From: Nitrospirota bacterium
GTDB taxonomy: Bacteria; Nitrospirota; Thermodesulfovibrionia; SZUA-242
Assembly: GCA_016212095.1 (NCBI GenBank)
Contig: JACRHH010000010.1
Coordinates: 62,001 to 126,000, forward strand
Direction: 5' to 3'
Length of the DNA stretch: 64,000 nt
Position numbers and translations under genes: made by a program. This document shows, in pieces, positions 1 to 64,000 of the stretch (position 1 is the stretch's first letter; each line of letters starts with the position of its first letter). The notes under the pieces are model-generated. The model saw only the letters and a program-made list of their open reading frames with translations, was not told the DNA's origin and did no database searches.

Positions 1-744
1 CTCGCTGCTCTTGGTGGCAGCCGTTACTATCACGGCATCCACCCCCCGCCCACGCGAAAACGCTTCAGCAGCCGCAACAGGGTCTTGTCCGATAGACAGA
101 TCAACGATATCTGCACCAAACTGTTGCGCCAGCGCCAACTTTTCCGGATCGAAATCCAGTCCCAACACGCGACAGCCATGAGCGCGCAACAATTGAACCG
201 TCATCAGACCGATCAATCCCAAGCCTGTCACCACCACCGCCTCCCCCAGTGTCGGCTGCGCCAAACGTATCCCTTGCAACGCAATCGCGCCGATTACCGT
301 AAAAGAGGCTTCATCATCCGACACGCCATCGGGCACCTTGGCGCACAGATTCAGCGGCACGCTCACCACCTCGGCATGCTTGCCGTTGGAAGCCACGCGG
401 TCACCTATTGAGAAGCCGGAAACTCCGCTTCCAAGCTCCATTACAGTGCCGACATTGCAATAGCCAAGCGGCAATGGTTGATCCAGTTTATTGAAAACTG
501 CCTCTATCGTAGGCATTAGGCCATCGGTTCTGATCTTGTCTAGAACCATGCGCACCTTGTCGGGCTGCTGGCGGGCTTTATCCAACCAGCCTGCCTTGCC
601 AAACTCCAACAACATGCGTTCCGTTCCGGCGGAAACCAGCGTGCGGGAGGAGCGAATAAGCAACTGTCCCCGCTGAACGGTTGGGCATGGTATTTCAGCG
701 GCCTCAGTCGCGCCCGTCTTGAGGGATTGAAGAATCTGTTTCAA
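1..744 (-). CDS. Bi-domain oxidoreductase (zinc-type alcohol dehydrogenase half), partial
   Basis: Reading the minus strand from a TTG at 744 gives an open frame of 248 codons that runs off the window start, so the C-terminus is missing. The product begins MKQILQSLKTG and has the GroES-like start (PCPTVQRGQLLIRSS), then a Rossmann segment (VVVTGLGLIGLMTVQLL) of a medium-chain dehydrogenase. This N-terminal pattern matches surface-polysaccharide proteins in which such a half is fused to a Gfo/Idh/MocA half; the second half would lie outside the window. No ATG or GTG is available in frame upstream, and GGGA sits 8 nt before the TTG, so the start is fairly firm. It follows the hisF-like gene by 31 nt and is probably co-transcribed. 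The substrate is unknown. Confidence 0.8.
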   Translation of the reverse strand, partial: MKQILQSLKTGATEAAEIPCPTVQRGQLLIRSSRTLVSAGTERMLLEFGKAGWLDKARQQPDKVRMVLDKIRTDGLMPTIEAVFNKLDQPLPLGYCNVGTVMELGSGVSGFSIGDRVASNGKHAEVVSVPLNLCAKVPDGVSDDEASFTVIGAIALQGIRLAQPTLGEAVVVTGLGLIGLMTVQLLRAHGCRVLGLDFDPEKLALAQQFGADIVDLSIGQDPVAAAEAFSRGRGVDAVIVTAATKSSE

Positions 745-775
745 TAATCTGTTCCCAATCTTTCCATATCCGGAA

Positions 776-1555
776 TCAGTCCAATCGGTGCGCTTGTGCA
801 GCAAGCGCATCTTTTTCAACCCGACTCGGATAGTTGATCAATACCGCCCGATAAACACCCTTGAATACAAACAGACTGCCAGCGGCGGCTCCCACAATCC
901 CGAACGCATCAATCAATTCACCGATGTCCTTGAGCGAACCCGCGCCACCAAGCACCGTTAGCGGCAGGGTGATCGATTCCCGGATCATGCGAGCAAGCGA
1001 CATATCGTAGCCTTTCATGACGCCGTCATTATCGATGGAGTTAACCACCACCTCTCCGGCGCCAAGACTTTCCATGAGCTTGGCAAATGCAACCGGACAC
1101 TTGCCTGTCGCCCTACCGCCGTTGTGAGTCCAGATTTCGTACTTGCCGTTTTTACCCTTCTTCACATCCATAACCACAACCACACTCTGACTGCCTACGA
1201 CCGCAGACATACCAGCAATAAGTTCGGGGTTGTCTACCGCTGCCGAACTAACGGCTACCTTCTCAACGCCAAGACTGATAATTCTTTCCACCTGTTCCAC
1301 GGTCTTGACTCCGCCGCCATAGCAAAGCGGCATCCGGCATTCCGCGGCAAGGTTCCTGATCCGGGCATAATCGGGCTCTTTGTTATATACGGAAGCATCG
1401 ATGTCTGAAACAATTAATTCATCCACTTCCTTCTCGTTGAAAATCTTGACCGCGTTGATCGGATCGCCCACATACTTTGGGTTTGCGAACTTCACAGTCT
1501 TGACGAGTCCGTTGTTCTTAATAAGCAGGCATGGGATTATTCTTGGACGCAGCAT
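776..1555 (-). CDS. hisF: HisF-like cyclase subunit of sugar amidotransferase (WbuZ type)
   Basis: A (beta/alpha)8 protein of about 259 residues starting MLRPRIIPCLL, with the HisF core signatures VSDIDAS, CYGGGVKT and TVLGGAGS. In histidine synthesis HisF uses ammonia from HisH to close the imidazole ring. In O-antigen loci this paralogue works with HisH and WbpG to amidate an N-acetyl group to an acetamidino group. The directly adjacent hisH and wbpG genes, and the absence of other his genes, favour the polysaccharide role. The open frame extends 14 codons upstream, but the ATG at 1555 begins just after the hisH stop and matches the family start. Assignment to the sugar role is inference from context. 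Confidence 0.88.
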   Translation of the reverse strand: MLRPRIIPCLLIKNNGLVKTVKFANPKYVGDPINAVKIFNEKEVDELIVSDIDASVYNKEPDYARIRNLAAECRMPLCYGGGVKTVEQVERIISLGVEKVAVSSAAVDNPELIAGMSAVVGSQSVVVVMDVKKGKNGKYEIWTHNGGRATGKCPVAFAKLMESLGAGEVVVNSIDNDGVMKGYDMSLARMIRESITLPLTVLGGAGSLKDIGELIDAFGIVGAAAGSLFVFKGVYRAVLINYPSRVEKDALAAQAHRLD

Positions 1556-1557
1556 AT

Positions 1558-2172
1558 TTATATCTCGGCAAAATTTTTCAGAAGCTGGATTCCCCATTGG
1601 TGGCTTTTCTCGGGGTGAAATTGCACTCCAAAGACGTTTCCCGATCGCACGCTTGATGCATACGTACCATTGTAGTCCGTAGCCGCCAGTATGTGATCCA
1701 AGTTCTGAGGCACGAAATAATACGAATGCAGAAAGTAAAAACGGGCGCCCGATCCAAGATTTCTGAACAGCCCCTCATCACTGCACGGCGACACATCGTT
1801 CCAGCCCATATGTGGAAGATGCGTCATCTGCGTAAACAATGAATCGTCGAATCTCCTGACTTCGGCGTCGATCCAGCCAAGGCCCGCCATAACGCCCTCA
1901 TCGCTCCTTTTGGCCATCATCTGCATGCCTACGCAAATGCCCAGAACCGGCCTGCCCTTCCTCTGCACCAACTCCTCAAGCTCATCCCTCATTCCGGATT
2001 CGTTCAAACGCGTCATCGCCCAGTCAAATGCTCCAACACCAGGCAGGATGATCTTTTCCGCGGCATGCAGTTCTTCCGGCGTAGAAACTATCTGTACTGC
2101 TATATTAAGCCGCTTATAGATATTGGCGAAGGCATTAATATTGCCCAATCCATAATTAACAATTGCAATCAT
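1558..2172 (-). CDS. hisH: HisH-like glutamine amidotransferase subunit
   Basis: Class I glutamine amidotransferase of 204 residues. The nucleophile motif GICVGMQ and the FHPEKS motif near the C-terminus (His and Glu of the triad) are both visible, so the glutaminase looks active. It should release ammonia from glutamine and channel it to the HisF-like partner encoded immediately downstream. The ATG overlaps the end of the wbpG-type gene by 4 nt (ATGA), which implies translational coupling. Together, wbpG, hisH and hisF correspond to the set used for acetamidino sugars such as ManNAc3NAmA in Pseudomonas O-antigens. A role in histidine synthesis cannot be excluded from sequence alone, but the neighbours argue against it. 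Confidence 0.88.
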   Translation of the reverse strand: MIAIVNYGLGNINAFANIYKRLNIAVQIVSTPEELHAAEKIILPGVGAFDWAMTRLNESGMRDELEELVQRKGRPVLGICVGMQMMAKRSDEGVMAGLGWIDAEVRRFDDSLFTQMTHLPHMGWNDVSPCSDEGLFRNLGSGARFYFLHSYYFVPQNLDHILAATDYNGTYASSVRSGNVFGVQFHPEKSHQWGIQLLKNFAEI

Positions 2173-3308
2173 CGTTTGCCGCCCAGTTGCAGACCCAAAA
2201 GTCTCATTAACCTGGAACCCACAGCATAGATATTCTCCTGAGATTTGTAGTCCCTGTACGATTTATTCGGATCATCCATATACCCCTGAAGTTCCTCCAC
2301 GGAAATCCCCAGCTTTGTAGCCACATATTCAAAATCCTGCGCGATGGTTTCTTCATCATACGGAGGGCTCGACAACTTCTCCAGAGCTTCAGCTCTCGTC
2401 ATCTGGTTGGTCAGTATCAGGCTGGAGTACTGCACCTTCCTCGTGTCGTACCCGAACTTCTTCGGCAACCAGTAGCCTTCATAAAACTTGGTGAACCTAG
2501 ACTCAAAATGCTTCTGGGGATAGGGTTGCCAGCCAAAGCTCTCTTCCAGCAGACGCATAGCGTCCGCTTTCATGTAGGGCAGGTAATTAAGTGGCGTAAC
2601 CACCTGTATCTTCTTGAAATACCGCAGATAAATCTTGTGCCTCAAAATGCTTGTTATCGGGAAATTTAGAAGCGGTTGCGTTCCGAATTTATCGTGTATG
2701 TCCAGCAATTGCATGGAATCGGACTGATAATACATCCATTCGACAGGGTTTCTTACACATTCGGTGGAATAATTTGCCCCAGTAAGAATGTACCGGACAT
2801 TATACTTCTCCGCGAAATTGTACATCGTAGCAAAGAAGGCATGATCCTGCGGAGTATCGATGTGGGGAACGCCGGACTTGAAGAACGCCAGTTGAAGGTC
2901 GCGCATCTCCTCCCAGTCGATCACTTCCGTATATAAGTCCAGTCCAAGCTTGTCAACCAGTTTTTCTATATTGTTTACAGCAATCTGCGAATTCCATCCG
3001 GCATCAACATGAAACACCAATGGCCGCAACCCAAGCATCTCTTTGGCAACATAGGTCAAATAGGAGCTGTCTATGCCCCCGCTCATGCCGATTATGCAGT
3101 CAAAATCCTTCCCAACTCCTTCTTTTTTGATTTTATCAATGATAACCTGAAGGCTCTGCCATCCTCTTTCGTCGGTATGCCAATTTGGCAGTATATCCAT
3201 GAAGAAGCCATTACAATGGTCACATACACCTTTATCATCGAAGGTTATTTTTGTATCAGTTGTGTCCATTACACAATTTGTGCATATTTGATATTTATTA
3301 ATGCTCAT
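2169..3308 (-). CDS. wbpG: N-acetyl sugar amidotransferase (WbpG family)
   Basis: About 379 residues starting MSINKYQICTNCVMDT. An N-terminal Cys pair (CTNCVMD) plus CDHCN looks like a zinc-binding knuckle. It is followed by the PP-loop ATP-pyrophosphatase motif GMSGGIDSSYL, which adenylates the substrate carbonyl before ammonia attack. This is the synthetase half of the WbpG/HisH/HisF system that converts an N-acetyl group on a nucleotide sugar or glycan to acetamidino. The ATG at 3308 has a good ribosome site (GGAGTGG) and lies inside the last codons of the upstream epimerase gene (11-nt overlap). The longer open frame to 3404 is mostly antisense-like sequence over that gene and was rejected as start. 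The target sugar is unknown. Confidence 0.88.
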   Translation of the reverse strand: MSINKYQICTNCVMDTTDTKITFDDKGVCDHCNGFFMDILPNWHTDERGWQSLQVIIDKIKKEGVGKDFDCIIGMSGGIDSSYLTYVAKEMLGLRPLVFHVDAGWNSQIAVNNIEKLVDKLGLDLYTEVIDWEEMRDLQLAFFKSGVPHIDTPQDHAFFATMYNFAEKYNVRYILTGANYSTECVRNPVEWMYYQSDSMQLLDIHDKFGTQPLLNFPITSILRHKIYLRYFKKIQVVTPLNYLPYMKADAMRLLEESFGWQPYPQKHFESRFTKFYEGYWLPKKFGYDTRKVQYSSLILTNQMTRAEALEKLSSPPYDEETIAQDFEYVATKLGISVEELQGYMDDPNKSYRDYKSQENIYAVGSRLMRLLGLQLGGKR

Positions 3309-4164
3309 ATTTTCCACTCCTGCCAAGTATTTTCGCAATGCCTTCGGCCAAGCTATTCTTTGGATGCCAACCCAAATCTTGCCTAGCCTTGGCAATGTCC
3401 GCATATACGTCCCGTATTTCGTTCTTGCGTGTCACGTTTTCACAAAAAATTTTTAGTGAGGTACCAGCCACAGACTGGATAATGCCAATGATCTCTTTCA
3501 CACTCAATGAACTGCCATATCCCAAATTGTAAACCCGACACCCTGCTGCGCTACCCATTGTGCATAGGAGACCATCAATCAAATCATCAATGTACAGGTA
3601 GTCCCTGCGTGGCGTCATATCCTTGACGCGAATGGATTGACCAGCCGTTACCTGGGAAACAATTTCTGGAATTAGGAAATGTGGCTTTTGCCCTGGTCCA
3701 TAAATATTGAATGGGCGAATGATGGTTACAGGAACATCAAAATGAGCCGCATAGAAGGAACACATGCCCTCAGCCATAAACTTGGACAGGGCATACGGAT
3801 TATTTGGTTCCATCCTGTCAGTTTCCTTGATTGGCAGGGATGCCGGAATGCCATATAAATAAGCGCTGACATACGTCATAGGTATTTTCAGCTTGCGACA
3901 CAGTTCAAGCACATTGACGGTGCCAGTCACATTCACACGCTGAAAATCCGCCGGATCCAGCCAGGAATCCGGCACATAGGTGCGTCCTGCAAGATGAAAC
4001 ACAAACTCCAATGAAGTTCCTTGGAACCGCTCTAGAGTTGCGGGATCAGCTATATCACCATCCGCACTGCTCAACTCAAGCACAGAGTGACCAGCATCTC
4101 GCAGAGCGCGCACGAGATGCAATCCGATAAAACCTCCAGAGCCTGTTACCAATATGCTGTTCAT
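3298..4164 (-). CDS. NAD-dependent epimerase/dehydratase (extended SDR)
   Basis: 288-residue extended short-chain dehydrogenase with the Rossmann glycine motif TGSGGFIG at the N-terminus and an intact catalytic YALSK. The C-terminal substrate lobe includes RRDYLYIDDL. It resembles GDP-4-keto-6-deoxy-mannose reductases and related nucleotide-sugar epimerases, but the exact reaction cannot be assigned. It abuts the nucleotidyltransferase gene upstream and overlaps the wbpG-type gene downstream, so it belongs to the same transcription unit. The likely role is a late step in making one of the nucleotide sugars of the polymer. Confidence 0.8.
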   Translation of the reverse strand: MNSILVTGSGGFIGLHLVRALRDAGHSVLELSSADGDIADPATLERFQGTSLEFVFHLAGRTYVPDSWLDPADFQRVNVTGTVNVLELCRKLKIPMTYVSAYLYGIPASLPIKETDRMEPNNPYALSKFMAEGMCSFYAAHFDVPVTIIRPFNIYGPGQKPHFLIPEIVSQVTAGQSIRVKDMTPRRDYLYIDDLIDGLLCTMGSAAGCRVYNLGYGSSLSVKEIIGIIQSVAGTSLKIFCENVTRKNEIRDVYADIAKARQDLGWHPKNSLAEGIAKILGRSGKYEH

Positions 4165-4875
4165 CTATTCGCCAATGAACCTGGTGCGCATGCTCTCGAA
4201 TTCATCAATCGCTTGAGCATAATCATCGGGTCTGCCGATATCCAGCCAGTAGCCTGAAAATTTGCGCACAGCCACGTTCTGTCCGGCGGCAATCATGTCA
4301 TACATGAGGTGATCAAACCCGTATGCCTTATCCGCAGGGATGAAAGCAAGAGCGCGCTTGGACATGACGTACACGCCCATGCTTACTTCATAATTCAAAC
4401 GTGGTTTTTCGCGCAAACCCAGCAGGCGTCCTTCAGCCGTTTCCAATACGCCGTAGTCAACCAGTTGTTCGCGGATATGGGAAGATATCGTGAACATCTC
4501 GTTGTGCCGGACGTGAGTCTCAAATAAATCCGCGTAATCAAGATCGGTAAGTATGTCGCCATTCATCACCAGAAAATCATCACTAAGGTCATCGATGAGC
4601 TTAAGAGGCCCCATGGTGCTAAGCGGTTTGTTTTCGAGCGAGTAATCGATTCGTATGCCCCACTTGCTGCCATCCATAAAAAAAGCCTTGATTATTTCAG
4701 CCTGGTGGTTTACCGCCATGGTAATGTGATCAAATCCAGCGGTGACAAGTTGCTTGACAATGACCTCAAGAATAGGGTATTCGCCAATCGGCATGAGCGG
4801 CTTTGGCAGCACCAGTGTGTAAGGACGAAGCCGCGTTCCTTTGCCGCCTGCAAGAATAATTGCCCGCTTAGACAT
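4165..4875 (-). CDS. Sugar-1-phosphate nucleotidyltransferase
   Basis: 236-residue NTP_transferase with the signature LAGGKGTRLRPYT and the lysine motif PKPLMPIG, so it should couple a sugar-1-phosphate to an NTP. It shows no CBS domains and no C-terminal left-handed helix, and is therefore shorter than GlmU- or PtmE-type enzymes. It overlaps the LegB-like gene by 8 nt and abuts the next SDR gene. In legionaminic-acid pathways a nucleotidyltransferase of this general type makes the activated GlcN or GlcNAc used by LegB, so a linked function is plausible, but base specificity cannot be read from the sequence. Confidence 0.82.
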   Translation of the reverse strand: MSKRAIILAGGKGTRLRPYTLVLPKPLMPIGEYPILEVIVKQLVTAGFDHITMAVNHQAEIIKAFFMDGSKWGIRIDYSLENKPLSTMGPLKLIDDLSDDFLVMNGDILTDLDYADLFETHVRHNEMFTISSHIREQLVDYGVLETAEGRLLGLREKPRLNYEVSMGVYVMSKRALAFIPADKAYGFDHLMYDMIAAGQNVAVRKFSGYWLDIGRPDDYAQAIDEFESMRTRFIGE

Positions 4876-5863
4876 TGTAGATATCCGCCTTATATTTCAC
4901 AAGATTAGACGCCTTAATGAACCAATCCACGGTTTCAGACAAACCGCGACGGAATCCATCCCGTCCGCCAAACCGGGGTTGCCAGCCCAATAATTCACGA
5001 GCTTTGTCATTGGATGCCCACAAACGCTCCACTTCACTCATTTCCGGCCTAAGACGCTGTTCGTCGCAGAGTATCTCGATCTCGACGCCCATCACCTCGG
5101 CAATTGCGCTTACGGTATCTCCTATCGATATTTCGAAGTTGCTGCCGATGTTAATAACCTCGCCCATGCCATTTTCAGACGCAAGGGCGGCCATAAAACC
5201 GGCAACTGTATCGCTAACATAGTTAAAATCCCTTGTAGGATGCACAGCACCTAACTTGATTTGCCGCTTGCCATTGGCGATCTGGGTGATAATGGTGGGG
5301 ATCACCGCCCTGCATGACTGGCGGGGGCCATATGTATTGAATGGTCTCAGCACAACCACAGGCGTGCCGAAAGACATGTAAAATGACAAGGCGATCTGAT
5401 CGGCTCCGATTTTGCTTGCGGAATAAGGCGATTGCCCCTGTAAAGGGTGATCCTCGGTGATAGGCACAAACCGCGCAGTCCCATAAACCTCGCTGGTAGA
5501 TGTGTGGACTACCCTGCCAATTCCAAGCTCGCGCGCTGCCTGCACCACATTGAGCGTGCCTTTAATGTTCGTGTCAATATAGGTATCTGGCGAGTGGTAT
5601 GAGTATGGGATGGCAATCAAAGCTGCCAGATGCAAAACCGCATCGCAATTTTGCATGGCTGTCTTGATTCCATGCGGATCCCGGACATCGCCCGGGAACA
5701 CCTCGAATTTGCCTTTCACATCCTGCGCGCAATCATCCAGCCACCCCCAGGAACTGAAGGAGTTGTATTGAACAAAGGCACGAACATCATGCCCATTGCG
5801 AACCAGCGCTTCTGTGAGATGAGAACCGATAAAACCGTCAGCACCTGTGACAAGAATTTTCAT
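4868..5863 (-). CDS. legB: LegB-like retaining sugar 4,6-dehydratase
   Basis: 331-residue extended SDR starting MKILVTGADGFIGSHL with the catalytic YSASK in the segment SPYSASKIGADQIALSF, which is typical of LegB-type NDP-GlcNAc 4,6-dehydratases. These remove water and give a 4-keto-6-deoxy sugar with retained C5 configuration, the first step of legionaminic-acid-type pathways. The adjoining nucleotidyltransferase and SDR genes fit such a branch. LegC, LegG and LegI homologues are not in the window, so either they lie further left or the product is a simpler amino-deoxy sugar. There is a 118-nt gap before the next upstream gene, in which no feature was seen. Confidence 0.75.
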   Translation of the reverse strand: MKILVTGADGFIGSHLTEALVRNGHDVRAFVQYNSFSSWGWLDDCAQDVKGKFEVFPGDVRDPHGIKTAMQNCDAVLHLAALIAIPYSYHSPDTYIDTNIKGTLNVVQAARELGIGRVVHTSTSEVYGTARFVPITEDHPLQGQSPYSASKIGADQIALSFYMSFGTPVVVLRPFNTYGPRQSCRAVIPTIITQIANGKRQIKLGAVHPTRDFNYVSDTVAGFMAALASENGMGEVINIGSNFEISIGDTVSAIAEVMGVEIEILCDEQRLRPEMSEVERLWASNDKARELLGWQPRFGGRDGFRRGLSETVDWFIKASNLVKYKADIYNV

Positions 5864-5981
5864 AATGGCTTCTCCATAATATAAGCGTTGCGCAAGCTCT
5901 CATAATAATTCCAATAACACCTTAATATTCAGTGCGTTATCATAGCAGTCCAATCGATTCTCACGCAAGCAGAAGGCATGT

Positions 5982-7079
5982 CTAACTATTGTAGAATAAA
6001 TCAGCCACTCTCTTCATTGTTCGTTCCTGATCGAGCAAATCAAGAGCCATCTGTGATGGGATATATGGTTCTTTTGTGATTGATTGTGCAAACTCGATAG
6101 CCTTATCAAACCACTCCTCATCCTCAAGATCAACAATGAATAATCTGGATCTCATACAGGAAGGCAGACTGTCAATCCACATATTGAAGGTTACGGCAAC
6201 ACAGCATCCACAGAATATCGCTTCATATACGCTTCTTGGTGATGAATCACTTTTAGGAATAGATATCGCCAGCAATGCCGATGAAAGCAACTCATAAACT
6301 GTATCCTTTGCTGGAAGCCGCCCCAAATCCAGATCGCCGGGATCAAGTTTTGACATAATTGTACGCTTATATTCCTCTTCCCAGAAAGGATAGCTGAATG
6401 ATAATGATGGTCTTGTCCTGGATTTCGCACGTCCGGCAAGAATTTCATCGATACGGTAAATCGGATACATCCCTCTAAAAGAATGGACGCCAGACCGTCC
6501 AACTCTGCGATTGGCTTTTTGCAGTATAGGGGGAACGTCAATGCCATTTTGTATAACAACTGCTTCCTTACCGCATAGTTCCCTAATTTTATTTTGCAAA
6601 CTGACGGAGTCAACAATAATATGAGTTGCAGCTTTTAATGATTTGCAGGCAAAATGCTTGTAAATTGATGACCTGTCTGGCCGAACCAACACCTCGCTAC
6701 CTTGAGGAGTGCCAATAAATTTGATCCCAGCCAGCCAGCACAAAAACATATAATACATTGTATGCGCATGATAAACGGCGTTTGGGTGCTTTCTGGCAAT
6801 TGTCCTGATTTTCAATATTTGTACGGGAGAAACAAGAAACTTAGCACTATTTCTCCACACGTTGCCCATGGTAGTCTGCTTCTTGAATAGCATCCAGTCG
6901 ATATTGTACAAGTTGATGATATCATCATCTTCTCGCACTATTTTGAGATGAGCTTCACTATCAATCAGGTCTGTTGCAAACAGAACCTTTCTATTGCTAC
7001 ATACTTTTTTTATAGCTCGGAACCAATCCATAGCATGGTAATCACGTGCATTTCCTATGAAAATTATATCATTTGCCAT
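5982..7079 (-). CDS. Glycosyltransferase, GT-B type
   Basis: About 365 residues beginning MANDIIFIGNARDYHAMDW. The layout looks like a two-domain GT-B glycosyltransferase: HAHTMYYMFLCWL and GTPQGSEVL in the N-terminal half, NGIDVPP at the hinge, and a C-terminal segment with IPKSDSSPRSVYEAIFCG, where the Glu and following residues resemble the donor-phosphate binding loop. It probably transfers one sugar during repeat-unit assembly on the cytoplasmic side of the membrane. An in-frame GTG lies 18 nt upstream, but GGGAG just before the ATG at 7079 favours the shorter form. Coding sequence is A+T-rich compared with the genes beyond 33 kb. Donor and acceptor are unknown. Confidence 0.7.
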   Translation of the reverse strand: MANDIIFIGNARDYHAMDWFRAIKKVCSNRKVLFATDLIDSEAHLKIVREDDDIINLYNIDWMLFKKQTTMGNVWRNSAKFLVSPVQILKIRTIARKHPNAVYHAHTMYYMFLCWLAGIKFIGTPQGSEVLVRPDRSSIYKHFACKSLKAATHIIVDSVSLQNKIRELCGKEAVVIQNGIDVPPILQKANRRVGRSGVHSFRGMYPIYRIDEILAGRAKSRTRPSLSFSYPFWEEEYKRTIMSKLDPGDLDLGRLPAKDTVYELLSSALLAISIPKSDSSPRSVYEAIFCGCCVAVTFNMWIDSLPSCMRSRLFIVDLEDEEWFDKAIEFAQSITKEPYIPSQMALDLLDQERTMKRVADLFYNS

Positions 7080-7139
7080 AACGCTCCCATGTCTCACTTG
7101 CCGGTCATTCGGGATGATTACCCGCCTGAAGGCATCTGA

Positions 7140-8465
7140 TTAGTTAGTCACCTTCCCCGGCTGAATAAATCCGACGCTGTTTGCATCTTTCAGGAAGCAA
7201 GTCCGGCGTGTAGTTCGCACGTGAAGCCACTTATCGCACATCACTCGAATCAGCGGAGAGGCATATAGAAAAGAAAATAATGCAGACTCAAATATTGTTG
7301 TTCTTTGGAATGTAAACATCAGAAGAGCAGGGAGGCTTACAAAAACACATGCCAACAATTTATTCCCGCAGTATCTTTTGAAAAAATATTTAATCGTAAT
7401 CGTCACAACCATCAAAGTGAATAGTGTATATCCGGCAAATCCCAGAATACCACCTTGAACAAACGCCACATAGAATGTAAGATTCGATCCATAGTATCTG
7501 CTGTTAGACTCTAAATCCGAAAGCGATTTTCCTATCAATTCAAATCCGAATGGATATCTGGCTAACGAACTAACAAAGTTATTTGCAAAATTATCAACGT
7601 TATCTTTCCGCACCACTGCCGATTCCCGGGTCGATTCTTGCTTTTCTTCATAACGAGTGTAGAAGTAGCTGATCGAACTCACAGATACGGATGTGATTAT
7701 TAATATCATTAGCAACCTTGCAATTAAAGGACTACGCGATTCATTGCACTTCCAAATCGCAAATAACACACACACAATCACCAACGATACAAAACCACCT
7801 AAAGAATCCGTCAAATAAATTGCTACAAGAAAAATAATTGATCCTGTTTTTTTTGAATGAACAAGCGCATAGGTCAAGCCGATTAAAAGGAACATTGCCG
7901 CTGTTCCCGGCTCCGCAAAAACACCATAATACCTGTAATGTATTTCGCCGTCATCCAGGCCGTGAAAAATACTTAAAACGCCTTTCAAGAATACTCCGCG
8001 ATCAGTCTCTATTACAGCAGGAACAATCATCCCGGAAAAGACAGCAATGTATTCAAACACCGTTATTACAGTCGTGATCAGCATGAATTGGTAATAGATA
8101 TCCCATGACTTCGATACATCAAGTTTTTTGTTAAATGGTATTGAGAGCGCAGCCATCCATGGCAATAAAATGCTAAACCATCCCAGGGCTTCAATGTTGA
8201 AGCTTCGCAATATATTAATAGTATAACCAATTACTATAAGCAAAATTGGAGCAATGTAATAATTATATACAGCCACATGTTTATTTCGAGCCATTGCAGA
8301 AATCATCAAAGCAAAAAAAGTGGATAGTATTATTACGTTTGCGACCCTTCCGACAGGCTTTATGCCCAAGCTATCCGGTATAACAGATACTTGAAATATT
8401 AAAACGCTTACCAACACAATTGAAAAATATGGTGGCCACCTCCAAGAAACGGCACGGACATTCAT
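7140..8465 (-). CDS. O-antigen polymerase-like membrane protein (Wzy candidate)
   Basis: 441 residues, almost entirely hydrophobic, with roughly ten to eleven membrane-spanning stretches and a larger polar loop in the second half (around TRYEEKQESTRESAVVRKD). This topology and its place amid glycosyltransferases are what is expected for Wzy, which joins lipid-linked repeat units in the periplasm. Sequence conservation in Wzy proteins is low, so the call rests on topology and context. The gene overlaps the upstream glycosyltransferase gene by 4 nt. It is the most A+T-rich long gene in the window, consistent with recent transfer of the locus. Confidence 0.7.
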   Translation of the reverse strand: MNVRAVSWRWPPYFSIVLVSVLIFQVSVIPDSLGIKPVGRVANVIILSTFFALMISAMARNKHVAVYNYYIAPILLIVIGYTINILRSFNIEALGWFSILLPWMAALSIPFNKKLDVSKSWDIYYQFMLITTVITVFEYIAVFSGMIVPAVIETDRGVFLKGVLSIFHGLDDGEIHYRYYGVFAEPGTAAMFLLIGLTYALVHSKKTGSIIFLVAIYLTDSLGGFVSLVIVCVLFAIWKCNESRSPLIARLLMILIITSVSVSSISYFYTRYEEKQESTRESAVVRKDNVDNFANNFVSSLARYPFGFELIGKSLSDLESNSRYYGSNLTFYVAFVQGGILGFAGYTLFTLMVVTITIKYFFKRYCGNKLLACVFVSLPALLMFTFQRTTIFESALFSFLYASPLIRVMCDKWLHVRTTRRTCFLKDANSVGFIQPGKVTN

Positions 8466-9352
8466 GCTGAACGCAACATAACCATGTACAGTCTCATATA
8501 CAATAGCTTGAGAAATGTTGATGCAGGCACCTTCATCATCGGTATAGATGCCACAATCCGCCTGGCGTCTTGGTAGTTCTTCAAATGGAAGTTCGAGCTT
8601 CCCAACGCATATCTATACCATACCGGCAAAGCCGCAGCTTCCGTTTCGCTATCTAAATGCAGCTCTGCTATCGCGGCCAAGCTGCTGATTTTTTTTCCAG
8701 ACGAACTAGTGTTATCGCCAGCACTCCAATAATATCCATATGTACCCTGCAATCGGCAGAATCTCTCTGTCACTTGCGCAAGCCGCAGCCAGCACTCGAA
8801 ATCTTCACATGTAACCAAATCCGGACGTTCCGACAATCCGCCAAGCTCTATTATCAGCGCACGATTCACGACTACACTGGATGTTGCTATTGCGTTACCA
8901 CGCATTTTCAAGTCTCTGTATGCGGGGGAGCGAACTTGCCACGTCTGAACCCTTCGACGCAAATAATCCATCCACCCATTCGTGATCAGAGCCAGATCGT
9001 GATAAACAATATCATTCCCTTCGCTCAGTGCGTTCAACGAGACTTCCAATTTTACCGGTGTCCACCAGTCGTCTGAATCCAGAAAAGCAACCCACTTACC
9101 GCAGGCCTCATTAATGCCCAAATTCCGTGAAGCCGCAATAATTCCGTTATTATGAATTTTCAGTAATCTAATGCGCGGATCGTTAAAACCCATCACCACA
9201 TCGTCGGTGTCGTCATTGGAGTGATTATCAACAACCAAGACTTCCCATTCCACTATTGTCTGCTCCAGCACAGATTGCAAGGCTCGACGCAGCAATAAGG
9301 CGCGATTATATGTTGGAATAACAATCGATATGAGCGGCTCCGATCCGGCCAT
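8462..9352 (-). CDS. Glycosyltransferase family 2
   Basis: 296-residue GT-A enzyme. The N-terminus ISIVIPTYNRALLLRRAL and the metal-binding DSDDWW motif are those of inverting family 2 glycosyltransferases, followed by a CEDFECWLRL segment typical of the acceptor side. It should add one sugar residue to the undecaprenyl-linked repeat unit in the cytoplasm. It overlaps the polymerase-like gene by 4 nt and shares one base with the SDR gene upstream, so all three are translated as a coupled set. Donor specificity is not predictable. Confidence 0.82.
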   Translation of the reverse strand: MAGSEPLISIVIPTYNRALLLRRALQSVLEQTIVEWEVLVVDNHSNDDTDDVVMGFNDPRIRLLKIHNNGIIAASRNLGINEACGKWVAFLDSDDWWTPVKLEVSLNALSEGNDIVYHDLALITNGWMDYLRRRVQTWQVRSPAYRDLKMRGNAIATSSVVVNRALIIELGGLSERPDLVTCEDFECWLRLAQVTERFCRLQGTYGYYWSAGDNTSSSGKKISSLAAIAELHLDSETEAAALPVWYRYALGSSNFHLKNYQDARRIVASIPMMKVPASTFLKLLYMRLYMVMLRSA

Positions 9353-10305
9353 CAGGCATCTCCAAAGGCTTGTTTGCAGAGCTTAAGCGTCATATCTATC
9401 TCATCACATAGGTCTCCAACAAGAGAAAAACCTGTCTGCTTAAGTTTGTCTATTTTGTAATGCAACTCAGCAGAGTTGATCCCACCTGGTCGCGGTTCCG
9501 GTCGCTCAAGTTTCGGCCTATAGCCGAGCGTTGCGTGGCAACGGTCGGCTATTTTGTTCGCCATATCCCACACGGTTATTGATGAGTCGCCACCGACATT
9601 GAACACTCCGTTACCAACTGACTGCATCGGAAGATCTAACAGATGTGCCACAGCATTGCCCACATCCCGTAGTGTGATGAAATCACGCTGCTGCAAACCG
9701 TCGGTGCGCAGGATTATGCGTCGCGTTGTCACGGCTTGACGGCAGAGATCATTAGCTAATAGTGTCCAGCGATCAACTGCAGGGTGTGTAGGCATTCCGA
9801 ATCCATTCGACAGACGCACCACAACTCCTCTGACTCTTTCCTGATCATGCGCCGCCAAAACGTAATCTTCCGCTCCCTTGTGAGAAATTGCATAAGGATG
9901 AATGGGTCGCGGTAAAGTCAGTTCGGTGATCTCACCCGCCAAAGGCGCACCGTAGACATGCGCAGTCGAGAAATAAATGAAACGCTCAACACCTTCATCA
10001 ATTGCTGCTCGTAAAACATTCAGAGTCCCCAGAGTGTTGACCAAGACTGACTTGCCGGGGTTGGCAACGCACTCGTTTTCATTCATCGCAGCCAAGTGTA
10101 TCACTGCACGGACATCGCGCATGGCTGCCGATAGCGAAGCTGGTTCCAGCACATCCATTGCCACAGTTTCTGCATCAGGAAGCCAAGCGGGTGCTACTTG
10201 CGCCTTACGGCTGCCCAGTCGCACAATGTAACTCGGCTCATGCGCCAATTTGACCGCAACCCTCCCGCCCAAATATCCAAAGCCACCTGTGATCAGTACT
10301 CGCAT
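9352..10305 (-). CDS. NAD-dependent epimerase/dehydratase with altered active site
   Basis: 317-residue extended SDR with an intact Rossmann motif (TGGFGYLGG) and a C-terminal PGGINSAELHYK segment. The usual YxxxK appears as HPYAISHKG: the residue four after the Tyr is His, and the Lys is one position later. The catalytic register is therefore shifted or the Lys replaced, which is unusual for an active dehydrogenase. It lies next to rfbF, rfbG, the 3,5-epimerase-like gene and a C-methyltransferase, so it probably reduces or epimerises the CDP-4-keto-deoxyhexose made by that set. The start ATG lies 9 nt downstream of the rfbF end. Confidence 0.78.
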   Translation of the reverse strand: MRVLITGGFGYLGGRVAVKLAHEPSYIVRLGSRKAQVAPAWLPDAETVAMDVLEPASLSAAMRDVRAVIHLAAMNENECVANPGKSVLVNTLGTLNVLRAAIDEGVERFIYFSTAHVYGAPLAGEITELTLPRPIHPYAISHKGAEDYVLAAHDQERVRGVVVRLSNGFGMPTHPAVDRWTLLANDLCRQAVTTRRIILRTDGLQQRDFITLRDVGNAVAHLLDLPMQSVGNGVFNVGGDSSITVWDMANKIADRCHATLGYRPKLERPEPRPGGINSAELHYKIDKLKQTGFSLVGDLCDEIDMTLKLCKQAFGDA

Positions 10306-10314
10306 CGGATTAAG

Positions 10315-11076
10315 CTACAGCACCCACGGGGCACCTTTCTCCCACAGAGATACAAGCAATTCATGGTCGCGCTTGGTGTCCATGCAATGCCAGAAACCAT
10401 CGTGGCGAAAAGCCATCAACTCGCCTGCACTTGACGCCTGTGCCAAAGGCTCTCGCTCCAACATTGTGCTATCACCGGCAATCATGTCAAAAAATCCGGG
10501 TTCGACCACAAAGAATCCGCCATTAATCCAACCCTCATGCAACTGCGGCTTTTCCTTAAAACTAGCGACGCGCGCATCATCCAATTCCAACTCGCCAAAA
10601 CGGGCAGATGGACGAACAGCGGTGACTGTAACCATTTTGCCGTGACTACGATGAAAAGCCAGCAGCGCATCCAGATCAATATCAGCCAAGCCATCACCGT
10701 AGGTCAGCATGCAAGTTTCATTGCCAATAAATGACTGCATGCGCTTGACGCGCCCTCCGGTCATGGATGAATCACCCGTGTTAACAAGGGTTACACGCCA
10801 GTCCACAGGATCCACCTGATATGGTGTGACGCTGCCAGACGCAAGATCAACAGTAAAATCGGCGTTGAGCGCACGGTAATTAAGAAAATACTCCTTGATT
10901 ACCGATGCCTTGTAACCCAATGCGACATAAAAATCCTTGTGTCCGAAATACGCATAGGTCTGCATAATGTGCCAGAGAATCGGCTTGCCACCAATATGCA
11001 CCATCGGTTTTGGAATAACGTCGGTGTATTCGGCCAAACGCGTGCCGAAGCCACCAGCGAGAAGAATAACTTTCAC
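10315..11076 (-). CDS. rfbF: Glucose-1-phosphate cytidylyltransferase
   Basis: 253 residues with LAGGFGTRLAEYTDVIPKPM and IGGKPILWHIMQTY, closely matching RfbF. It forms CDP-glucose from CTP and glucose-1-phosphate. A CDP-glucose 4,6-dehydratase gene and a cupin epimerase gene lie immediately upstream in the same orientation, so the CDP-4-keto-6-deoxyglucose route is complete here. The ATG at 11076 lies 51 nt after the end of the upstream gene, with AGGAGG visible in the leader. A second, fossil rfbF start is present at 32.3 kb. Confidence 0.92.
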   Translation of the reverse strand: MKVILLAGGFGTRLAEYTDVIPKPMVHIGGKPILWHIMQTYAYFGHKDFYVALGYKASVIKEYFLNYRALNADFTVDLASGSVTPYQVDPVDWRVTLVNTGDSSMTGGRVKRMQSFIGNETCMLTYGDGLADIDLDALLAFHRSHGKMVTVTAVRPSARFGELELDDARVASFKEKPQLHEGWINGGFFVVEPGFFDMIAGDSTMLEREPLAQASSAGELMAFRHDGFWHCMDTKRDHELLVSLWEKGAPWVL

Positions 11077-11127
11077 AACCTAACCTCCTATTCAGAAATT
11101 GTTTCTGGCATTAACTCGGAAGGCGAT

Positions 11128-11577
11128 TCAACGATGCTTTAATCCCCAGTCATATGGAATACTGACATCAAAAGCTGGCCGTCGCTCAAGCTCATCGGGG
11201 TGATGCGGCATTGTCGCACAATTAGCTACAATAGCAGTCTTGGTGCCAACACTTTTGAAACCATTCCAAATCAGGGGGGGCACTGTCACTAAAATATAAT
11301 TTTCCGGTGAAATAAAGAATTCCTGAAGTTCACCACGCGTTGGGCTTTCGTGGCGATCATCATACAACACAAACTTAATCTCGCCATAAATCACTGCATA
11401 ATTAAGAGTCATCTCCTTATGCAAATGCCAAGCCTTTACAACACCGGGGTGAGTGCATGAAAAGTAAATCTCGCCAAATCTCGAAAAGACAGCCGAATCT
11501 TCACGTAACATGTGCATGACCTTGCCACGCTCATCAAATATTTGACGCAGCGGCGTCAGAATCACACCATCAATCAT
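11128..11577 (-). CDS. dTDP-4-dehydrorhamnose 3,5-epimerase-like protein
   Basis: 149-residue single-domain cupin of the RmlC superfamily: KAWHLHKEMT supplies the conserved His region, followed by a YAVIYGEIKFVLYDD strand pair. RmlC-like enzymes invert C3 and/or C5 of 4-keto-6-deoxy nucleotide sugars. It is shorter than typical RmlC (about 180 residues), resembling the compact epimerases found beside CDP- and dTDP-sugar C-methyltransferases. It overlaps rfbG by 4 nt, so the substrate is most likely the CDP-4-keto-6-deoxy sugar. Single versus double epimerisation cannot be decided. Confidence 0.82.
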   Translation of the reverse strand: MIDGVILTPLRQIFDERGKVMHMLREDSAVFSRFGEIYFSCTHPGVVKAWHLHKEMTLNYAVIYGEIKFVLYDDRHESPTRGELQEFFISPENYILVTVPPLIWNGFKSVGTKTAIVANCATMPHHPDELERRPAFDVSIPYDWGLKHR

Positions 11578-12647
11578 AGTAACTCCGGGAAATAATCATG
11601 AATTTGTGATCGTGTAATAGCCTCTGCATTACCACCATCCATAACTGTCTTGTACCAAAGAGCTGTTGCCTCCAGTGTTTTATCAACATGCCAACGAGGA
11701 TGCCAGCCCAGCAATTGATGCGCTTTATCACAATTCAACTGAAGTAATCGCGCTTCATGCACCTGTGTCTGAGATTCAACGACCTCAACACGTCCTCTTC
11801 CAATGTAACTGACGATGGCTTCGGCGACATTTTTTACGGTTCTAACCTCACTGGTTGAAGGACCAAAGTTCCAAGCTCCTCCCCATTGTTTCGGATTTTC
11901 ATACAAACGAGCTGCCAATAACAGGTAACCCGAAAGCGGCTCTAGCACATGCTGCCAAGGGCGAGTAGCATATGGGTTGCGCAACCGGACAGGCTCCCCC
12001 GCTTCAATTGCACGAATACAGTCGGGAATGATACGATCAACAGCCCAATCACCTCCACCAATAACATTTCCAGCCCTCGTACTTGCAGCGCCTAACAAAG
12101 GACGCTGGTCAAAAAAAGAGCGCGCATATGAAGAAAATGCAATCTCAGCAGCGGCTTTGGATGCGCTGTAAGGATCACGGCCTCCCAGTTGATCGTTCTC
12201 CCTATACCCCCAAATCCATTCTACATTCTCATAGCATTTATCCGAAGTGATATAAACCAAAGAACGCACAGACTCACATTTGCGCACAGCATCCAATAGA
12301 TTAACGGAGCCAACAACATTAGTTGAGAAGGTAGTAACAGCGTCCTCATAGGACGCCCGAACAAGTGCCTGGGCTGCAAGATGAAACACATAATCGGGCT
12401 GAAATTCATGTAAAATGGTGGAGATGAGTGATGCGTCACGAATGTCTCCAGCCACATTCTGTATTTTTCCACCGAGTTCAAGCAAATCAAAGTGATTAAC
12501 CTCGGTTGATGGTGGCAAGGCAAATCCCATCACTTCAGCACCTGCCTCATGCAACAGGAATGCGAGCCAAGATCCCTTGAAGCCTGTGTGACCGGTGACA
12601 AGTATTTTCTTGCCGGAAAAAGAGTCAACTAGCGAATATGGTTGCAT
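11574..12647 (-). CDS. rfbG: CDP-glucose 4,6-dehydratase
   Basis: About 357 residues from MQPYSLVDSF, with Rossmann motif VTGHTGFKGSWLA and catalytic DPYSASKAAAE; this is a close match to RfbG. The reaction converts CDP-glucose to CDP-4-keto-6-deoxyglucose. The ATG at 12647 has GGGAGG three bases upstream. An in-frame ATG at 12671 is possible but would add eight residues beyond the usual length. The 3' end overlaps the 3,5-epimerase-like gene by 4 nt. No CDP-4-keto-6-deoxyglucose-3-dehydrase (E1) is present, so the 3-deoxy branch (abequose, tyvelose, yersiniose) is not supported. The neighbouring C-methyltransferase suggests a branched sugar instead. Confidence 0.92.
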   Translation of the reverse strand: MQPYSLVDSFSGKKILVTGHTGFKGSWLAFLLHEAGAEVMGFALPPSTEVNHFDLLELGGKIQNVAGDIRDASLISTILHEFQPDYVFHLAAQALVRASYEDAVTTFSTNVVGSVNLLDAVRKCESVRSLVYITSDKCYENVEWIWGYRENDQLGGRDPYSASKAAAEIAFSSYARSFFDQRPLLGAASTRAGNVIGGGDWAVDRIIPDCIRAIEAGEPVRLRNPYATRPWQHVLEPLSGYLLLAARLYENPKQWGGAWNFGPSTSEVRTVKNVAEAIVSYIGRGRVEVVESQTQVHEARLLQLNCDKAHQLLGWHPRWHVDKTLEATALWYKTVMDGGNAEAITRSQIHDYFPELL

Positions 12648-12815
12648 AGGCCTCCCGTGTTGTCCTGACATCTAACCGTTAATTGCGCAATCCACTACTA
12701 CGAACCAACAACTGTCTCCGTGGATATGCACCCAACGCCGTCTGCTTGCACCCACTTATGATTTATGGGGGAAATTATTCCGTCGCAAAACCCTGTCACT
12801 TCATTCTTCTCCTGC

Positions 12816-14069
12816 TTAAATCAAATTATCCTGTGACAGATGATTACCCTGTTTTAATGCCAGACGGATAAGCTCCACATAAGTATCATATTTTAAATCG
12901 GCATTCAACGATTTCATGACATGCGCTGAAATAAACCGATACACATGGTTAATTCGTTGATCTAAAGGCAATGATGAATGAGGATATTCCGCATAAATCA
13001 TTTCACCAAAAGCATAGCGCAGATCACTATCATCGCAATTCTGAACCATTGAAAGCTTGTTACTCAACCAGGTGGAAAACGCCGATTGATAGAGTGGGGA
13101 TACATTATCAATCATTCGACAGGCTCGCAAGCCAATCTCTACATCCAGCCTGTTATCACCCACACCACCAACCGCCCCTTGAAGAAATGCTCCCAACATT
13201 TTGGCAACGGGTTTTGCCTTTGAGTCCCAGTCAGGATCACCACATAGTGTTGCAGAACCGGCAACAATTGTTCCAGGTTCAGAAGAGAAATCTAATTTGA
13301 ACATTTTGGATTGGGCTACCACTTCAATGATCCTTTGGCGACGGATTCCGTTTCGAACCAACTGGATGTGACATGGAATATCACCCAGCACAAGATCAAT
13401 CTCTAGATATGCTCCGCCCCTCAGCAATTCAAGCTTTTCACATCTTTGGTCTTGGCTGCTCGTAAGAGTGCTAAGAATGGACATGACATGTGGCAACCAA
13501 TCTGCAAAGATCGTCAGTCCTGGATCATAGCTTTTCGCCTCCCCATATCGGCTTTCAGCGCGCGGATCCATCCAAAACACATTTATATGTTGGACACGAC
13601 CTTCGTCAGTAACAAGTCTCGATAATGTTTGAATATATCTGGCGAAGAGAAACACATGGGCTGCAGCAAAATACGTCTTCTGACTGCGAGCCAAATCCGC
13701 AAGACGTTTCGTGGCGGAATAACTCAACGCTAGCGGCTTTTCAACCAAAACCGGGATACCTGCTGTAATTGCCCATTCGATGGACTTTTCGTGATCGCGT
13801 GCAGCATTGACCACTATCGCAGCATTTGATGTTCCCAAAGGAAAAACCGGCAAGCCCGATGACACAAAAACACGCTGCTCCAGTCCACGCTCAAGAATCC
13901 ATGACGACATCGCTTTTGCATTATGTGGAGAATGCACCGATATCCTGACGGATGAAGGGACAACACCGCAAAGCACCTCTGTAAGTACTCGGGCCCAACG
14001 GCCACCGCCGATTACTGCAATATTATCCGGGCATGATCCTAACTTATCGTTATTAGCAATTAATACCAT
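12816..14069 (-). CDS. Gfo/Idh/MocA family oxidoreductase
   Basis: 417 residues with an N-terminal NAD(P) fold (NIAVIGGGRWARVLTEVL) and the family signature LVEKPLALS, where the Lys is the usual catalytic residue. The second domain (roughly residues 130-330) is the alpha/beta substrate domain. A further 80-residue tail follows, so it is somewhat longer than the typical 340-residue enzyme. It may reduce or oxidise a keto sugar in the CDP-hexose branch or act on another precursor. No feature was recognised in the 168-nt stretch between its stop and rfbG. Confidence 0.75.
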   Translation of the reverse strand: MVLIANNDKLGSCPDNIAVIGGGRWARVLTEVLCGVVPSSVRISVHSPHNAKAMSSWILERGLEQRVFVSSGLPVFPLGTSNAAIVVNAARDHEKSIEWAITAGIPVLVEKPLALSYSATKRLADLARSQKTYFAAAHVFLFARYIQTLSRLVTDEGRVQHINVFWMDPRAESRYGEAKSYDPGLTIFADWLPHVMSILSTLTSSQDQRCEKLELLRGGAYLEIDLVLGDIPCHIQLVRNGIRRQRIIEVVAQSKMFKLDFSSEPGTIVAGSATLCGDPDWDSKAKPVAKMLGAFLQGAVGGVGDNRLDVEIGLRACRMIDNVSPLYQSAFSTWLSNKLSMVQNCDDSDLRYAFGEMIYAEYPHSSLPLDQRINHVYRFISAHVMKSLNADLKYDTYVELIRLALKQGNHLSQDNLI

Positions 14070-14131
14070 CGTTAGCTATTTAAACGGCAGTCAAAATACG
14101 CGTTGCTTAATGCTCAGACCCAGTCCACCGA

Positions 14132-15385
14132 CTATGCAAAATCGTCAACACTTAATATGTCGATAATAGGGCCAGTGTAGCCATGTGCTGATAAATAATT
14201 ATGAATCTCAAGAGGAATATGCCAAGCCAGATTTAACAGGGGCAACGTCAAATCAGGTGAGGAAAACAAATCATCATCAGAGCAAATTGGAATCCGAGTG
14301 CCAGGCAAGTAATGCCCTATTTTCAGTGAACCGGGTTTTTCATAAACCGCAGATATCGTATCCTCATTCAATCCTAGAAGCTTGACGAGAATGGCAGCTC
14401 GTCCCGGAAACGCCTTGGCTCGCAGCTTGCCATATTTCCGAACTTGATCAAGCAGGAATGGCGTTTTTGTTTCGCGCCATCTCTCAACATTCTTCCATAA
14501 TGAAGCAAAGTTTCCCATAAACTTACGTTCCCGAACTCGCAGTTCCTCAATATCTATAGCGCAACTATTGCTGGCATTTGATACATTCCCCAAAAATACA
14601 CGAATGTTTCCGCCGTAACGGGAAGGAAATTCTACGTCGAGCAACTGCACGTCGAGAGAGAGCGCCATATGTACAAACGAAGAGTAACTGTACGTTCTCG
14701 GGTGCTCATGGTAGAAGGTATCAAACTGATTACCATCAAGCACTGATCCCAGATAATGGTTTTCAATCACAATCACAGTATTTTTGGCCATCAATTGCTT
14801 AAGCGAGTTAAGCACATCGTGAAGATTTTCAATGTGCGCAAATACATTTGTGAAAGTAATGAAATCTGGTTTGCCATGTGAAGCAACAACGGCATCAGCA
14901 ATTTCATCAGAAAGAAAGGCGTTGAATGTAATGTGTCCTTTCCCCTTTGCATCGAGAAATGCACCTGTTGGCTCGATTCCTATAGTTTCGGCACCCTTTG
15001 CCCGAAAGAAGTCCAGCAAGCTGCCATCGTTGCATCCGACATCAAGAATCTTCTTGCCCGACAAATCGCCAAATTTCTCGGCGCATGACTCGACCAACCC
15101 GGCCATCCCGCTAAGCACGTCAGACGTAAAGCGTGATCGGTAATGGTAAGATGTCGGAAACAAGTCATGTTTAGGCACCTGAAATCGTTGATGGGCAGTT
15201 AGGCATTTCTCACAAAACAATATTTCAACAGGATACTCCCGGCAAACGCGGGGATCGCCAACAGGAACAAGATCGTCGCACATGGGATGCATGCCCAAGT
15301 CAAGCACTGAGGCAAGTGACTCATTACCGCACACCTCGCATGAATCCATCTGATTAAGTCCGTTGACCACTGATTGCACCTTCAC
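14132..15385 (-). CDS. Sugar C-methyltransferase (TylC3-like)
   Basis: 417-residue SAM-dependent methyltransferase with three regions. An N-terminal zinc knuckle has the pairs CEVCG and FCEKC; the central Rossmann domain has the SAM loop ILDVGCNDGSLLDFF; the C-terminal domain carries PSRYGGNIRVFLG. This architecture is that of NDP-4-keto-hexose C3-methyltransferases such as TylC3, which make branched deoxysugars. With rfbF, rfbG and the cupin epimerase nearby, the substrate is probably a CDP-4-keto-6-deoxyhexose. The product would be a 3-C-methyl sugar related to mycarose or virenose (inference). An alternative start at the second Met (residue 13) is possible. Confidence 0.82.
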   Translation of the reverse strand: MKVQSVVNGLNQMDSCEVCGNESLASVLDLGMHPMCDDLVPVGDPRVCREYPVEILFCEKCLTAHQRFQVPKHDLFPTSYHYRSRFTSDVLSGMAGLVESCAEKFGDLSGKKILDVGCNDGSLLDFFRAKGAETIGIEPTGAFLDAKGKGHITFNAFLSDEIADAVVASHGKPDFITFTNVFAHIENLHDVLNSLKQLMAKNTVIVIENHYLGSVLDGNQFDTFYHEHPRTYSYSSFVHMALSLDVQLLDVEFPSRYGGNIRVFLGNVSNASNSCAIDIEELRVRERKFMGNFASLWKNVERWRETKTPFLLDQVRKYGKLRAKAFPGRAAILVKLLGLNEDTISAVYEKPGSLKIGHYLPGTRIPICSDDDLFSSPDLTLPLLNLAWHIPLEIHNYLSAHGYTGPIIDILSVDDFA

Positions 15386-15392
15386 TTACTTA

Positions 15393-16418
15393 CTACCCCC
15401 TTCGAATTATTGTTTTAAGTTTTCGAATCAAATAATATATTACTGAAAAATAGAAATTAGGGAATAAACAGTTGCTAAATATTAGCTTCAGAGGCTTTAC
15501 ATACGCCAAGCCGGAAATGTTTCGATGAATAAACATGTATGCAAGATCTGGGAGGAAATTCCTCAGCGCAAAGTTTTTACATTGTATGTATTTGATAAAC
15601 GGCAGCCCATTTTTTTTATATTCACCCAGAGCCTCCACCAAACGTACACTTCTTACAAAAGGATACATTGGAGCCCATTCCCGAGCACCTGTCAAGCAGA
15701 CATTTAATGGCTTGACATTAAAATATGCCTTTGACGATGAAAAAGCGTGTGCGAATATTTTCACATGCGGAAAAGTATTGTCGAAATGAGAGAACGTGCG
15801 AACATCTTGAATCAGATTCTCATCAAGCACATTTGCATTAAGCTCCCAGTTTTTTTTTCGAAAAACCGACAAAAACATGCCACCCAGAAAATCAAAGGAT
15901 ATTTCCGGGTTAATAAGGCCCCAAAAGCTCATTTCCCCAGCAGAGCCCCAACTAGAAAAAGGAATCATGCTTTTGGGCAAGTTTGCCGTATCAAAAGGAG
16001 ATGGATATTTTTCCAGATACGCAGTACTCAAATGAAATGAGTTGACAAAGAAGAAGTCAACGCTTGGGTGCGCGTCAATTAGATCATACAGTTCAGCAAC
16101 GGCATTAGGCATTAATAAATCATCATCACCGATAAGCCATATGAAATCGCCATCAGCCATGTTAACAACATTAAGGAAATTCCTTGGTATGCCAAGATTG
16201 CTTGAATTCCTCTGATACTTTATATCTATAACTGACTGCGCAGTACGAACCACTTCTTCTGTTTCATCAGTGGAATGATTATCAGATATGCATACCTGAA
16301 ACATGAAATTCGCTTGCGAGTTACACAATACAATCGAATTTATGCAATTCGCTAAATGTGCCGCTCGATTATAGGTCGGGATGCAAATTGAGAGTTTAAT
16401 CACTTCTTTTTGGATCAC
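15393..16418 (-). CDS. Glycosyltransferase family 2
   Basis: 341 residues starting near LSICIPTYNRAAHLANCI, with NSSNLGIPRNFLNVV and the metal-binding motif WLIGDDDLLMP, all typical of GT2 GT-A enzymes. The C-terminal tail is basic (LIRKLKTIIRRG) and may sit on the membrane surface. It overlaps the methyltransferase gene upstream by 4 nt and ends 8 nt before the C-methyltransferase start. It probably adds one residue of the repeat unit; which one is not predictable. Base composition is A+T-rich like its neighbours. Confidence 0.82.
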   Translation of the reverse strand: MIQKEVIKLSICIPTYNRAAHLANCINSIVLCNSQANFMFQVCISDNHSTDETEEVVRTAQSVIDIKYQRNSSNLGIPRNFLNVVNMADGDFIWLIGDDDLLMPNAVAELYDLIDAHPSVDFFFVNSFHLSTAYLEKYPSPFDTANLPKSMIPFSSWGSAGEMSFWGLINPEISFDFLGGMFLSVFRKKNWELNANVLDENLIQDVRTFSHFDNTFPHVKIFAHAFSSSKAYFNVKPLNVCLTGAREWAPMYPFVRSVRLVEALGEYKKNGLPFIKYIQCKNFALRNFLPDLAYMFIHRNISGLAYVKPLKLIFSNCLFPNFYFSVIYYLIRKLKTIIRRG

Positions 16419-16975
16419 ACCGGGATACGAATCTTCGTAAGATAATATGAAATATCATCAAGCGGGAAATAATGACTCAGATAGTGCTCATATCGATGCG
16501 GCCATCTATTTGCAAACTTAACAATGATCCTCTTTACCCAACGACTAGTCAATGTTTCGTTGAAAACAACCCTCTCAACCTTGAATCTTGTTTCGACATA
16601 GTCATATCTCTGACAAATACTATGGCTGGGGTCATAGTACGCAAATGAATCCACGGTAAAAAAATGTTTATGCGTTGGATCAATAAATGCCCATACTGAG
16701 CGAAAGTATGGAACGATAACCTTCACCTGCCCACCCCCAGCACAAATTCGATACACTTCCGCCATTACCCCCAAAGGATCGTCCAGATGCTCCAAAACAT
16801 TATCCAAGTAGATTTCGTCAAATTCGTTATCCTTAAATGGATACGGAAATACGTTTAAATTATGAATCACATCGGCATCATGGCGATCAGAGTAGTCAAC
16901 GCCTATTGCTCCAGGCCGTTTTTTCTTGCCACAACCTAAGTCAAGAATTTTCGATGGTTGGGATAAGGATGTCAC
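16415..16975 (-). CDS. Class I SAM-dependent methyltransferase
   Basis: 186-residue protein with SAM motif ILDLGCGKKKRPGAIGVDYS, acidic motif II (GVDYS) and DEIYLDNVLEHLDDP, characteristic of methyltransferase type 11. It is flanked by coupled overlaps of 4 nt with the LIC12162-type gene upstream and the GT2 gene downstream. In a polysaccharide locus such proteins commonly O-methylate a sugar, sometimes as chain-capping. The acceptor is unknown. Confidence 0.78.
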   Translation of the reverse strand: MTSLSQPSKILDLGCGKKKRPGAIGVDYSDRHDADVIHNLNVFPYPFKDNEFDEIYLDNVLEHLDDPLGVMAEVYRICAGGGQVKVIVPYFRSVWAFIDPTHKHFFTVDSFAYYDPSHSICQRYDYVETRFKVERVVFNETLTSRWVKRIIVKFANRWPHRYEHYLSHYFPLDDISYYLTKIRIPV

Positions 16976-18732
16976 AGAACGCCCTCCAATAGAATTTCCT
17001 TGAGCTTACGTACTGGATTTTCACTAACGCACGCATATCTATCACAGAAAACACTTCTGGCATTCTGCACAATCTTGCTGTCCCACCACGCATAAATATC
17101 ACTCCATACCATGTTTACCTTCTCCGCCGCCGACTGTGGAGAAAGATGTATTATGCCACAATCAATCAACGTCTGGTAATACGGCTTGGCATCATCGCAC
17201 AGGTGAGATAGCCCGTTTTGCCAAAATGCCATAGTTGGAATATTTTGAGCCAAAGTTTCCAGAATACCGCTTGAATCATAGCTGTGCATTATCAACCTGT
17301 TTGCGTTCAACAGGGTTTGAATGCTCGAATCCCCAGTGTCAATCCTAATATCTGGATAATGATCACGCCAAAACGAGTTTTCATCCATATCATGCTTAAT
17401 ATACTCACCATGCATTCGAACCGTTAGCATGTTAGGAATTCCAGGCCGTAATACGGAAACAAAGCGTAGTTGCTCCTGAAGATATTCCATGAAATCAGGG
17501 TAGATGTCCCATGTCGGCAATCTATGCGGTCGACACAGTTCAATCAATAACAGTCCGCCTGTTTTGTTGGGAACGATATTTTTCTTCCCTGCCAATTTAA
17601 GGATCATTGCCGGCTTATGGACTGATGTATTCTTTGACCAACCCCATGTTATAAATTTGTCCGCCGTGCGCTCCTCGATAGAAGGACACATATACTTATA
17701 TGTTCCATAGTTGTTTCCGTGTTGACCGATATAATATGGTATCCCCTGCAACGCTAAATTGGCGGCCCATGCCTTGAACACCTCATCCGTATCAAAATTG
17801 TTTGACGTAAAGACAAAACGCGGACAACGCGGCCATGTCACCGTTTCTGTTGCCTTAATCAAGTCACGGTAACCCTCCACGTAGCATGCCGGAATTATTA
17901 CAGGCAGCAGGCCACGGACAAAGCACTCAAAGCCTTTATCTTGCTTGGCTTCCAACTTCAAGGAATTGCGCAACTCCATGTTAATTGGGAAATGGGGCAG
18001 TGATTGGTTTCGCCATTTCTGGGGTACTTGCCCCAGACTGATCTGGAGTTGCACTTCCGTCCACGCCGGAAGATAGCTATTAATAACAAACGCATCATGG
18101 CGACGACTTAGCACAGGCAAAATTGTCTCTGTCAGTAAGTCTTGAATTCTTCGAGTAACGCTCTTGGTCTTTGACTCCGTTACAGACACTGCAACGTCGC
18201 TTCCGGCATCAACCTCCACATTATCCGTCACCGGCGCTTCAAAACCAAGATAATCCAAAACGTTCAAATATAGAAAGTGGTTCCAAACACTGTCATTGCA
18301 GGCCCAAATGAACGACAATGAATCCTGTGTAGCCAAGGAATATTGTTGACATTGCAGACGTGTGACGCTGGAAATCGGATGCGACTTAAGCACTTGCTCC
18401 ACACTGTAATAACGATTGAACGCAACCGATAAATAGCGCTTCAGCCAATGGCCAAGAAGAATTTCCCAATACCGTTGCTCATGATTAGCGGCATGAAAAC
18501 GATTGAGAGCTTGTGTAATCTCATCGAGAACAAGAACGTATAACTCATCAATATACGCATTGTTTTCATGTCTGTCTTTTTCGTTAACACCGAAAGGCTG
18601 CGCCATCTCAAATTTCAGGTTTTCCCATTTATGGCGTCGATCCCTTCGAATGCACCAGTTGCCCAGAAACAGAATTGGCCTGTCATGTTTCCAGGTACGC
18701 TCATCTGCAGTAGTGACGAGATGATAGCTCAT
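16972..18732 (-). CDS. LIC12162-family putative surface-polysaccharide transferase
   Basis: 586 residues starting MSYHLVTTADERTW, with FLGNWCIRRDRRHKWEN near the N-terminus, a pattern matching the TIGR04331 (LIC12162) family found in O-antigen loci of Leptospira and other bacteria. Towards the C-terminus, GQHGNNYGTYKY and HSYDSSGILETLAQNIPTM recall the glycan-phosphotransferase or Kdo-transferase-like GT-B fold. The biochemical role is undetermined; a transferase acting on a nonulosonic residue would fit the adjacent pse genes, but that is inference. The gene ends in a 4-nt overlap with the methyltransferase gene. Confidence 0.8.
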   Translation of the reverse strand: MSYHLVTTADERTWKHDRPILFLGNWCIRRDRRHKWENLKFEMAQPFGVNEKDRHENNAYIDELYVLVLDEITQALNRFHAANHEQRYWEILLGHWLKRYLSVAFNRYYSVEQVLKSHPISSVTRLQCQQYSLATQDSLSFIWACNDSVWNHFLYLNVLDYLGFEAPVTDNVEVDAGSDVAVSVTESKTKSVTRRIQDLLTETILPVLSRRHDAFVINSYLPAWTEVQLQISLGQVPQKWRNQSLPHFPINMELRNSLKLEAKQDKGFECFVRGLLPVIIPACYVEGYRDLIKATETVTWPRCPRFVFTSNNFDTDEVFKAWAANLALQGIPYYIGQHGNNYGTYKYMCPSIEERTADKFITWGWSKNTSVHKPAMILKLAGKKNIVPNKTGGLLLIELCRPHRLPTWDIYPDFMEYLQEQLRFVSVLRPGIPNMLTVRMHGEYIKHDMDENSFWRDHYPDIRIDTGDSSIQTLLNANRLIMHSYDSSGILETLAQNIPTMAFWQNGLSHLCDDAKPYYQTLIDCGIIHLSPQSAAEKVNMVWSDIYAWWDSKIVQNARSVFCDRYACVSENPVRKLKEILLEGVL

Positions 18733-18734
18733 CG

Positions 18735-20258
18735 CTAGCCCCTATTCCTCAGTCCAAACCGTTCCAGCATTATATAAAAAACCGAATTCAACTCTCCCTT
18801 TTGAAACCCGGCCAATACTGGAGTCACAAATAGCGTGCCAGTAGCCAGCATAACATACAGAATAGTGGCCAATACCATTTTGCTGATAACCGGGATATCG
18901 AGCAACACTGACACTGAGCTTTTCACCAGCCAGCCAATAACAACGACATACCCGAACACAACAATCTGATAGATGTAGTCGAATCGCCAAGAAAAACGAC
19001 GGGCGATAAAAAATGCAAGCAAGTTTACGCTTATGATCTGAATTCCCACCATCTTTATTGCCAGCCCCTTGGATGCCATCCCAAAACCTGGCACAGGCGC
19101 TGTGCTCGGCGCAATTATCAGATAGGAAGCAATCAGACCAAGCGTCATAGAAAACACCCCAAGCGTCACATATATCTTGGTCTGGTTTGTTGCGAGAAGC
19201 ATAGATCCACAGATCTGTCCTAAACACTGGTGAACAGGGTAAAGAAACATTATCATTAACGTTATCCATCCGGCATGGTATTCAGACCCTAACAGTAATT
19301 TTACTATTTCTTCCGACCACGGAATAAATGCACCCGCCGTAACAGCACCTACAAAGTAAAGCGCACGGGACACTTTCCTGTTCAAAAATGCCACGCGCTC
19401 CATGTCGCCGCGATAATGCGCCTCTGCAATTTCTTTCCAGAAGATTCTCAGGATCGAGGTTGTAGCCAGAAGTGCCACGCCGGAAAATTGTTGGGCAATT
19501 GAGTAGTAGGCCTGCTCAGAAGCCCCACCCCAATGTTGCAACATCCATCTGTCAGCCAATTCGCTTGCAAAACCTATCAATGTGTATGGAACCAATGGCA
19601 GGCAGTAAGCCAGAAACTCATTCCAGACACTCATCGGCGTGTCAGTATTATTATCATCCTGAGTGTCAAGGGGTTTGTATAGTTGCATCGCCAGCCAGCT
19701 ACCTACTGCCCACTCGAATGCAACGACTATCAGCAGAACTGGAACCGCCAGCAAACCCATGAGCCAAAGACAGGCTACCGCAACCAAGTGCAGAATAACA
19801 ATCAGAGTGGTCAGCCCTTGCACCCTGGCAGTTTCACGGCTTGCTTCCGCCATTTGAGAAGCAACAGGCCAGACCGATTGCTGCATGAAAGCTGCAACTA
19901 AAGCCAATAGAACAATAGCACGATTCTCTCCCTCCCAGACAGCAGAAAGCCAGCTCAATGGAAGCAGTGCTCCTATACAGACTATTGCAAACAATAACTG
20001 AGAACCCAGCCACCGCCAATAATATGAAACAAAACGCCGACTGCGAGGACGTTGGGATAAAAAGGTGAAAAATGCCGAGGAAGTCGACATATCAAGCATC
20101 TGCCGCAACGCCATAAATGAGGCCAGTAGAAAGGCAAGGCGTCCGAATTCGACAGCGCCAAGCAGCCTGGCTAACACCAAGGCAGTCGCAAAGCTAATGC
20201 CACCCCTCAACAGGTTCGCCACAAAGCTTGTGAAAAAGCGGGAACGTACGGAAGCCAT
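18735..20258 (-). CDS. Oligosaccharide flippase (Wzx type)
   Basis: About 507 residues from MASVRSRFFTSFVANLLRGG, with 12 to 14 predicted membrane spans and the MATE-like start (LARLLGAVEFGRLAFLLA) of the polysaccharide_synt family. It should flip the undecaprenyl-PP-linked repeat unit to the periplasm for the Wzy-like polymerase encoded at 7.1-8.5 kb. The ATG at 20258 has AAGGA ten bases upstream. The frame is open to an ATG at 20297, but that one has no ribosome site and its extra N-terminal residues are polar. The 121-nt gap to pseI holds no recognised element. Confidence 0.85.
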   Translation of the reverse strand: MASVRSRFFTSFVANLLRGGISFATALVLARLLGAVEFGRLAFLLASFMALRQMLDMSTSSAFFTFLSQRPRSRRFVSYYWRWLGSQLLFAIVCIGALLPLSWLSAVWEGENRAIVLLALVAAFMQQSVWPVASQMAEASRETARVQGLTTLIVILHLVAVACLWLMGLLAVPVLLIVVAFEWAVGSWLAMQLYKPLDTQDDNNTDTPMSVWNEFLAYCLPLVPYTLIGFASELADRWMLQHWGGASEQAYYSIAQQFSGVALLATTSILRIFWKEIAEAHYRGDMERVAFLNRKVSRALYFVGAVTAGAFIPWSEEIVKLLLGSEYHAGWITLMIMFLYPVHQCLGQICGSMLLATNQTKIYVTLGVFSMTLGLIASYLIIAPSTAPVPGFGMASKGLAIKMVGIQIISVNLLAFFIARRFSWRFDYIYQIVVFGYVVVIGWLVKSSVSVLLDIPVISKMVLATILYVMLATGTLFVTPVLAGFQKGELNSVFYIMLERFGLRNRG

Positions 20259-20379
20259 TATATCAGCATCCTTGCCCGGTTGGCCGCCTTGCAACATGAA
20301 TTATCGCAAACGATGGGAGCCACCATGTGGGTCAGATGTGCTCTGTCGGCCAGCAAGTTCCTTATTTCACATTGGCGTT

Positions 20380-21429
20380 TCAGCCCAGCATATCCCAGTT
20401 TAATGGAGTTCCCTTGCAAATATCTTTATTGACACGTTTACCGAGAAGTACCTCATAATATTTTGGTGGCAGACCAAAACCCGGCCTGATAGCCCGCAAG
20501 TTTTCGTTGGTTAACACATCGCCAGCCTTCATATCCTTGGCAACGTACAGAGAGCGCCTGTACTGAAGCGATGCCGTTTCCTTTTCCGTTGCCCCATAAC
20601 TAATATGTCCTAACGCCTGCCAAGCCCGCTCGGTTTCAATAACCAATTGCCTCATCTCCTCTGGTTCCATGGAAAATGCCGAATCTACTCCGCCATCAGC
20701 GCGGCTAAGTGTGAAGTGTTTCTCGATTACTGTTGCACCTAACGCCACTGCGGCAACGCCAACGCCAATTCCCATAGTGTGGTCGGAAAGACCTACTTCA
20801 CAATCAAAAAGTTCCCTAAGATGTGGGATTGTAAGAATATTGGTGTTCTCAGGACTAGCGGGATAAGTGCTGGTGCATTTCAGCAGGATAATCTCATCGC
20901 ACCCGGCTTCTCTTGCTGTTCGCACCGCTTCGTCCAGTTCGGATACGGAAGCCATACCGGTAGATATAATAAGTGGTTTGCCGGTGGCGGCCACGCGGCG
21001 GATCAGCGGCAGGCAGGTATTTTCAAACGACGCAATCTTGTAGCAAGGAACATCCAGGCTTTCGAGAAAGTCCACCGCTGTGTCATCGAATGGCGTGCTG
21101 AACGGAATCATGCCTAGCTCGCGCGCCCGGTCGAAGATAGGTTTATGCCACTCCCATGGTGTGTAGGCCTGTTGGTACAAATTATAGAGGGATATACCAT
21201 TCCAAAGGCTCATGTTTTCTATATGAAATTCACCTGCATCGATATCCAATGTCATCGTATCAGCAGTATACGTTTGAATTTTTAAAGCGTGTGCACCAGC
21301 CTGTGATGCTGCTTCCACTATTTCCATTGCTCTATCAAGCGATTGGTTATGATTTCCTGACATCTCTGCAATTATAAATGGTTCACGATGCGAACCAATG
21401 AGTCTATTATTGATAGCAATGTCTCTCAT
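20380..21429 (-). CDS. pseI: Pseudaminic acid synthase
   Basis: 349-residue NeuB-family enzyme: IIAEMSGNHNQSLDRAMEIV at the N-terminus, KIQTYTADTMT, EVGLSDHTMGIG, and a C-terminal SAF (antifreeze-like) domain from about residue 290. The SGNHN variant of the N-terminal motif is characteristic of PseI rather than of sialic acid synthases. It condenses 6-deoxy-AltdiNAc with phosphoenolpyruvate to give pseudaminic acid. It follows the PIG-L gene by 10 nt within the pse operon. Substrate N-acylation may differ from the classical route because no PseH-type acetyltransferase was found. Confidence 0.9.
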   Translation of the reverse strand: MRDIAINNRLIGSHREPFIIAEMSGNHNQSLDRAMEIVEAASQAGAHALKIQTYTADTMTLDIDAGEFHIENMSLWNGISLYNLYQQAYTPWEWHKPIFDRARELGMIPFSTPFDDTAVDFLESLDVPCYKIASFENTCLPLIRRVAATGKPLIISTGMASVSELDEAVRTAREAGCDEIILLKCTSTYPASPENTNILTIPHLRELFDCEVGLSDHTMGIGVGVAAVALGATVIEKHFTLSRADGGVDSAFSMEPEEMRQLVIETERAWQALGHISYGATEKETASLQYRRSLYVAKDMKAGDVLTNENLRAIRPGFGLPPKYYEVLLGKRVNKDICKGTPLNWDMLG

Positions 21430-21439
21430 AATAACTCCA

Positions 21440-22129
21440 TCACAATAGGTTTCGGCCTAACACAAAGGCTTCAGCTGCATCTGATCCAATACATGCGCCT
21501 CGCCATTTCGCAATGTGCGTGACCGCTTCAATTGAGCGAGCATGAGGCCATGGCCGCATTTCAGACCTGTACGCTTTCAGCGCCTGCAATTTAACCGCTA
21601 AAGTTGAAGAAACGTCAACAAACCAGTTTGGCATAAACCATGCGGCTGAACCAGGAGTCTGCCATTCGGTACTGGACGGGATTTCAAAGAACAACAGCGT
21701 TTTAACTGTCTGGGACGGGATTGGCCTACAAGCCGTAACAACTGCCTCATGAACTATTTTATGGTCTATATTTACATCACCAGCGTGATGCGTATATATA
21801 ATTTCGGGACAATATCTATACATAAGCAACTCAACTGTTTTGACAACATCAAGCCTGTCTAAAGAATCCATCCTGTTATCAGGAAAATCATGAAGTGTCA
21901 AAGACTTCACGCCCAAAATATTATTAGCACTGTGGGCTGCCTTTGACAGTTTCGACAGATCCGACTTGCGACCTCTTGGGTCACGTTGCTCATCACGACT
22001 GGTGACACCTTCCGCAAGAATAACCACATGAATCTCATCTCCCATTTCTGCATGTTTTGCAATGGTGGCTCCGCAGCCAAGAACCTCATCATCAGGATGA
22101 GCAGCAATAACGAGAACCTTTTTACTCAC
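21440..22129 (-). CDS. PIG-L family deacetylase
   Basis: 229 residues with the zinc-binding AHPDDE motif at residues 10-15 (VIAAHPDDEVLGCGATI) and a second His-containing motif HHAGDVNIDH. PIG-L/LmbE proteins remove N-acyl groups from amino sugars. Here it lies between pseI and a formyltransferase gene, overlapping the latter by 8 nt. It may free an amino group on the nonulosonic acid or its precursor so that a formyl or other acyl group can be placed. That exchange is inference; the deacetylase fold itself is clear. Confidence 0.85.
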   Translation of the reverse strand: MSKKVLVIAAHPDDEVLGCGATIAKHAEMGDEIHVVILAEGVTSRDEQRDPRGRKSDLSKLSKAAHSANNILGVKSLTLHDFPDNRMDSLDRLDVVKTVELLMYRYCPEIIYTHHAGDVNIDHKIVHEAVVTACRPIPSQTVKTLLFFEIPSSTEWQTPGSAAWFMPNWFVDVSSTLAVKLQALKAYRSEMRPWPHARSIEAVTHIAKWRGACIGSDAAEAFVLGRNLL

Positions 22130-22811
22130 ATTGATCCTTTTGTTTTCGTGTAATTATCACATCAGCAACCACTTTACCATACCTCAACACAGGCCTTTGA
22201 AATTCCAGCCTGAACCATTCCGTTTCCAAGAATGCCCTGGGATATCCTTCCGCATCCAACATGCGGAGATAATCAAAAACCTGTTCAAGTTCTGTAAGAT
22301 TAGCAATATTCCCATCTTCCGGCTTGCGTCTTGCAAAACATACGACCTCGCCGTCTTGCTCAACGGGAGTCGGCTCATTCTCAACAATAGAAACTATCAA
22401 CTGTTCAACAACCTTCGCAGCACGTATGTATATTTCCTCTGCTGTTCCATGCAAGCTGAAGTTCTGTTTAATGTATACAGGGCCAGCATCAACTTTTGCC
22501 GCGCATTTTATAGCTGATATTTTGGTTTCGTAAATCCCCCTGGCAATGAGATTTTGCAGCGGACTGCCACCACGTCCAAAAGGGACATCTGTCATATGAA
22601 AAATGACACATTCAAAATTATCATATATCTCAGATGGGATAATATAAGACCAGTGAGGAAAAAAGATGTACCTAGGCTTGATTGCGCTCAACCGCTCATA
22701 AGTTAAATCTTCTTTCCGATTAATCAGGCAGAAATCCATGCCGGTTTTTTCTTCGATAACTTGGGTCATAGTTTCATGCCATGTACGGCTAACTGCTATA
22801 ACATACTGCAT
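22122..22811 (-). CDS. Sugar N-formyltransferase-like protein
   Basis: 229 residues with the formyltransferase core: FHMTDVPFGRGGSPLQNLI corresponds to the NxHxSLLPxxRG region of Fmt, and KVDAGPVYIK to the loop bearing the catalytic Asp. The His and Asp are kept, but the Asn that precedes the His in Fmt and in sugar formyltransferases is Ile here (VIFH). Such proteins occur in pse-type clusters and probably use 10-formyl-THF to N-formylate a 4-amino sugar. With no PseH-like GNAT in the window, it could take that acylation step. It lies 15 nt downstream of the methyltransferase gene. Confidence 0.72.
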   Translation of the reverse strand: MQYVIAVSRTWHETMTQVIEEKTGMDFCLINRKEDLTYERLSAIKPRYIFFPHWSYIIPSEIYDNFECVIFHMTDVPFGRGGSPLQNLIARGIYETKISAIKCAAKVDAGPVYIKQNFSLHGTAEEIYIRAAKVVEQLIVSIVENEPTPVEQDGEVVCFARRKPEDGNIANLTELEQVFDYLRMLDAEGYPRAFLETEWFRLEFQRPVLRYGKVVADVIITRKQKDQCE

Positions 22812-22826
22812 AGTATACCCTATGAT

Positions 22827-23615
22827 CTATATTTTCTGAAAAACGAATAACTTAAGCGGCCCGAAGTCCCCGAAGACTGCTTTGGATGAGCACAGGGCTG
22901 CAACCCTATTTACGTCGCTATCGTATTTTGGTTCAACCCCTTCTTCTTGAGCCATTTTTCCATTGATAATACGGGATGCCAAGTAATAAAAACTACTGAA
23001 CTTTACAACTTCTACTAAATTAAATAGTTCTTGCGCAACAGTCAGAATATGCGTTTCATCAATATACAGATTGTGCCATCTGACTTTTATCGGTTCCAAT
23101 CCAACATATTCTCTAACTTGATTCAGATTATGCAATCCTTGTTCTGTGTCTTCACACATAACGTAATATCCATTCGGCTTAAGTATTCGATGTAGTTCCT
23201 TCAATGCATTTTCCTGATCATTACGCGTCGTCAAATTTATTAGACACCGGTCAGTGATCACTGTGTCAAACATTGAACTATCGAATCCAGTTCCCTTAAC
23301 GTCTCCAGGCCGAAAAGATACTCTTGCTTTTAAGTTGTCGGGCAAACGATTCCATGCTTTATGGGCCTGTTCTATCATAGCCTCTGAATAATCTATGCCT
23401 TGAATTGTAATGTCCACGGTTTCCGCATAATGGAATGTTGAATAACCGTTTCCACAACCGATATCCGCCACATGTGTTCCTGGCTTCAAATATTTCGAGA
23501 TATTATCTATCTCCAGTTCCTTCAGAAACTTATCAGGCATGGTTGCCAGATAAGTTTCACCATGAGCAGCAGCTTGGCTATCCCAAAATTGTTTCACTTC
23601 AGTGTTCTTGTTCAT
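22827..23615 (-). CDS. Class I SAM-dependent methyltransferase
   Basis: 262 residues with SAM motif HVADIGCGNGYSTFHYA, acidic GIDYSEAM and VITDRCLINLTT, typical of methyltransferase type 11/25. It lies between pseG and the formyltransferase gene, so its substrate is probably a pseudaminic-acid precursor, the finished nonulosonic acid, or its N-substituent (for example turning an amine or acetamidino group into an N-methyl form). None of these can be distinguished here. The C-terminal domain (residues 150-262) is of unknown type. Confidence 0.78.
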   Translation of the reverse strand: MNKNTEVKQFWDSQAAAHGETYLATMPDKFLKELEIDNISKYLKPGTHVADIGCGNGYSTFHYAETVDITIQGIDYSEAMIEQAHKAWNRLPDNLKARVSFRPGDVKGTGFDSSMFDTVITDRCLINLTTRNDQENALKELHRILKPNGYYVMCEDTEQGLHNLNQVREYVGLEPIKVRWHNLYIDETHILTVAQELFNLVEVVKFSSFYYLASRIINGKMAQEEGVEPKYDSDVNRVAALCSSKAVFGDFGPLKLFVFQKI

Positions 23616-23637
23616 ATAGTTCTCCCGATATTAAATA

Positions 23638-24723
23638 TCATTTAATCAAGTCATCAAATAAAACACTATTATTCTGTGCAATCATCAACGATATGGATTT
23701 ATTACTAATTTCCTTCATTAGATGTTTATTTGCAATTGTTTTCCTTATTGCCGCCGCAATTTTTTCAGTGCTAACCAATCGACTCCAGCCCAAATTGATA
23801 ACTGCCCCAGCCTTCGCAACAGTTGTTGTTGTCTCCATTTGGTTTTCCGCAATAACCAATATTATGGTTGGCAGCGCCAATAAGCATCTTTCCCATGTTG
23901 TGGTTCCACCTCCTCCGATCGCAAGATCGGCGTTAACCATCAACCGTGCCATACAATCAACCTGACAATGATAATATACATTCGGCATCGACGAGCACAC
24001 ATCCTTGATCTTATCCTTATGGGGATTAGCAGTTCCAACCACTACATCTACGGTAATCTCTGGCCTGCTCAATAACTGTATCGCATCCAATGCCTTCAAA
24101 GTCTCGTTGGATGGATCTACTCCGCCAAAAAAAATAAGGATATTTCTGACTTGCCCATCACGTTCTCGAAGATTCTTTCGAGCCTCAATAAACTCTTTGC
24201 GTAAAAGAGCATGTGTTGGGCCTAACAGTTTCTTGCAGGACGCAGGTACAAGACCATTATATCTATTGTTGATGCCCTCATACATGTTTTGGTCGAGAAG
24301 TATATCGCAATCGTGCGGCCTATCGGCCAAGTCGTCTATAACCATTATATTTTTGACAAATTGACGCATCTGCTCTTCCCAGTGCCTATCCAATGCATAG
24401 TGATCAACGATCAGCCAATCAGTGCATCCATCTTTTTCGATAACGGACTTCGTTTCTGCTGCATCCGTTCGCCAATCGACACCTAACCAGTCACTATGAG
24501 CCACCTTTATTGAAACAGCTTTTCTCTTACCTTCAATATATGGAAGACGGTGAACCGTATACCCCTTTATCTCGACATGTTCAATCATATTCCCAGGCAA
24601 TTCTCTACACAAAAAAGAGATATCAAATCCTCTCTCATGAAGCCCTTCAGCAAGTGTTAAACACCTCATCAAATGGCCGCTACCCATTTTGAACGACGAA
24701 TCAACTCTTATAGCTACTTTCAT
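23638..24723 (-). CDS. pseG: UDP-sugar hydrolase of pseudaminic acid pathway
   Basis: 361 residues of the MurG-like GT-B fold. The N-terminus IRVDSSFKMGSGHLMRCLTL carries the catalytic His of PseG, FFGGVDPSNETLKAL is the linker, and NADLAIGGGGTTTWERCLL is the UDP-binding loop. PseG removes UDP from UDP-2,4-diacetamido-2,4,6-trideoxy-beta-L-altrose before condensation by PseI. It lies 5 nt after the class III aminotransferase gene. The length agrees with stand-alone PseG and there is no fused acetyltransferase (PseH) domain. Confidence 0.9.
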   Translation of the reverse strand: MKVAIRVDSSFKMGSGHLMRCLTLAEGLHERGFDISFLCRELPGNMIEHVEIKGYTVHRLPYIEGKRKAVSIKVAHSDWLGVDWRTDAAETKSVIEKDGCTDWLIVDHYALDRHWEEQMRQFVKNIMVIDDLADRPHDCDILLDQNMYEGINNRYNGLVPASCKKLLGPTHALLRKEFIEARKNLRERDGQVRNILIFFGGVDPSNETLKALDAIQLLSRPEITVDVVVGTANPHKDKIKDVCSSMPNVYYHCQVDCMARLMVNADLAIGGGGTTTWERCLLALPTIILVIAENQMETTTTVAKAGAVINLGWSRLVSTEKIAAAIRKTIANKHLMKEISNKSISLMIAQNNSVLFDDLIK

Positions 24724-24728
24724 TCCGT

Positions 24729-26018
24729 TTATCTCACCTTAAATAACGGCTCCAATGGCTTGCATCTTAAGAGTTTATCCATTTTCGTGTTATCAACTGC
24801 ATCTTTAAGTATGGGCAGGACATCATTGTAAACGGCAAGCAATGAATCAATATCTGCGTCGCCATGTGAATAACTCATATTATGAGTTCCTAACGTCAAT
24901 ATCCCCCTTGCAAACATTTCCTGCAATAGCAATGTTTTAATATCCCACATAGTGTACGGGGCCACATTCTTGATATTCAGGAAAGACCAATTGGAATGGC
25001 CTGAAAACGAAACTATGTGCTCCACATTATGCTTGTTGATCAGTTCCCTTAGACCGGTCAAAATCTTTTCGCCCTGAGCCTTGAGAGTTGCAATTACAGG
25101 CATCTTCTGAAGCTTGGTCATGGTTGCAAGCGCTGCCGCAAGCGATAACGTCTCGCCGCCAAAGGTAAATGAAAAAAAAACTTCTTCCATTTGGCGCATG
25201 ATTTGCGCCTTTCCTGCAATAGCGGAAACAGGATAACCATTGGCAAGTCCCTTGCCGAAAGTTGCCATATCCGGAGTCACACCAAAGTATTCCTGGGCGC
25301 CGCCGTTTGAAAACCTGAAACCGGTAATTGTTTCATCAAAGATAAACACAGCGCCGTTCTTGCGGGTTAGTTCCGCAACTTTATGCAAAAAGCCGTCAAT
25401 TGGCTCAGTCGCATTCATCGGCTCCATTATCACTGCGGCAACCTGTTCAGGCCATTCTATAAATATGCTTTGCAGCGAATCAATATCGTTATATGAAAAT
25501 TGATGTGTCAGATCACGAGTTGCTTTTGGGACGCCTTTATGACGGGCGGTTGAACCTATGTACCAGTCCTGCCAGCCATGATAACCGCAAACCGCTACCC
25601 TGTCACGCCCGGTATATGCCCGTGCCACCCTGATCGCCCCCGATGTTGCATCCGAACCATTCTTGCCAAATCTTACCATCTCGGCGCAAGGAACCATCTC
25701 GACTATCTTTTCAGCCACCTGCATCTCCACAGGATGTGGTAAAGAAAAAATAATGCCATCTTCCAATTGCGTTCGAACTGCCGCTGTTACATCCGGGTCA
25801 TTGTATCCCAACGTCACGGCGGCAAGTGAATTGATGAAATCTATATACTCATTGCCGTCAACGTCCCAGACATGGCTGCCTTGTCCCTTCGCGATAAAAT
25901 ACGGAGACACTCCATACGGGTACTGTGTCTTGCTTTTGCTGAAGGTCTGGGAACCAAGAGGGATGGTCTTTAACGCCCTTTCCAGCAGAGCTTCTGATTG
26001 ATGATACCGTTCAGACAT
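24729..26018 (-). CDS. Class III aminotransferase (glutamate-1-semialdehyde aminomutase-like)
   Basis: 429-residue PLP enzyme of fold type I, class III. VCGYHGWQDWYIGST and FIFDETITGFRFSNGG precede the PLP-lysine segment ATFGKGLANGYPVSAIAGK. It resembles HemL, but homologues of this kind accompany SpsF-like cytidylyltransferases in sugar loci, and no heme genes are nearby. It may install an additional amino group on the nonulosonic acid or a side chain; this is inference. It overlaps the cytidylyltransferase gene by 8 nt, implying joint production. Confidence 0.82.
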   Translation of the reverse strand: MSERYHQSEALLERALKTIPLGSQTFSKSKTQYPYGVSPYFIAKGQGSHVWDVDGNEYIDFINSLAAVTLGYNDPDVTAAVRTQLEDGIIFSLPHPVEMQVAEKIVEMVPCAEMVRFGKNGSDATSGAIRVARAYTGRDRVAVCGYHGWQDWYIGSTARHKGVPKATRDLTHQFSYNDIDSLQSIFIEWPEQVAAVIMEPMNATEPIDGFLHKVAELTRKNGAVFIFDETITGFRFSNGGAQEYFGVTPDMATFGKGLANGYPVSAIAGKAQIMRQMEEVFFSFTFGGETLSLAAALATMTKLQKMPVIATLKAQGEKILTGLRELINKHNVEHIVSFSGHSNWSFLNIKNVAPYTMWDIKTLLLQEMFARGILTLGTHNMSYSHGDADIDSLLAVYNDVLPILKDAVDNTKMDKLLRCKPLEPLFKVR

Positions 26019-26793
26019 TCCTGTTCTCCGTTGAACTTAAATAGGCCAGATCCTGATCCAGCGACTTTTTCATCCCTTCATTACGTTCATAATGGGTATT
26101 CATGGTTTTCAGAACAGGATAACTGTCCAGAAGAGCCAGAATATCGTTTGTAGTAAACTCCGGGTTTGCACTGTACAGCTTATTATAGATTATGGATATC
26201 AATTCAAAATCAGCCGGTTCATCCACTGTCCATCGCAATCTGGACAGATCAACCGTGTTCTTGAAATTTCCTATTTTAAAGCGGTCGGATTGCTGATAAA
26301 TAAACGGTGTCACATGCTCCCGTTGCGAAGGCAGAACAGCTTCCTTCCATGCCTGCTCCAAACAGTTACAACGGAAAACCTCGACATCCAGGCCATCTGG
26401 GAATGTAGGTTCCAAGGTATTGCTGATATAGTCGTAGCCACTATGCAAATGATAAGAAATTAGATCGTCAATTAGTGCAGGGTCTGTTAAAGGACAGTCA
26501 CCAGTAAGCCTTACTATATGATCGGCCTTGAAAGGCTTGGCGGCCTGATAAAACCTGTCCAGAACATCATCAAGACTCCCCCGGTAATATGCAATATCAT
26601 TATCCTTGCATAGTATCTCAACGGGATTGTCGGTTTGGTCAATGCTGGTAGCCACAATTAACTTATCTATCAATCCAGCACGTCTTATCCTCTCGATCTG
26701 TCTTAACAGCATCGGCTGATTAATAATATTTTTCAAGACCTTACCCGGAAGCCTTGTTGAGGAAACTCTTGCCTGTAAAATTGCCAGGATCAT
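26011..26793 (-). CDS. pseF: Cytidylyltransferase (SpsF/PseF-like)
   Basis: 260-residue CMP-sugar synthetase-like protein with LAILQARVSSTRLPGKVLK at the N-terminus and VRLTGDCPLTDPALIDDLI, the SpsF (COG1861) version of the cytidylyltransferase fold. In pse clusters these activate pseudaminic acid as CMP-Pse. It is longer than Campylobacter PseF (about 230 residues) because of a C-terminal tail. The neighbouring class III aminotransferase and aldo/keto reductase genes form a frequently seen trio. The symbol is assigned by context, and the substrate could be a modified nonulosonic acid. Confidence 0.78.
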   Translation of the reverse strand: MILAILQARVSSTRLPGKVLKNIINQPMLLRQIERIRRAGLIDKLIVATSIDQTDNPVEILCKDNDIAYYRGSLDDVLDRFYQAAKPFKADHIVRLTGDCPLTDPALIDDLISYHLHSGYDYISNTLEPTFPDGLDVEVFRCNCLEQAWKEAVLPSQREHVTPFIYQQSDRFKIGNFKNTVDLSRLRWTVDEPADFELISIIYNKLYSANPEFTTNDILALLDSYPVLKTMNTHYERNEGMKKSLDQDLAYLSSTENRNV

Positions 26794-26802
26794 TGTATCG
26801 GA

Positions 26803-27678
26803 TCAAAACCGCCAGGTTGATGGGTTCACGATAAATTCGTCAGTTAATGCAAAGCGGCTGAAATCCATCGACTCGGCAGGAACCGCCTCCGCACATATCT
26901 CTTTCAGCTGCGAATGATTGTTCACGCCGCAGATGATGAAATCAATTTCCGGGATATTAATCAGGAAACCAAGAGCTGCACGAACCGCTGTTATCCCGTG
27001 CTTATGTATCGTTCTGTGATAGTTTTTTATATGCTCTCTCACAGAATCAAAGAAAGTCGGCAGGTTTTCGGGCGGCATAAGCAGCAACCCTTGCAAAAAT
27101 GCCGACCGAGCATGAATCTCAACCCCTCTTTTTTTAAGCTTGGACAGATGCCCGCCAATCAGCAGACGCTGATCAAATACATTGATGGGGAGCTGGATGA
27201 TATCTATCTGAAATAGTTCCAATATTTCATCAATCTGGAATGCCGTATATACCGATACCCCAATTTTCTCCACCAAGCCTTTTTGCTTTAATTCAGCAAT
27301 CTTGGCAAAAAGTATATGACCGTTTTCACTCAGCAAATCATCTGCATTGTGGATTAATAGTCCATAACATGACGCGATCCTCATCTTTTGCAACGATTGG
27401 GCAAATGAATCTTCCAATCTCTGTTCATCATCTGAGGTTATAACCGAAGAAGCAAAGCTCGGAGTCTTAGTTACGATCTTAAAGTCATGTTTTGCAGATA
27501 ACGTTTTACCTAATACCTCTTCACTTGTTCCATACTGGGCAGCAGTATCCACAACACGGATGGCATTATGCATTGCAACATCCAATATCTTCTCCACCTC
27601 GTCAAGGGAGGTTTTTCCCTCCATGTTTGATATTCCGTAGTCAATGCCGAATTGTACACTACCCAACCCTATCTTCAA
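26803..27678 (-). CDS. Aldo/keto reductase
   Basis: 291 residues of the aldo/keto reductase TIM barrel. It begins KIGLGSVQFGIDYGISN and includes VVDTAAQYGTSEEVLGKTL (the catalytic Asp and Tyr region) and VTKTPSF with the conserved Lys. It lies between pseC and the cytidylyltransferase gene, overlapping pseC by 4 nt. Such reductases are common in pseudaminic acid loci but have no assigned step; an NADPH-dependent reduction or epimerisation linked to the class III aminotransferase is possible. The tetrad His was not firmly identified. Confidence 0.8.
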   Translation of the reverse strand: MKIGLGSVQFGIDYGISNMEGKTSLDEVEKILDVAMHNAIRVVDTAAQYGTSEEVLGKTLSAKHDFKIVTKTPSFASSVITSDDEQRLEDSFAQSLQKMRIASCYGLLIHNADDLLSENGHILFAKIAELKQKGLVEKIGVSVYTAFQIDEILELFQIDIIQLPINVFDQRLLIGGHLSKLKKRGVEIHARSAFLQGLLLMPPENLPTFFDSVREHIKNYHRTIHKHGITAVRAALGFLINIPEIDFIICGVNNHSQLKEICAEAVPAESMDFSRFALTDEFIVNPSTWRF

Positions 27679-28850
27679 CGAAGCACCTTTTTTACTATGT
27701 CGATAACGATTTCCTGCTTTTCGTCAGTTAAGCCATAGTACATGGGGATACTTATTGCCTCATCATAGTATCTCTCGGCTTGCGGGAAATCACCTTGCTT
27801 GAATCCCAACCGTCTGTAATATGGCTGAGTATGAACAGGAATATAATGCAGATTAACACCAACCCCGTTATTTCGAAGTTCTTCGAATACCTGTTGGTGT
27901 GTTTTACTTATTTCGTCAAGTTTAAGGCGAATGGCGTATAAATGAAATGCTGATCTATTCTCAGGCATCACCGTCGGAAGCTGAATGGGCAATCCAGCTA
28001 ACAGTTGGTCGTAACGCTGTGCCAAAAAGTTGCGTCGCACCACGAATTCATCAAGGCGTTTCATCTGGCTGTCACCAAGAGCCGCCTGAATGTCGGTCAT
28101 GCGATAGTTGAACCCCAGTTCAATCTGCTGGTAATACCACGACCCATGGGGTTTGCAATCCATCATGGCAGGATCACGCGTGATACCGTGGCTGCGCAAC
28201 TTTATCAACTGCTCATACAAATCGCGGCGATTTGTCAGAACCATTCCGCCCTCGCCGGTGGTTATAATCTTGACCGGATGAAAGCTGAAAACCGTCATAT
28301 CCGAAAAGACGCAACTGCCTATTTTATGTCCCTTGTATCGCCCGCCTATTGCGTGAGACGCGTCTTCAATAACGGTGATGCCATATTGCTTGGCAAAGTC
28401 TCCAATTGCAGACATGTCGCATGACTGCCCTGAAAAATGAACCGGAATCAAAACCTTTGGCAATTTACCGGACACTGCCGCCTTGCCGAGCTTGTCATCA
28501 AGCGCTTCCACATCCATGTTGTAGGTGCGCGGGTGGATATCGACAAAATCAACATCGGCTCCGCAGTAAAGTCCGCAGTTGGCCGAAGCAACAAACGTAT
28601 TTGGGGAAGTCCACAACATGTCCCCTTGCTTCAGTCCGGCGGCAAGACAGGCGATATGCAGGGCGGAGGTGGCGCTATTTACCGCTACCGCATACCTCGC
28701 ACCGCAATATTCGGCTACTGCGCTCTCGAATCGTTCGATTGCAGGCCCCTGCGTAAGCCAGTCGGATTCAAGCACATCAACAACTGCCTTTATATCGTCA
28801 GCGGAAATAGACTGTCGGCCATACGGTATCATTGGATACGAAGATTTCAT
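27675..28850 (-). CDS. pseC: UDP-4-amino-4,6-dideoxy-L-AltNAc transaminase
   Basis: 391-residue DegT/DnrJ/EryC1 aminotransferase starting MKSSYPMIPYGRQSIS, with VIEDASHAIGG and the PLP-lysine region VFSFHPVKIITTGEGGM. The HPVK form of the lysine motif is typical of PseC. It transfers the amino group from glutamate to C4 of the keto sugar made by PseB, giving the second step of pseudaminic acid synthesis. Its start abuts the pseB stop directly, and its end overlaps the aldo/keto reductase gene. Confidence 0.92.
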   Translation of the reverse strand: MKSSYPMIPYGRQSISADDIKAVVDVLESDWLTQGPAIERFESAVAEYCGARYAVAVNSATSALHIACLAAGLKQGDMLWTSPNTFVASANCGLYCGADVDFVDIHPRTYNMDVEALDDKLGKAAVSGKLPKVLIPVHFSGQSCDMSAIGDFAKQYGITVIEDASHAIGGRYKGHKIGSCVFSDMTVFSFHPVKIITTGEGGMVLTNRRDLYEQLIKLRSHGITRDPAMMDCKPHGSWYYQQIELGFNYRMTDIQAALGDSQMKRLDEFVVRRNFLAQRYDQLLAGLPIQLPTVMPENRSAFHLYAIRLKLDEISKTHQQVFEELRNNGVGVNLHYIPVHTQPYYRRLGFKQGDFPQAERYYDEAISIPMYYGLTDEKQEIVIDIVKKVLR

Positions 28851-29861
28851 CTATATCTGAAACGATTCATCCACATGTTCTTTGATCAGAAGCCTGATTG
28901 CTTTCACATCAAGCCATTCAGTATTGGTTCCGCTGTTATAGCTGAAACCCTGATCACATAGCTTGCCGCTGAAAGTATTGGCATACTCATTCACGTCCCA
29001 TAGCGGAATAGAAGGCAGTATCACAAAATACTTCTCAAATTCAAGGGTAACCAATGCATCAGTAGCGGTAATCATTTCCTCGTGTATCTTCTCACCGGGA
29101 CGTATACCCACTATGTCGCAATGACAATGTGGAGCAATTGCCTCAGCTACATCTGTAATTCTGTAACTTGGTATTTTAGGGACGAATATCTCACCGCCCC
29201 ACATATTCTCAATCGTGAAAAGTACAAGGGCTACTCCCTCTTCAAGTGTAATATTGAAGCGTGTCATTTGGTTGTCTGTGATCGGCAGGCAACCGTCCTT
29301 TCTTTTCTCAAGAAAAAAAGGAATCACGCTGCCCCGGCTGCCCATCACATTGCCGTAACGCACGACCGAAAATCTTATATCATGCCTGCCCCTGAAGTTG
29401 TTGGCCGCCACAAAAAGCTTGTCCGAGCAGAGCTTTGTTGCGCCATAGAGATTGATTGGCGCTGCGGCTTTGTCGGTGCTTAGCGCTACAACCTGCTTAA
29501 TGCCTTTGTCTATAGCTGTTTCAATAACATTCTGCGCACCGATAACATTGGTTTTTATCGCTTCAAAAGGATTGTATTCGCAGGCCGGAACCTGCTTGAG
29601 AGCTGCCGCATGGATTACGATATCAATCCGCTCCATTGCGCGGCTTAATCTGTCTTTATCGCGAACGTCTCCGATAAAAAAGCGTAGTTGCGGGAATCTG
29701 TTTATTGGGAATTGCTGCTGCATCTCATACTGCTTCAGCTCATCGCGTGAAAAAACTACAATTCGTTCAATTTCCGGATATGTCAGCAAAATAGTTTCCA
29801 CGAACTTTTTGCCGAACGATCCCGTACCACCTGTCACAAGAATTGATTTACCTTTTAACAT
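28851..29861 (-). CDS. pseB: UDP-GlcNAc 4,6-dehydratase (inverting)
   Basis: 336-residue SDR with Rossmann motif VTGGTGSFGKKFV, the DRDELKQYEM-like stretch FSRDELKQYEMQQ and catalytic NLYGATKLCSDKLF. It makes UDP-2-acetamido-2,6-dideoxy-beta-L-arabino-hex-4-ulose, the entry to pseudaminic acid. This is the first gene of the A+T-richer sugar block; only 15 nt upstream lies the broken coiled-coil gene. The retaining LegB-like dehydratase at 4.9-5.9 kb is a distinct enzyme, so both nonulosonic entry reactions are encoded. Confidence 0.93.
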   Translation of the reverse strand: MLKGKSILVTGGTGSFGKKFVETILLTYPEIERIVVFSRDELKQYEMQQQFPINRFPQLRFFIGDVRDKDRLSRAMERIDIVIHAAALKQVPACEYNPFEAIKTNVIGAQNVIETAIDKGIKQVVALSTDKAAAPINLYGATKLCSDKLFVAANNFRGRHDIRFSVVRYGNVMGSRGSVIPFFLEKRKDGCLPITDNQMTRFNITLEEGVALVLFTIENMWGGEIFVPKIPSYRITDVAEAIAPHCHCDIVGIRPGEKIHEEMITATDALVTLEFEKYFVILPSIPLWDVNEYANTFSGKLCDQGFSYNSGTNTEWLDVKAIRLLIKEHVDESFQI

Positions 29862-29876
29862 TGCTTATCCAATCGC

Positions 29877-30095
29877 TTATAAATTGAACAAAAATAGCCG
29901 TTCCAACCGCTCCAGCGGTTTCCTTGTAAGTCCAGCATATGCATGAAATATGAAAGTGGGGATTGCCTGATCCTCGAAACGCTTGTCCATGCCGTCAAGG
30001 CGTGTCTCGATAACGGTTATTCTGGTCTTGATCGCTTCAAGCTCCGGAATAACCAGACTTCTCAGAGCCTCAACGATTATTTCCTTAATTTCCAT
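29877..30095 (-). pseudogene. Truncated coiled-coil protein, copy 3
   Basis: The first 31 or so residues (MEIKEIIVEALRSL...DGMDKRFEDQ) are nearly identical to the intact copy at 30.8-31.2 kb, including about 50 nt upstream of the start. After DKRFEDQ the heptads and the conserved C-terminal part are gone. They are replaced by an unrelated 29-residue tail rich in Leu and Phe, ending 15 nt before pseB. The break occurs inside the repeated KRFED codons, where recombination could easily act. The gene is probably non-functional, although the frame remains open from a possible TTG start at 30119. Confidence 0.75.
29905..29920. repeat. Short perfect inverted repeat near the pseB start
   Basis: AACCGCT and AGCGGTT form a 7-bp stem with a 2-nt loop, inside the foreign tail of the truncated coiled-coil gene and about 45 nt upstream of pseB. 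On the minus strand a TTTTT follows about eight bases later, so it is not a canonical terminator. It could attenuate or mark the recombination joint. Confidence 0.4.
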
Positions 30096-30150
30096 ATCGC
30101 CCACCCATGATTCAGACAATTTCGAATTTCGTTAATATTACCATCAAAAC
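29971..30150. repeat. Duplicated coiled-coil gene 5' segment, copy A
   Basis: This segment is closely similar to 31094..31270 and covers the first third of the coiled-coil gene plus its upstream region, differing by scattered substitutions and a small indel near the outer end. Because non-coding upstream bases are conserved too, the copies arose from a DNA duplication rather than from protein-level similarity. Confidence 0.8.
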
Positions 30151-30340
30151 CGGTATTACTTCATACAATTCCAGCACCATTCCGGAAAACAGACGCTTAC
30201 CCGCACTCGTCCAGCACCGACGATGAACGTATTTCCCGCCCAAAATCACTGAACACATCCAGAGCCTTGAGGAAATTCACATGCTCCTCATTCATGTCTA
30301 TTCCACGGTATCCAGTTCGGCAAGCCTTGAGGTTATGGAA

Positions 30341-30817
30341 TCAGGCCGCAATACCAACCCGGAAATTCTCCCTGAGCCGTATCAACCGCCTGCTGTTGAG
30401 CGGACGCGAATCCTGATATTTTTTGATTACGTTCATTTCGAATGCGTTTTCAACATCCGCGCCGCAACTGTGAATGAGCCTGCCGGTGCTTATGACCTCA
30501 AAGGCTATGCGAACAGGCGCGCTGCCAAGATTAACGAGGTCAAGACGCCAGGTTCCCAGAAAATCCTGAAGATCGAGACTGAGTCCCGACAGGTTGTTGC
30601 CGTCCATCAAAACGGCAATATCCACGTCGTTGCCGAAGCCGGATGACGCCAGCGAACCGAACAGATACGCAAGACGGACTTTGTGTTCCGCGAACAATGG
30701 CGTCAACTCACCGATACGCAAAATAGTATCATCGCAAAGAGGCGCGCAACCTTTCCACCGTTCCTTTATACCCATCACGAACCCATGCCGATGCCTGCCG
30801 AAACCGCTCTCACTCAC
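30341..30817 (-). CDS. MNT-fold nucleotidyltransferase
   Basis: 158 residues from a GTG that overlaps the stop of the coiled-coil gene (GTGA), with AAGAAGG just upstream. The MNT signature is YLFGSLASSGFGNDVDIAVL: the GS pair is followed by eight residues and then DVD, a shorter spacing than the GSX10DXD of MntA. These proteins are minimal nucleotidyltransferases, known as antitoxins that AMPylate HEPN toxins or as regulators. Here the immediate partner is the coiled-coil protein, not a HEPN protein. An internal ATG at 30775 is an alternative start. Between its end and 30120 only a weak 32-codon frame is present. Confidence 0.78.
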   Translation of the reverse strand: MSESGFGRHRHGFVMGIKERWKGCAPLCDDTILRIGELTPLFAEHKVRLAYLFGSLASSGFGNDVDIAVLMDGNNLSGLSLDLQDFLGTWRLDLVNLGSAPVRIAFEVISTGRLIHSCGADVENAFEMNVIKKYQDSRPLNSRRLIRLRENFRVGIAA

Positions 30818-31218
30818 GCCGCCTTCTTTCGCCTTGTCACTTCCGTAAGCAGTTCGATATACCTGTTTTCCAGAATCCTGAACTGATCAACATCTACTTT
30901 CTTGTTGCTCAAGCAGCGCAACTCCCGCATTTCGGCCAGAATATTGTTGATCTGCATTTCGATGGAATCGAACCGTTTCATGTTGAAATTATACTGGTCA
31001 TCGAAGCGCTTGTTCATGTCGAAGCGCAGCTCCTCGAAGCGCTTGTTCATGTCGTCAAAACGCCGGTTCATATCCTCGAAGCGCTTGTTCATGTCCTCAA
31101 AGCGCTTGTCTATGCCGTCAAGACGCGTCTCGATAACAGTTATTCTGGTCTTGATCGCTTCGAGCTCAGGAATAACAAGGCTTCTCAGCGCCTCAACGAT
31201 TATTTCCTTTATTTCCAT
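30814..31218 (-). CDS. Coiled-coil protein with MNKRFED heptads, copy 2
   Basis: About 134 residues from MEIKEIIVEALRSL. A conserved N-terminal helix is followed by DGIDKRFED and then four heptad-like units (MNKRFED, MNRRFDD, MNKRFEE) predicted to form a long parallel coiled coil. The C-terminal part MKRFDSIEMQINNILAEMRE ends in ELLTEVTRRKKAA. No catalytic motif was seen. It overlaps the MNT gene by 4 nt, so the two are co-translated. A TTG at 31242 extends the frame, but the paralogues support the ATG. The function is unknown; a scaffold or antitoxin-like partner of the MNT protein is a hypothesis. Confidence 0.72.
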   Translation of the reverse strand: MEIKEIIVEALRSLVIPELEAIKTRITVIETRLDGIDKRFEDMNKRFEDMNRRFDDMNKRFEELRFDMNKRFDDQYNFNMKRFDSIEMQINNILAEMRELRCLSNKKVDVDQFRILENRYIELLTEVTRRKKAA

Positions 31219-31270
31219 ATCACCCACCCACAACCCGGACAATGTTAAATTTCGCTAATAATACCACAAA
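31094..31270. repeat. Duplicated coiled-coil gene 5' segment, copy B
   Basis: Counterpart of 29971..30150: it encodes the N-terminal third of copy 2 and its upstream sequence. The pair flanks the MNT gene and a short unassigned stretch, so recombination between them could delete or invert that interval. Confidence 0.8.
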
Positions 31271-31358
31271 ACTTTCATAACGCCACATCACGCCGTCCGC
31301 TTGGCGGCTTTTCGACAGAACCGGCTCCGCATCCGACCTCACGACAGATCGATCCTGT

Positions 31359-31772
31359 TCATCCCAAATAGTCCATGATAATGACGGTAAAGTCCACGAG
31401 TTCCTCAAGATGATTTTCGATAACATCTGCCATAACGCTCATATCCACATCCTGATATTGATGCACAAGCGTATTGCGAAATCCGACCATTGCTATCAGA
31501 TGTTGAGCCATCACTTCAGGAATAATCCTTTCCCTGCGCAAAATCGCAAAGCTTTCCCTGCTCTCCCTGGGAATCCCAAGCTTGCCCTTCCTGACGGCCA
31601 TATTGGCAAAATCGATGCATAATTCGCACAGACGCTGGAGGTTGGCCGCAATGGCATCCTGCTTCAGGTAGTCCTCGTCGAACGGAATTTCCGATTTCAT
31701 GGCGTAATAGGCGCGAATCCGCTTCACGCACCGCTCGATGCTCTCCTTCTTGCCGAGCGCCGGATCGTTCAC
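31359..31772 (-). CDS. hepT: HepT-like HEPN toxin (DUF86)
   Basis: 137-residue, all-helical protein with the HEPN ribonuclease motif RNTLVHQY at residues 99-106, an exact RX4HXY. In characterised HepT proteins the Arg and His form the RNase site and the Tyr is AMPylated by MntA to silence it. It starts with GTG overlapping the MntA stop (GTGA), so antitoxin and toxin are coupled. The order is MntA first, the reverse of the hepT-mntA order known from Shewanella. It lies in the rearranged junction of a polysaccharide locus, a typical site for such stabilising modules. Confidence 0.85.
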   Translation of the reverse strand: MNDPALGKKESIERCVKRIRAYYAMKSEIPFDEDYLKQDAIAANLQRLCELCIDFANMAVRKGKLGIPRESRESFAILRRERIIPEVMAQHLIAMVGFRNTLVHQYQDVDMSVMADVIENHLEELVDFTVIIMDYLG

Positions 31773-32185
31773 GCTGCCAGCACCCGTCCGCTCTTGCGGA
31801 TGTCTTCAAGAATATGCCTTCGCTCCTCGTTCAGCTTCTGATACATGGAAAGCGTCAGCATCTCGAATTCGGCCACCGCATACGCGTCCGCCATATGAAT
31901 GATCCGTCCGGAATTGACGATCTCGTGCTGAAACACTGTTGGAACAAGCCTCAGGTTGACCAGATCCACGGTTCCTCCGACAGCTTCTTCAAGCGCGAAC
32001 CGGCAACGGCTCATGGCAAGATTTCCGGACACCTTGGCGGTTTCATGCGGTAGAAGAATCGCAATATCAATGTCGCTGCCCGGAATCTCATCAATGGTTC
32101 CATGCGATCCGAAAAAGTAAATGGCCTGAACGTCCGGATACATCACCGATACAATCTCAATCACAGACGATCCCGACATATTCAT
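31769..32185 (-). CDS. mntA: MntA-like nucleotidyltransferase antitoxin
   Basis: 138-residue minimal nucleotidyltransferase. The motif GSHGTIDEIPGSDID at residues 26-40 fits GSX10DXD exactly, the signature of the MntA antitoxins that transfer AMP to the HepT tyrosine. The ATG at 32185 is preceded by AGGTGG. It overlaps hepT by 4 nt. An N-terminal VIEIVSVMYPDVQAIYFFG precedes the motif as in other family members. The start lies 50 nt downstream of the rfbF fossil. Confidence 0.85.
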   Translation of the reverse strand: MNMSGSSVIEIVSVMYPDVQAIYFFGSHGTIDEIPGSDIDIAILLPHETAKVSGNLAMSRCRFALEEAVGGTVDLVNLRLVPTVFQHEIVNSGRIIHMADAYAVAEFEMLTLSMYQKLNEERRHILEDIRKSGRVLAA

Positions 32186-32234
32186 CCACCTGTTCCGACG
32201 TAATCGTCTTCATGTTCATGTGAAGCATTTCATG

Positions 32235-32315
32235 TCACTCAACCGACTTGGGCTTCAGAAAGGTTTCTTCCAATATCCGTGTTCCCTAGCCACCGGCCAG
32301 AATAACTGCTTTCAT
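32235..32315 (-). pseudogene. Fossil 5' end of an rfbF-like gene
   Basis: Translating the minus strand from the ATG at 32315 gives MKAVILAGG, an in-frame TAG, then GTRILEETFLKPKSVE and a TGA. This matches the N-terminus of glucose-1-phosphate cytidylyltransferases (LAGG-x-GTR...EET...KPK) apart from the stop codon and the end at the KPK motif. It differs from the intact rfbF at 10.3-11.1 kb, so it derives from another copy. It lies in an otherwise empty 155-nt gap between two coiled-coil/MNT units and records an earlier sugar cassette at this spot. Confidence 0.8.
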
Positions 32316-32340
32316 TATGCGGATAACCCGCCCGCCAGCG

Positions 32341-32796
32341 TCAGGCCGCCTTCTTGAGTTTGACTACTTCCGTGAGCAACTCGATGTATCTGTTTTCCAG
32401 TATCCTGAACTGATCAACGTCCACTTTTTTATCGTTAAGTCCGCGCAGCTCCCGCATTTCAGCCAGGATATTGTTGATCTGTTGTTCGATGGAGTCGAAC
32501 CGCTTCATGTTGAAATTGAACTGATCCTCGAAACGCTTGTTCATATCGAAGCGCAGTTCCTCAAAACGCTTGTTCATGTCCTCGAAGCGCTTGTTCATGT
32601 CGGCGCGCATGTCCTCGAATCTTGCGTTCATGTCGAATCGCATCTCGTCGAAACGCTTGTCGATACCGTCAAGACGTTTATCGATACCGTCAAGCCGCGT
32701 CTCTATGACCGCAATCCTGACCTTCAGCGACTCCAGTTCAGGAATAATGACCGCTTTCAGAGCATCGATAATGATTTCACGTATTTCCATTCCCAT
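32341..32796 (-). CDS. Coiled-coil protein with MNKRFED heptads, copy 1
   Basis: About 151 residues from MGMEIREIIIDAL, homologous along its length to copy 2 but with extra heptads (DGIDKRLDGIDKRFDEM, FEDMRADMNKRFEDMNKRF). The C-terminal segments FNFNMKRFDSIEQQINNIL and KKVDVDQFRILENRYIELL are almost the same in both copies and must be functionally constrained. GGGGGAAGG lies just before the ATG at 32796; ATG 32790 and GTG 32808 are alternatives. The gene lies 45 nt downstream of the WbpE-like gene. No enzymatic motif was found; the function is unknown. Confidence 0.72.
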   Translation of the reverse strand: MGMEIREIIIDALKAVIIPELESLKVRIAVIETRLDGIDKRLDGIDKRFDEMRFDMNARFEDMRADMNKRFEDMNKRFEELRFDMNKRFEDQFNFNMKRFDSIEQQINNILAEMRELRGLNDKKVDVDQFRILENRYIELLTEVVKLKKAA

Positions 32797-32840
32797 GCCT
32801 TCCCCCACATTCTACATCACATCTGCATCTGTTTAACGCG

Positions 32841-33965
32841 CTAAACAGCCGCCTTCACCGCCTCGATCACCCGCTGCGTCGTCTCGTCATCCTGCAACGG
32901 CTCTATGGGCAGGCTTACAACCTGAGTGGCCGCAAGCTCGGCATTGGAAAGATCGTGCGCAACGCACCTGCCGTCGAAAACCTTCATCTTGTGAAGCGGG
33001 AACGGATAATAGACCATCGTCGAAACGCCATGTTCCTTCAGGCTTGCCTGAAAAGCGTCGCGGTTTGCCGTCCGAATCGTGTACTGGTGGAACACATGAT
33101 GAGCGTCGGGAATCACGGTCGGAACTGTTATGCCCTCAACTCCGGCAAGCGCCGCGTTGTACTTTTCTGCAATCACACGCCGCCTGTTATTGAACTCCTC
33201 GATGTACTCGAACTTGGCAAGCAGCACCGCAGCCTGAAGCGTGTCGAGCCGCGCGTTGTATCCGATATGGTCAACGTTATACTTGTCGCGTCCGCCATGC
33301 TTCAGCAGCATCCGGATCATCTCCGCAAGCGCGTCGTCGTTGGTCGATACCATACCGCCGTCGCCGAAGCCTCCGAGGTTTTTTGACGGGAAAAAGCTGA
33401 AACAGCCGGTTGTGCCGATCGATCCAAGTTTTCGCCCCTTCCATCCGCCGCCGAACGCCTGCGCAATGTCTTCCACAACGAACAGGTTTTTAGCCTCCGC
33501 CATGGCCATGATCCTGTCCATGTCGCACGACTGGCCGTAGAGATGAACCGGGATTATGCCGACAGTGTTCTTCGTTATCGCCTTTTCGATATTCGCAGGA
33601 TCGATGTTGTACGTCACCGGATCGATGTCCACGAAGACCGGCCTTGCGCCGGAGCGCAGAATCGCGTCGCCGGTGGCAGTGAACGTAAACGGCGTTGTGA
33701 TTATCTCGTCGGTCTTGTCGAAGTACTCCTGCCCCTTCGTTTTCAGCGCAAGCGCGCGAAGCGAAAGCACGAGCGCCTCGGTTCCAGACGAACATCCGAT
33801 GCCGTGTTTAGCGCCAAGATAAGCGGCGATTTTCGCCTCCAGCGCCTTCACTTCCGGGCCAAGTATCCATGCCTGATGGCCAAGGCAGGTCGCAATGGCC
33901 GCGTCGATCTTTTCCTTCATGTATTCGTACTCGCCTCTAAGGTCGAGCATCGGTATCTGTTTCAT
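32841..33965 (-). CDS. wbpE: WbpE-like UDP-3-keto sugar aminotransferase
   Basis: 374-residue DegT/DnrJ/EryC1/StrS aminotransferase with VVEDIAQAFGGGW and the PLP-lysine motif FFPSKNLGGFGDGG. The start IPMLDLRGEY and the FPSK motif are typical of WbpE, which transfers an amino group to C3 of UDP-2-acetamido-3-keto-glucuronic acid. It directly follows the WbpB-WbpD fusion gene (4-nt gap) and precedes copy 1 of the coiled-coil gene. Codon use is G+C-richer than that of the sugar genes below 30 kb. Confidence 0.85.
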   Translation of the reverse strand: MKQIPMLDLRGEYEYMKEKIDAAIATCLGHQAWILGPEVKALEAKIAAYLGAKHGIGCSSGTEALVLSLRALALKTKGQEYFDKTDEIITTPFTFTATGDAILRSGARPVFVDIDPVTYNIDPANIEKAITKNTVGIIPVHLYGQSCDMDRIMAMAEAKNLFVVEDIAQAFGGGWKGRKLGSIGTTGCFSFFPSKNLGGFGDGGMVSTNDDALAEMIRMLLKHGGRDKYNVDHIGYNARLDTLQAAVLLAKFEYIEEFNNRRRVIAEKYNAALAGVEGITVPTVIPDAHHVFHQYTIRTANRDAFQASLKEHGVSTMVYYPFPLHKMKVFDGRCVAHDLSNAELAATQVVSLPIEPLQDDETTQRVIEAVKAAV

Positions 33966-33969
33966 AATC

Positions 33970-35547
33970 TCATCCCTCCTTGATAACCTTCAGCGCGCCC
34001 GGCGCCGACTCATACTCGTTGCCGCATGTTCCGCATATCGCCGCATTCTGGTCGTCGAAGCGAAGCGGCGCTCCGCACCGGCAGGCCCAGCCCACGCGTC
34101 TGGCCGGAACTCCGGCCATGACAGCATAATCCGGCACGTCTTTTTTCACGACAGCGCCCGCGCCTATAAGCGCGTAGCGCCCAACCGTCACGCCGCATAC
34201 TATCGTGGCGTTCGCGCCGATAGTCGCGCCTTTTCTGATAATCGTGGGCCGAAACTCGTGCTTGCGCTCGATGAAAGCGCGAGGATTATATACGTTCGTA
34301 AACACGCACGACGGGCCGCAGAAAACGTCGTCCTCAAGAACCACGCCCTTGTAAACAGACACGTTGTTCTGGATCTTGCACCGGTTGCCGACAGTCACGT
34401 CCGGGCCAACCGTGACGTTCTGGGCGATCACGCAGTTGCGGCCTATGCTCGTGCCTTTAAGAATATGCGAGAAATGCCATATCTTCGTGCCGTCGCCAAT
34501 CTCAACCTCGTCGTCAACATACGAGCTTTCATGCGCCGAATAGTGTATTCCCTTGCGTTCAGGGTGGCGCACCTTGTGATGAACCATCGACGCCTCGGCG
34601 CGTTCGAGGATTTTCAGCACCCGCAGGCCCTCACGCCCGTCGGTCAGCGGCTGCTTGCGCTCGTTCACGCATTCGGCAAAATGCGAAAGCTCCTCGCGAA
34701 GCGGCTCCCACGGCTCGAACGGAACAACGCGGCATTCGGCCTTCTGGGCAACCGGAATCTTTCCTTCGTGCCACTCGATCTTGTGCGGATAGAGAAACAG
34801 TTTTTCGGAGCTGACATCGTCGAAAACCACCATGGCCTGCGAGCCGACTACGACAAGCTTCTGCTCCTTGAACGGATGCAGCCAGCTCACGAAGATATGA
34901 CCCTTCACGCCGTTTGCGAAGTCCAGCGCGGTAAGAGTTGTATCGTACACGCCGCGGCTCAGATAATCCTCGCCGAAAGCGCTCACCTGCAAAGGCTCCT
35001 CGCCAAGAAGCATCAGTATCACCGAAATATCGTGCGGCGCAAAGCTCCAGAGGATGTTTTCCTCCGTGCGCAGCTTGCCGATGTTCAGCCGGTTAGAATA
35101 TACATACTGAACCTTGCCAAGCTCGCCGGAGTTGATCATCTCCTTAAGCTTCCGCACGGCCGGATGATACTGCAGAATGTGCCCGACCATAAGAATCCGG
35201 CCTTCGCGCTCGGCTATTGCCACAAGCTCCTCGCCGTCTTTCACAGTAAGCGCAAGCGGCTTTTCCACGTAAACATCTTTCCCGGCAAGAAGCGAACGCT
35301 TCACCATGTCGTAGTGCATGACGGCGGGCGCGGCTATGGCGATGCCTTCGATCTCGCCGTTTTCCAGCAGATCTTCGAAAGACATCGTGTAGTTCACATC
35401 CGGATACTTCTGCCGAAATGCCTCAATCGTCTTTTTGCTTGCGTCGCATGCGGTATGGAGAACGCCGATTTCATGCAAGTTGCGAAGCACGTTCTTACCC
35501 CAGTAGCCAAGCCCGGCAAGACCGATATTTTTCTTTATCTCATCCAT
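33970..35547 (-). CDS. WbpB-WbpD fusion: sugar 3-dehydrogenase and N-acetyltransferase
   Basis: 525 residues in three parts. Residues 1-330 form a Gfo/Idh/MocA dehydrogenase (IGLAGLGYWGKNVLRNL, VEKPLALTV) like WbpB. Residues about 340-490 form a left-handed beta-helix acetyltransferase (hexapeptide repeats GDGTKIWHFSHI, GRNCVIAQNVTVGPDVTVG) like WbpD. The last 35 residues carry CRC and CGTC pairs, a likely zinc ribbon. The pathway needs both activities around the WbpE transamination, so the fusion is coherent: oxidation at C3, then acetylation of the new 3-amino group. In Pseudomonas these are separate proteins. The next upstream gene is the 2-epimerase. Confidence 0.85.
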   Translation of the reverse strand: MDEIKKNIGLAGLGYWGKNVLRNLHEIGVLHTACDASKKTIEAFRQKYPDVNYTMSFEDLLENGEIEGIAIAAPAVMHYDMVKRSLLAGKDVYVEKPLALTVKDGEELVAIAEREGRILMVGHILQYHPAVRKLKEMINSGELGKVQYVYSNRLNIGKLRTEENILWSFAPHDISVILMLLGEEPLQVSAFGEDYLSRGVYDTTLTALDFANGVKGHIFVSWLHPFKEQKLVVVGSQAMVVFDDVSSEKLFLYPHKIEWHEGKIPVAQKAECRVVPFEPWEPLREELSHFAECVNERKQPLTDGREGLRVLKILERAEASMVHHKVRHPERKGIHYSAHESSYVDDEVEIGDGTKIWHFSHILKGTSIGRNCVIAQNVTVGPDVTVGNRCKIQNNVSVYKGVVLEDDVFCGPSCVFTNVYNPRAFIERKHEFRPTIIRKGATIGANATIVCGVTVGRYALIGAGAVVKKDVPDYAVMAGVPARRVGWACRCGAPLRFDDQNAAICGTCGNEYESAPGALKVIKEG

Positions 35548-35559
35548 TTACTCATTCCC

Positions 35560-36705
35560 CTAAAGTGTATTTGCAAGCACGTCAACAATCCTGTCGGCAG
35601 CCATGCCGTCGCCGTAAGCGTGGCCGCTGTTCGATGCCGGTGCGTGAGTTCCCGTGAAATCGGCGTAAAGCACGTTCCACCCTTCCGCCACCGTCTCAAC
35701 CCATTCCGTCTGTTCACGAAGCGTCACGCACGGCGTTTTCAGCCAGTATGCCTCTTTCTGCATTCCGCCGGAATCGGTAAGGGCAAGCGAGGCGTTCTGC
35801 AGCACCATCAAAACATCGAAATAGCCCAGTGGCTCGATTATCCTTACGTTGTCGGCAAAACGAGATTCCGATGTCGAATACATCTTCACCGTGCGCGGAT
35901 GCATCGGGAAAATAACCGTTCGCCCGCCCGACACCTCGTTCACGAACTTCACGATTTTCGCAAACTGTTTCGGATCGTCCGTATTCTCGGCTCTATGCAC
36001 TGTGAGCAGGCAATAGTTCTTGGCCGAAAGACCGAGTTCCTCAATCTTTTTCGATCGTTGCCCGGCAATTGCAACAGCGTGCAGAAGAACGTCGTACATG
36101 ATGTCGCCAACGTTGACAACCATCGGACTGTTCTTGTCAGGGCGATTCACCGCCGCGTTGCCGAACCAGCCTTGCGGCACGATATTGCCGCCGTTTGCGG
36201 CATTCCCGGCGATTCCCTCGGCAGCCAGGTTCTTGATCGCCGTTGCGCTTGGGCAGACCAGCACCGTGGAGACATGGTCGGTCAGAATGCGGTTGATTTC
36301 CTCCGGCATGTACTTGTTGAAGCTGCGAAGTCCGGCCTCCACATGCACCACCGGAACATGCAACTTCGACGCCGCAATCGCGCCCGCAAGCGTTGAGTTG
36401 GTGTCGCCATAAACCAGAACGGCATCGGGATGTTCCTTTTCGATCACCTCCTCGATGCGCTGGAGGGCGGTTCCGGTCTGAGCGCCGTGGCTGCCGGAAG
36501 CCACGCCAAGGTGATATTCCGGCGACTTTATGCCGAACTCGTCGAAGAAGACCTTCGACATGGCGTAGTCGTAGTGCTGGCCGGTATGAATAAGTATGTC
36601 CGCGATGCCGTTTGATGAAGCCGCGTTATGACGCGCAATAGCAAGCGACAGCGGATAATACTTGATGAACTGCGGTCTCGCGCCGACGATCTGGATTAAC
36701 TTCAT
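35560..36705 (-). CDS. wbpI: UDP-sugar 2-epimerase (WbpI/WecB family)
   Basis: 381-residue non-hydrolysing epimerase: QIVGARPQFIKYYPL at the N-terminus, GDTNSTLAGAIAA, HVEAGLRSF, LALTDSGGMQKEA and the UDP-binding region CVTLREQTEWVET. The family includes WecB (UDP-GlcNAc to UDP-ManNAc) and WbpI (the diacetamido-uronic version). The neighbours WbpB/D and WbpE support the WbpI reaction, giving UDP-ManNAc(3NAc)A. WbpA, which would make the uronic acid, is not in the window. It overlaps the Wzz-like gene by 4 nt. Confidence 0.85.
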   Translation of the reverse strand: MKLIQIVGARPQFIKYYPLSLAIARHNAASSNGIADILIHTGQHYDYAMSKVFFDEFGIKSPEYHLGVASGSHGAQTGTALQRIEEVIEKEHPDAVLVYGDTNSTLAGAIAASKLHVPVVHVEAGLRSFNKYMPEEINRILTDHVSTVLVCPSATAIKNLAAEGIAGNAANGGNIVPQGWFGNAAVNRPDKNSPMVVNVGDIMYDVLLHAVAIAGQRSKKIEELGLSAKNYCLLTVHRAENTDDPKQFAKIVKFVNEVSGGRTVIFPMHPRTVKMYSTSESRFADNVRIIEPLGYFDVLMVLQNASLALTDSGGMQKEAYWLKTPCVTLREQTEWVETVAEGWNVLYADFTGTHAPASNSGHAYGDGMAADRIVDVLANTL

Positions 36706-37649
36706 ACGGAATCCCCCGCCTTCCTCGATCTGTCAATGGCTGATCTAATGAACACGGCAAACAGGCCAAGGAATGCGCCGCCAATGAATCCGAGCATGAC
36801 AATCATCGAGCGTTTGGGTTTTATCTTCTTTTCAGGCGGTACGGCAGGATCGATCACCTTAAAAGCAAACTCGTCCCTCACATTGGCGATCATGGCGGAT
36901 TTTGTCTGGGCCTCGATAAGACGGTATATGGCTTGCTGCATGTCCACAACGCTTGTCTTCTCAAGCTCCTGCTTGAGAAAAGCTATATTTTTGTCAGCTT
37001 CCATTATGGCTGCCTCCCGTTGAAACCGGTTGAGCCGCATTACAAGCGTATTGGCCCACTTCGCGGCAAGCTCCGGATCCTTCCATTCCATCGACATTGT
37101 AATCAGACCGCTTTTTTTGTCCTCGGAAACAGAGCGAACGCTTTTATCGAAAAGCTCGAACGCCTTCCACAAGGTTGGTGCATCCTTGCTGTCGGCAAAC
37201 AGAACCGGCAGCAGTTTTTCCTCGGAGATAAAATCCGTGGTGAAATTCCTGGATTTGAGCACGGCAAGCGCGGTGGCAGATTTGCCGCCGCCACCGCCGA
37301 GGCTGACTCCGGCCATCGACGCAAGCCCGCCGAACTGTGCCGCTATGGAAGCCATCTTGTCCTGCTCTCCCTGCTCAACCGGAGTCATAACCACCTGCGC
37401 CCGGTAAACCGGAGCGGCAAGCATGGCGTAAGTCAACGCCAGGGCGGTGCAGACTGCTACCGCAAGCATCAGCGTTGTCTTGTATTGAAGAATTGTTTTC
37501 CAGTAGTCCAGCAGATTAACCTCATCCTCCACATATTGAGGAGTTGAAGAATAGCAGGGTGGCTGCCAGATATTGCCGCCGTTCATCGTTGGGCCGCCGT
37601 TCATCGTTGGGCCGCCATTCTCGGACTTCATTCCCGGGGTCTCGCTCAT
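36702..37649 (-). CDS. wzz: Wzz-like chain-length determinant protein
   Basis: About 315 residues. The N-terminal cytoplasmic tail contains a GGPTMN tandem repeat, then DEVNLLDYWKTILQYKTTLM and a first membrane helix (LMLAVAVCTALALTYAML). The periplasmic coiled-coil domain is followed by the proline-rich second helix region PAVPPEKKIKPKRSMIVMLG. This is the Wzz/PCP topology that sets polymer length together with Wzy. There is no cytoplasmic tyrosine kinase domain. The start at 37649 lies just after the Wza-like stop; 37679, inside that gene, is also open. Confidence 0.85.
   Translation of the reverse strand: MSETPGMKSENGGPTMNGGPTMNGGNIWQPPCYSSTPQYVEDEVNLLDYWKTILQYKTTLMLAVAVCTALALTYAMLAAPVYRAQVVMTPVEQGEQDKMASIAAQFGGLASMAGVSLGGGGGKSATALAVLKSRNFTTDFISEEKLLPVLFADSKDAPTLWKAFELFDKSVRSVSEDKKSGLITMSMEWKDPELAAKWANTLVMRLNRFQREAAIMEADKNIAFLKQELEKTSVVDMQQAIYRLIEAQTKSAMIANVRDEFAFKVIDPAVPPEKKIKPKRSMIVMLGFIGGAFLGLFAVFIRSAIDRSRKAGDSV
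37577..37618. repeat. 18-bp tandem repeat encoding GGPTMN
   Basis: The unit ccgttcatcgttgggccg occurs twice perfectly and begins a third, degenerate time within the start of the Wzz-like gene, giving two GGPTMN hexapeptides followed by GGNIW. The repeat keeps the reading frame and lengthens the cytoplasmic tail by units of six residues. Confidence 0.75.
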
Positions 37650-37654
37650 TCCGG

Positions 37655-40600
37655 CTACAACGCCCCAACAGCGTTCCATGCCGCCGCGGCAAGCCCAAGC
37701 TGGTACAAAATCTGCGCAACATTCGTTACCATCGTAAGCGGCTTGATTCGTTCAGAATCCAGAGGAACAACAATTGTATCTCCCGCCTTTACATCGGTCT
37801 GCCGCCAAAACCATCCTTTCCCTGCTATAACGGTTCCATTTGCCTGAACGACGTATATCCGTCCGGTGTCCGCCTTGTAGGTTGCGCCGCCGCTCATGTT
37901 TATATAGTCGTCGCGGGACAGTTCCTGTTTATAAAGATGCGACGTCGCAAAATGAACCTCGCCAATAACGGTAACCTCCTGCGGCTTGACCGGTATATGC
38001 AGCTTGTCGCCGGCCTTGAGTACGATGTCGCTGCCGTTTCCCGATTCGATTGCCGGCAGATCGATAACCATCCGCCCAACCGCCTTGACCTTGCGCAATT
38101 GCGTTACAAGAGACTGCATCAGCGAATTCGACTCATGCTGGCGCTGTTGCTCGGCCAGATTCTGCTGTTTTTCCAGAGCGTTGGCCGCCATGTCGGACTC
38201 TATTCGCGATGCCAGGATGTCGATCTGTTCCTGTTCCTTCATGCGGAGTTCCTCCCTCATGAAGACAGCGCCATCCGGATACGCGAACTCTGTAAGTCCG
38301 CCGGCACGCTTAATGAGCGAACTCAACGTTTCGCCACGGGAAATCGGATAAACGCCGGGAAAACGCACCTCGCCGCCTATTTCAACCTCCTGCTGACCAT
38401 ACCAGAGCGGCGTGCTTTTTATATGCAGGACATCGTGCGGCATAAGCGGCATATCCGCCTCGGAATTCCCTGACAGGACATCCTTGAGGTTGACTGTTAT
38501 ATGCTGCGTTTCCCTGTATTCGCCATTAATGATCGATTGGCGAGTAAGCTCGGCGTGGAGGCTATAGGCTCCTTCAATCAGCCCGCCGCCCGCGTGAATC
38601 AGCCTGCTTATCCGCATTCCGTCCTCAAGCGGATAATCTCCCGGAGAACGGACAAAACCGCTTATGGTCACCGATCTGACCGGCTCGGTCTGTTTCGCCT
38701 GCGCCTGAAGCCGTTCCATAACCGGCACGATCAGTTCCTGACGATCCATGCCCATGCCAAAAACATACACCCTGTCGCGAGGATCAAGCGCAATGTCGGC
38801 TGAACCGCCTCCAAGCACATCCCTTAAGGAAATGGAAAATGGCACTATCCGCTCGCCGTTGTCATGTTCGCGGACAACCAGCGCGTAATCCATATCGGTT
38901 TCCGGCAGGATGTCCATGGCGGCGCGTACCAGTCCGCTCAGCTTCATGCCGTCCTCCCTCGGATATTCGCCAGGATGCCGAACATTTCCCTCAATAGACA
39001 CAACCGGCTCCGGCTGCCCGAAACCGGCCTGCCGCTGCAGACGCTCAATAAACGGTCTCACCAGTTCCTGCCTGTCGTCCGAAAGGCCGAACACCATGAC
39101 CTCGTCACGCGGCATTAGAGACAGATTCTCACGCGAAGACGGATCACGAAGCGCCTCGCCGATCATGCTGGAGAGCGCCACCACTTTCCGATCCGGCATG
39201 AGTTCCCGCTTTATCAGGACATATTTCATGTCGGTTTCCGGCAGCAGATCGTCCACGGTGCGTATCAGATCGGTCAGCCGCATCCCCTCATGCCATTGAT
39301 AGCCTCCAGGACGATGAACGCGCCCGGCAAGCAGCACTACATTATCCATCTTTTCCAGAACCGAATAGACGCGAATCGTGTCTCCGTTTCGAAGTGTCGT
39401 GTCCCGTCCGGACTCTCCGGTTATATCAATATCGACAAGCTCGCGCTCCCTGCGTTCGTTAATGCGTTCAAGCTGCGTAACCTGCGGATACGACGTGGGC
39501 AAGAGCCCGCCTGCTATCTTGAGCGCCTCGCCAACTGTTTTTTCGCCGTTCAGCTCATAGATTGCCGGTCTTCGAACCTCACCCGCAACGCCAACGGTTT
39601 CGCCGATGGGCGGAACAAAGATGACGTCGCCAGGATGAAGACGCGAATCCTTCCGCGTATCGCCTTCAAGAAGCAGGTCGTAGAGGTCGAGCCTCGTAAC
39701 AACCCTGCCGCCCCGTTTAAGCTCAATACTCCGAAGCGAGCCGATCGGCTTTATGCCGCCGCTTTCAAAAAGCGCGTTTGTCATGGTTGACAGGGCGCTC
39801 ACAGTGTACGAGCCCGGCTTCGTAACATCGCCAAGCACGAAAACCCTGATAGAGCGAAGCGAGCCCATCGTGATGCTGGACTTGACACCTATCATCTGGC
39901 GCGCAATGCGTTCGTTCAGGTTGTTCGACATGGCCTCGAACTTCTGCCCGGAGACGGAAACAGGCCCAATACCGGGCAGGCTCAGATTTCCGTCGCGCGA
40001 AACAGACAGGTCATACTCGAAATTTTCCTTGCCAAAAAGCTGAATGTGAACCACATCCCCCGGCCCGATGACATAATCGTATGGAACCGGGATGTCCGAA
40101 GCCGGTGCGAATGTCGCGCTTGCATCAGTGAACAGGTCATAGCCGAACTGCTCCAGCTTATGCTCGACGGTCTTTTCCTCACGGCTATCCTGCGTCTTTT
40201 CAAGATCGAGCGCTTCGCCGGAATTGTCATCCAGTGCTTCGTCAATCCCGCTTTTCAGGTTTGACGCTTTCTTTCCCTTTCGGCCATCCCTTGCCTGTTT
40301 ATATTTCTTATCCTTTTTGTCATCAGTGCCGCCCTTGCTGTCGAACTCATCCGTTTTTGACAATTTAGCGGCATCGGCGGTTTTTATCCGCCGGCCCTGC
40401 CTGTCCGGCCTCCCACCTCGATCGGGGGGGCCACCATCATCTCGCTGCAGATTGGTTTCCGCCGCGGCCTTGCCCGCTGCTCCGCTAACGCCCATTTCCT
40501 TTAACGCGTCGGCGCGCTGGGACGGCGACATCTTCTGGAGCGCGCTAATCTGTTCGGGAGAAAGTTGCCGCAACAGCTTCATCTGCTCCGGAGTAAGCTG

Positions 40601-40735
40601 CTGAAGAAGCTGCGCCTGGTTCTGCTGTGACATGGCATCGAGCGCAACCGCATTACGCAGGAAGGTGGATGTTGACAGCCAGCACAGAAGAACCATGGCA
40701 ATAATAGCCAAACGACGATACTCATTTTTAATCAT
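37655..40735 (-). CDS. Giant Wza-like export protein with seven SLBB domains
   Basis: 1026 residues, nearly three times the length of E. coli Wza. A signal-like hydrophobic N-terminus is followed by QLTPEQ/QLSPEQ repeats and a charged low-complexity stretch. The poly_export domain begins at DYVIGPGDVVHIQLFG, and seven SLBB-type units follow, recognisable by turns such as VTKPGSY, VRRPAIY, VHRPGGY, VRHPGEY, VRSPGDY and VRFPGVY. SLBB rings form the periplasmic channel of outer-membrane polysaccharide exporters; the extra units suggest an unusually long channel. The C-terminus ends in a hydrophobic helix that may cross the outer membrane. The gene overlaps the Wzi-like gene by 4 nt. Confidence 0.9.
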   Translation of the reverse strand: MIKNEYRRLAIIAMVLLCWLSTSTFLRNAVALDAMSQQNQAQLLQQLTPEQMKLLRQLSPEQISALQKMSPSQRADALKEMGVSGAAGKAAAETNLQRDDGGPPDRGGRPDRQGRRIKTADAAKLSKTDEFDSKGGTDDKKDKKYKQARDGRKGKKASNLKSGIDEALDDNSGEALDLEKTQDSREEKTVEHKLEQFGYDLFTDASATFAPASDIPVPYDYVIGPGDVVHIQLFGKENFEYDLSVSRDGNLSLPGIGPVSVSGQKFEAMSNNLNERIARQMIGVKSSITMGSLRSIRVFVLGDVTKPGSYTVSALSTMTNALFESGGIKPIGSLRSIELKRGGRVVTRLDLYDLLLEGDTRKDSRLHPGDVIFVPPIGETVGVAGEVRRPAIYELNGEKTVGEALKIAGGLLPTSYPQVTQLERINERRERELVDIDITGESGRDTTLRNGDTIRVYSVLEKMDNVVLLAGRVHRPGGYQWHEGMRLTDLIRTVDDLLPETDMKYVLIKRELMPDRKVVALSSMIGEALRDPSSRENLSLMPRDEVMVFGLSDDRQELVRPFIERLQRQAGFGQPEPVVSIEGNVRHPGEYPREDGMKLSGLVRAAMDILPETDMDYALVVREHDNGERIVPFSISLRDVLGGGSADIALDPRDRVYVFGMGMDRQELIVPVMERLQAQAKQTEPVRSVTISGFVRSPGDYPLEDGMRISRLIHAGGGLIEGAYSLHAELTRQSIINGEYRETQHITVNLKDVLSGNSEADMPLMPHDVLHIKSTPLWYGQQEVEIGGEVRFPGVYPISRGETLSSLIKRAGGLTEFAYPDGAVFMREELRMKEQEQIDILASRIESDMAANALEKQQNLAEQQRQHESNSLMQSLVTQLRKVKAVGRMVIDLPAIESGNGSDIVLKAGDKLHIPVKPQEVTVIGEVHFATSHLYKQELSRDDYINMSGGATYKADTGRIYVVQANGTVIAGKGWFWRQTDVKAGDTIVVPLDSERIKPLTMVTNVAQILYQLGLAAAAWNAVGAL

Positions 40736-42252
40736 TTGTCAGTGTTCACCTGGAATTCTCTCTCCAGGCCCAAGGACATCTGGGCCGAGATTTTTTTATC
40801 GCCGGACTGAACCGGCTCCAACTCACGGATTCCCGCCTTTAAGGAAATCGTCCCCCAACCAAAACGCGTTATATTACCAAATTCGATAGCGGTCATGCGC
40901 CTTGCAACATCGGAAACACCGTTGGGGCCGCCACCGTCCCTGTTTAATTTAGCGTAACGCACAAGCAGGCTCCATGCGCGTCCTTCAGTGCCAGCCATGA
41001 GAAAACCCATCGACATCATGGTTCCATCATTGTCCATCGGATGTCCAAGGCTGCGATTATAGTGCCGGTAGCCGCTCGTGTAAATTCCATTTTCATACGC
41101 ATCGTTGTATTTAGGCGACTTGTAGAAGTCCACGGCAGTGTCCGCATACTCCATATGCGCGCGCCACGATCCGCCGGATGGCATTGCTCCCCAGAACTCG
41201 ACACCTCCAAGCCCTGTATAACCGCATGGAAGGTGATCGCATTCGTCTTCGCCTATGGCCTGGGCATAAACAGCATACGGCAAATTGCCGACAGGCGAAG
41301 CCCATCTTGCATCAATACCCGCAAGCTGGTTTCCTGGCTCGTTTGCCCGTGTAATTCCGTCGCTGCCCCGGTTGTCCCTGCCCATCAACATCTTGCCGAA
41401 TGTTTCCATATCCGACGGCCTTCCCTCGCCGCCCCACTGCATGGCGCGCGAAAACCCGATTTCAAGCGATTGCGCCGGGCGGAAATCGAACCGCATTCCG
41501 GCAAGCATCGCATCGGAGTAATCACGGGTATGCTCCAGCCGTCCGTTAAAGAACAGAAAGCGCCACGGCCCGATCCAGCTCAGCCATTTGGTTTCAAACG
41601 GCGCGGAATTGTATCTTTGAAGCACCAGAGCCGGAACCGGTCTTGCGTTGTTCGAAAGTATCAGGCTGCCCTCCCAGCCCGGCCCCCACCATCGGTCAAG
41701 CGATTCGGCGGAAACAGCCCAACCGTCGGCAAAAGGCAGTTCGACGTAAGAGCCGTCGATCCGCGCCTGTGTATCGGCCAATTTCCCGTCGTCGCCGTTT
41801 ATCCATGAGGCGCGAAGCCTGTATGGAATGGCCGATACCTGTTCAAGCGCGACACCCGCCTCAACTCCCTCGCGAGGCGCGGCAGCGAACGAGTTCAGAA
41901 ATCGCGGGCCAGCCGATACGGACGCAAAACCGCGCGTTTTAATCGTCTGCGGCGCGGTTTCCCTTTCGGCGCGCTCAAGAATTCCGGTGGCAACAATTGC
42001 AAGCGGCCCGTCGGCAGCGCCTTTATGAGCAGAAAGATCTCGCCTGATGTCTGCCCACGATATCGGCCAGGTGGCAACCGGGCCGGAAATTATTCCGGCG
42101 TCGGCAAGACGCTGAATGTCGTGGCGGAGCTGAACATCGCCCGCATCCGCCCAGAAACCGGCATTTGAATCGGACGGGAAAGACATGTTGAGCGCAAGCA
42201 AAAACGCCGCAAGCGGAACACAACGCCGCCACGCGGTCGCCGAATCAGTCAA
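40732..42252 (-). CDS. Wzi-like capsule assembly outer-membrane barrel
   Basis: About 506 residues. From the TTG at 42252 the product starts with a clear signal peptide (WRR, then [12 protein letters not shown], cleavage near SNA-G), and GAGGAG precedes the TTG at good distance. The longer frame to 42324 would hide the signal peptide and overlap queF by 80 nt, so the TTG is preferred. After an N-terminal helical part ([17 protein letters not shown]) come many alternating strands with aromatic ends, typical of the Wzi beta barrel that anchors capsule at the cell surface. The queF stop lies inside its first codons. Confidence 0.82.
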
Positions 42253-42634
42253 TCCGGCTCCTCGATGATACCTTAACAATCGTCTTGACATTGCCGCGCG
42301 GGTTGAAATCGCCCGTAACCTCAAGAAAACGCGGCTTCAACGCTGCTTCGAGCTCGGCGAAAATCAGGTTCGTGCTCTCCTCGTGCGAGATGCCGCGGCC
42401 CCTGAACGAGTTGAGGAATAGCTTGAGCGCCTTGAGTTCAACGATGCTCTTGTCGGGGACGTATCTGATGGCTATTGTAGCGAAATCCGGATAGCCGGAA
42501 CGCGGGCAGAGGCATGTGAATTCGGGAAACGAGATGTCGATTTCATAATCGCGTTCCGGGGATGGATTCGGCCAGATTTCCAGCCGCGCAGTCTGTGCTT
42601 CCGCGATTGCTTCCTCGCCGTATTTAAGTGTCAT
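42245..42634 (-). CDS. queF: preQ0 reductase (7-cyano-7-deazaguanine reductase), short type
   Basis: About 129 residues from [10 protein letters not shown], the single-domain type I QueF. The [16 protein letters not shown] motif holds the catalytic Cys (residue 43), and the QueF motif [13 protein letters not shown], followed by HEE, binds NADPH and preQ0. It reduces preQ0 to preQ1 in queuosine synthesis. The frame is open 30 codons further upstream, but the family starts at the MTLKYG Met. A TATAAT lies 7 nt before this ATG and no ribosome site is visible, so the transcript may be leaderless. It is the first gene of the long minus-strand run. Confidence 0.88.
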
Positions 42635-42641
42635 GGGGGCA

Positions 42642-42671
42642 ATTATAGCGGTTAGTTCATCGACGCGGCAA
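42642..42671 (-). promoter_or_regulatory. Candidate promoter for queF and the polysaccharide run
   Basis: On the minus strand TTGCCG (42671-42666) and a perfect TATAAT (42647-42642) are separated by 18 nt. The -10 box is only 7 nt from the queF ATG, so transcription would begin at or near the start codon. This is a sigma70-like pattern read by eye. No preQ1 riboswitch was recognised. Confidence 0.5.
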
Positions 42672-42696
42672 GGGTTTGGCGCTAACCGGCAATCCG

Positions 42697-44343
42697 CTAT
42701 TCCCCGCCCAATGCCTTGCGGCACTCGGCTTCAAGCCGGTCTTTGGGCGTGCCGATGTCTATGAACTCCCATGGAAGCGGGGCGTCGAAAGACCGCGCCT
42801 GATGTATATAACTCTCCGGATCGCATCCGGCGCCACGTGCGGCCTTGCGCCAGTCGCCGCCGGCGGCAATGGCCTCGATGGCGTAAGACACGCGGCGGTC
42901 GCCGCGCGCAAGAAACGCCTCCTGGCAGACGCGTTTCAGGGAATCGTTGACAACACTGACGCTCGGCACACCCTTCAGCAGTTTCTTGATGTTGTCGAGC
43001 TTCTTTTTCAGTTCATTTTCGCTGTCCATTGCAAGCCATTGAAACGGCGTGAACGGCTTCGGCACAAGCGGATTTACCGATACAACGATTGAGCCGCTTT
43101 TGTTGAGCTCCCTTATTTTCTTCACAAGCGCAGGTATGGCTTCGATGTCTTCGACTGTTTCGGTGGGCAAGCCGATCATGAAGTAGAGCCGAAGCTGGGC
43201 TATCCCCTCGTCAAGAATCAATCCGGCGGTTTCAAGTATGTCGGCCTCGGTTATGCGCTTTCGGATCACCCCGCGCAGGCGTTCGGTTCCGGCCTCGATC
43301 GCAATCGAAAGGCTCTTCTGGCCGCGTTCCGCCAACGCCTTGATAAGAGGAACGCTCCGGCCCCATGCGCGAAGCGATGATACCGAGAATTTCACGCCCT
43401 CGCGCTTGATGATCTCCTCGATCCATCTGTAGTCGGAAACCGACGGCCCCACCAGCCCCACTTTCGGGAAGCGTCCGGCAGACTCGGTTATCATGCCTTC
43501 CAGCACCTCGCGACTTCTGTAACGCACCGGCCTGTAGACATACGACACAACGCAGAACCGGCACGACCACGGACAGCCGCGCATCGCTTCAATCAGGCAC
43601 ATGCGCGAAAATTCGGTATTTCCGGTTGACACAACGGTTGAAAGGCGGGTTTCATCCAGATCGGCTGCATGTCCGCGCTTCACGATTGCGGGCGCGCCGC
43701 CTGCCGGTATTTTCGACAGGAACGCGCCGTCGCTGCCGTATGCCTCACGGTAAAGCGACGGGATGTAGACGCCCTCTATCCGGGCAAGACGGGCAAGCAG
43801 CGCCGCCCTGCCCTCATCGTCGTGCTTTTCCAGCATTTCGATGAAAAGGTGAATGCTTTCCTCGGCTTCCCCCACGAATACCACATCGAAAAAATTCGCA
43901 AGCGGCTCCGGATTATACGCAGCGCATATGCCGCCCAGAATCACCAGCGGGTGGCTCTCGTTCCGGTCGGAAGCGCGCCTGGGTATTCCGGCAAGATCGA
44001 GCATTGCAGGGATGGCCGGGTAATCGTTTTCGTAAGACACTGAAAATGCCACGGCATGGAATTCCGCAAGCGGTCGTTTCGACTCCATGCTCATCAGCCG
44101 GGAGCCGGATCGTCCGTATTCCCTCATGTCATCGCTGTCCGGCAGGAATACGCGCTCGCAGACCACGCCGTTCATGGCGTTGAGCATTCCGTAAACACCC
44201 TGAAAACCGAGATTCGACATTCCCAGCGAATAATAGTTCGGGTAGCAGAGCGCAACATTTATTCTTCCGCCCGGATCCTTGTAAACAGTTCCGGTTTCGG
44301 CAGCCAGTTTTTCGTCAATCCGTTCCCTGATGCGGCGGCTCAT
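42697..44343 (-). CDS. B12-binding-type radical SAM protein (TIGR03960-like)
   Basis: 548 residues. An N-terminal half ([38 protein letters not shown]) resembles the cobalamin-binding-type domain of this family. The radical SAM cluster motif CPWSCRFC has its cysteines at residues 257, 261 and 264. The middle and C-terminal parts ([33 protein letters not shown]) match the family often fused to or beside TIGR03936. The reaction is unknown; RNA or small-molecule modification is suspected in the family. It overlaps the sensor kinase gene by 4 nt and ends just before queF. Confidence 0.82.
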
Positions 44344-46115
44344 TCATCATCCTCCCGCCATGCCTTGCGCCTGTCCAGAACCCTGCTGAGCACGGATGCG
44401 ATTGCGCTGAATGTCAGCGGTTTATGCAGGAGCACGGCAGCGGCTCCCAAATGGTTTCCGACAGGCATCGCGCTCTCGATGTAGCCGGTCATATAAACAA
44501 CGGATGTGAGCGGGTAGAGCTTTCCAAGCATCTCGCCAAGCTCGCCGCCGCTCATTCCCGGCATTACGATGTCGGTAATCAACAGGTCAACGCCGGCGGT
44601 TGTTTTCAACTTCTCAATCGCCTCGCTTCCCGATCCGGCTGTGATGACGCGGTATCCGAGCGGAGCAAGGGCATCAAGGAAAAGCTCCCTTATCGAAGGC
44701 TCGTCGTCAACCACCATGATGGTTTCCGTTCCGCGTCGAATCGATTCAAGCTCGCTATCCACAACTTCTTCCGGGCCCACGGAGGCAACAGGCAGATAGA
44801 TGTCGAAAGTCGCGCCCATGCCGGGCTCGCTGTCAACGGTTATGCAGCCGTTATGCTGCTTGACGATTCCGTACACCATGGCAAGACCGAGTCCGGTTCC
44901 CTTGCCCACGTCCTTGGTGGTGAAGAAAGGCTCGAAGATGCTTTCACGAACCTCCGGGGTCATGCCCTCGCCCGTATCCGAAATCGAAATCCGCACATAC
45001 GGATTCGTTGCAAATCCATCTTCCGCATCCGAAACGCATTCCGACGATGAGACGTCCGATGTTTCTATCGTGAGGCTTCCGCCGCCGGGCATCGCGTCGC
45101 GCGCGTTCACGGCCAGATTCATCAGCACCTGCTCGATCTGCGCCGGATCGGCAAATATGTTCCTTACGGGCGTATCCGTTTTCAGAACCAGCTCGATGTC
45201 CTCGCCTATGAGCCTGCCCAGCATCTTGCCCATGTTGTCCACCACAACATTCGGATTGACAACCTTCATCTCCATCACCTGCTTCCGGCTGAAGGCCAGA
45301 AGCTGGCGCGTAAGCGACGCGGCCCTGTCTCCGGCCTGCCGAACCATGCGGAGATTGTCGGCAATAGGATGGTTTTCGGGCAGCCTGATGAGCGCGATCT
45401 CGCAATAACCGAGAATCGCGGAAAGCAGGTTGTTGAAGTCATGCGCGATTCCTCCGGCAAGACGCCCGATCGATTCGAGTTTCTGGGACTGAAGCAGTTG
45501 CGATTCCAGACGCCGGCGGGCTGCCTCCTCCTGTCTTTTCTGCGCGCGATAACGCTCGTTGGCCTCGCGCGCGGAATCAACAAGCAGGCGAAGCCGCGCA
45601 TCGGCGGCTTCGAACTCCCTGCTCATGGCTTCAAGCGAATCCTCAGCCGCCTCCTTGCCTGCCCGCAGGCTCAATGCATCAAATGCCTGCCGTGTGACGG
45701 CCAGCAATTCATCATTCCTTGCCGGAGTGCGGAGCACCGAATACGCCCCCTTCCCGATAAGGGCAAAGGCATCGTCCAGCCTGTCTTGCGGCGACAGGAT
45801 AACGCAGATCATCTCCGGACTGTTTCGCCTGATGTCGGGAACCAGAATGGAAGCTGGAATATCCGGAAGATTCATGGAGATGAAAATCACTCCGGCTCCG
45901 ACGGATTCCCCGGATGATTCCATTAAGCACAAGGCCTCCCGGCCGGAACGGACAGTCATGGGGCTGAATCCGGACGATGACAGCAAGGAAGCGGCATTCA
46001 TGCAGGCAGACTCGTCCGGGTCGGCAATGACAACGCCGCGCGGCTTTGGACAATGCACCGAATGACTGTTTCCTGTGTTCTGCGACGGACTTCGCTGCCT
46101 CTGCTTGAATGACAT
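44340..46115 (-). CDS. Hybrid sensor histidine kinase with degenerate N-terminal receiver
   Basis: 591 residues. Residues about 25-150 resemble a receiver domain (VVIADPDES...), but the phospho-acceptor position reads FISMNLPD, with Ser or Met where Asp is expected. A coiled linker leads to the HisKA segment GGIAHDFNNLLSAILGY, an HATPase_c domain ([34 protein letters not shown]) and a C-terminal receiver (MVVDDEPSIRELF, DLLITDIVMPGMSGGE) with the normal Asp. No membrane span or DNA-binding domain is present, so it is a cytoplasmic phosphorelay protein. Its target is unknown. It is transcribed divergently from the TPR gene. Confidence 0.85.
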   Translation of the reverse strand: MSFKQRQRSPSQNTGNSHSVHCPKPRGVVIADPDESACMNAASLLSSSGFSPMTVRSGREALCLMESSGESVGAGVIFISMNLPDIPASILVPDIRRNSPEMICVILSPQDRLDDAFALIGKGAYSVLRTPARNDELLAVTRQAFDALSLRAGKEAAEDSLEAMSREFEAADARLRLLVDSAREANERYRAQKRQEEAARRRLESQLLQSQKLESIGRLAGGIAHDFNNLLSAILGYCEIALIRLPENHPIADNLRMVRQAGDRAASLTRQLLAFSRKQVMEMKVVNPNVVVDNMGKMLGRLIGEDIELVLKTDTPVRNIFADPAQIEQVLMNLAVNARDAMPGGGSLTIETSDVSSSECVSDAEDGFATNPYVRISISDTGEGMTPEVRESIFEPFFTTKDVGKGTGLGLAMVYGIVKQHNGCITVDSEPGMGATFDIYLPVASVGPEEVVDSELESIRRGTETIMVVDDEPSIRELFLDALAPLGYRVITAGSGSEAIEKLKTTAGVDLLITDIVMPGMSGGELGEMLGKLYPLTSVVYMTGYIESAMPVGNHLGAAAVLLHKPLTFSAIASVLSRVLDRRKAWREDDE

Positions 46116-46145
46116 AGCAAAAACATACCATTCGGACGGACGCCT

Positions 46146-46171
46146 GTAAAGCCGTGAAGTTTTGGCTTTAC
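46146..46171. promoter_or_regulatory. Inverted repeat in divergent intergenic region
   Basis: GTAAAGCC and GGCTTTAC form a perfect 8-bp inverted repeat with a 10-nt spacer, between the divergent kinase and TPR genes. It is placed where a dimeric regulator could control either gene. As RNA it would be a weak hairpin without a T-run, so an operator is more likely than a terminator. Confidence 0.45.
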
Positions 46172-46242
46172 CCGCCGATAAGATGAGGGAAAACCATGTT
46201 TATGGAAATACAGGACGTTTATGGTTGAGAAAGGATGGCCGG

Positions 46243-47562
46243 ATGACAACAAGAATACCTATTCGCGGAGGGAGGCAGGCAGCGGCTCCAGGGCACGATC
46301 AAGACGGCGCAGATAATGTCTATCGCCTGCATTCGCTGGTCAGCGATGCCAGAAAGCTTTTCAGGAGCAACCGGCACGACGAGGCCATGGCGGTTTTTCA
46401 CGATGCGCTACGGATCGACGAGCACAATGTCTATGCGCTGGTGGGACTCGGCGACTGCTGCCGCCGCCTGAACCGTTTCACGGAAGCGGTGGAGCACTAC
46501 CTGCACGCCCTGTCGCGCGATTCAGTCAACACATATGCGCTGCTCGGACTTGGCGACTCGTATCGCGGCATGAAGATGACCGACGAATCCATCGATGCGT
46601 GGGAGCGTTTCCTTGCCGTGCAGCCCGACAACATAATGGTTCTGACCAGAATCGGCGACGCACACCGCAAGGCAAAGCGCTTCGAGGCGTCGATACGGAT
46701 TTACGACAGGGCGCTTGCCATTGACCCGTCGAATCCTTACGCGCTTCGCGGACGGGCCGACGGTTACCGCGGCCTGCGCGACTACGGCAAGGCGGTCGAG
46801 TCGTGGGAGGCATATCTCCGGTGGCATCCCGACAATCCCCAGATTCTTGCCCGACTGGGCAACGCGTGGAAAACGATGGGCGAGCTCGACATGGCGCGGG
46901 ACGCGTATATAACCGCGACGCGCGTGGACAAGGACTATATCTTCGGGCAACTGGGTCTTGTGGACATCGAACTTCTGAAGGGCAGGAGAACCGAGGCCGA
47001 GAACCTGCTTCGGCAGGCCATGAAATGCCATCCCCACGAGCCGGCCCCGATATGCAGGCTTGCCGACAATTACCGCAGGCACGGCGATCCGGATTCGGCG
47101 GAAATAATTTATCGAACCGCGATGGAGTGGCATTCCGACAACAAATACCTGATGACAGGCCTTGCGACACTGCTGCTGGAACGCAGGGATTTCGACAGGG
47201 CAGTATCGGCATTCAACGAATTGAACGATCTGCATCCTGGAGACGAGATAATTCTTACCGGGCTTGGAGACGCCTACAAGGGGCGCGGCGATGTGGGGCA
47301 GGCCGCATCCGCATGGCGCGCAGCGTTGAACATATCGCCGGACAACAGGTTCCTGCTCACACGATGCGGGGACGCATGCAGGCGGCTTGGCAGGCCGGAT
47401 GAGGCGGTTGCATACTACGCAAAAGCGCTAGCCGCCGACAGCCACGATTTCCACGTGCTGCAAGGGCTGTCGATGGTGCTTCGCGAGTATCCCAACGTTG
47501 CGGTGGATGAAAAACTGCGGCAGGCGGCGGTTCAGCACGGCTTGCATCAGGCGGAGGAGTAG
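46243..47562 (+). CDS. Tetratricopeptide repeat protein
   Basis: 439 residues composed of about eleven TPR units of 34 residues; for example, GRADGYRGLRDYGKAVESWE shows the regular Gly/Ala and Tyr positions. No signal peptide or catalytic domain is present, so it is probably a cytoplasmic scaffold. The ATG at 46243 has AAAGGA seven bases upstream; an in-frame ATG at 46162 lacks a site. Its TAG stop lies within the left arm of an 83-bp palindromic element, so the C-terminus was probably altered by that insertion. The partner is unknown. Confidence 0.85.
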   Translation: MTTRIPIRGGRQAAAPGHDQDGADNVYRLHSLVSDARKLFRSNRHDEAMAVFHDALRIDEHNVYALVGLGDCCRRLNRFTEAVEHYLHALSRDSVNTYALLGLGDSYRGMKMTDESIDAWERFLAVQPDNIMVLTRIGDAHRKAKRFEASIRIYDRALAIDPSNPYALRGRADGYRGLRDYGKAVESWEAYLRWHPDNPQILARLGNAWKTMGELDMARDAYITATRVDKDYIFGQLGLVDIELLKGRRTEAENLLRQAMKCHPHEPAPICRLADNYRRHGDPDSAEIIYRTAMEWHSDNKYLMTGLATLLLERRDFDRAVSAFNELNDLHPGDEIILTGLGDAYKGRGDVGQAASAWRAALNISPDNRFLLTRCGDACRRLGRPDEAVAYYAKALAADSHDFHVLQGLSMVLREYPNVAVDEKLRQAAVQHGLHQAEE

Positions 47563-47641
47563 GGGCGAACCTTTTTTTAGTTCGCCCTGACGAGGGCGTT
47601 AGTGCTCGCCCTGACGAGGGCGCGGCATGCAGCGCCCCTAC
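47559..47641. mobile_element. Compact palindromic element (REP/MITE-like) between convergent genes
   Basis: The ends are perfect 9-bp inverted repeats GTAGGGGCG and CGCCCCTAC. Inside are GGGCGAAC/GTTCGCCC around a T7 run, two copies of the palindrome CGCCCTGACGAGGGCG, and GGGCGC/GCGCCC around GCATGC. The TAG in each terminal repeat is the stop codon of the neighbouring gene: TPR on the left, cytochrome on the right. The structure also should act as a two-way transcription terminator. No transposase is encoded, so mobility would be in trans. Similar GC-rich palindromes are common as dispersed repeats in related genomes (from memory, unverified). Confidence 0.75.
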
Positions 47642-48006
47642 GGTGTTTTCGTGTTGTCCGGCGTGTTGGCCGGAGCCTTCGCCGGAGCCTGATGCTTGTG
47701 GCACCTGTAACAATTCCCGGACGGGCTGAATACATTCGTGCCGTTATGGCAGGCGAAACAGGCATTCTTCCCTGAGCCGTGATCGGCGTATCTTATTTTC
47801 GTCGCGCCCTTGTGCATCATGAAAAGCCTGGGGTGACAACTGCTGCATTTGTTTCCCTTCTCCGCATGCAGCCGTCCGTCAAAGATCACCTGCCCCATCT
47901 GTCCGCCGTCGAACACAAGCTGCCTGTCCACGGGCGCCGCGTTTGCGGGCATTACCGGCAACAGGCCAAAAGCGATACAGGCAAGGAGCGTGAAAGAACT
48001 TCGCAC
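47638..48006 (-). CDS. Periplasmic triheme cytochrome c (c7/c3-like)
   Basis: 122 residues with a signal peptide (SFTLLACIAFGLLPVMPANA) and three CXXCH heme sites: CSSCH (54-58), CFACH (83-87) and CYRCH (99-103). Extra His residues at 47, 65, 76 and 105 can act as axial ligands, suggesting bis-His low-potential hemes as in cytochromes c7. The tail is Ala/Pro/Thr-rich and disordered, ending at a TAG provided by the palindromic element. It is probably a periplasmic electron carrier. Whether it serves metal, nitrogen or sulfur respiration cannot be told. Confidence 0.88.
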   Translation of the reverse strand: MRSSFTLLACIAFGLLPVMPANAAPVDRQLVFDGGQMGQVIFDGRLHAEKGNKCSSCHPRLFMMHKGATKIRYADHGSGKNACFACHNGTNVFSPSGNCYRCHKHQAPAKAPANTPDNTKTP

Positions 48007-48173
48007 TGACGAAACCTCCGTAGAAAAGTTGCATCACATTAATATAAACGCGCGATCATGGCAAGTGACAGGGCCAATGCCCCGGCATTTTCCGCCATGC
48101 CAACTGCTCATTGTGGTATCATATCGCTTCATCATTACGTGGAGGATGTTGCGTAACCAGCGCAATCGAACAG

Positions 48174-49382
48174 ATGATTCAGGATTCGATAATAGAAGAC
48201 TCGCAGAAGTATCTGATGCATACATATGCGCGATTCCCCATTGCCCTGCATAAGGGCAGGGGAGCGCGCGTATGGACAGTAGACGGAAAACGCTATCTCG
48301 ACTTCCTTGCCGGAATCGCGGTCAACTGCCTTGGCCACTGCCATCCGAGGGTGGTTGTGGCCATCCAGAAACAGGCGCAGCGGCTTCTGCATGTCTCCAA
48401 CCTTTACCATATTGAGCCGCAGGCCCGGCTCGCGAAACTCCTCGTGGAGAATTCATTCGCGAACAAGGCGTTTTTCTGCAACTCCGGAGCCGAGGCGAAC
48501 GAGGCGGCGATCAAGCTCGCGCGCAAGCACTCGAAGGAGAATTTCGGACAGGAACGGTTCGAGATAGTGGCTGCGCACGGATCGTTTCACGGTAGAACCA
48601 TGGCCGCGCTTTCCGCAACCGGACAGGAGCAGTACCGCAAGGGCTTCGGCCCGATGCTTCAGGGATTCCGGTTCGTTCCGTTCAACGATATTGACGCATT
48701 GAAAGATGCGGTTGGCCCGCATACCTGCGCGGTGATTCTTGAACCGGTGCAGGCCGAGGGCGGCGTGAAGGTTCCGGGCGGCGATTATTTCCGGCATGTC
48801 CGCGAGCTTTGCAACAAGAAAAACGTTCTTTTGATCCTGGATGAGGTACAGACCGGAATCGGGCGCACAGGCAGGCTTTTCGCGCATGAGCATTACGGCA
48901 TCGCGCCGGACATCATGACGCTTGCCAAGGGCTTGGGCGGCGGAGTGGCGATAGGCGCCATGCTTGCAACCGATACGGTTGCGGCGGCCTTCACGCCGGG
49001 AACGCACGCATCCACCTTCGGCGGCAATCCGCTTGCCTGCGCGGCGGCAATCGCAACGCTGGAGACCGTGCTTGAGGACGGCCTGATTCTAAGCAACGCC
49101 GAGAGGATGTCGGCATATCTAATGGACAGCCTGAAAGGCATCGCCGATAAATTTCCGCGCATTGTCAAGGACGTGCGAGGTCTTGGGCTGCTTGCCGGAA
49201 TAGAGATCGAGGGCGTCGAGCCGCCGAGGATTGTGCGCGCGGCCATGGACGCCGGATTGCTTATAGGCCGGGCGGGGGAGAATGTCATACGTTTCACACC
49301 GCCGCTGATCGTGACAGAGGAGGAGATCGACGAGATGGCCGGGATAATGGATGGCGTGCTGTCGGCGTTGGACATGGCCTGA
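48174..49382 (+). CDS. argD: Acetylornithine aminotransferase
   Basis: About 402 residues with KYLMHTYARFPIAL at the N-terminus, CNSGAEANEAAIKLAR, LLILDEVQTGIGRTG and the PLP-lysine motif TLAKGLGGGVAIGAML, all typical of ArgD. It converts N-acetylglutamate semialdehyde to acetylornithine. The start is uncertain: the ATG at 48174 has no ribosome site. A strong GGAGGA at 48141-48146 is followed, six bases on, by an in-frame GTA (48153) where GTG would be expected. The stop overlaps the argF start (TGATG). Confidence 0.9.
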   Translation: MIQDSIIEDSQKYLMHTYARFPIALHKGRGARVWTVDGKRYLDFLAGIAVNCLGHCHPRVVVAIQKQAQRLLHVSNLYHIEPQARLAKLLVENSFANKAFFCNSGAEANEAAIKLARKHSKENFGQERFEIVAAHGSFHGRTMAALSATGQEQYRKGFGPMLQGFRFVPFNDIDALKDAVGPHTCAVILEPVQAEGGVKVPGGDYFRHVRELCNKKNVLLILDEVQTGIGRTGRLFAHEHYGIAPDIMTLAKGLGGGVAIGAMLATDTVAAAFTPGTHASTFGGNPLACAAAIATLETVLEDGLILSNAERMSAYLMDSLKGIADKFPRIVKDVRGLGLLAGIEIEGVEPPRIVRAAMDAGLLIGRAGENVIRFTPPLIVTEEEIDEMAGIMDGVLSALDMA

Positions 49383-50293
49383 TGAAGAAACGGGATTTTC
49401 TGACCACATTCGATCTCTCCTCAAACGAGATCTCCGAAATACTTCATCGCGCGTCAGCCGTCAAGCTGAATCCGTCTTCCGCTCCGGCGGTGCTTGCTGG
49501 CGGCACTGTCGGAATGCTTTTCGACAAGTCTTCCACGCGCACTCGCGTATCGTTCGAGGTCGGCATAAACCGCCTCGGCGGAAACGCTGTTTTCCTCACA
49601 TCGTCGGACATGCAGCTTGGACGCGGCGAGACCGTGGCCGACACCGCGCGCGTTCTGTCTCGGTATCTGTCGGCCATGGTGATTCGCACATACGCGCACC
49701 GGAGCGTTGAGGAATTCGCAAGCCATGCGAAAATTCCGGTAATCAACGCGCTCACCGATCTGCATCATCCGTGTCAGGCGCTTGCGGACATGCTCACCAT
49801 TCAGGAGCACAAGGGCGGCTTCGGTGTGAAAATAGCCTACATCGGCGACGGCAACAATGTTGTTCACTCGCTTGTGCAGGCTGCGGCGCGGCTTGGCTCA
49901 TCCATTTATATCGCGTGTCCGGAGGGGCATGAGCCGGACGGCGGCATAATAGCCCATGCCCGCGCTTCGTCCACCGCAGAAATTGTCGTCATGCGCGATC
50001 CGGTCGAGGCGGCGCGTAACGCCGATGTGCTTTATACCGACACATGGGTCAGCATGGGCCAGGAAAGCGAAACCGCAGAGCGCGAGCGCATCTTCCACGA
50101 CTACCAGATAAACGACATGCTTCTTTCCGTTGCCCGGCCCGACTGCATCGTCATGCACTGCCTCCCGGCGCACAGGGGGCAGGAGATCACCGATTCGGTG
50201 ATGGACGGCCCGCGCAGCGTTGTCTTCGATCAGGCCGAAAACCGCCTTCACGCCCAGATGGCGCTAATGGAATTTCTTCTATCTTCCTTATAA
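49382..50293 (+). CDS. argF: Ornithine carbamoyltransferase
   Basis: 303 residues with the carbamoyl-phosphate loop SSTRTRVSFE, HRSVEEFA, the HHPCQALADMLT motif and the ornithine-binding HCLPAHRGQEI, all intact. It makes citrulline from ornithine and carbamoyl phosphate in arginine synthesis. The ATG overlaps the argD stop, implying coupled translation, and the argD-argF order is common in Deltaproteobacteria. argG is not found downstream. The 122-nt gap to the next gene contains no clear terminator. Confidence 0.94.
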   Translation: MKKRDFLTTFDLSSNEISEILHRASAVKLNPSSAPAVLAGGTVGMLFDKSSTRTRVSFEVGINRLGGNAVFLTSSDMQLGRGETVADTARVLSRYLSAMVIRTYAHRSVEEFASHAKIPVINALTDLHHPCQALADMLTIQEHKGGFGVKIAYIGDGNNVVHSLVQAAARLGSSIYIACPEGHEPDGGIIAHARASSTAEIVVMRDPVEAARNADVLYTDTWVSMGQESETAERERIFHDYQINDMLLSVARPDCIVMHCLPAHRGQEITDSVMDGPRSVVFDQAENRLHAQMALMEFLLSSL

Positions 50294-50415
50294 TCCGCCA
50301 CTTTTCTGTTTCCGGCGTTCAATTGAGGTGATATGATCTGCATCATTGCCGCCTCGGCTCGGCGGTTGTAAGCTCATAATTATCCGCAACGGCGGCATTC
50401 AAGGAGGAATCGGTT

Positions 50416-50832
50416 ATGGACAGGGCGGTTGTCTGGTTTATTCGAATGAGTCTGTTCTATTTTCTTCTGGCATCGGTTCTGGGCATGGGCATGGTTTCGA
50501 GCAGTTCATGGGTGGCCTATTACAGGCCGCTTCATGTGCATTTCAACCTTCTGGGCTGGATGTCGATGATGATCTTCGGCGTGGGCTATCACATTCTGCC
50601 CAAGTTCAGCGGCAAGTACATCTACAGCACGAAGATCATGAACGCGCAGTTCTGGGTGTCGAACGCGGGACTGGCCGGCATGGGGCTTGGATGGGCCATG
50701 ATCGGCCGCGGGTTTTCGCCCGACGCCGGGCGCAGCCTGCTTCTGGCGGCAAGTCTGGCGTCGCTGGCCGGAGCCGGACTGTTTGTGTTCAACATGGCAA
50801 TGACGATTCAGGAAGTGAAAAAGCCGGGTTGA
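50416..50832 (+). CDS. Small heme-copper-oxidase subunit I-like membrane protein
   Basis: 138 residues with four hydrophobic segments. The stretch HVHFNLLGWMSMMIFGVGYH resembles helices of NorB/CcoN-type subunit I that hold heme ligands (His at both ends), but the protein is far too short for an oxidase. The ATG is preceded by AAGGAGG. It is followed closely by a DUF1858 gene and a zinc-ribbon gene. A heme-b membrane protein that senses or carries electrons, perhaps linked to NO or oxygen, is a reasonable guess. Confidence 0.7.
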   Translation: MDRAVVWFIRMSLFYFLLASVLGMGMVSSSSWVAYYRPLHVHFNLLGWMSMMIFGVGYHILPKFSGKYIYSTKIMNAQFWVSNAGLAGMGLGWAMIGRGFSPDAGRSLLLAASLASLAGAGLFVFNMAMTIQEVKKPG

Positions 50833-50859
50833 TTCACGGTTTGAAACGGAGGTTTTGAT

Positions 50860-51078
50860 ATGGCGACAGTTGCAAGCGTTACAAAGGACAGCATAATCGG
50901 CGACGTCATCCGCGACGTGCCGGGGGCGGTTGACGTCATCCGGAAGTATTTCGGCGACGGCTGCTTCACATGCCCAGGCATAAACGTTGAACAGCTTTCG
51001 TTCGGGGCAATGATGCATAACGTGGATCCCGACAGGCTGGTGGCCGAAATCAACGCGCTTAGCGCGAAAGGAGAGTAG
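50860..51078 (+). CDS. DUF1858 domain protein
   Basis: 72 residues consisting almost wholly of one DUF1858 domain: TKDSIIGDVIRDVPGAVDVI and the Cys motif FTCPG. The domain is related to the N-terminal domain of the ScdA/RIC iron-centre repair proteins, so a redox or NO-related role is possible. CGGAGG precedes the ATG. It lies 27 nt after the heme-copper-like gene and 4 nt before the zinc-ribbon gene, as one probable operon. Confidence 0.82.
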   Translation: MATVASVTKDSIIGDVIRDVPGAVDVIRKYFGDGCFTCPGINVEQLSFGAMMHNVDPDRLVAEINALSAKGE

Positions 51079-51082
51079 CGTC

Positions 51083-51211
51083 ATGAAGAATAAATGCATG
51101 AACTGCGGCGCGACAAGCGATGAAAAGGTGCTTCTTCCGTGCGAGGACAAGGGCGAACAGAAACATGTCTGCGTGCGATGCCTGCCGGTGCTCATCCACG
51201 GGGCAAGATGA
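51083..51211 (+). CDS. Small zinc-ribbon protein
   Basis: 42 codons, starting MKNKCMNCGATSDEK, with Cys pairs CMNC and CVRC separated by 21 residues plus a Cys at position 20. This is the layout of a treble-clef or zinc-ribbon knuckle. AAAGGAGAG lies 8-9 nt upstream of the ATG, overlapping the end of the DUF1858 gene. Codon use matches the neighbours. The function is unknown; it may bind a metal or a partner in the same redox module. Confidence 0.7.
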   Translation: MKNKCMNCGATSDEKVLLPCEDKGEQKHVCVRCLPVLIHGAR

Positions 51212-51253
51212 TCGGGTGGAAGGTAAACACGGGCGATCGTTGGTGAACGCCCA

Positions 51254-53968
51254 TTACCGCAGCTCCCCAATCCTGCACGACAGATCGTAAGGACACCACG
51301 CGCACTCCCGCCTGTCCTCGGCATGGCGAAATTCCACTGAAGGGTCAAATATCTCGGCCAGCACTCCGTCGATGAACGCCGTGAAGCCGCGCAGATATGC
51401 GCGGCGGCCATCGCAGAAATCCTCGTGCAGGTTAACCAGACCGAAATCCTTCTTCAGATCGTAGAAATAGAGCCCGTCAACCAACTCCGGATCGGTTCCA
51501 GCCTCCAGCGCAAGCAGAAGCAGGTAGAACGGAAGCTGTATCCGCCGGAAACCGCCGCGCCCCCCTTCAAGCAGGCATTCCTTTTTTGGCGGCAGGCTGC
51601 CGGTCTTGTAATCGATTATCCGTATCGCATCGCCTAGCCGGTCTATCCGGTCTATCGTGCCCTTGAGCTTGCATCCAGCCGGATTCGCAACCTCGATCTT
51701 CTTCTCCCGCTCTACATTCCGCCATCCGGCGCGGTACAGTTCAACTTCACCTGCCGAAAACGCCGCAAGCCGCCCCTTCCAGTTTTCGAGCGCGAAACGG
51801 TTCGACGGCACAATCCTGGCCTGATCGAACTTCTCGGCCTCCCGGCTTATCTCGTCGCTGAGCATGGCATGATGCGTTTTTTCATCGCGGAAAAGCTCGT
51901 CATGCGAAACGCGGTCGTAGAGCGCCTTCACCGCCTTGTGAAAAATGTCGCCGCGCATCGACGGCTCAAGCTCCTCGCCTATCGAAACAGGCTCCGCCAA
52001 CCGGCTGACGTATTGAAGATAGAACCTGTACGGACACGAAAGATACGCGCCGATTGACGACGCAGAATAGTTCAGTTCGTGAAGCCGGGCGAGCACCGCC
52101 TCGTCCTTGCGCGCGGCAACCGGCGGCGGCGAAACGCGGAAGCGTCCCGGAACCACCCATGTTTTTTCCACGGCTGAGCCGACAGCAACCTCAATTTCCG
52201 GATTGTCGATAAGTATTTTCTCGATGAACCTGCTTCGCGCCGGACGGTCGCTGCTGTTGACGTATGAAAGAAACGCCGTTTTCGCGCCGCATAGCAGATT
52301 GTTCAGATACATGCCGTACAGGGCCTCGCGGTCGTCGGGCGTCGGAAGGCCAACCGCCCGCCTGATTGCGGTGTTCAGGAACATGTCCTTCCGGCTTGCG
52401 GCAGGCATAATTGCCTCGTTCATGTCGGGCATGATTACCGCGTCAAAGCTCAATCCGCGCGTTTCCAACACTCCGATCACGCTTATCCCGCCGCCCCTGT
52501 TTACAGCCGGATATGTCGCGGCTTCCAGCGTTGACAGCAGGATGGAAAATGCCTCGCCGCTTCGTCGGCCCTCGATTCCGGCGGCAAGCGTTGAAGTTGC
52601 GCATTCTGCAAGAAGATTGAGAACCGTCTTGCGCGCGCTGCGGGCGTCGCGGTTTTCGTGGAGCGTTTTCCTGAATTCCGGCGAAAGCCGCTCCTCGACA
52701 TCGGTCAGGTAACTAAACGCTGCGCTTGCGGCATCGCGCAGATTATTCGCGTCGCAAGGCTTCCGGGCTTTTTCAACCTCGTCGCGGATGTTCGGATAAT
52801 TCTCAAGCATTTCCCGCGGCACGCGAAGAAGCATCCGGGCGTTAATTTCCTTTTGCAGATCCCGCATCCGAGCGGCAGACAGCGGTTGCGCAAAAAACGC
52901 GGCCAGTGCTTGCGCGTCGTATCCGTTGTCGTCGAGCGAGGCAAGCAGCTCCGCCGCGGCGTAAAGAAGGCCGAACCACGGCGATTCGCGAAGCGGAAAT
53001 CCCATCGCAATATTAAACGGATCGCGCCCAAGCACGGCGATCAGCGTTCCGGCGAAATCCTCATCGGGCAGCACGACAGCCATGCGCTCATCCGGAATGC
53101 CGAGCCACCTGCATGTCTCGATAGATTCCGCGATGAAACCGGCCTGGGTAACAGCATCGCCGAATTCGTGAACCGAAAGCTCCGGCAGCGGGCTTTTTCC
53201 CTGCGGCGCGTCGATTTCAACGCCAAGAGCTACTGCCATTTCCTTCTGGCCGCGCAGAAGAGGCCCCTCGTGGCTCATGACTATCGCAACCTCGACGCGC
53301 TCCGAAATGTCGCGGATAATCCGGAGCTCCGATCTGGTCGGCAAGCCGCTTATCGCCACAACGATGCGCCGGAACCGTCCAATGAACGCGTTGTCAACCT
53401 GTCCGCGCGCCTTGAAACCGGGCAGGTCAATAAAACCGTTTGCTTCAAGTTCCCGATTATATTGCAAGAAAACCGCTTCGAGCACCGCCACATGCTTTTC
53501 AAAATCGGTGTAGAGGGAATTCCGGCGCAGGTCGTCGAAACCAACGCCCTCAAGCGTTATCTCGTCGTAGAAGCGAAGCAGACGGTCGCCGATGGCTGAA
53601 AACGCAAGGAAATCGTCGAGGAAAGACCTGTCAGCGCCCCTGAAGAGCGGCGACAAGTCGTGCCTGCAATTCCGGATGGCGCGGTTCAGAAGCGTTCGGC
53701 GTTCTATCTCGCCGGGGAACGCGTGATTTCCATTCGGCGCAAGCGAACGTTGGATAAAATCGTCGAGCGTGTATGTGTACGGCCCGGCGATGGCGTCTGC
53801 GTCTTTTCCCGTCTTTACGGCAATGGCGCCCCTGAAATGCGAGATGGCGCGCGATGAGGCGAAGACCACGGCGGTTTCATCGAGCGCCGCGCCGGGAGAC
53901 GCGGCGGCATCGGCAACATGGCCAATGAGCGGCTCGCGGTACGGAATGCATCGGATGGAAATGGGCAT
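51254..53968 (-). CDS. AddB-like PD-(D/E)XK nuclease with inactive helicase fold
   Basis: About 904 residues from MPISIRCIPYREPL. The C-terminal nuclease has the IDYKTG motif (DxK) and an iron-sulfur-type cysteine set: SCPYRFYL plus CAWCPYDLSC. The N-terminal and middle parts resemble the AddB helicase fold (GISVIGVLETRGLSFDAVI), but no Walker A loop (GxxGxGK) is present at the N-terminus, so ATP hydrolysis is unlikely. AddB pairs with AddA in recombinational repair; AddA is not in the window. The start at 53968 has TATAAT 6 nt upstream and no ribosome site. The frame is open to 54052, overlapping the next gene. Confidence 0.82.
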   Translation of the reverse strand: MPISIRCIPYREPLIGHVADAAASPGAALDETAVVFASSRAISHFRGAIAVKTGKDADAIAGPYTYTLDDFIQRSLAPNGNHAFPGEIERRTLLNRAIRNCRHDLSPLFRGADRSFLDDFLAFSAIGDRLLRFYDEITLEGVGFDDLRRNSLYTDFEKHVAVLEAVFLQYNRELEANGFIDLPGFKARGQVDNAFIGRFRRIVVAISGLPTRSELRIIRDISERVEVAIVMSHEGPLLRGQKEMAVALGVEIDAPQGKSPLPELSVHEFGDAVTQAGFIAESIETCRWLGIPDERMAVVLPDEDFAGTLIAVLGRDPFNIAMGFPLRESPWFGLLYAAAELLASLDDNGYDAQALAAFFAQPLSAARMRDLQKEINARMLLRVPREMLENYPNIRDEVEKARKPCDANNLRDAASAAFSYLTDVEERLSPEFRKTLHENRDARSARKTVLNLLAECATSTLAAGIEGRRSGEAFSILLSTLEAATYPAVNRGGGISVIGVLETRGLSFDAVIMPDMNEAIMPAASRKDMFLNTAIRRAVGLPTPDDREALYGMYLNNLLCGAKTAFLSYVNSSDRPARSRFIEKILIDNPEIEVAVGSAVEKTWVVPGRFRVSPPPVAARKDEAVLARLHELNYSASSIGAYLSCPYRFYLQYVSRLAEPVSIGEELEPSMRGDIFHKAVKALYDRVSHDELFRDEKTHHAMLSDEISREAEKFDQARIVPSNRFALENWKGRLAAFSAGEVELYRAGWRNVEREKKIEVANPAGCKLKGTIDRIDRLGDAIRIIDYKTGSLPPKKECLLEGGRGGFRRIQLPFYLLLLALEAGTDPELVDGLYFYDLKKDFGLVNLHEDFCDGRRAYLRGFTAFIDGVLAEIFDPSVEFRHAEDRRECAWCPYDLSCRIGELR

Positions 53969-53993
53969 GGCGGTATTATAGCCGTTGCCGAAA

Positions 53994-54022
53994 TTGTCAT
54001 GCCCTTGTTTGTGAGATATGAT
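53994..54022 (+). promoter_or_regulatory. Candidate sigma70 promoter of the corrinoid operon
   Basis: TTGTCA (53994-53999) and TATGAT (54017-54022) are separated by exactly 17 nt, 28 nt upstream of the ATG at 54051. A strong GGAGGAGG ribosome site precedes the ATG. The promoter lies back to back with the TATAAT of the divergent AddB-like gene (53980-53975), so a regulator here could affect both. Confidence 0.6.
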
Positions 54023-54050
54023 CGATCCACGTACAGGAGGAGGATGATCC

Positions 54051-55772
54051 ATGCCGGTGCTTCGGGTAAATCAGGCAGGAGTTGAGCGCAGCATATCCCT
54101 TACACCGGGCCTCAGTCTGCGCGAAACACTTCATCGCGCGAATGTTCACCTGCGTTCAACATGCGGCGGCGCGGGCGTCTGCGGACGCTGTCGCGTTCTG
54201 ATTACCTACGGCAGGACAAACGCGCCAACCGCAAGGGAAACCGCCCGCATCTCTCCGGATGATCTTGCCCGCGGCGTCCGGCTGGCCTGTCAGGTTCGGC
54301 CAGAACATGACATCGGCATAAACACTCAGGTTCGGCCAGAACATGACATCGGCATAAACACTCAGGTTCGGCCAGAACATGACATCGGCATAAACACTCA
54401 GGTTCGGCCAGAACATGACATCGGCATAACAGTTCAGGCTGACGTCTACCCCAGCCTTTCAGGCCCGGCAGGTCACTGGCGCAGCCTTGCTGACGATGAA
54501 TACGCTCCAGTGGACATCAGTCCCATGCCGGATGCGCCGCCATACGGAGCCGCCGTCGATATCGGAAGCACGCAGATTCGCGTCTCCATATGGGACATGC
54601 GCAGCGGGCGGCGCATCGCCGGACGCATCGGCCTTAATCCTCAGTCGTACTTCGGCGCAGATATTCTCACGCGGCTGGCGGCTGCCGCCGAATCGCCGGA
54701 TAACGCGCGCTTGATCCGCATGGCGGCGCGGGAGGCTGTCGGCGAGGCGCTTCAAGACATGGCCCAAGCGCACGGCTTGAATCTCCGGGAGGTCGGGCAG
54801 GTGGTTATCGTAGGCAACACCGCAATGCTGGCCCTTCTGTCCGGACGGAATCACGGGCTTTTGCTGAACCCGGACAACTGGGAGCGCACCATCGATTGCA
54901 GTCCGGACGACACTCCGGCGCTGCGCGAGCTTTGGGGCGTTGCGGAAAGCGCCATTATCGATATTGTCCAACCGGTTGCCGGTTTCGTCGGTTCCGATCT
55001 TCTTGCCGACATTATTGCGACAAAACTTGCTGAAGGCCCGGACAGTGCGCTGTTGATCGATTTCGGCACGAATTCCGAGATTGCGCTCTGGGACGGCAGG
55101 GAAATACTGGTTGCATCTACCGCCGGCGGCCCCGCCTTTGAAGGCGGCGGAATCGGCTGCGGGATGCCTGCCGAACCTGGCGCGATCTTTCGCGTGGAAC
55201 AGGATGAGGCGTCAGGCGCATTTCACCATGAAACAATCGGCGGCGGAGAGCCGGAAGGCATTTGCGGATCGGGGCTGGTGGATATTCTCGCCTGCCTGAT
55301 CAGGTCGGGCGAGCTGCGGGAAAACGGAAAGTTTTTGCATCATCACGCAGGCGGAAGGCTTCAGATCGTCATAGGGAGAACCGATATGGTTCTTACGACG
55401 CAGGACATCGATGCATTACAGCGCGCGAAGGCGGCTATCGCCGCTGCAACAACGCGCCTTATGAAACTGGCCGGGATGCATCCTGAAAAACTGCGCCGGG
55501 TCTGCGTTTGCGGGGCGTTTGGACGTTATCTGGATGTCCGGAACGCGCAGTTTATCGGCCTGCTTCCCGGCATTGCTGATGATACGAGGGTGGAACATGG
55601 AGGCAATTCCGCGCTTGCCGGTTGCGAAGCATTGCTGTTCGCTTCGGACAGAGCCGCCGTCCTGCGTTCGGTTGCCGGCAAGGCAAATCATTACAACATG
55701 TCCACGGATACGGATTTCGAGGAACTCTTTATCGACAGCCTTTTCCTGAGGCCGATGCGATGGCCAATGTGA
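54051..55772 (+). CDS. RACo-like reductive activator of corrinoid proteins (DUF4445)
   Basis: 573 residues. The N-terminal [2Fe-2S] ferredoxin domain has Cys at 38, 44, 47 and 80 (STCGGAGVCGRC, RLAC). A linker made of four 12-residue repeats QVRPEHDIGINT (residues 81-128) follows. From about residue 160 an ASKHA ATPase-like domain begins with AAVDIGSTQIRVSI, then LLIDFGTNSEIAL and GICGSGLVDIL. Such proteins use ATP to reduce Co(II) corrinoid to Co(I) in methyltransferase systems. The partner corrinoid protein and methyltransferase follow directly. GGAGGAGG precedes the ATG. Confidence 0.9.
   Translation: MPVLRVNQAGVERSISLTPGLSLRETLHRANVHLRSTCGGAGVCGRCRVLITYGRTNAPTARETARISPDDLARGVRLACQVRPEHDIGINTQVRPEHDIGINTQVRPEHDIGINTQVRPEHDIGITVQADVYPSLSGPAGHWRSLADDEYAPVDISPMPDAPPYGAAVDIGSTQIRVSIWDMRSGRRIAGRIGLNPQSYFGADILTRLAAAAESPDNARLIRMAAREAVGEALQDMAQAHGLNLREVGQVVIVGNTAMLALLSGRNHGLLLNPDNWERTIDCSPDDTPALRELWGVAESAIIDIVQPVAGFVGSDLLADIIATKLAEGPDSALLIDFGTNSEIALWDGREILVASTAGGPAFEGGGIGCGMPAEPGAIFRVEQDEASGAFHHETIGGGEPEGICGSGLVDILACLIRSGELRENGKFLHHHAGGRLQIVIGRTDMVLTTQDIDALQRAKAAIAAATTRLMKLAGMHPEKLRRVCVCGAFGRYLDVRNAQFIGLLPGIADDTRVEHGGNSALAGCEALLFASDRAAVLRSVAGKANHYNMSTDTDFEELFIDSLFLRPMRWPM
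54291..54434 (+). repeat. 36-bp in-frame tandem repeat, four units
   Basis: Three perfect 36-bp units (54291, 54327 and 54363) begin caggttcggccagaacatga, and a fourth (54399) diverges only in its last few bases. Each encodes QVRPEHDIGINT. The fourth unit, ending GITV, probably represents the ancestral single copy, because related proteins have only one such segment after the last ferredoxin Cys. The perfect identity indicates recent expansion. Confidence 0.92.
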
Positions 55773-55797
55773 TTGGATGACACCTGAAGGAGGTTAT

Positions 55798-56463
55798 ATG
55801 CTGGAAGATGTAATCACCGCCTACAACGAGGCTGTTTTCGACACCGACCGTGAAAGGGCGCTCAAGGTGATCCATGACGCTGTTGACCGGGGCGTTTCTC
55901 CGGAAGATGTCGTATTCAAGGTTGTCATTCCGGCCATCGAGCAGATGATCAAGTCCATCAGCGAGAGCTTCGACGCCAATCTCGCCCAGCACTTCATGAC
56001 CTCGCAGATAGCGGCGGAAGTGACCGAGGAGATGCTTGCCAGGTTCAGGAAGGCCCCGGAAGTCGTCGGGCATATAGTCATAGGCACGGCGCAGGGCGAT
56101 CTGCACTCGCTTGGAAAGAGAATCGTCATCGGCTGCCTGAAGTCGCTGATGATAGACGTTACCGACCTCGGCGTAAATGTGCCGCCGGAGAAATTCGTGG
56201 ATGAAGCCGTGGCCCGCAACGCCCAGGTCATCGGCATATCGGCCATGATGGTTCATACGGCCAGGGGTGAAAACGGCTGCATCATGGTGCGGGAGCTCCT
56301 CCGGAAGCGCGGCCTTGAGGACAGGATAAAGATAATCGTGGGCGGCGCGCCCTACCGCTACGATCTTGAGCTGTACAAAACAGTCGGGGCCGATGCCAGC
56401 GCCGATGACGGCATCACGGCGGGCAGGGTGATTGCCGGCCTCATCAAGGAGGTGCGGAGATGA
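55798..56463 (+). CDS. Corrinoid (methyl-B12) protein
   Basis: 221 residues from MLEDVITAYNEAVFDTD. An N-terminal helical cap (methyltransferase-associated B12-binding 2) is followed by the cobalamin domain with DLHSLG at residues 101-106, the DXHXXG motif whose His replaces the lower ligand of cobalt. The GGAPYRYD segment near the C-terminus binds the nucleotide tail. AAGGAGG lies just upstream of the ATG at 55798, ruling out the short extension. It accepts a methyl group and passes it to the UroD-type enzyme encoded next, and it would be reactivated by the RACo-like protein. Confidence 0.92.
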   Translation: MLEDVITAYNEAVFDTDRERALKVIHDAVDRGVSPEDVVFKVVIPAIEQMIKSISESFDANLAQHFMTSQIAAEVTEEMLARFRKAPEVVGHIVIGTAQGDLHSLGKRIVIGCLKSLMIDVTDLGVNVPPEKFVDEAVARNAQVIGISAMMVHTARGENGCIMVRELLRKRGLEDRIKIIVGGAPYRYDLELYKTVGADASADDGITAGRVIAGLIKEVRR

Positions 56464-57506
56464 TCACTGGAATGGACAGGCTTGCCGCCGCGATACAGGG
56501 GAAAAAGTCCGACCGGATTCCGGTATTCTGCAACCTCATCGATCAGGGAGCCAAAGAGCTTGGGATGCCGCTGAAGGAGTACTATTCAAACGGCGAGAAT
56601 GTGGCCGAGGCCCAGCTCAAGATGCGTGAAAGGTTCGGCTACGACAACGTATGGAGTCTTTTCTACGTCGGCAAGGAAGCCGAACTGCTTGGCTGCAAGG
56701 AGCTTATCTACGCCAAGGACGGCCCGCCGAACGTGGCCGATTTCGTCATCAAAACCCACGACGACATTCACAGGCTTGAGGTTCCGGACGACATATCCGC
56801 GCATCCGGCCTTTCAGGAAACGCTTAAATGCCTGCGCATCCTGAAAAGCGAGGTCGGCGGAAAGCAGGCGATCTGCGCGTATGTGACCGCCTCCATGACG
56901 CTTCCGGCCCTGCTCATGGGCATGGACAGGTGGATGGAGCTCTTCATGCTGGGGCCGGCCTCGGTTCGTGACGAACTGCTTGAAAAATGCTCGGATTTTT
57001 TCAGGAAGGAGATCACGGCCTACCGCAATGCCGGGGCCGATGTCTGCGTCTATGCCAATGCCTTCGGCTCCACCGACTTTGTTCCGATGAGGCTGTTCCG
57101 GGAGCTGTCGCTTCCGCAGATGGAGAAGGATCTGAAGCCGGTCGGGATCGACGGCGTTGTCTACTACTGCGGCGGCGCGCGGATGAACGCCGTGCTCGAA
57201 CAGGTGATAGACCGGCTTGGAATAGGCGCTTATTACCTGAGCCCGCTTGACAATATTTCCGAAGGCAAGAAAATCATTGGAAACCGCGCCCTGACCTGCG
57301 GGGTGATAAACGACATCATGCTGATCGGCTGGACAATGCAGGAGGTAAGAGACGAGGTTCGGCGGATGCTTGACGCCGGAATGCCGGGCGGAAAGTTCCT
57401 CTTCGGAACCCTTGTGATGCCGTACAACATACCGGAAGAGAACATCAGGGCAATGCTTGAAACCGCCTATGAATACGGCGCGTGCGTAGAGGAGGCCACA
57501 TCATGA
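56460..57506 (+). CDS. UroD-family methylcobamide methyltransferase, atypical
   Basis: 348-residue uroporphyrinogen decarboxylase-fold protein, starting MITGMDRLAAAIQGKKSDRI like MtaA/MtbA methyltransferases. In MtaA the zinc ligands are in HxC and a distal Cys. Here the first motif is YYCGG (Tyr236 and Cys237, His lost), and the distal region GTLVMPYNIPEEN has Thr317 instead of Cys. Classical thiol activation by zinc is therefore doubtful, and the acceptor or donor may not be a thiol. It overlaps the corrinoid gene by 4 nt and the DUF1638 gene by 4 nt. The substrate is unknown. Confidence 0.85.
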   Translation: MITGMDRLAAAIQGKKSDRIPVFCNLIDQGAKELGMPLKEYYSNGENVAEAQLKMRERFGYDNVWSLFYVGKEAELLGCKELIYAKDGPPNVADFVIKTHDDIHRLEVPDDISAHPAFQETLKCLRILKSEVGGKQAICAYVTASMTLPALLMGMDRWMELFMLGPASVRDELLEKCSDFFRKEITAYRNAGADVCVYANAFGSTDFVPMRLFRELSLPQMEKDLKPVGIDGVVYYCGGARMNAVLEQVIDRLGIGAYYLSPLDNISEGKKIIGNRALTCGVINDIMLIGWTMQEVRDEVRRMLDAGMPGGKFLFGTLVMPYNIPEENIRAMLETAYEYGACVEEATS

Positions 57507-58090
57507 CCGGAAACCATATGCTTCTTGTTGGATGCGGCATCCTGAAAAACGAGATCAGGCATCTCATAGAGGAAAACCACTGGCCTCTCGACACGTATTT
57601 TCTGGATTCCGCCCTTCACATAGACTTCGAGGCGCTGTCGCTGAGCCTGAAATCGGCACTTGCCGCCCACGAAGACCGGAACATTATTGTGTTTTACGGC
57701 TGCTGCCATCCGCTCATGGAGAAGATGCTGGAAGACGCCGGAACCATCAGAACCGTGGGGCAGAACTGCGTTGACATGCTTCTTGGCAATGAGATATTCA
57801 CGGAAGAGCTGTCGAAGGGCGCGTTCTTCCTTCTTGAAGACTGGGCGCGGCGCTGGGAGCAGATAAGCGAAAAAACCTTCGGGAAACACAGGGCGGTGAT
57901 GCGGGAGATTTTCCGGGGCGACCGGAAGTACATGCTCGCCCTTACCACGCCGTGTTCCGGCGACTTCAGGGCCGAGGCCGAGGCGGCGGCCTCGGCTGCG
58001 GGGCTGCCGTTAAGATGGATGGAGGTTTCGCTCGACCATTTAAAGGCGGTTATCGAAACGGCGTTGGCGCGGAAAAACGAGGCGCTTTAA
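57503..58090 (+). CDS. DUF1638 protein
   Basis: 195 residues from MTGNHMLLVGCGILKNEI with GAGGAGG before the ATG. It matches DUF1638: GCGILKNEI at the start, FYGCCHPLMEKML in the middle and TTPCSGDF towards the end. DUF1638 proteins accompany corrinoid methyltransferases in anaerobes and may be an additional methyltransferase component or cofactor-loading factor. The Cys residues in GCGI and YGCCH could bind metal, but their role is untested. It overlaps the UroD-type gene by 4 nt. Confidence 0.82.
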   Translation: MTGNHMLLVGCGILKNEIRHLIEENHWPLDTYFLDSALHIDFEALSLSLKSALAAHEDRNIIVFYGCCHPLMEKMLEDAGTIRTVGQNCVDMLLGNEIFTEELSKGAFFLLEDWARRWEQISEKTFGKHRAVMREIFRGDRKYMLALTTPCSGDFRAEAEAAASAAGLPLRWMEVSLDHLKAVIETALARKNEAL

Positions 58091-58110
58091 TTCCGTGCCA
58101 GGGGTGGATC

Positions 58111-60171
58111 ATGAAAAAAGAGAAAATTCTTCTGGTTGACGACGACGAGCACAACCTCTGCATGTACGAGGCGGTGTTGAAGAACAACGGTTACGAGGTT
58201 GTTTGCGCCGGAAACGGGCTTGAGGCCATTGAAAGGTTGCGGGCAAATCATATCGACATGATTGTTTCCGATATCCTGATGCCGAAGATGGACGGTTTCA
58301 GTCTCTGCAGGGAGTGCAAAAAAGACGACAGGTTCAAGAAATTGCCTTTTATATTCATCTCTTCCGCATATCTCGAAGAGAAGGACGAAAATTTCGCCAT
58401 GAGCCTTGGCGTTGAACGTTTCATCAGAAGACCGATAGGGCTTGCCGAGTTCATCCGTGTGATCGAGGACGTTATCAAAAAGCACCGCGCAGGCGCTCCT
58501 GAAGGAAAGGAAGCCCCAACAATGGAGGAAATGTCCTGGCTGGCAGAATACAATGAGCGTCTGCGGATCATGCTTGAGCAGAAGGTGGAGTTGCTGGAGC
58601 GGGAGATTGGCGACCGCAAGCTGGCGGAGGAGGCGCTCAGGGAGTCGGAACTGACATTCAGATCCATTTTCGACGGCGCGAACGACGGAATACTGCTGGC
58701 GGACAGGGAGACGAAGAAATTCCATGTCGGCAATAGAGCGGTTTGCAGGCTGCTTGGTTATGAGCCGGAGGAAATAGTGAATCTGGGCGTTGCCGATATA
58801 CATCCGGCGGAACATCTCCACTACGTCATCGAGCAGTTCGAAAAGCAGGCAAGGGGGGAAATCACGCTGGCCAAGGATATTCCCGTGAAAAGCAAGGATG
58901 GGAGTATTTCGTATGCCGACATCAGTTCCGGCCCGATAACGCTTGGCGGAAGGGTGTACCTTATGGGGGTATTCAGGGACATCACCGAACGCAAGCGGGC
59001 CGAGGAAGAGCGGGCGCGCCTGCAGGAGCAACTTCGCCAGTCCCAGAAGCTGGAGGGGATAGGCCAGCTCGCAGGCGGCATCGCCCACGATTTCAACAAT
59101 ATCCTCAATACAATCATAGGCTTTGCTTCCCTCGTGCAGATGACACTGCCCGATGACAGTCCGCTCATGGAGAACATTAACGAGGTGATTGCCGCCGGTA
59201 ATCGCGGCTCGGCGCTAACCCGGCAGATACTCGCCTTCAGCAGGAAACAGGCGCTGGATGTGAAGGCGGTGAATCTGAACGAGATCATACAAAGCATCGA
59301 TAAGATGCTCCGACGGCTGATACGCGAGGACATTCAGATAGAATTTGTTCTGTCCGACACGCCGTTAACGGTAATCGCCGATGCCAGCCAGATAGACCAG
59401 ATACTTGTCAATCTGGCCGCAAACGCGCGGGATGGCATGACGGAAGGCGGCGAGTTAACCATCAGCACCTCGTTGGAAGACATTGGCAGCGATTTCATAA
59501 GCGTCCACGGTTTTGGAACTGCCGGCAGGTACGCGCTCATAACAGTGTCGGACACCGGAACCGGCATGGATGAAACGACGAAAGAGAGAATATTCGAGCC
59601 TTTTTTTACCACCAAGGAGTCGGGCAAGGGAACGGGGCTTGGCCTTTCAGTGGTGTACGGCATTGTTAAGCAGCATAACGGATTTATCGTGGTTTACAGC
59701 GAACCGGAAAAAGGCACGACATTCAAAATATATTTGCCTTTCATCGCCGGAGAGGCAGAGAAGGAGTTGACGTCCGCGGCAGTCCATATTCAGGGCGGCC
59801 CGGAAACGATACTTCTGGCCGATGACAGCGAGAGCATAATAAATTATCTGACCGAAATGCTTGAGCGGTTCGGCTATGCGGTTATCACTGCAAAAGACGG
59901 CAATGAAGCGGTCGGCAAATTCAGGGAACACGCAAGCGAAATCAAGCTTCTGGTCATGGATGTTCTCATGCCTTACAAGGGCGGCAAGGAGGCGTATGAC
60001 GAGATAAAAAGGATCAGGCCGGACATGAAGGCGGTATTCATGAGCGGCCATTCCTCGGACGATATCGCGGGCAAGCGAATCGTCGAGGAGGGCCATGAGC
60101 TCATATCGAAGCCGTTCAAGCCCGACGAATTGCTCAGGAAGGTAAGGGACGTCCTGAACGGGAGTTTGTAA
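58111..60171 (+). CDS. Response regulator-PAS-histidine kinase-receiver hybrid
   Basis: 686 residues from MKKEKILLVDDDEHN. Receiver 1 has MIVSDILMPKMDG with its Asp; a coiled coil follows. The PAS domain has FRSIFDGANDGILLADRE and RDITERKRAEEER. The HisKA domain has GGIAHDFNNILNTIIGF, and the HATPase has [18 protein letters not shown]. Receiver 2 has LLADDSESIINYL and LLVMDVLMPYKGG. No transmembrane segment or output domain is present. It starts 20 nt after DUF1638 and its stop overlaps the next kinase start, so it may belong to the corrinoid transcription unit. The signal is unknown. Confidence 0.88.
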   Translation: MKKEKILLVDDDEHNLCMYEAVLKNNGYEVVCAGNGLEAIERLRANHIDMIVSDILMPKMDGFSLCRECKKDDRFKKLPFIFISSAYLEEKDENFAMSLGVERFIRRPIGLAEFIRVIEDVIKKHRAGAPEGKEAPTMEEMSWLAEYNERLRIMLEQKVELLEREIGDRKLAEEALRESELTFRSIFDGANDGILLADRETKKFHVGNRAVCRLLGYEPEEIVNLGVADIHPAEHLHYVIEQFEKQARGEITLAKDIPVKSKDGSISYADISSGPITLGGRVYLMGVFRDITERKRAEEERARLQEQLRQSQKLEGIGQLAGGIAHDFNNILNTIIGFASLVQMTLPDDSPLMENINEVIAAGNRGSALTRQILAFSRKQALDVKAVNLNEIIQSIDKMLRRLIREDIQIEFVLSDTPLTVIADASQIDQILVNLAANARDGMTEGGELTISTSLEDIGSDFISVHGFGTAGRYALITVSDTGTGMDETTKERIFEPFFTTKESGKGTGLGLSVVYGIVKQHNGFIVVYSEPEKGTTFKIYLPFIAGEAEKELTSAAVHIQGGPETILLADDSESIINYLTEMLERFGYAVITAKDGNEAVGKFREHASEIKLLVMDVLMPYKGGKEAYDEIKRIRPDMKAVFMSGHSSDDIAGKRIVEEGHELISKPFKPDELLRKVRDVLNGSL

Positions 60172-61673
60172 TGCCGGAAATTACGGCGGCATCCGGCGGC
60201 GAAACAGCCCGGCTTGAGGCGCGAGCCAGAAAACTGGCAAGGGAGAAGTCGTTTCTCCAGTTGTCGCTCACCCTGATGAACAGGCTGAGCGCCGTGCCGG
60301 GCCTGGAAAACACCGTTGGAACCATGCTGGAGATAGTGCTCGACAGCATCGGCGGCGCGAATGTCATCGTTTACTACTTCATCGATGACGATATTCACTG
60401 CGCCGACGTTTTCGGCGGGAAAAAGCAGCTCGACCGTATCGACGACGATCTGGTGAACAGGGCGCTCGAAACGCGGGAGTTCGTCGAGATTGCACACGCC
60501 TTCAGCGACACGAAAATGCTCACACCCGAATTCACCAGCGCGTCATCCTGCGCTATACCCCTTCTGGTTGGCCCGGACATCATCGGCATTCTGAAGCTGG
60601 AAGGCATGTTCATGGCCGTCAGCGAGGTTCGCGCGCATTTCCAGCCTTTTTTCAACTATGCCGCCCTCGTCCTTAAAAATGAAATATCGGGCCATACAAA
60701 GCTCAAAAAGGCATATGACCAGTTGAGCGAAACAAACGCCGCCCTGACCGACGAGATCGTGAAACACCGTGAAACCGAGGCAAGACTGCGCGATTACTCC
60801 GACGCCCTTGCCGAAAGCCATGAAAAGCTGCAACGCGCCTACAACGACCTCAAGGATGCCCAGACGCGCCTTCTTCAGCAGGACAAGATGGCGTCAATAG
60901 GCCAGCTTGCCGCCGGAGTGGCCCACGAGATCAACAACCCCATGGCCTTCATCATCAGCAACCTATCAAGCCTCGGAAAGTATGTGGAAAAACTTGCCGC
61001 GTACATGGACGAAGCCGAGAAGCTTCTGGCCGAACAGACGCCAGCGCTCCTGGAAACACTGGAGAGGGAGCGAAAACGGTACAAGATTGACCGCATTCGG
61101 GGCGATCTGCCGGAACTGCTTGCCGAGTCTTTGGACGGTGCTGCCAGGGTTCGCCGGATCGTGCAGGATCTTAAGAGCTTTTCGAGGGTGGACAGGGCGG
61201 AATGCTCCAGCGAGGACATGAATCAGGCGATGGAAAGCACGCTCTCAATCGCCTGGAACGAGATAAAGTACAAGGCGACAGTCATAAAGGAATACGGTCA
61301 GTTGCCGCCTGTCTTGTGCAACCCCGGACAGATAAACCAGGTTTTCCTCAATATCCTGATAAACGCGGCTCATGCCATCGAAACCAGGGGCGAGATACGC
61401 ATAAGAACATGGGCTGACGGGGAATCCGTGCATGTGGAAATTGGCGACACCGGGCGCGGCATTCCGCAGGAGAGCATGAAACGGATATTCGATCCGTTCT
61501 TCACAACCAAGGAGGTCGGCAAGGGAACCGGGCTGGGCCTTGCCATCGCCTACGACATCATCGTGAACAAGCATGGCGGACGGATCGACGTGAAAAGCGA
61601 GGAAGGCACGGGGACAACCTTCATGGTTACCCTGCCGCTTGTGAAGCCGGGATGCGTCAAGACGAACGGCTGA
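60171..61673 (+). CDS. GAF-domain sensor histidine kinase
   Basis: 500 residues. A short N-terminal helix is followed by a GAF-like domain at about residues 35-170, then a coiled-coil linker ([16 protein letters not shown]). The HisKA segment [16 protein letters not shown] places the phospho-His at 252. The HATPase_c domain ends with [21 protein letters not shown]. No receiver is attached. Its N-terminal half is clearly paralogous to the next kinase ([18 protein letters not shown] against IIVYYFIDSAIHYADAFG). The start codon shares one base with the upstream stop. Cytoplasmic; ligand unknown. Confidence 0.87.
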
Positions 61674-61694
61674 GGAATTCCGGAGAGGTTCAAC

Positions 61695-64000
61695 ATGTCC
61701 GAAGAACGAATCACAAAACTCGAAGAACGCGTGAGAAAGCTGGCGATGGACAAGTCTTATCTCCAGCTTGTAATCCATATGATGCAGAAGCTCAGCGCCG
61801 CTCCGGGCCTTGAGAACACCATCGAAGTCATGCTTCGGCACGTTATGGATGTCATCGGCGGCTCGAACATAATCGTCTATTATTTCATCGACAGCGCCAT
61901 CCATTACGCGGATGCCTTCGGCATGCGAAAAACGCTGGATGCCGTTGATGACGTCCATGTGAAAAAGGTGCTTCAAACCCGCGAGTTCATCGCATACGAG
62001 CACGACTTCAGCGATACCATGATGAAGACGCCGGAGTTTTCGAAGGCATGGACGTGGATTGTTCCGCTCAAGGTGGGCGACGAAATGGTTGGCGTCTTCA
62101 AGATGGAGAGCCTTTCCATCGGCACGCGGGAGATGGAGCCTTACCTTCCGGCTTTCTTCAGTTACGCCGCCCTGCTGCTGAAAAACGAAATACTTGGGCA
62201 TACCAGGCTAAAACAGGCATACGACAGGCTGAACGAGACAAATGCCGAACTTACGAGCGAAATTATCGAGAAGAAGCGGGTTGAAAACGAACTTCTTTCT
62301 GCCCGCGATGAGCTGGAAAAACGGGTGATCGAGCGGACGACAGAACTGCGGAGCGCGAACGAACGTCTGCATGATGAACTTGCCGAACGCAAGCGGGCCG
62401 AGGATGCTCTGAACAAGACCATGAGGGAAGTCCACGACCTGTATAACCATGCGCCATGCGGATACCATTCCCTGAATGCTGACGGCATATTTGTACGGAT
62501 CAACGACACCGAGCTTGAATGGCTCGGATACAAGCGCGAAGAAGTCCTCGGCAAGCTTGCATTCCCGGATGTAATAACTCCATCGAGCCTGGATCTGTTC
62601 CGCCGGAGTTTTCCGGTCTTCGTTGAACGCGGATGGATAAATGATCTGGAGTTTGAGCTAAAACGTAAAGACGGCTCGGTCATGAACGTTCTTCTCAGCG
62701 CCACGGCGATAAAAGACGCCGACGGAAAGTTTGTAATGAGCAGGTCAACAGTGTACGACATCACGCCGCGAAAACAGGCGGAAATCGCGCTCCGCCGCAG
62801 CGAGGAGTTTGTAAAGAACATCCTTGAAACGGTTGACAACGGCTTCATCGTCGTTGACCGGTCGTTCCGGATAATATCCGCCAACAGGGCGTATCTGGAA
62901 ACGGTCGGCAAATCGCTGGAAGATGTCATCGGAAAACGTTGCCATGAAATATCGCACCGCAGCGACACGCCATGCAGCGAGACCGGTTGCGACTGCCCTG
63001 TAATGAAGACATTCGCGACCGGTGAGCCACATTCGTCGTTGCATGTCCATCTGGACAGCGAAGGCACGCAACTGTTTGTGGAAACAAAGTCGTTCCCGGT
63101 GAAGGACGAGACGGGAGCGGTTGTTTCCGCGATAGAAGTCATTGCCGACATCACGGAGAAAAAGCGGCTTGAAGACCAGCTCCTCCATGCGCAGAAGATG
63201 GAGGCCGTCGGCAGGCTTGCGGGCGGAATTGCCCACGATTTCAACAACATCCTTAACGTGGTTATAGGCTACGGCAACCTCATGGAGATGACCATTCCCG
63301 AAGGCGACCCATCGCTGCCGTATCTGAGGGAAATAATTTCAGCCGCCGAAAAGGCCGCGAACCTTACGCAGGGGCTTCTGATCTTCAGCAGGAAACAGGT
63401 TACCGACCTCAAACCCATAAGCGTCAACGATCTGGTAAGCGGCATGAGGAAGATGCTTTTTAGAATCATCGGCGAGGACATCGAGACCGTTATCAATACG
63501 GCGGACAATCCCCTCACCGTCATGGCCGATTTCGGCCAGATGGAACAGGTGCTCATGAACTTCGCAACCAATGCGCGAGACGCCATGCCAAGCGGCGGCG
63601 CCTTGACAATCGAAACCTCGTCCGTGGAAATGGACTCCGAATTCATTCACAGCCACGGCTATGGAAAACCTGGGCAGTACGCGCTCATATCGGTCTCCGA
63701 CACCGGAACCGGCATGGACGAAAAAACGACATGCAGAATCTTCGAACCGTTCTTCACCACAAAGGACATCGGGAAGGGAACCGGCCTTGGGCTTTCGATA
63801 GTCTATGGAATAGTTAAACAGCACAGGGGATATATCAACTGTTACAGCGAACCGGGCATCGGCACGACGTTCAAGGTCTATCTCCCGTTGATTGACGAAA
63901 AGTATCGGGATGAGCGGCATGTGGAAAAAAGCCCGATAACCGGCGGAAACGAGACCATTTTACTTGCGGAAGACAACGCCGCACTCAGAACGCTTACAAA
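61695..64000 (+). CDS. GAF-PAS-PAS hybrid histidine kinase, partial at window end
   Basis: At least 768 residues, running off the window. GGAGAGG precedes the ATG. Order: a GAF-like domain (residues 30-165) similar to that of the upstream kinase; a long coiled coil (LEKRVIERTTELRSANERL); PAS 1 (DLYNHAPCGYHSLNADG); PAS 2 (ILETVDNGFIVVDRSFR) with a CSETGCDC-like cysteine stretch; HisKA (GGIAHDFNNILNVVIGYG); HATPase_c ([18 protein letters not shown]); and the start of a receiver (ILLAEDNAALRTL). It is probably the third member of a co-transcribed kinase set. Confidence 0.88.
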   Translation, partial: MSEERITKLEERVRKLAMDKSYLQLVIHMMQKLSAAPGLENTIEVMLRHVMDVIGGSNIIVYYFIDSAIHYADAFGMRKTLDAVDDVHVKKVLQTREFIAYEHDFSDTMMKTPEFSKAWTWIVPLKVGDEMVGVFKMESLSIGTREMEPYLPAFFSYAALLLKNEILGHTRLKQAYDRLNETNAELTSEIIEKKRVENELLSARDELEKRVIERTTELRSANERLHDELAERKRAEDALNKTMREVHDLYNHAPCGYHSLNADGIFVRINDTELEWLGYKREEVLGKLAFPDVITPSSLDLFRRSFPVFVERGWINDLEFELKRKDGSVMNVLLSATAIKDADGKFVMSRSTVYDITPRKQAEIALRRSEEFVKNILETVDNGFIVVDRSFRIISANRAYLETVGKSLEDVIGKRCHEISHRSDTPCSETGCDCPVMKTFATGEPHSSLHVHLDSEGTQLFVETKSFPVKDETGAVVSAIEVIADITEKKRLEDQLLHAQKMEAVGRLAGGIAHDFNNILNVVIGYGNLMEMTIPEGDPSLPYLREIISAAEKAANLTQGLLIFSRKQVTDLKPISVNDLVSGMRKMLFRIIGEDIETVINTADNPLTVMADFGQMEQVLMNFATNARDAMPSGGALTIETSSVEMDSEFIHSHGYGKPGQYALISVSDTGTGMDEKTTCRIFEPFFTTKDIGKGTGLGLSIVYGIVKQHRGYINCYSEPGIGTTFKVYLPLIDEKYRDERHVEKSPITGGNETILLAEDNAALRTLT

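Follow-up and report, generated by a model that had tools for sequence, protein, structure and literature searches.

Introduction

Corrinoid methyltransferases are known from methanogenesis, acetogenesis, and methionine synthesis; the known corrinoid sensors are light receptors. Several described systems resemble the locus considered here. The MtaA/CmuA family (TIGR01463; PDB 4ay7/4ay8) consists of UroD-fold proteins that have a corrinoid protein as partner. CdmB, the chloromethane methyltransferase of Acetobacterium, is also a UroD-fold corrinoid methyltransferase; its crystal structure is free of zinc, and it is paired with the folate methyltransferase CdmA (PMC13222342). The mlp clusters encode MtaA-like UroD proteins, a corrinoid protein, and a Ram/RACE activator, without a folate methyltransferase (PMC10418091). 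In split methionine synthase, a DUF1638 protein, a RACo-like protein, and an MtgC-type corrinoid protein cooperate (PMC5764234, PMC12478193). Corrinoid photoreceptors (CarH, photocobilins) are B12-binding proteins in signaling, sometimes with cyclase outputs (PMC11796333), and the mec cassette combines an MtaA/CmuA-type protein, corrinoid proteins, and a sensor kinase (MecA) in one cluster (PMC9768040). The coupling of corrinoid proteins to sensor kinases or diguanylate cyclases is not described in the literature searched, which omitted most subscription papers.

Here we analyze an operon in a 64,000-nucleotide stretch of a Nitrospirota genome (the window). Comparison with related loci suggests, with a probability of about 0.7, that its corrinoid methyl-transfer module serves as the input of two-component and cyclic-di-GMP signaling.

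Operon Organization

The first gene (54051..55772, + strand) encodes a RACo/RamA-type ATP-dependent reductive activator of corrinoid protein, in which the 2Fe-2S (Fer2), middle (Raco_middle), and ASKHA C-terminal (RACo_C_ter, 220 bits) domains all match Pfam above cut-off and the four ferredoxin-type Cys are present. A 36-base perfect tandem repeat of 3.9 copies (54290..54429, + strand; Tandem Repeats Finder) lies within this gene, in frame, at the position of the linker after the Fer2 domain. The second gene (55798..56463, + strand) encodes a methyl-carrying corrinoid protein (CP) with B12-binding cap and B12-binding domains (PF02310, 74.5 bits) and the DxHxxG and GG motifs of methyltransferase-type corrinoid proteins; its reading frame is open from 55777, and GGAGG together with the orthologs points to 55798 as the likely start. 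It is followed by genes for a UroD-fold protein (56460..57506, + strand; Pfam URO-D, 168 bits) and a DUF1638 protein (57503..58090, + strand, frame open from 57482; PF07796, 97.1 bits, cut-off 27), the latter a proposed reader of CP. The four genes described in an earlier note on this DNA are real, each having a Pfam match above cut-off, and its statement that the operon contains no separate MtxB-type gene is correct.

The span 54051–58090 given there for the operon holds these four genes as described, but 58090 is a mid-operon position: three histidine kinases, all with HisKA and HATPase_c domains, follow on the same strand 3′ of the DUF1638 gene. These are a receiver-PAS-histidine kinase-receiver protein identified by Pfam (58111..60171, + strand; ATG at 58111 read from the sequence, frame open from 57952); a histidine kinase (60171..61673, + strand; Pfam HisKA, HATPase_c) with a cassette-specific GAF-like N-terminal domain (residues 1–200, 296 bits); and a second GAF-like kinase (61695..64000, + strand) with domain matches to GAF-like, PAS, HisKA, HATPase, and receiver domains, which extends beyond the window end to the equivalent of position 64325.

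Of the genes said to be translationally coupled, CP/UroD and UroD/DUF1638 have ATGA overlaps; the RACo and CP genes do not overlap and are ~25 nt apart. A candidate sigma-70-like promoter (TTGTCA-17-TATGAT; 53994..54022, + strand; 10/12 consensus match) lies 28 bases 5′ of the first gene, as the idea of a shared promoter would have it; however, such sites are no more frequent in the region than expected by chance (7 observed vs. 5.0 ± 2.4 in shuffles), and promoter and terminator counts in the region show no excess. An Rfam scan of 50–64 kb found no RNA element.

Corrinoid Site and UroD-Type Protein

Orthologs of the UroD protein (49–83% identity) occur in about ten phyla in CP-UroD(-DUF1638, -RACo) sets, here termed cassettes. 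By comparison across these sets, the corrinoid site is intact: the His and both Gly of the binding motif are invariant in 76/76 carrier proteins. A RACo gene adjoins the cassette at only some one-third of loci. One culturable cassette host, Geobacter sp. OR-1 (L091), is among the genomes compared.

The zinc triad of the UroD protein is lost. Ligand comparison with MtaA bears out the earlier observation of YYC in place of HxC and of Thr near the position of the distal Cys (Tyr235-Tyr-Cys237 and Thr317), although the Cys of this signature is not family-wide, being replaced by Val, Gly, or Asn in 9/43 orthologs. Across genomes with similar sets, the His-x-Cys...Cys triad is kept in none of the 65 cassette UroD proteins (an out-of-frame copy, L173, was excluded), and it is kept in MtaA and in all six other UroD relatives. 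This uniform loss fits the suggestion that the reaction does not involve a classical thiol; the sensed compound would probably be a non-thiol methyl donor. A substitute zinc site shared among the UroD clades is unlikely because C24, C139, and D28, which are conserved in clade 1, are missing from clade 2; clade 1 by itself may have one.

The AF2 model of the UroD protein (pLDDT 94.6) has MtaA (PDB 4ay8/4ay7) as its closest solved fold. Against the MtaA/CmuA family model (TIGR01463) the protein scores 109.6 bits, below the cut-off of 235.4, and its scores against the MtaA and MtbA models are lower still. The only other UroD gene of the genome has a HemE-like match (446 bits). Cassette UroD proteins form three clades with differing pocket residues, and these differences, together with strong conservation across phyla, suggest a specific ligand.

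Linkage to Signaling Proteins

Here and in dozens of unrelated bacteria, the cassette is wired, and sometimes fused, to signaling proteins as judged from gene order and domain content. The protein encoded after the UroD set usually has one particular GAF-like domain at its N terminus, followed by a signaling output that varies (histidine kinase, GGDEF, PAS arrays, or single receivers), with the input set conserved. The gene following UroD/DUF1638 carries this domain in 33/49 loci. Of the 71 UroD genes with sufficient room, 58 have a same-strand kinase ATPase or GGDEF domain no more than 6 kb away, compared with 0/4 zinc-keeping UroD controls; for this count the window was joined to its contig with a 2-kb offset past base 64000, which does not alter the numbers. 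Two cassettes, at L069 and the second copy in L181, have no recognized signaling gene.

The GAF-like domain is nearly exclusive to these loci. In a sample of ~342 Nitrospirota genomes it occurs in exactly the four that have a UroD ortholog, in six copies, every one at the UroD locus; 31 of 40 other genomes with a UroD relative have one to three copies each, mostly at the UroD locus. Geobacter-order genomes (n = 141) contain 42 copies, and CP-UroD-DUF1638 is directly upstream of nearly all of those whose flanks were read. Four related copies (L158–L161) have no cassette in the flanks examined. The name of the domain reflects weak Pfam matches to GAF; comparing profiles among the GAF-like families, or between these and GAF, gave nothing significant, and the small GAF reference set may contain a misread row (L067), with no consequence for the counts.

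DUF1638 is encoded in one frame with a histidine kinase at 10 loci, with GGDEF at three, and with PilZ at one; L162 and L163 exemplify a DUF1638-GAF-kinase type of fusion. Its three Cys are invariant in 58–59 of 59 relatives, including fused forms. No solved structure was found for DUF1638, and its fold search gave no match at E ≤ 0.001; the best matches, at TM ~0.44 a hint only, were to two-lobed Rossmann or periplasmic-binding folds, the PrpR sensory domain among them.

Taken together, the coupling of the module to signaling is very probable. The earlier view of the operon as a methyl-transfer system with an open substrate is only partly supported: the set is probably not methyl-catabolic, since it forms the first part of a kinase operon and, in most relatives, likewise lies ahead of kinases or cyclases or is joined to them in one protein. 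This wiring and fusion indicate that the gene set is therefore probably a chemical sensor and not a metabolic pathway.

Proposed Sensing Mechanism

We propose that RACo holds the cobalt of the carrier protein as Co(I), and that the zinc-less UroD protein would bind a small methyl donor, such as a methoxy or halomethyl compound, and transfer its methyl group to Co(I), whereby the carrier would change state. This state may be read by DUF1638, where present, and by the GAF-like domain that heads the next proteins. The signal would run from the carrier to DUF1638, then to the GAF-like domain, and on to the output, which is a histidine kinase in this operon and a diguanylate cyclase in some relatives. 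Whether sensing proceeds by actual methyl transfer we regard as an even bet. DUF1638 cannot be the sole relay because about a dozen cassettes lack it next to UroD.

More tentatively, and at slightly under even odds, these loci may represent a widespread class of bacterial sensor that detects its signal by the full corrinoid methyl-transfer reaction (reductive activator, carrier, and donor-specific UroD). A methyl donor from the environment would methylate Co(I), DUF1638 and GAF-like domains would read this change, and the result would be phosphorylation or cyclic-di-GMP; three or more UroD clades would each be adapted to a different donor. If true, vitamin B12 would have a new use, as part of a methyl-transfer set that provides a signal input. 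Such a sensor would also give a testable role to DUF1638, the function of which has been open since its link to B12 enzymes (PMC5764234), account for zinc-less UroD proteins annotated as methyltransferases or uroporphyrinogen decarboxylases, and hint at a methyl-compound sense in groundwater and sediment bacteria.

Alternative Explanations

The main rival is catabolic or salvage methyl transfer, in which UroD, as a substrate-specific zinc-free methyltransferase, loads CP, an enzyme encoded elsewhere passes the methyl group on, and the kinases merely regulate genes. CP, UroD, and RACo are all components of known catabolic systems, CdmB is active without zinc (PMC13222342), and in the mec cassette a sensor kinase is found next to a protein of the MtaA/CmuA type (PMC9768040). 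On a different contig, the host genome also has a gene reading as AcsE and CFeSP-like genes; therefore a folate acceptor route exists. We nevertheless consider this explanation improbable: the operon lacks a second methyltransferase, a transporter, and a DNA-binding regulator, none of which recurs in 49 loci; instead of a conserved transcription factor, GGDEF and single receivers are among the outputs; DUF1638 has kinase, GGDEF, and PilZ outputs as fusion partners; and the cassette is found in lithotrophs such as Mariprofundus. A corrinoid redox or oxygen sensor, reporting Co(I) vs. Co(II) of the carrier with UroD as scaffold or shield and no methyl donor, would account for a lost zinc site beside a retained corrinoid site and activator; many cassette carriers live at oxic–anoxic borders, and one cassette feeds a hemerythrin kinase. 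The strongly conserved UroD barrel and its clade-specific pockets speak for a ligand instead, making this reading unlikely.

It was also suggested that DUF1638 supplies the missing chemistry, that is, a metal or thiol site that would make the set an ordinary methyltransferase. The invariant cysteines are in keeping with this, as is the requirement for DUF1638 with a RamA-like protein in split methionine synthase (PMC5764234). However, we judge such a division of labor very improbable and DUF1638 better explained as a relay or reader, because of the cassettes without DUF1638 (a search of one genome with a UroD ortholog, G246, gave no DUF1638 match) and because its fusion partners are signaling outputs.

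Comparison With Known Systems

This locus differs in several ways from its closest counterparts. The MtaA/CmuA family provides the best sequence and fold match to the UroD protein, which differs in its sub-threshold family score, missing zinc triad, and linkage to signaling outputs. Like CdmB-type zinc-free methyl-halide enzymes, the UroD protein lacks the triad, but its sequence match to CdmB is weak (E 0.0005), and CdmA is absent, with no MTII in the operon. Type 1 mlp clusters contain at least two UroD paralogs (Mlp2 and Mlp3), nearly all His-Cys-Cys, and are linked to sulfur/selenium genes rather than kinases (PMC10418091), whereas this operon has a single UroD gene. CarH fuses a DNA-binding domain to its B12-binding domain; unlike the corrinoid photoreceptors, this operon has a methyltransferase-type carrier that consists of cap and B12-binding domains only, with no output domain of its own, and has UroD and RACo partners. 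MecA has a PocR domain, and its cassette includes an MTII and a transporter (PMC9768040); Pfam detected neither PocR nor MEDS in the operon kinases or the scanned kinases of relatives. Finally, the operon shares DUF1638, an activator, and a corrinoid protein with split methionine synthase but has no homocysteine or pterin methyltransferase (a PF00809 search of the genome found none on its contig and two elsewhere, on C18 and C39), and its DUF1638 is tied to signaling proteins.

Proposed Signaling Role of the Cassette

We hold that the cassette, i.e., the genes for a corrinoid protein (CP) and a UroD-fold protein, with or without DUF1638 and RACo (the reductive activator of CP), would act as a corrinoid-based signal input, on evidence that is comparative throughout. 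Constant inputs, swappable outputs, a near-exclusive domain, and output fusions are the usual signs of a sensory module, and the cassette is read as one because it combines conserved inputs, exchangeable outputs, a near-exclusive GAF-like domain, and DUF1638 fused to three kinds of output.

In the window, all four corrinoid genes of the earlier note (RACo, CP, UroD, and DUF1638) are present where it placed them. The translational coupling it proposed holds for CP/UroD and UroD/DUF1638 (ATGA overlaps) but not for RACo, which ends at 55772, the likeliest CP start being 55798, with GGAGG upstream (gene starts were assigned mechanically). The same operon continues with a receiver-PAS-kinase-receiver protein (58111–60171), a second kinase (60171–61673) overlapping the preceding gene by 1 base, and a third kinase from 61695, which ends 325 bases past the window; the whole unit is four corrinoid genes and three kinases. 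The next sizeable gene, on the opposite strand, encodes a cytochrome-like protein by reading. Within the RACo gene, a perfect 36-base tandem repeat (54290–54429; 3.9 copies) encodes QVRPEHDIGINT in frame; it falls in the linker that follows the ferredoxin domain.

Linkage to Signaling Genes

The locus scan, like the domain searches, used one genome per species; it yielded 48 loci from about ten phyla, mostly with orthologues at 49–83% identity and three with distant relatives (24–28%). Mis-binning may lie behind some MAG titles: near-identical cassettes and flanks occur in MAGs titled Bacteroidales and Alphaproteobacteria (L048, L049), one of which is probably mis-binned. When all neighbors were clustered, few families recurred, namely histidine kinases (40 of 49 loci), UroD, CP, DUF1638, and RACo, followed by receiver-HD proteins, receivers, and chemotaxis proteins. 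Of the 71 UroD genes with 3 kb or more of downstream sequence, 58 have a kinase ATPase or GGDEF domain on the same strand within 6 kb; the other 13 comprise four zinc-keeping controls, seven in which the next gene starts with the GAF-like domain and is either long or truncated, and two lacking any recognized domain of this kind.

The protein encoded right after UroD/DUF1638 begins with the same 200-residue domain at 33 of 49 loci, called GAF-like on weak Pfam matches and followed by variable parts (HisKA/HATPase, GGDEF, or long PAS arrays). Across about 342 Nitrospirota genomes, this domain occurs in exactly four, those with a UroD orthologue, and within these four only at the cassette locus; the chance of such overlap is about 2 in a billion (1/C(342,4)), assuming independence and ignoring phylogeny. 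Of 40 genomes that encode a UroD relative, the largest being 7.7 Mb, 31 carry it in 1–3 copies each, mostly at the cassette locus, and 141 genomes around Geobacter hold 42 copies. CP-UroD-DUF1638 lies directly upstream of nearly all copies with flanks read; the exceptions are a copy about 14 kb from the cassette (G451), one whose genome has the cassette on a different contig (L157), and four related copies whose examined flanks contain none (L158–L161). These four, from Geobacter-order genomes, are divergent (162–179 bits), with a clade-2 UroD on another contig.

Cassettes without the GAF-like domain are followed by other sensor kinases: hemerythrin (L075), PAS (L072, L081), or ethylene-receptor-like (L071, L074). 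The last, from Gallionellaceae/Nitrosomonadales, carry ETR1_N at the N-terminus (L071:9650–11551; L074:4277–5112). Receiver-HD (HD-GYP-like) proteins recur beside the cassette (L070:643–1695 and nine other loci), as do chemotaxis receptors at Geobacter-type loci, which would widen the outputs to cyclic-di-GMP and chemotaxis. In some genomes, a cassette with UroD clade 1 or 2 lies within 5–10 kb of a different one with clade 3 (L181, L165).

DUF1638, the GAF-like domain, and a kinase core share a single reading frame in three genomes (L162, L163, L164). With UroD clade 2, DUF1638 is fused to kinases (L044, L176–L180, and L182, whose DUF1638 score is slightly under the cut-off) or to GGDEF (L045, L090, L092); elsewhere, its fusion partner is the cyclic-di-GMP receptor domain PilZ (L043:1222–2343), at a locus whose short flank shows no UroD gene. 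With clade 3, the gene after DUF1638 encodes a GAF or PAS kinase (L165, L181, L187, L188). Three Cys are invariant in 58–59 of 59 DUF1638 sequences, fused and unfused alike, so a metal or thiol function is conceivable. About a dozen cassettes lack DUF1638, and there the GAF-like domain comes straight after UroD.

Zinc Triad and Corrinoid Chemistry

The window UroD protein (56460–57506) has a confidently predicted UroD fold with MtaA nearest, and scores below the MtaA/CmuA family cut-off. As the earlier note had noticed, its Tyr, Cys, and Thr lie at or near the positions of the zinc ligands His, Cys, and Cys. Among 43 orthologues (clade 1), the first position is Tyr or Phe in all; Cys occupies the second in 34, the other nine having Val, Gly, or Asn there, and never the distal one. 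Two other UroD clades at similar loci have His-x-Ala and His-x-Thr/Gly, both without the distal Cys. The comparison across genomes proposed earlier thus separates cassette clades, which lack the triad, from MtaA and a small control set of UroD relatives outside them, which keep H-x-C...C (6/6 relatives, from the three loci L185, L186, and L093), and this contrast makes triad loss a property of the locus type rather than of one genome. The loss fits an enzyme or receptor in which no thiol is activated; that a UroD fold can function without zinc is shown by CdmB (PMC13222342).

Corrinoid-binding residues of CP are kept (His and GG in 76/76, Asp in 75/76), as are the four ferredoxin Cys of RACo in 16 of 18 sequences. 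By these residues, the cobalt appears to remain reducible and methylatable, with zinc for thiol activation gone. The sensed signal may be a methyl donor, given the reactions in which UroD-type, CP, and RACo proteins are known to take part; the nearest alternative is that the redox state of the cobalt is sensed instead.

Less likely than signal input is catabolism with ordinary regulators. None of the four corrinoid and three kinase genes in the window's unit encodes a DNA-binding regulator, a transporter, or another methyltransferase. The host genome has two UroD genes (the window gene and a high-scoring one taken for HemE), two pterin-binding genes on contigs other than the window's, and three RACo-type genes. 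Its contig C18 (L023:3577–6737) bears genes that, judged by eye on their sequences, read as the acetyl-CoA pathway genes for AcsE, AcsD, and AcsC. Previous studies connected DUF1638 and RACo-like proteins with the reactivation of B12 in a split methionine synthase (PMC5764234) and with the use of methylated nitrogen compounds for growth (PMC12478193); the literature searched, mostly outside subscription journals, holds no description of a signaling use for them.
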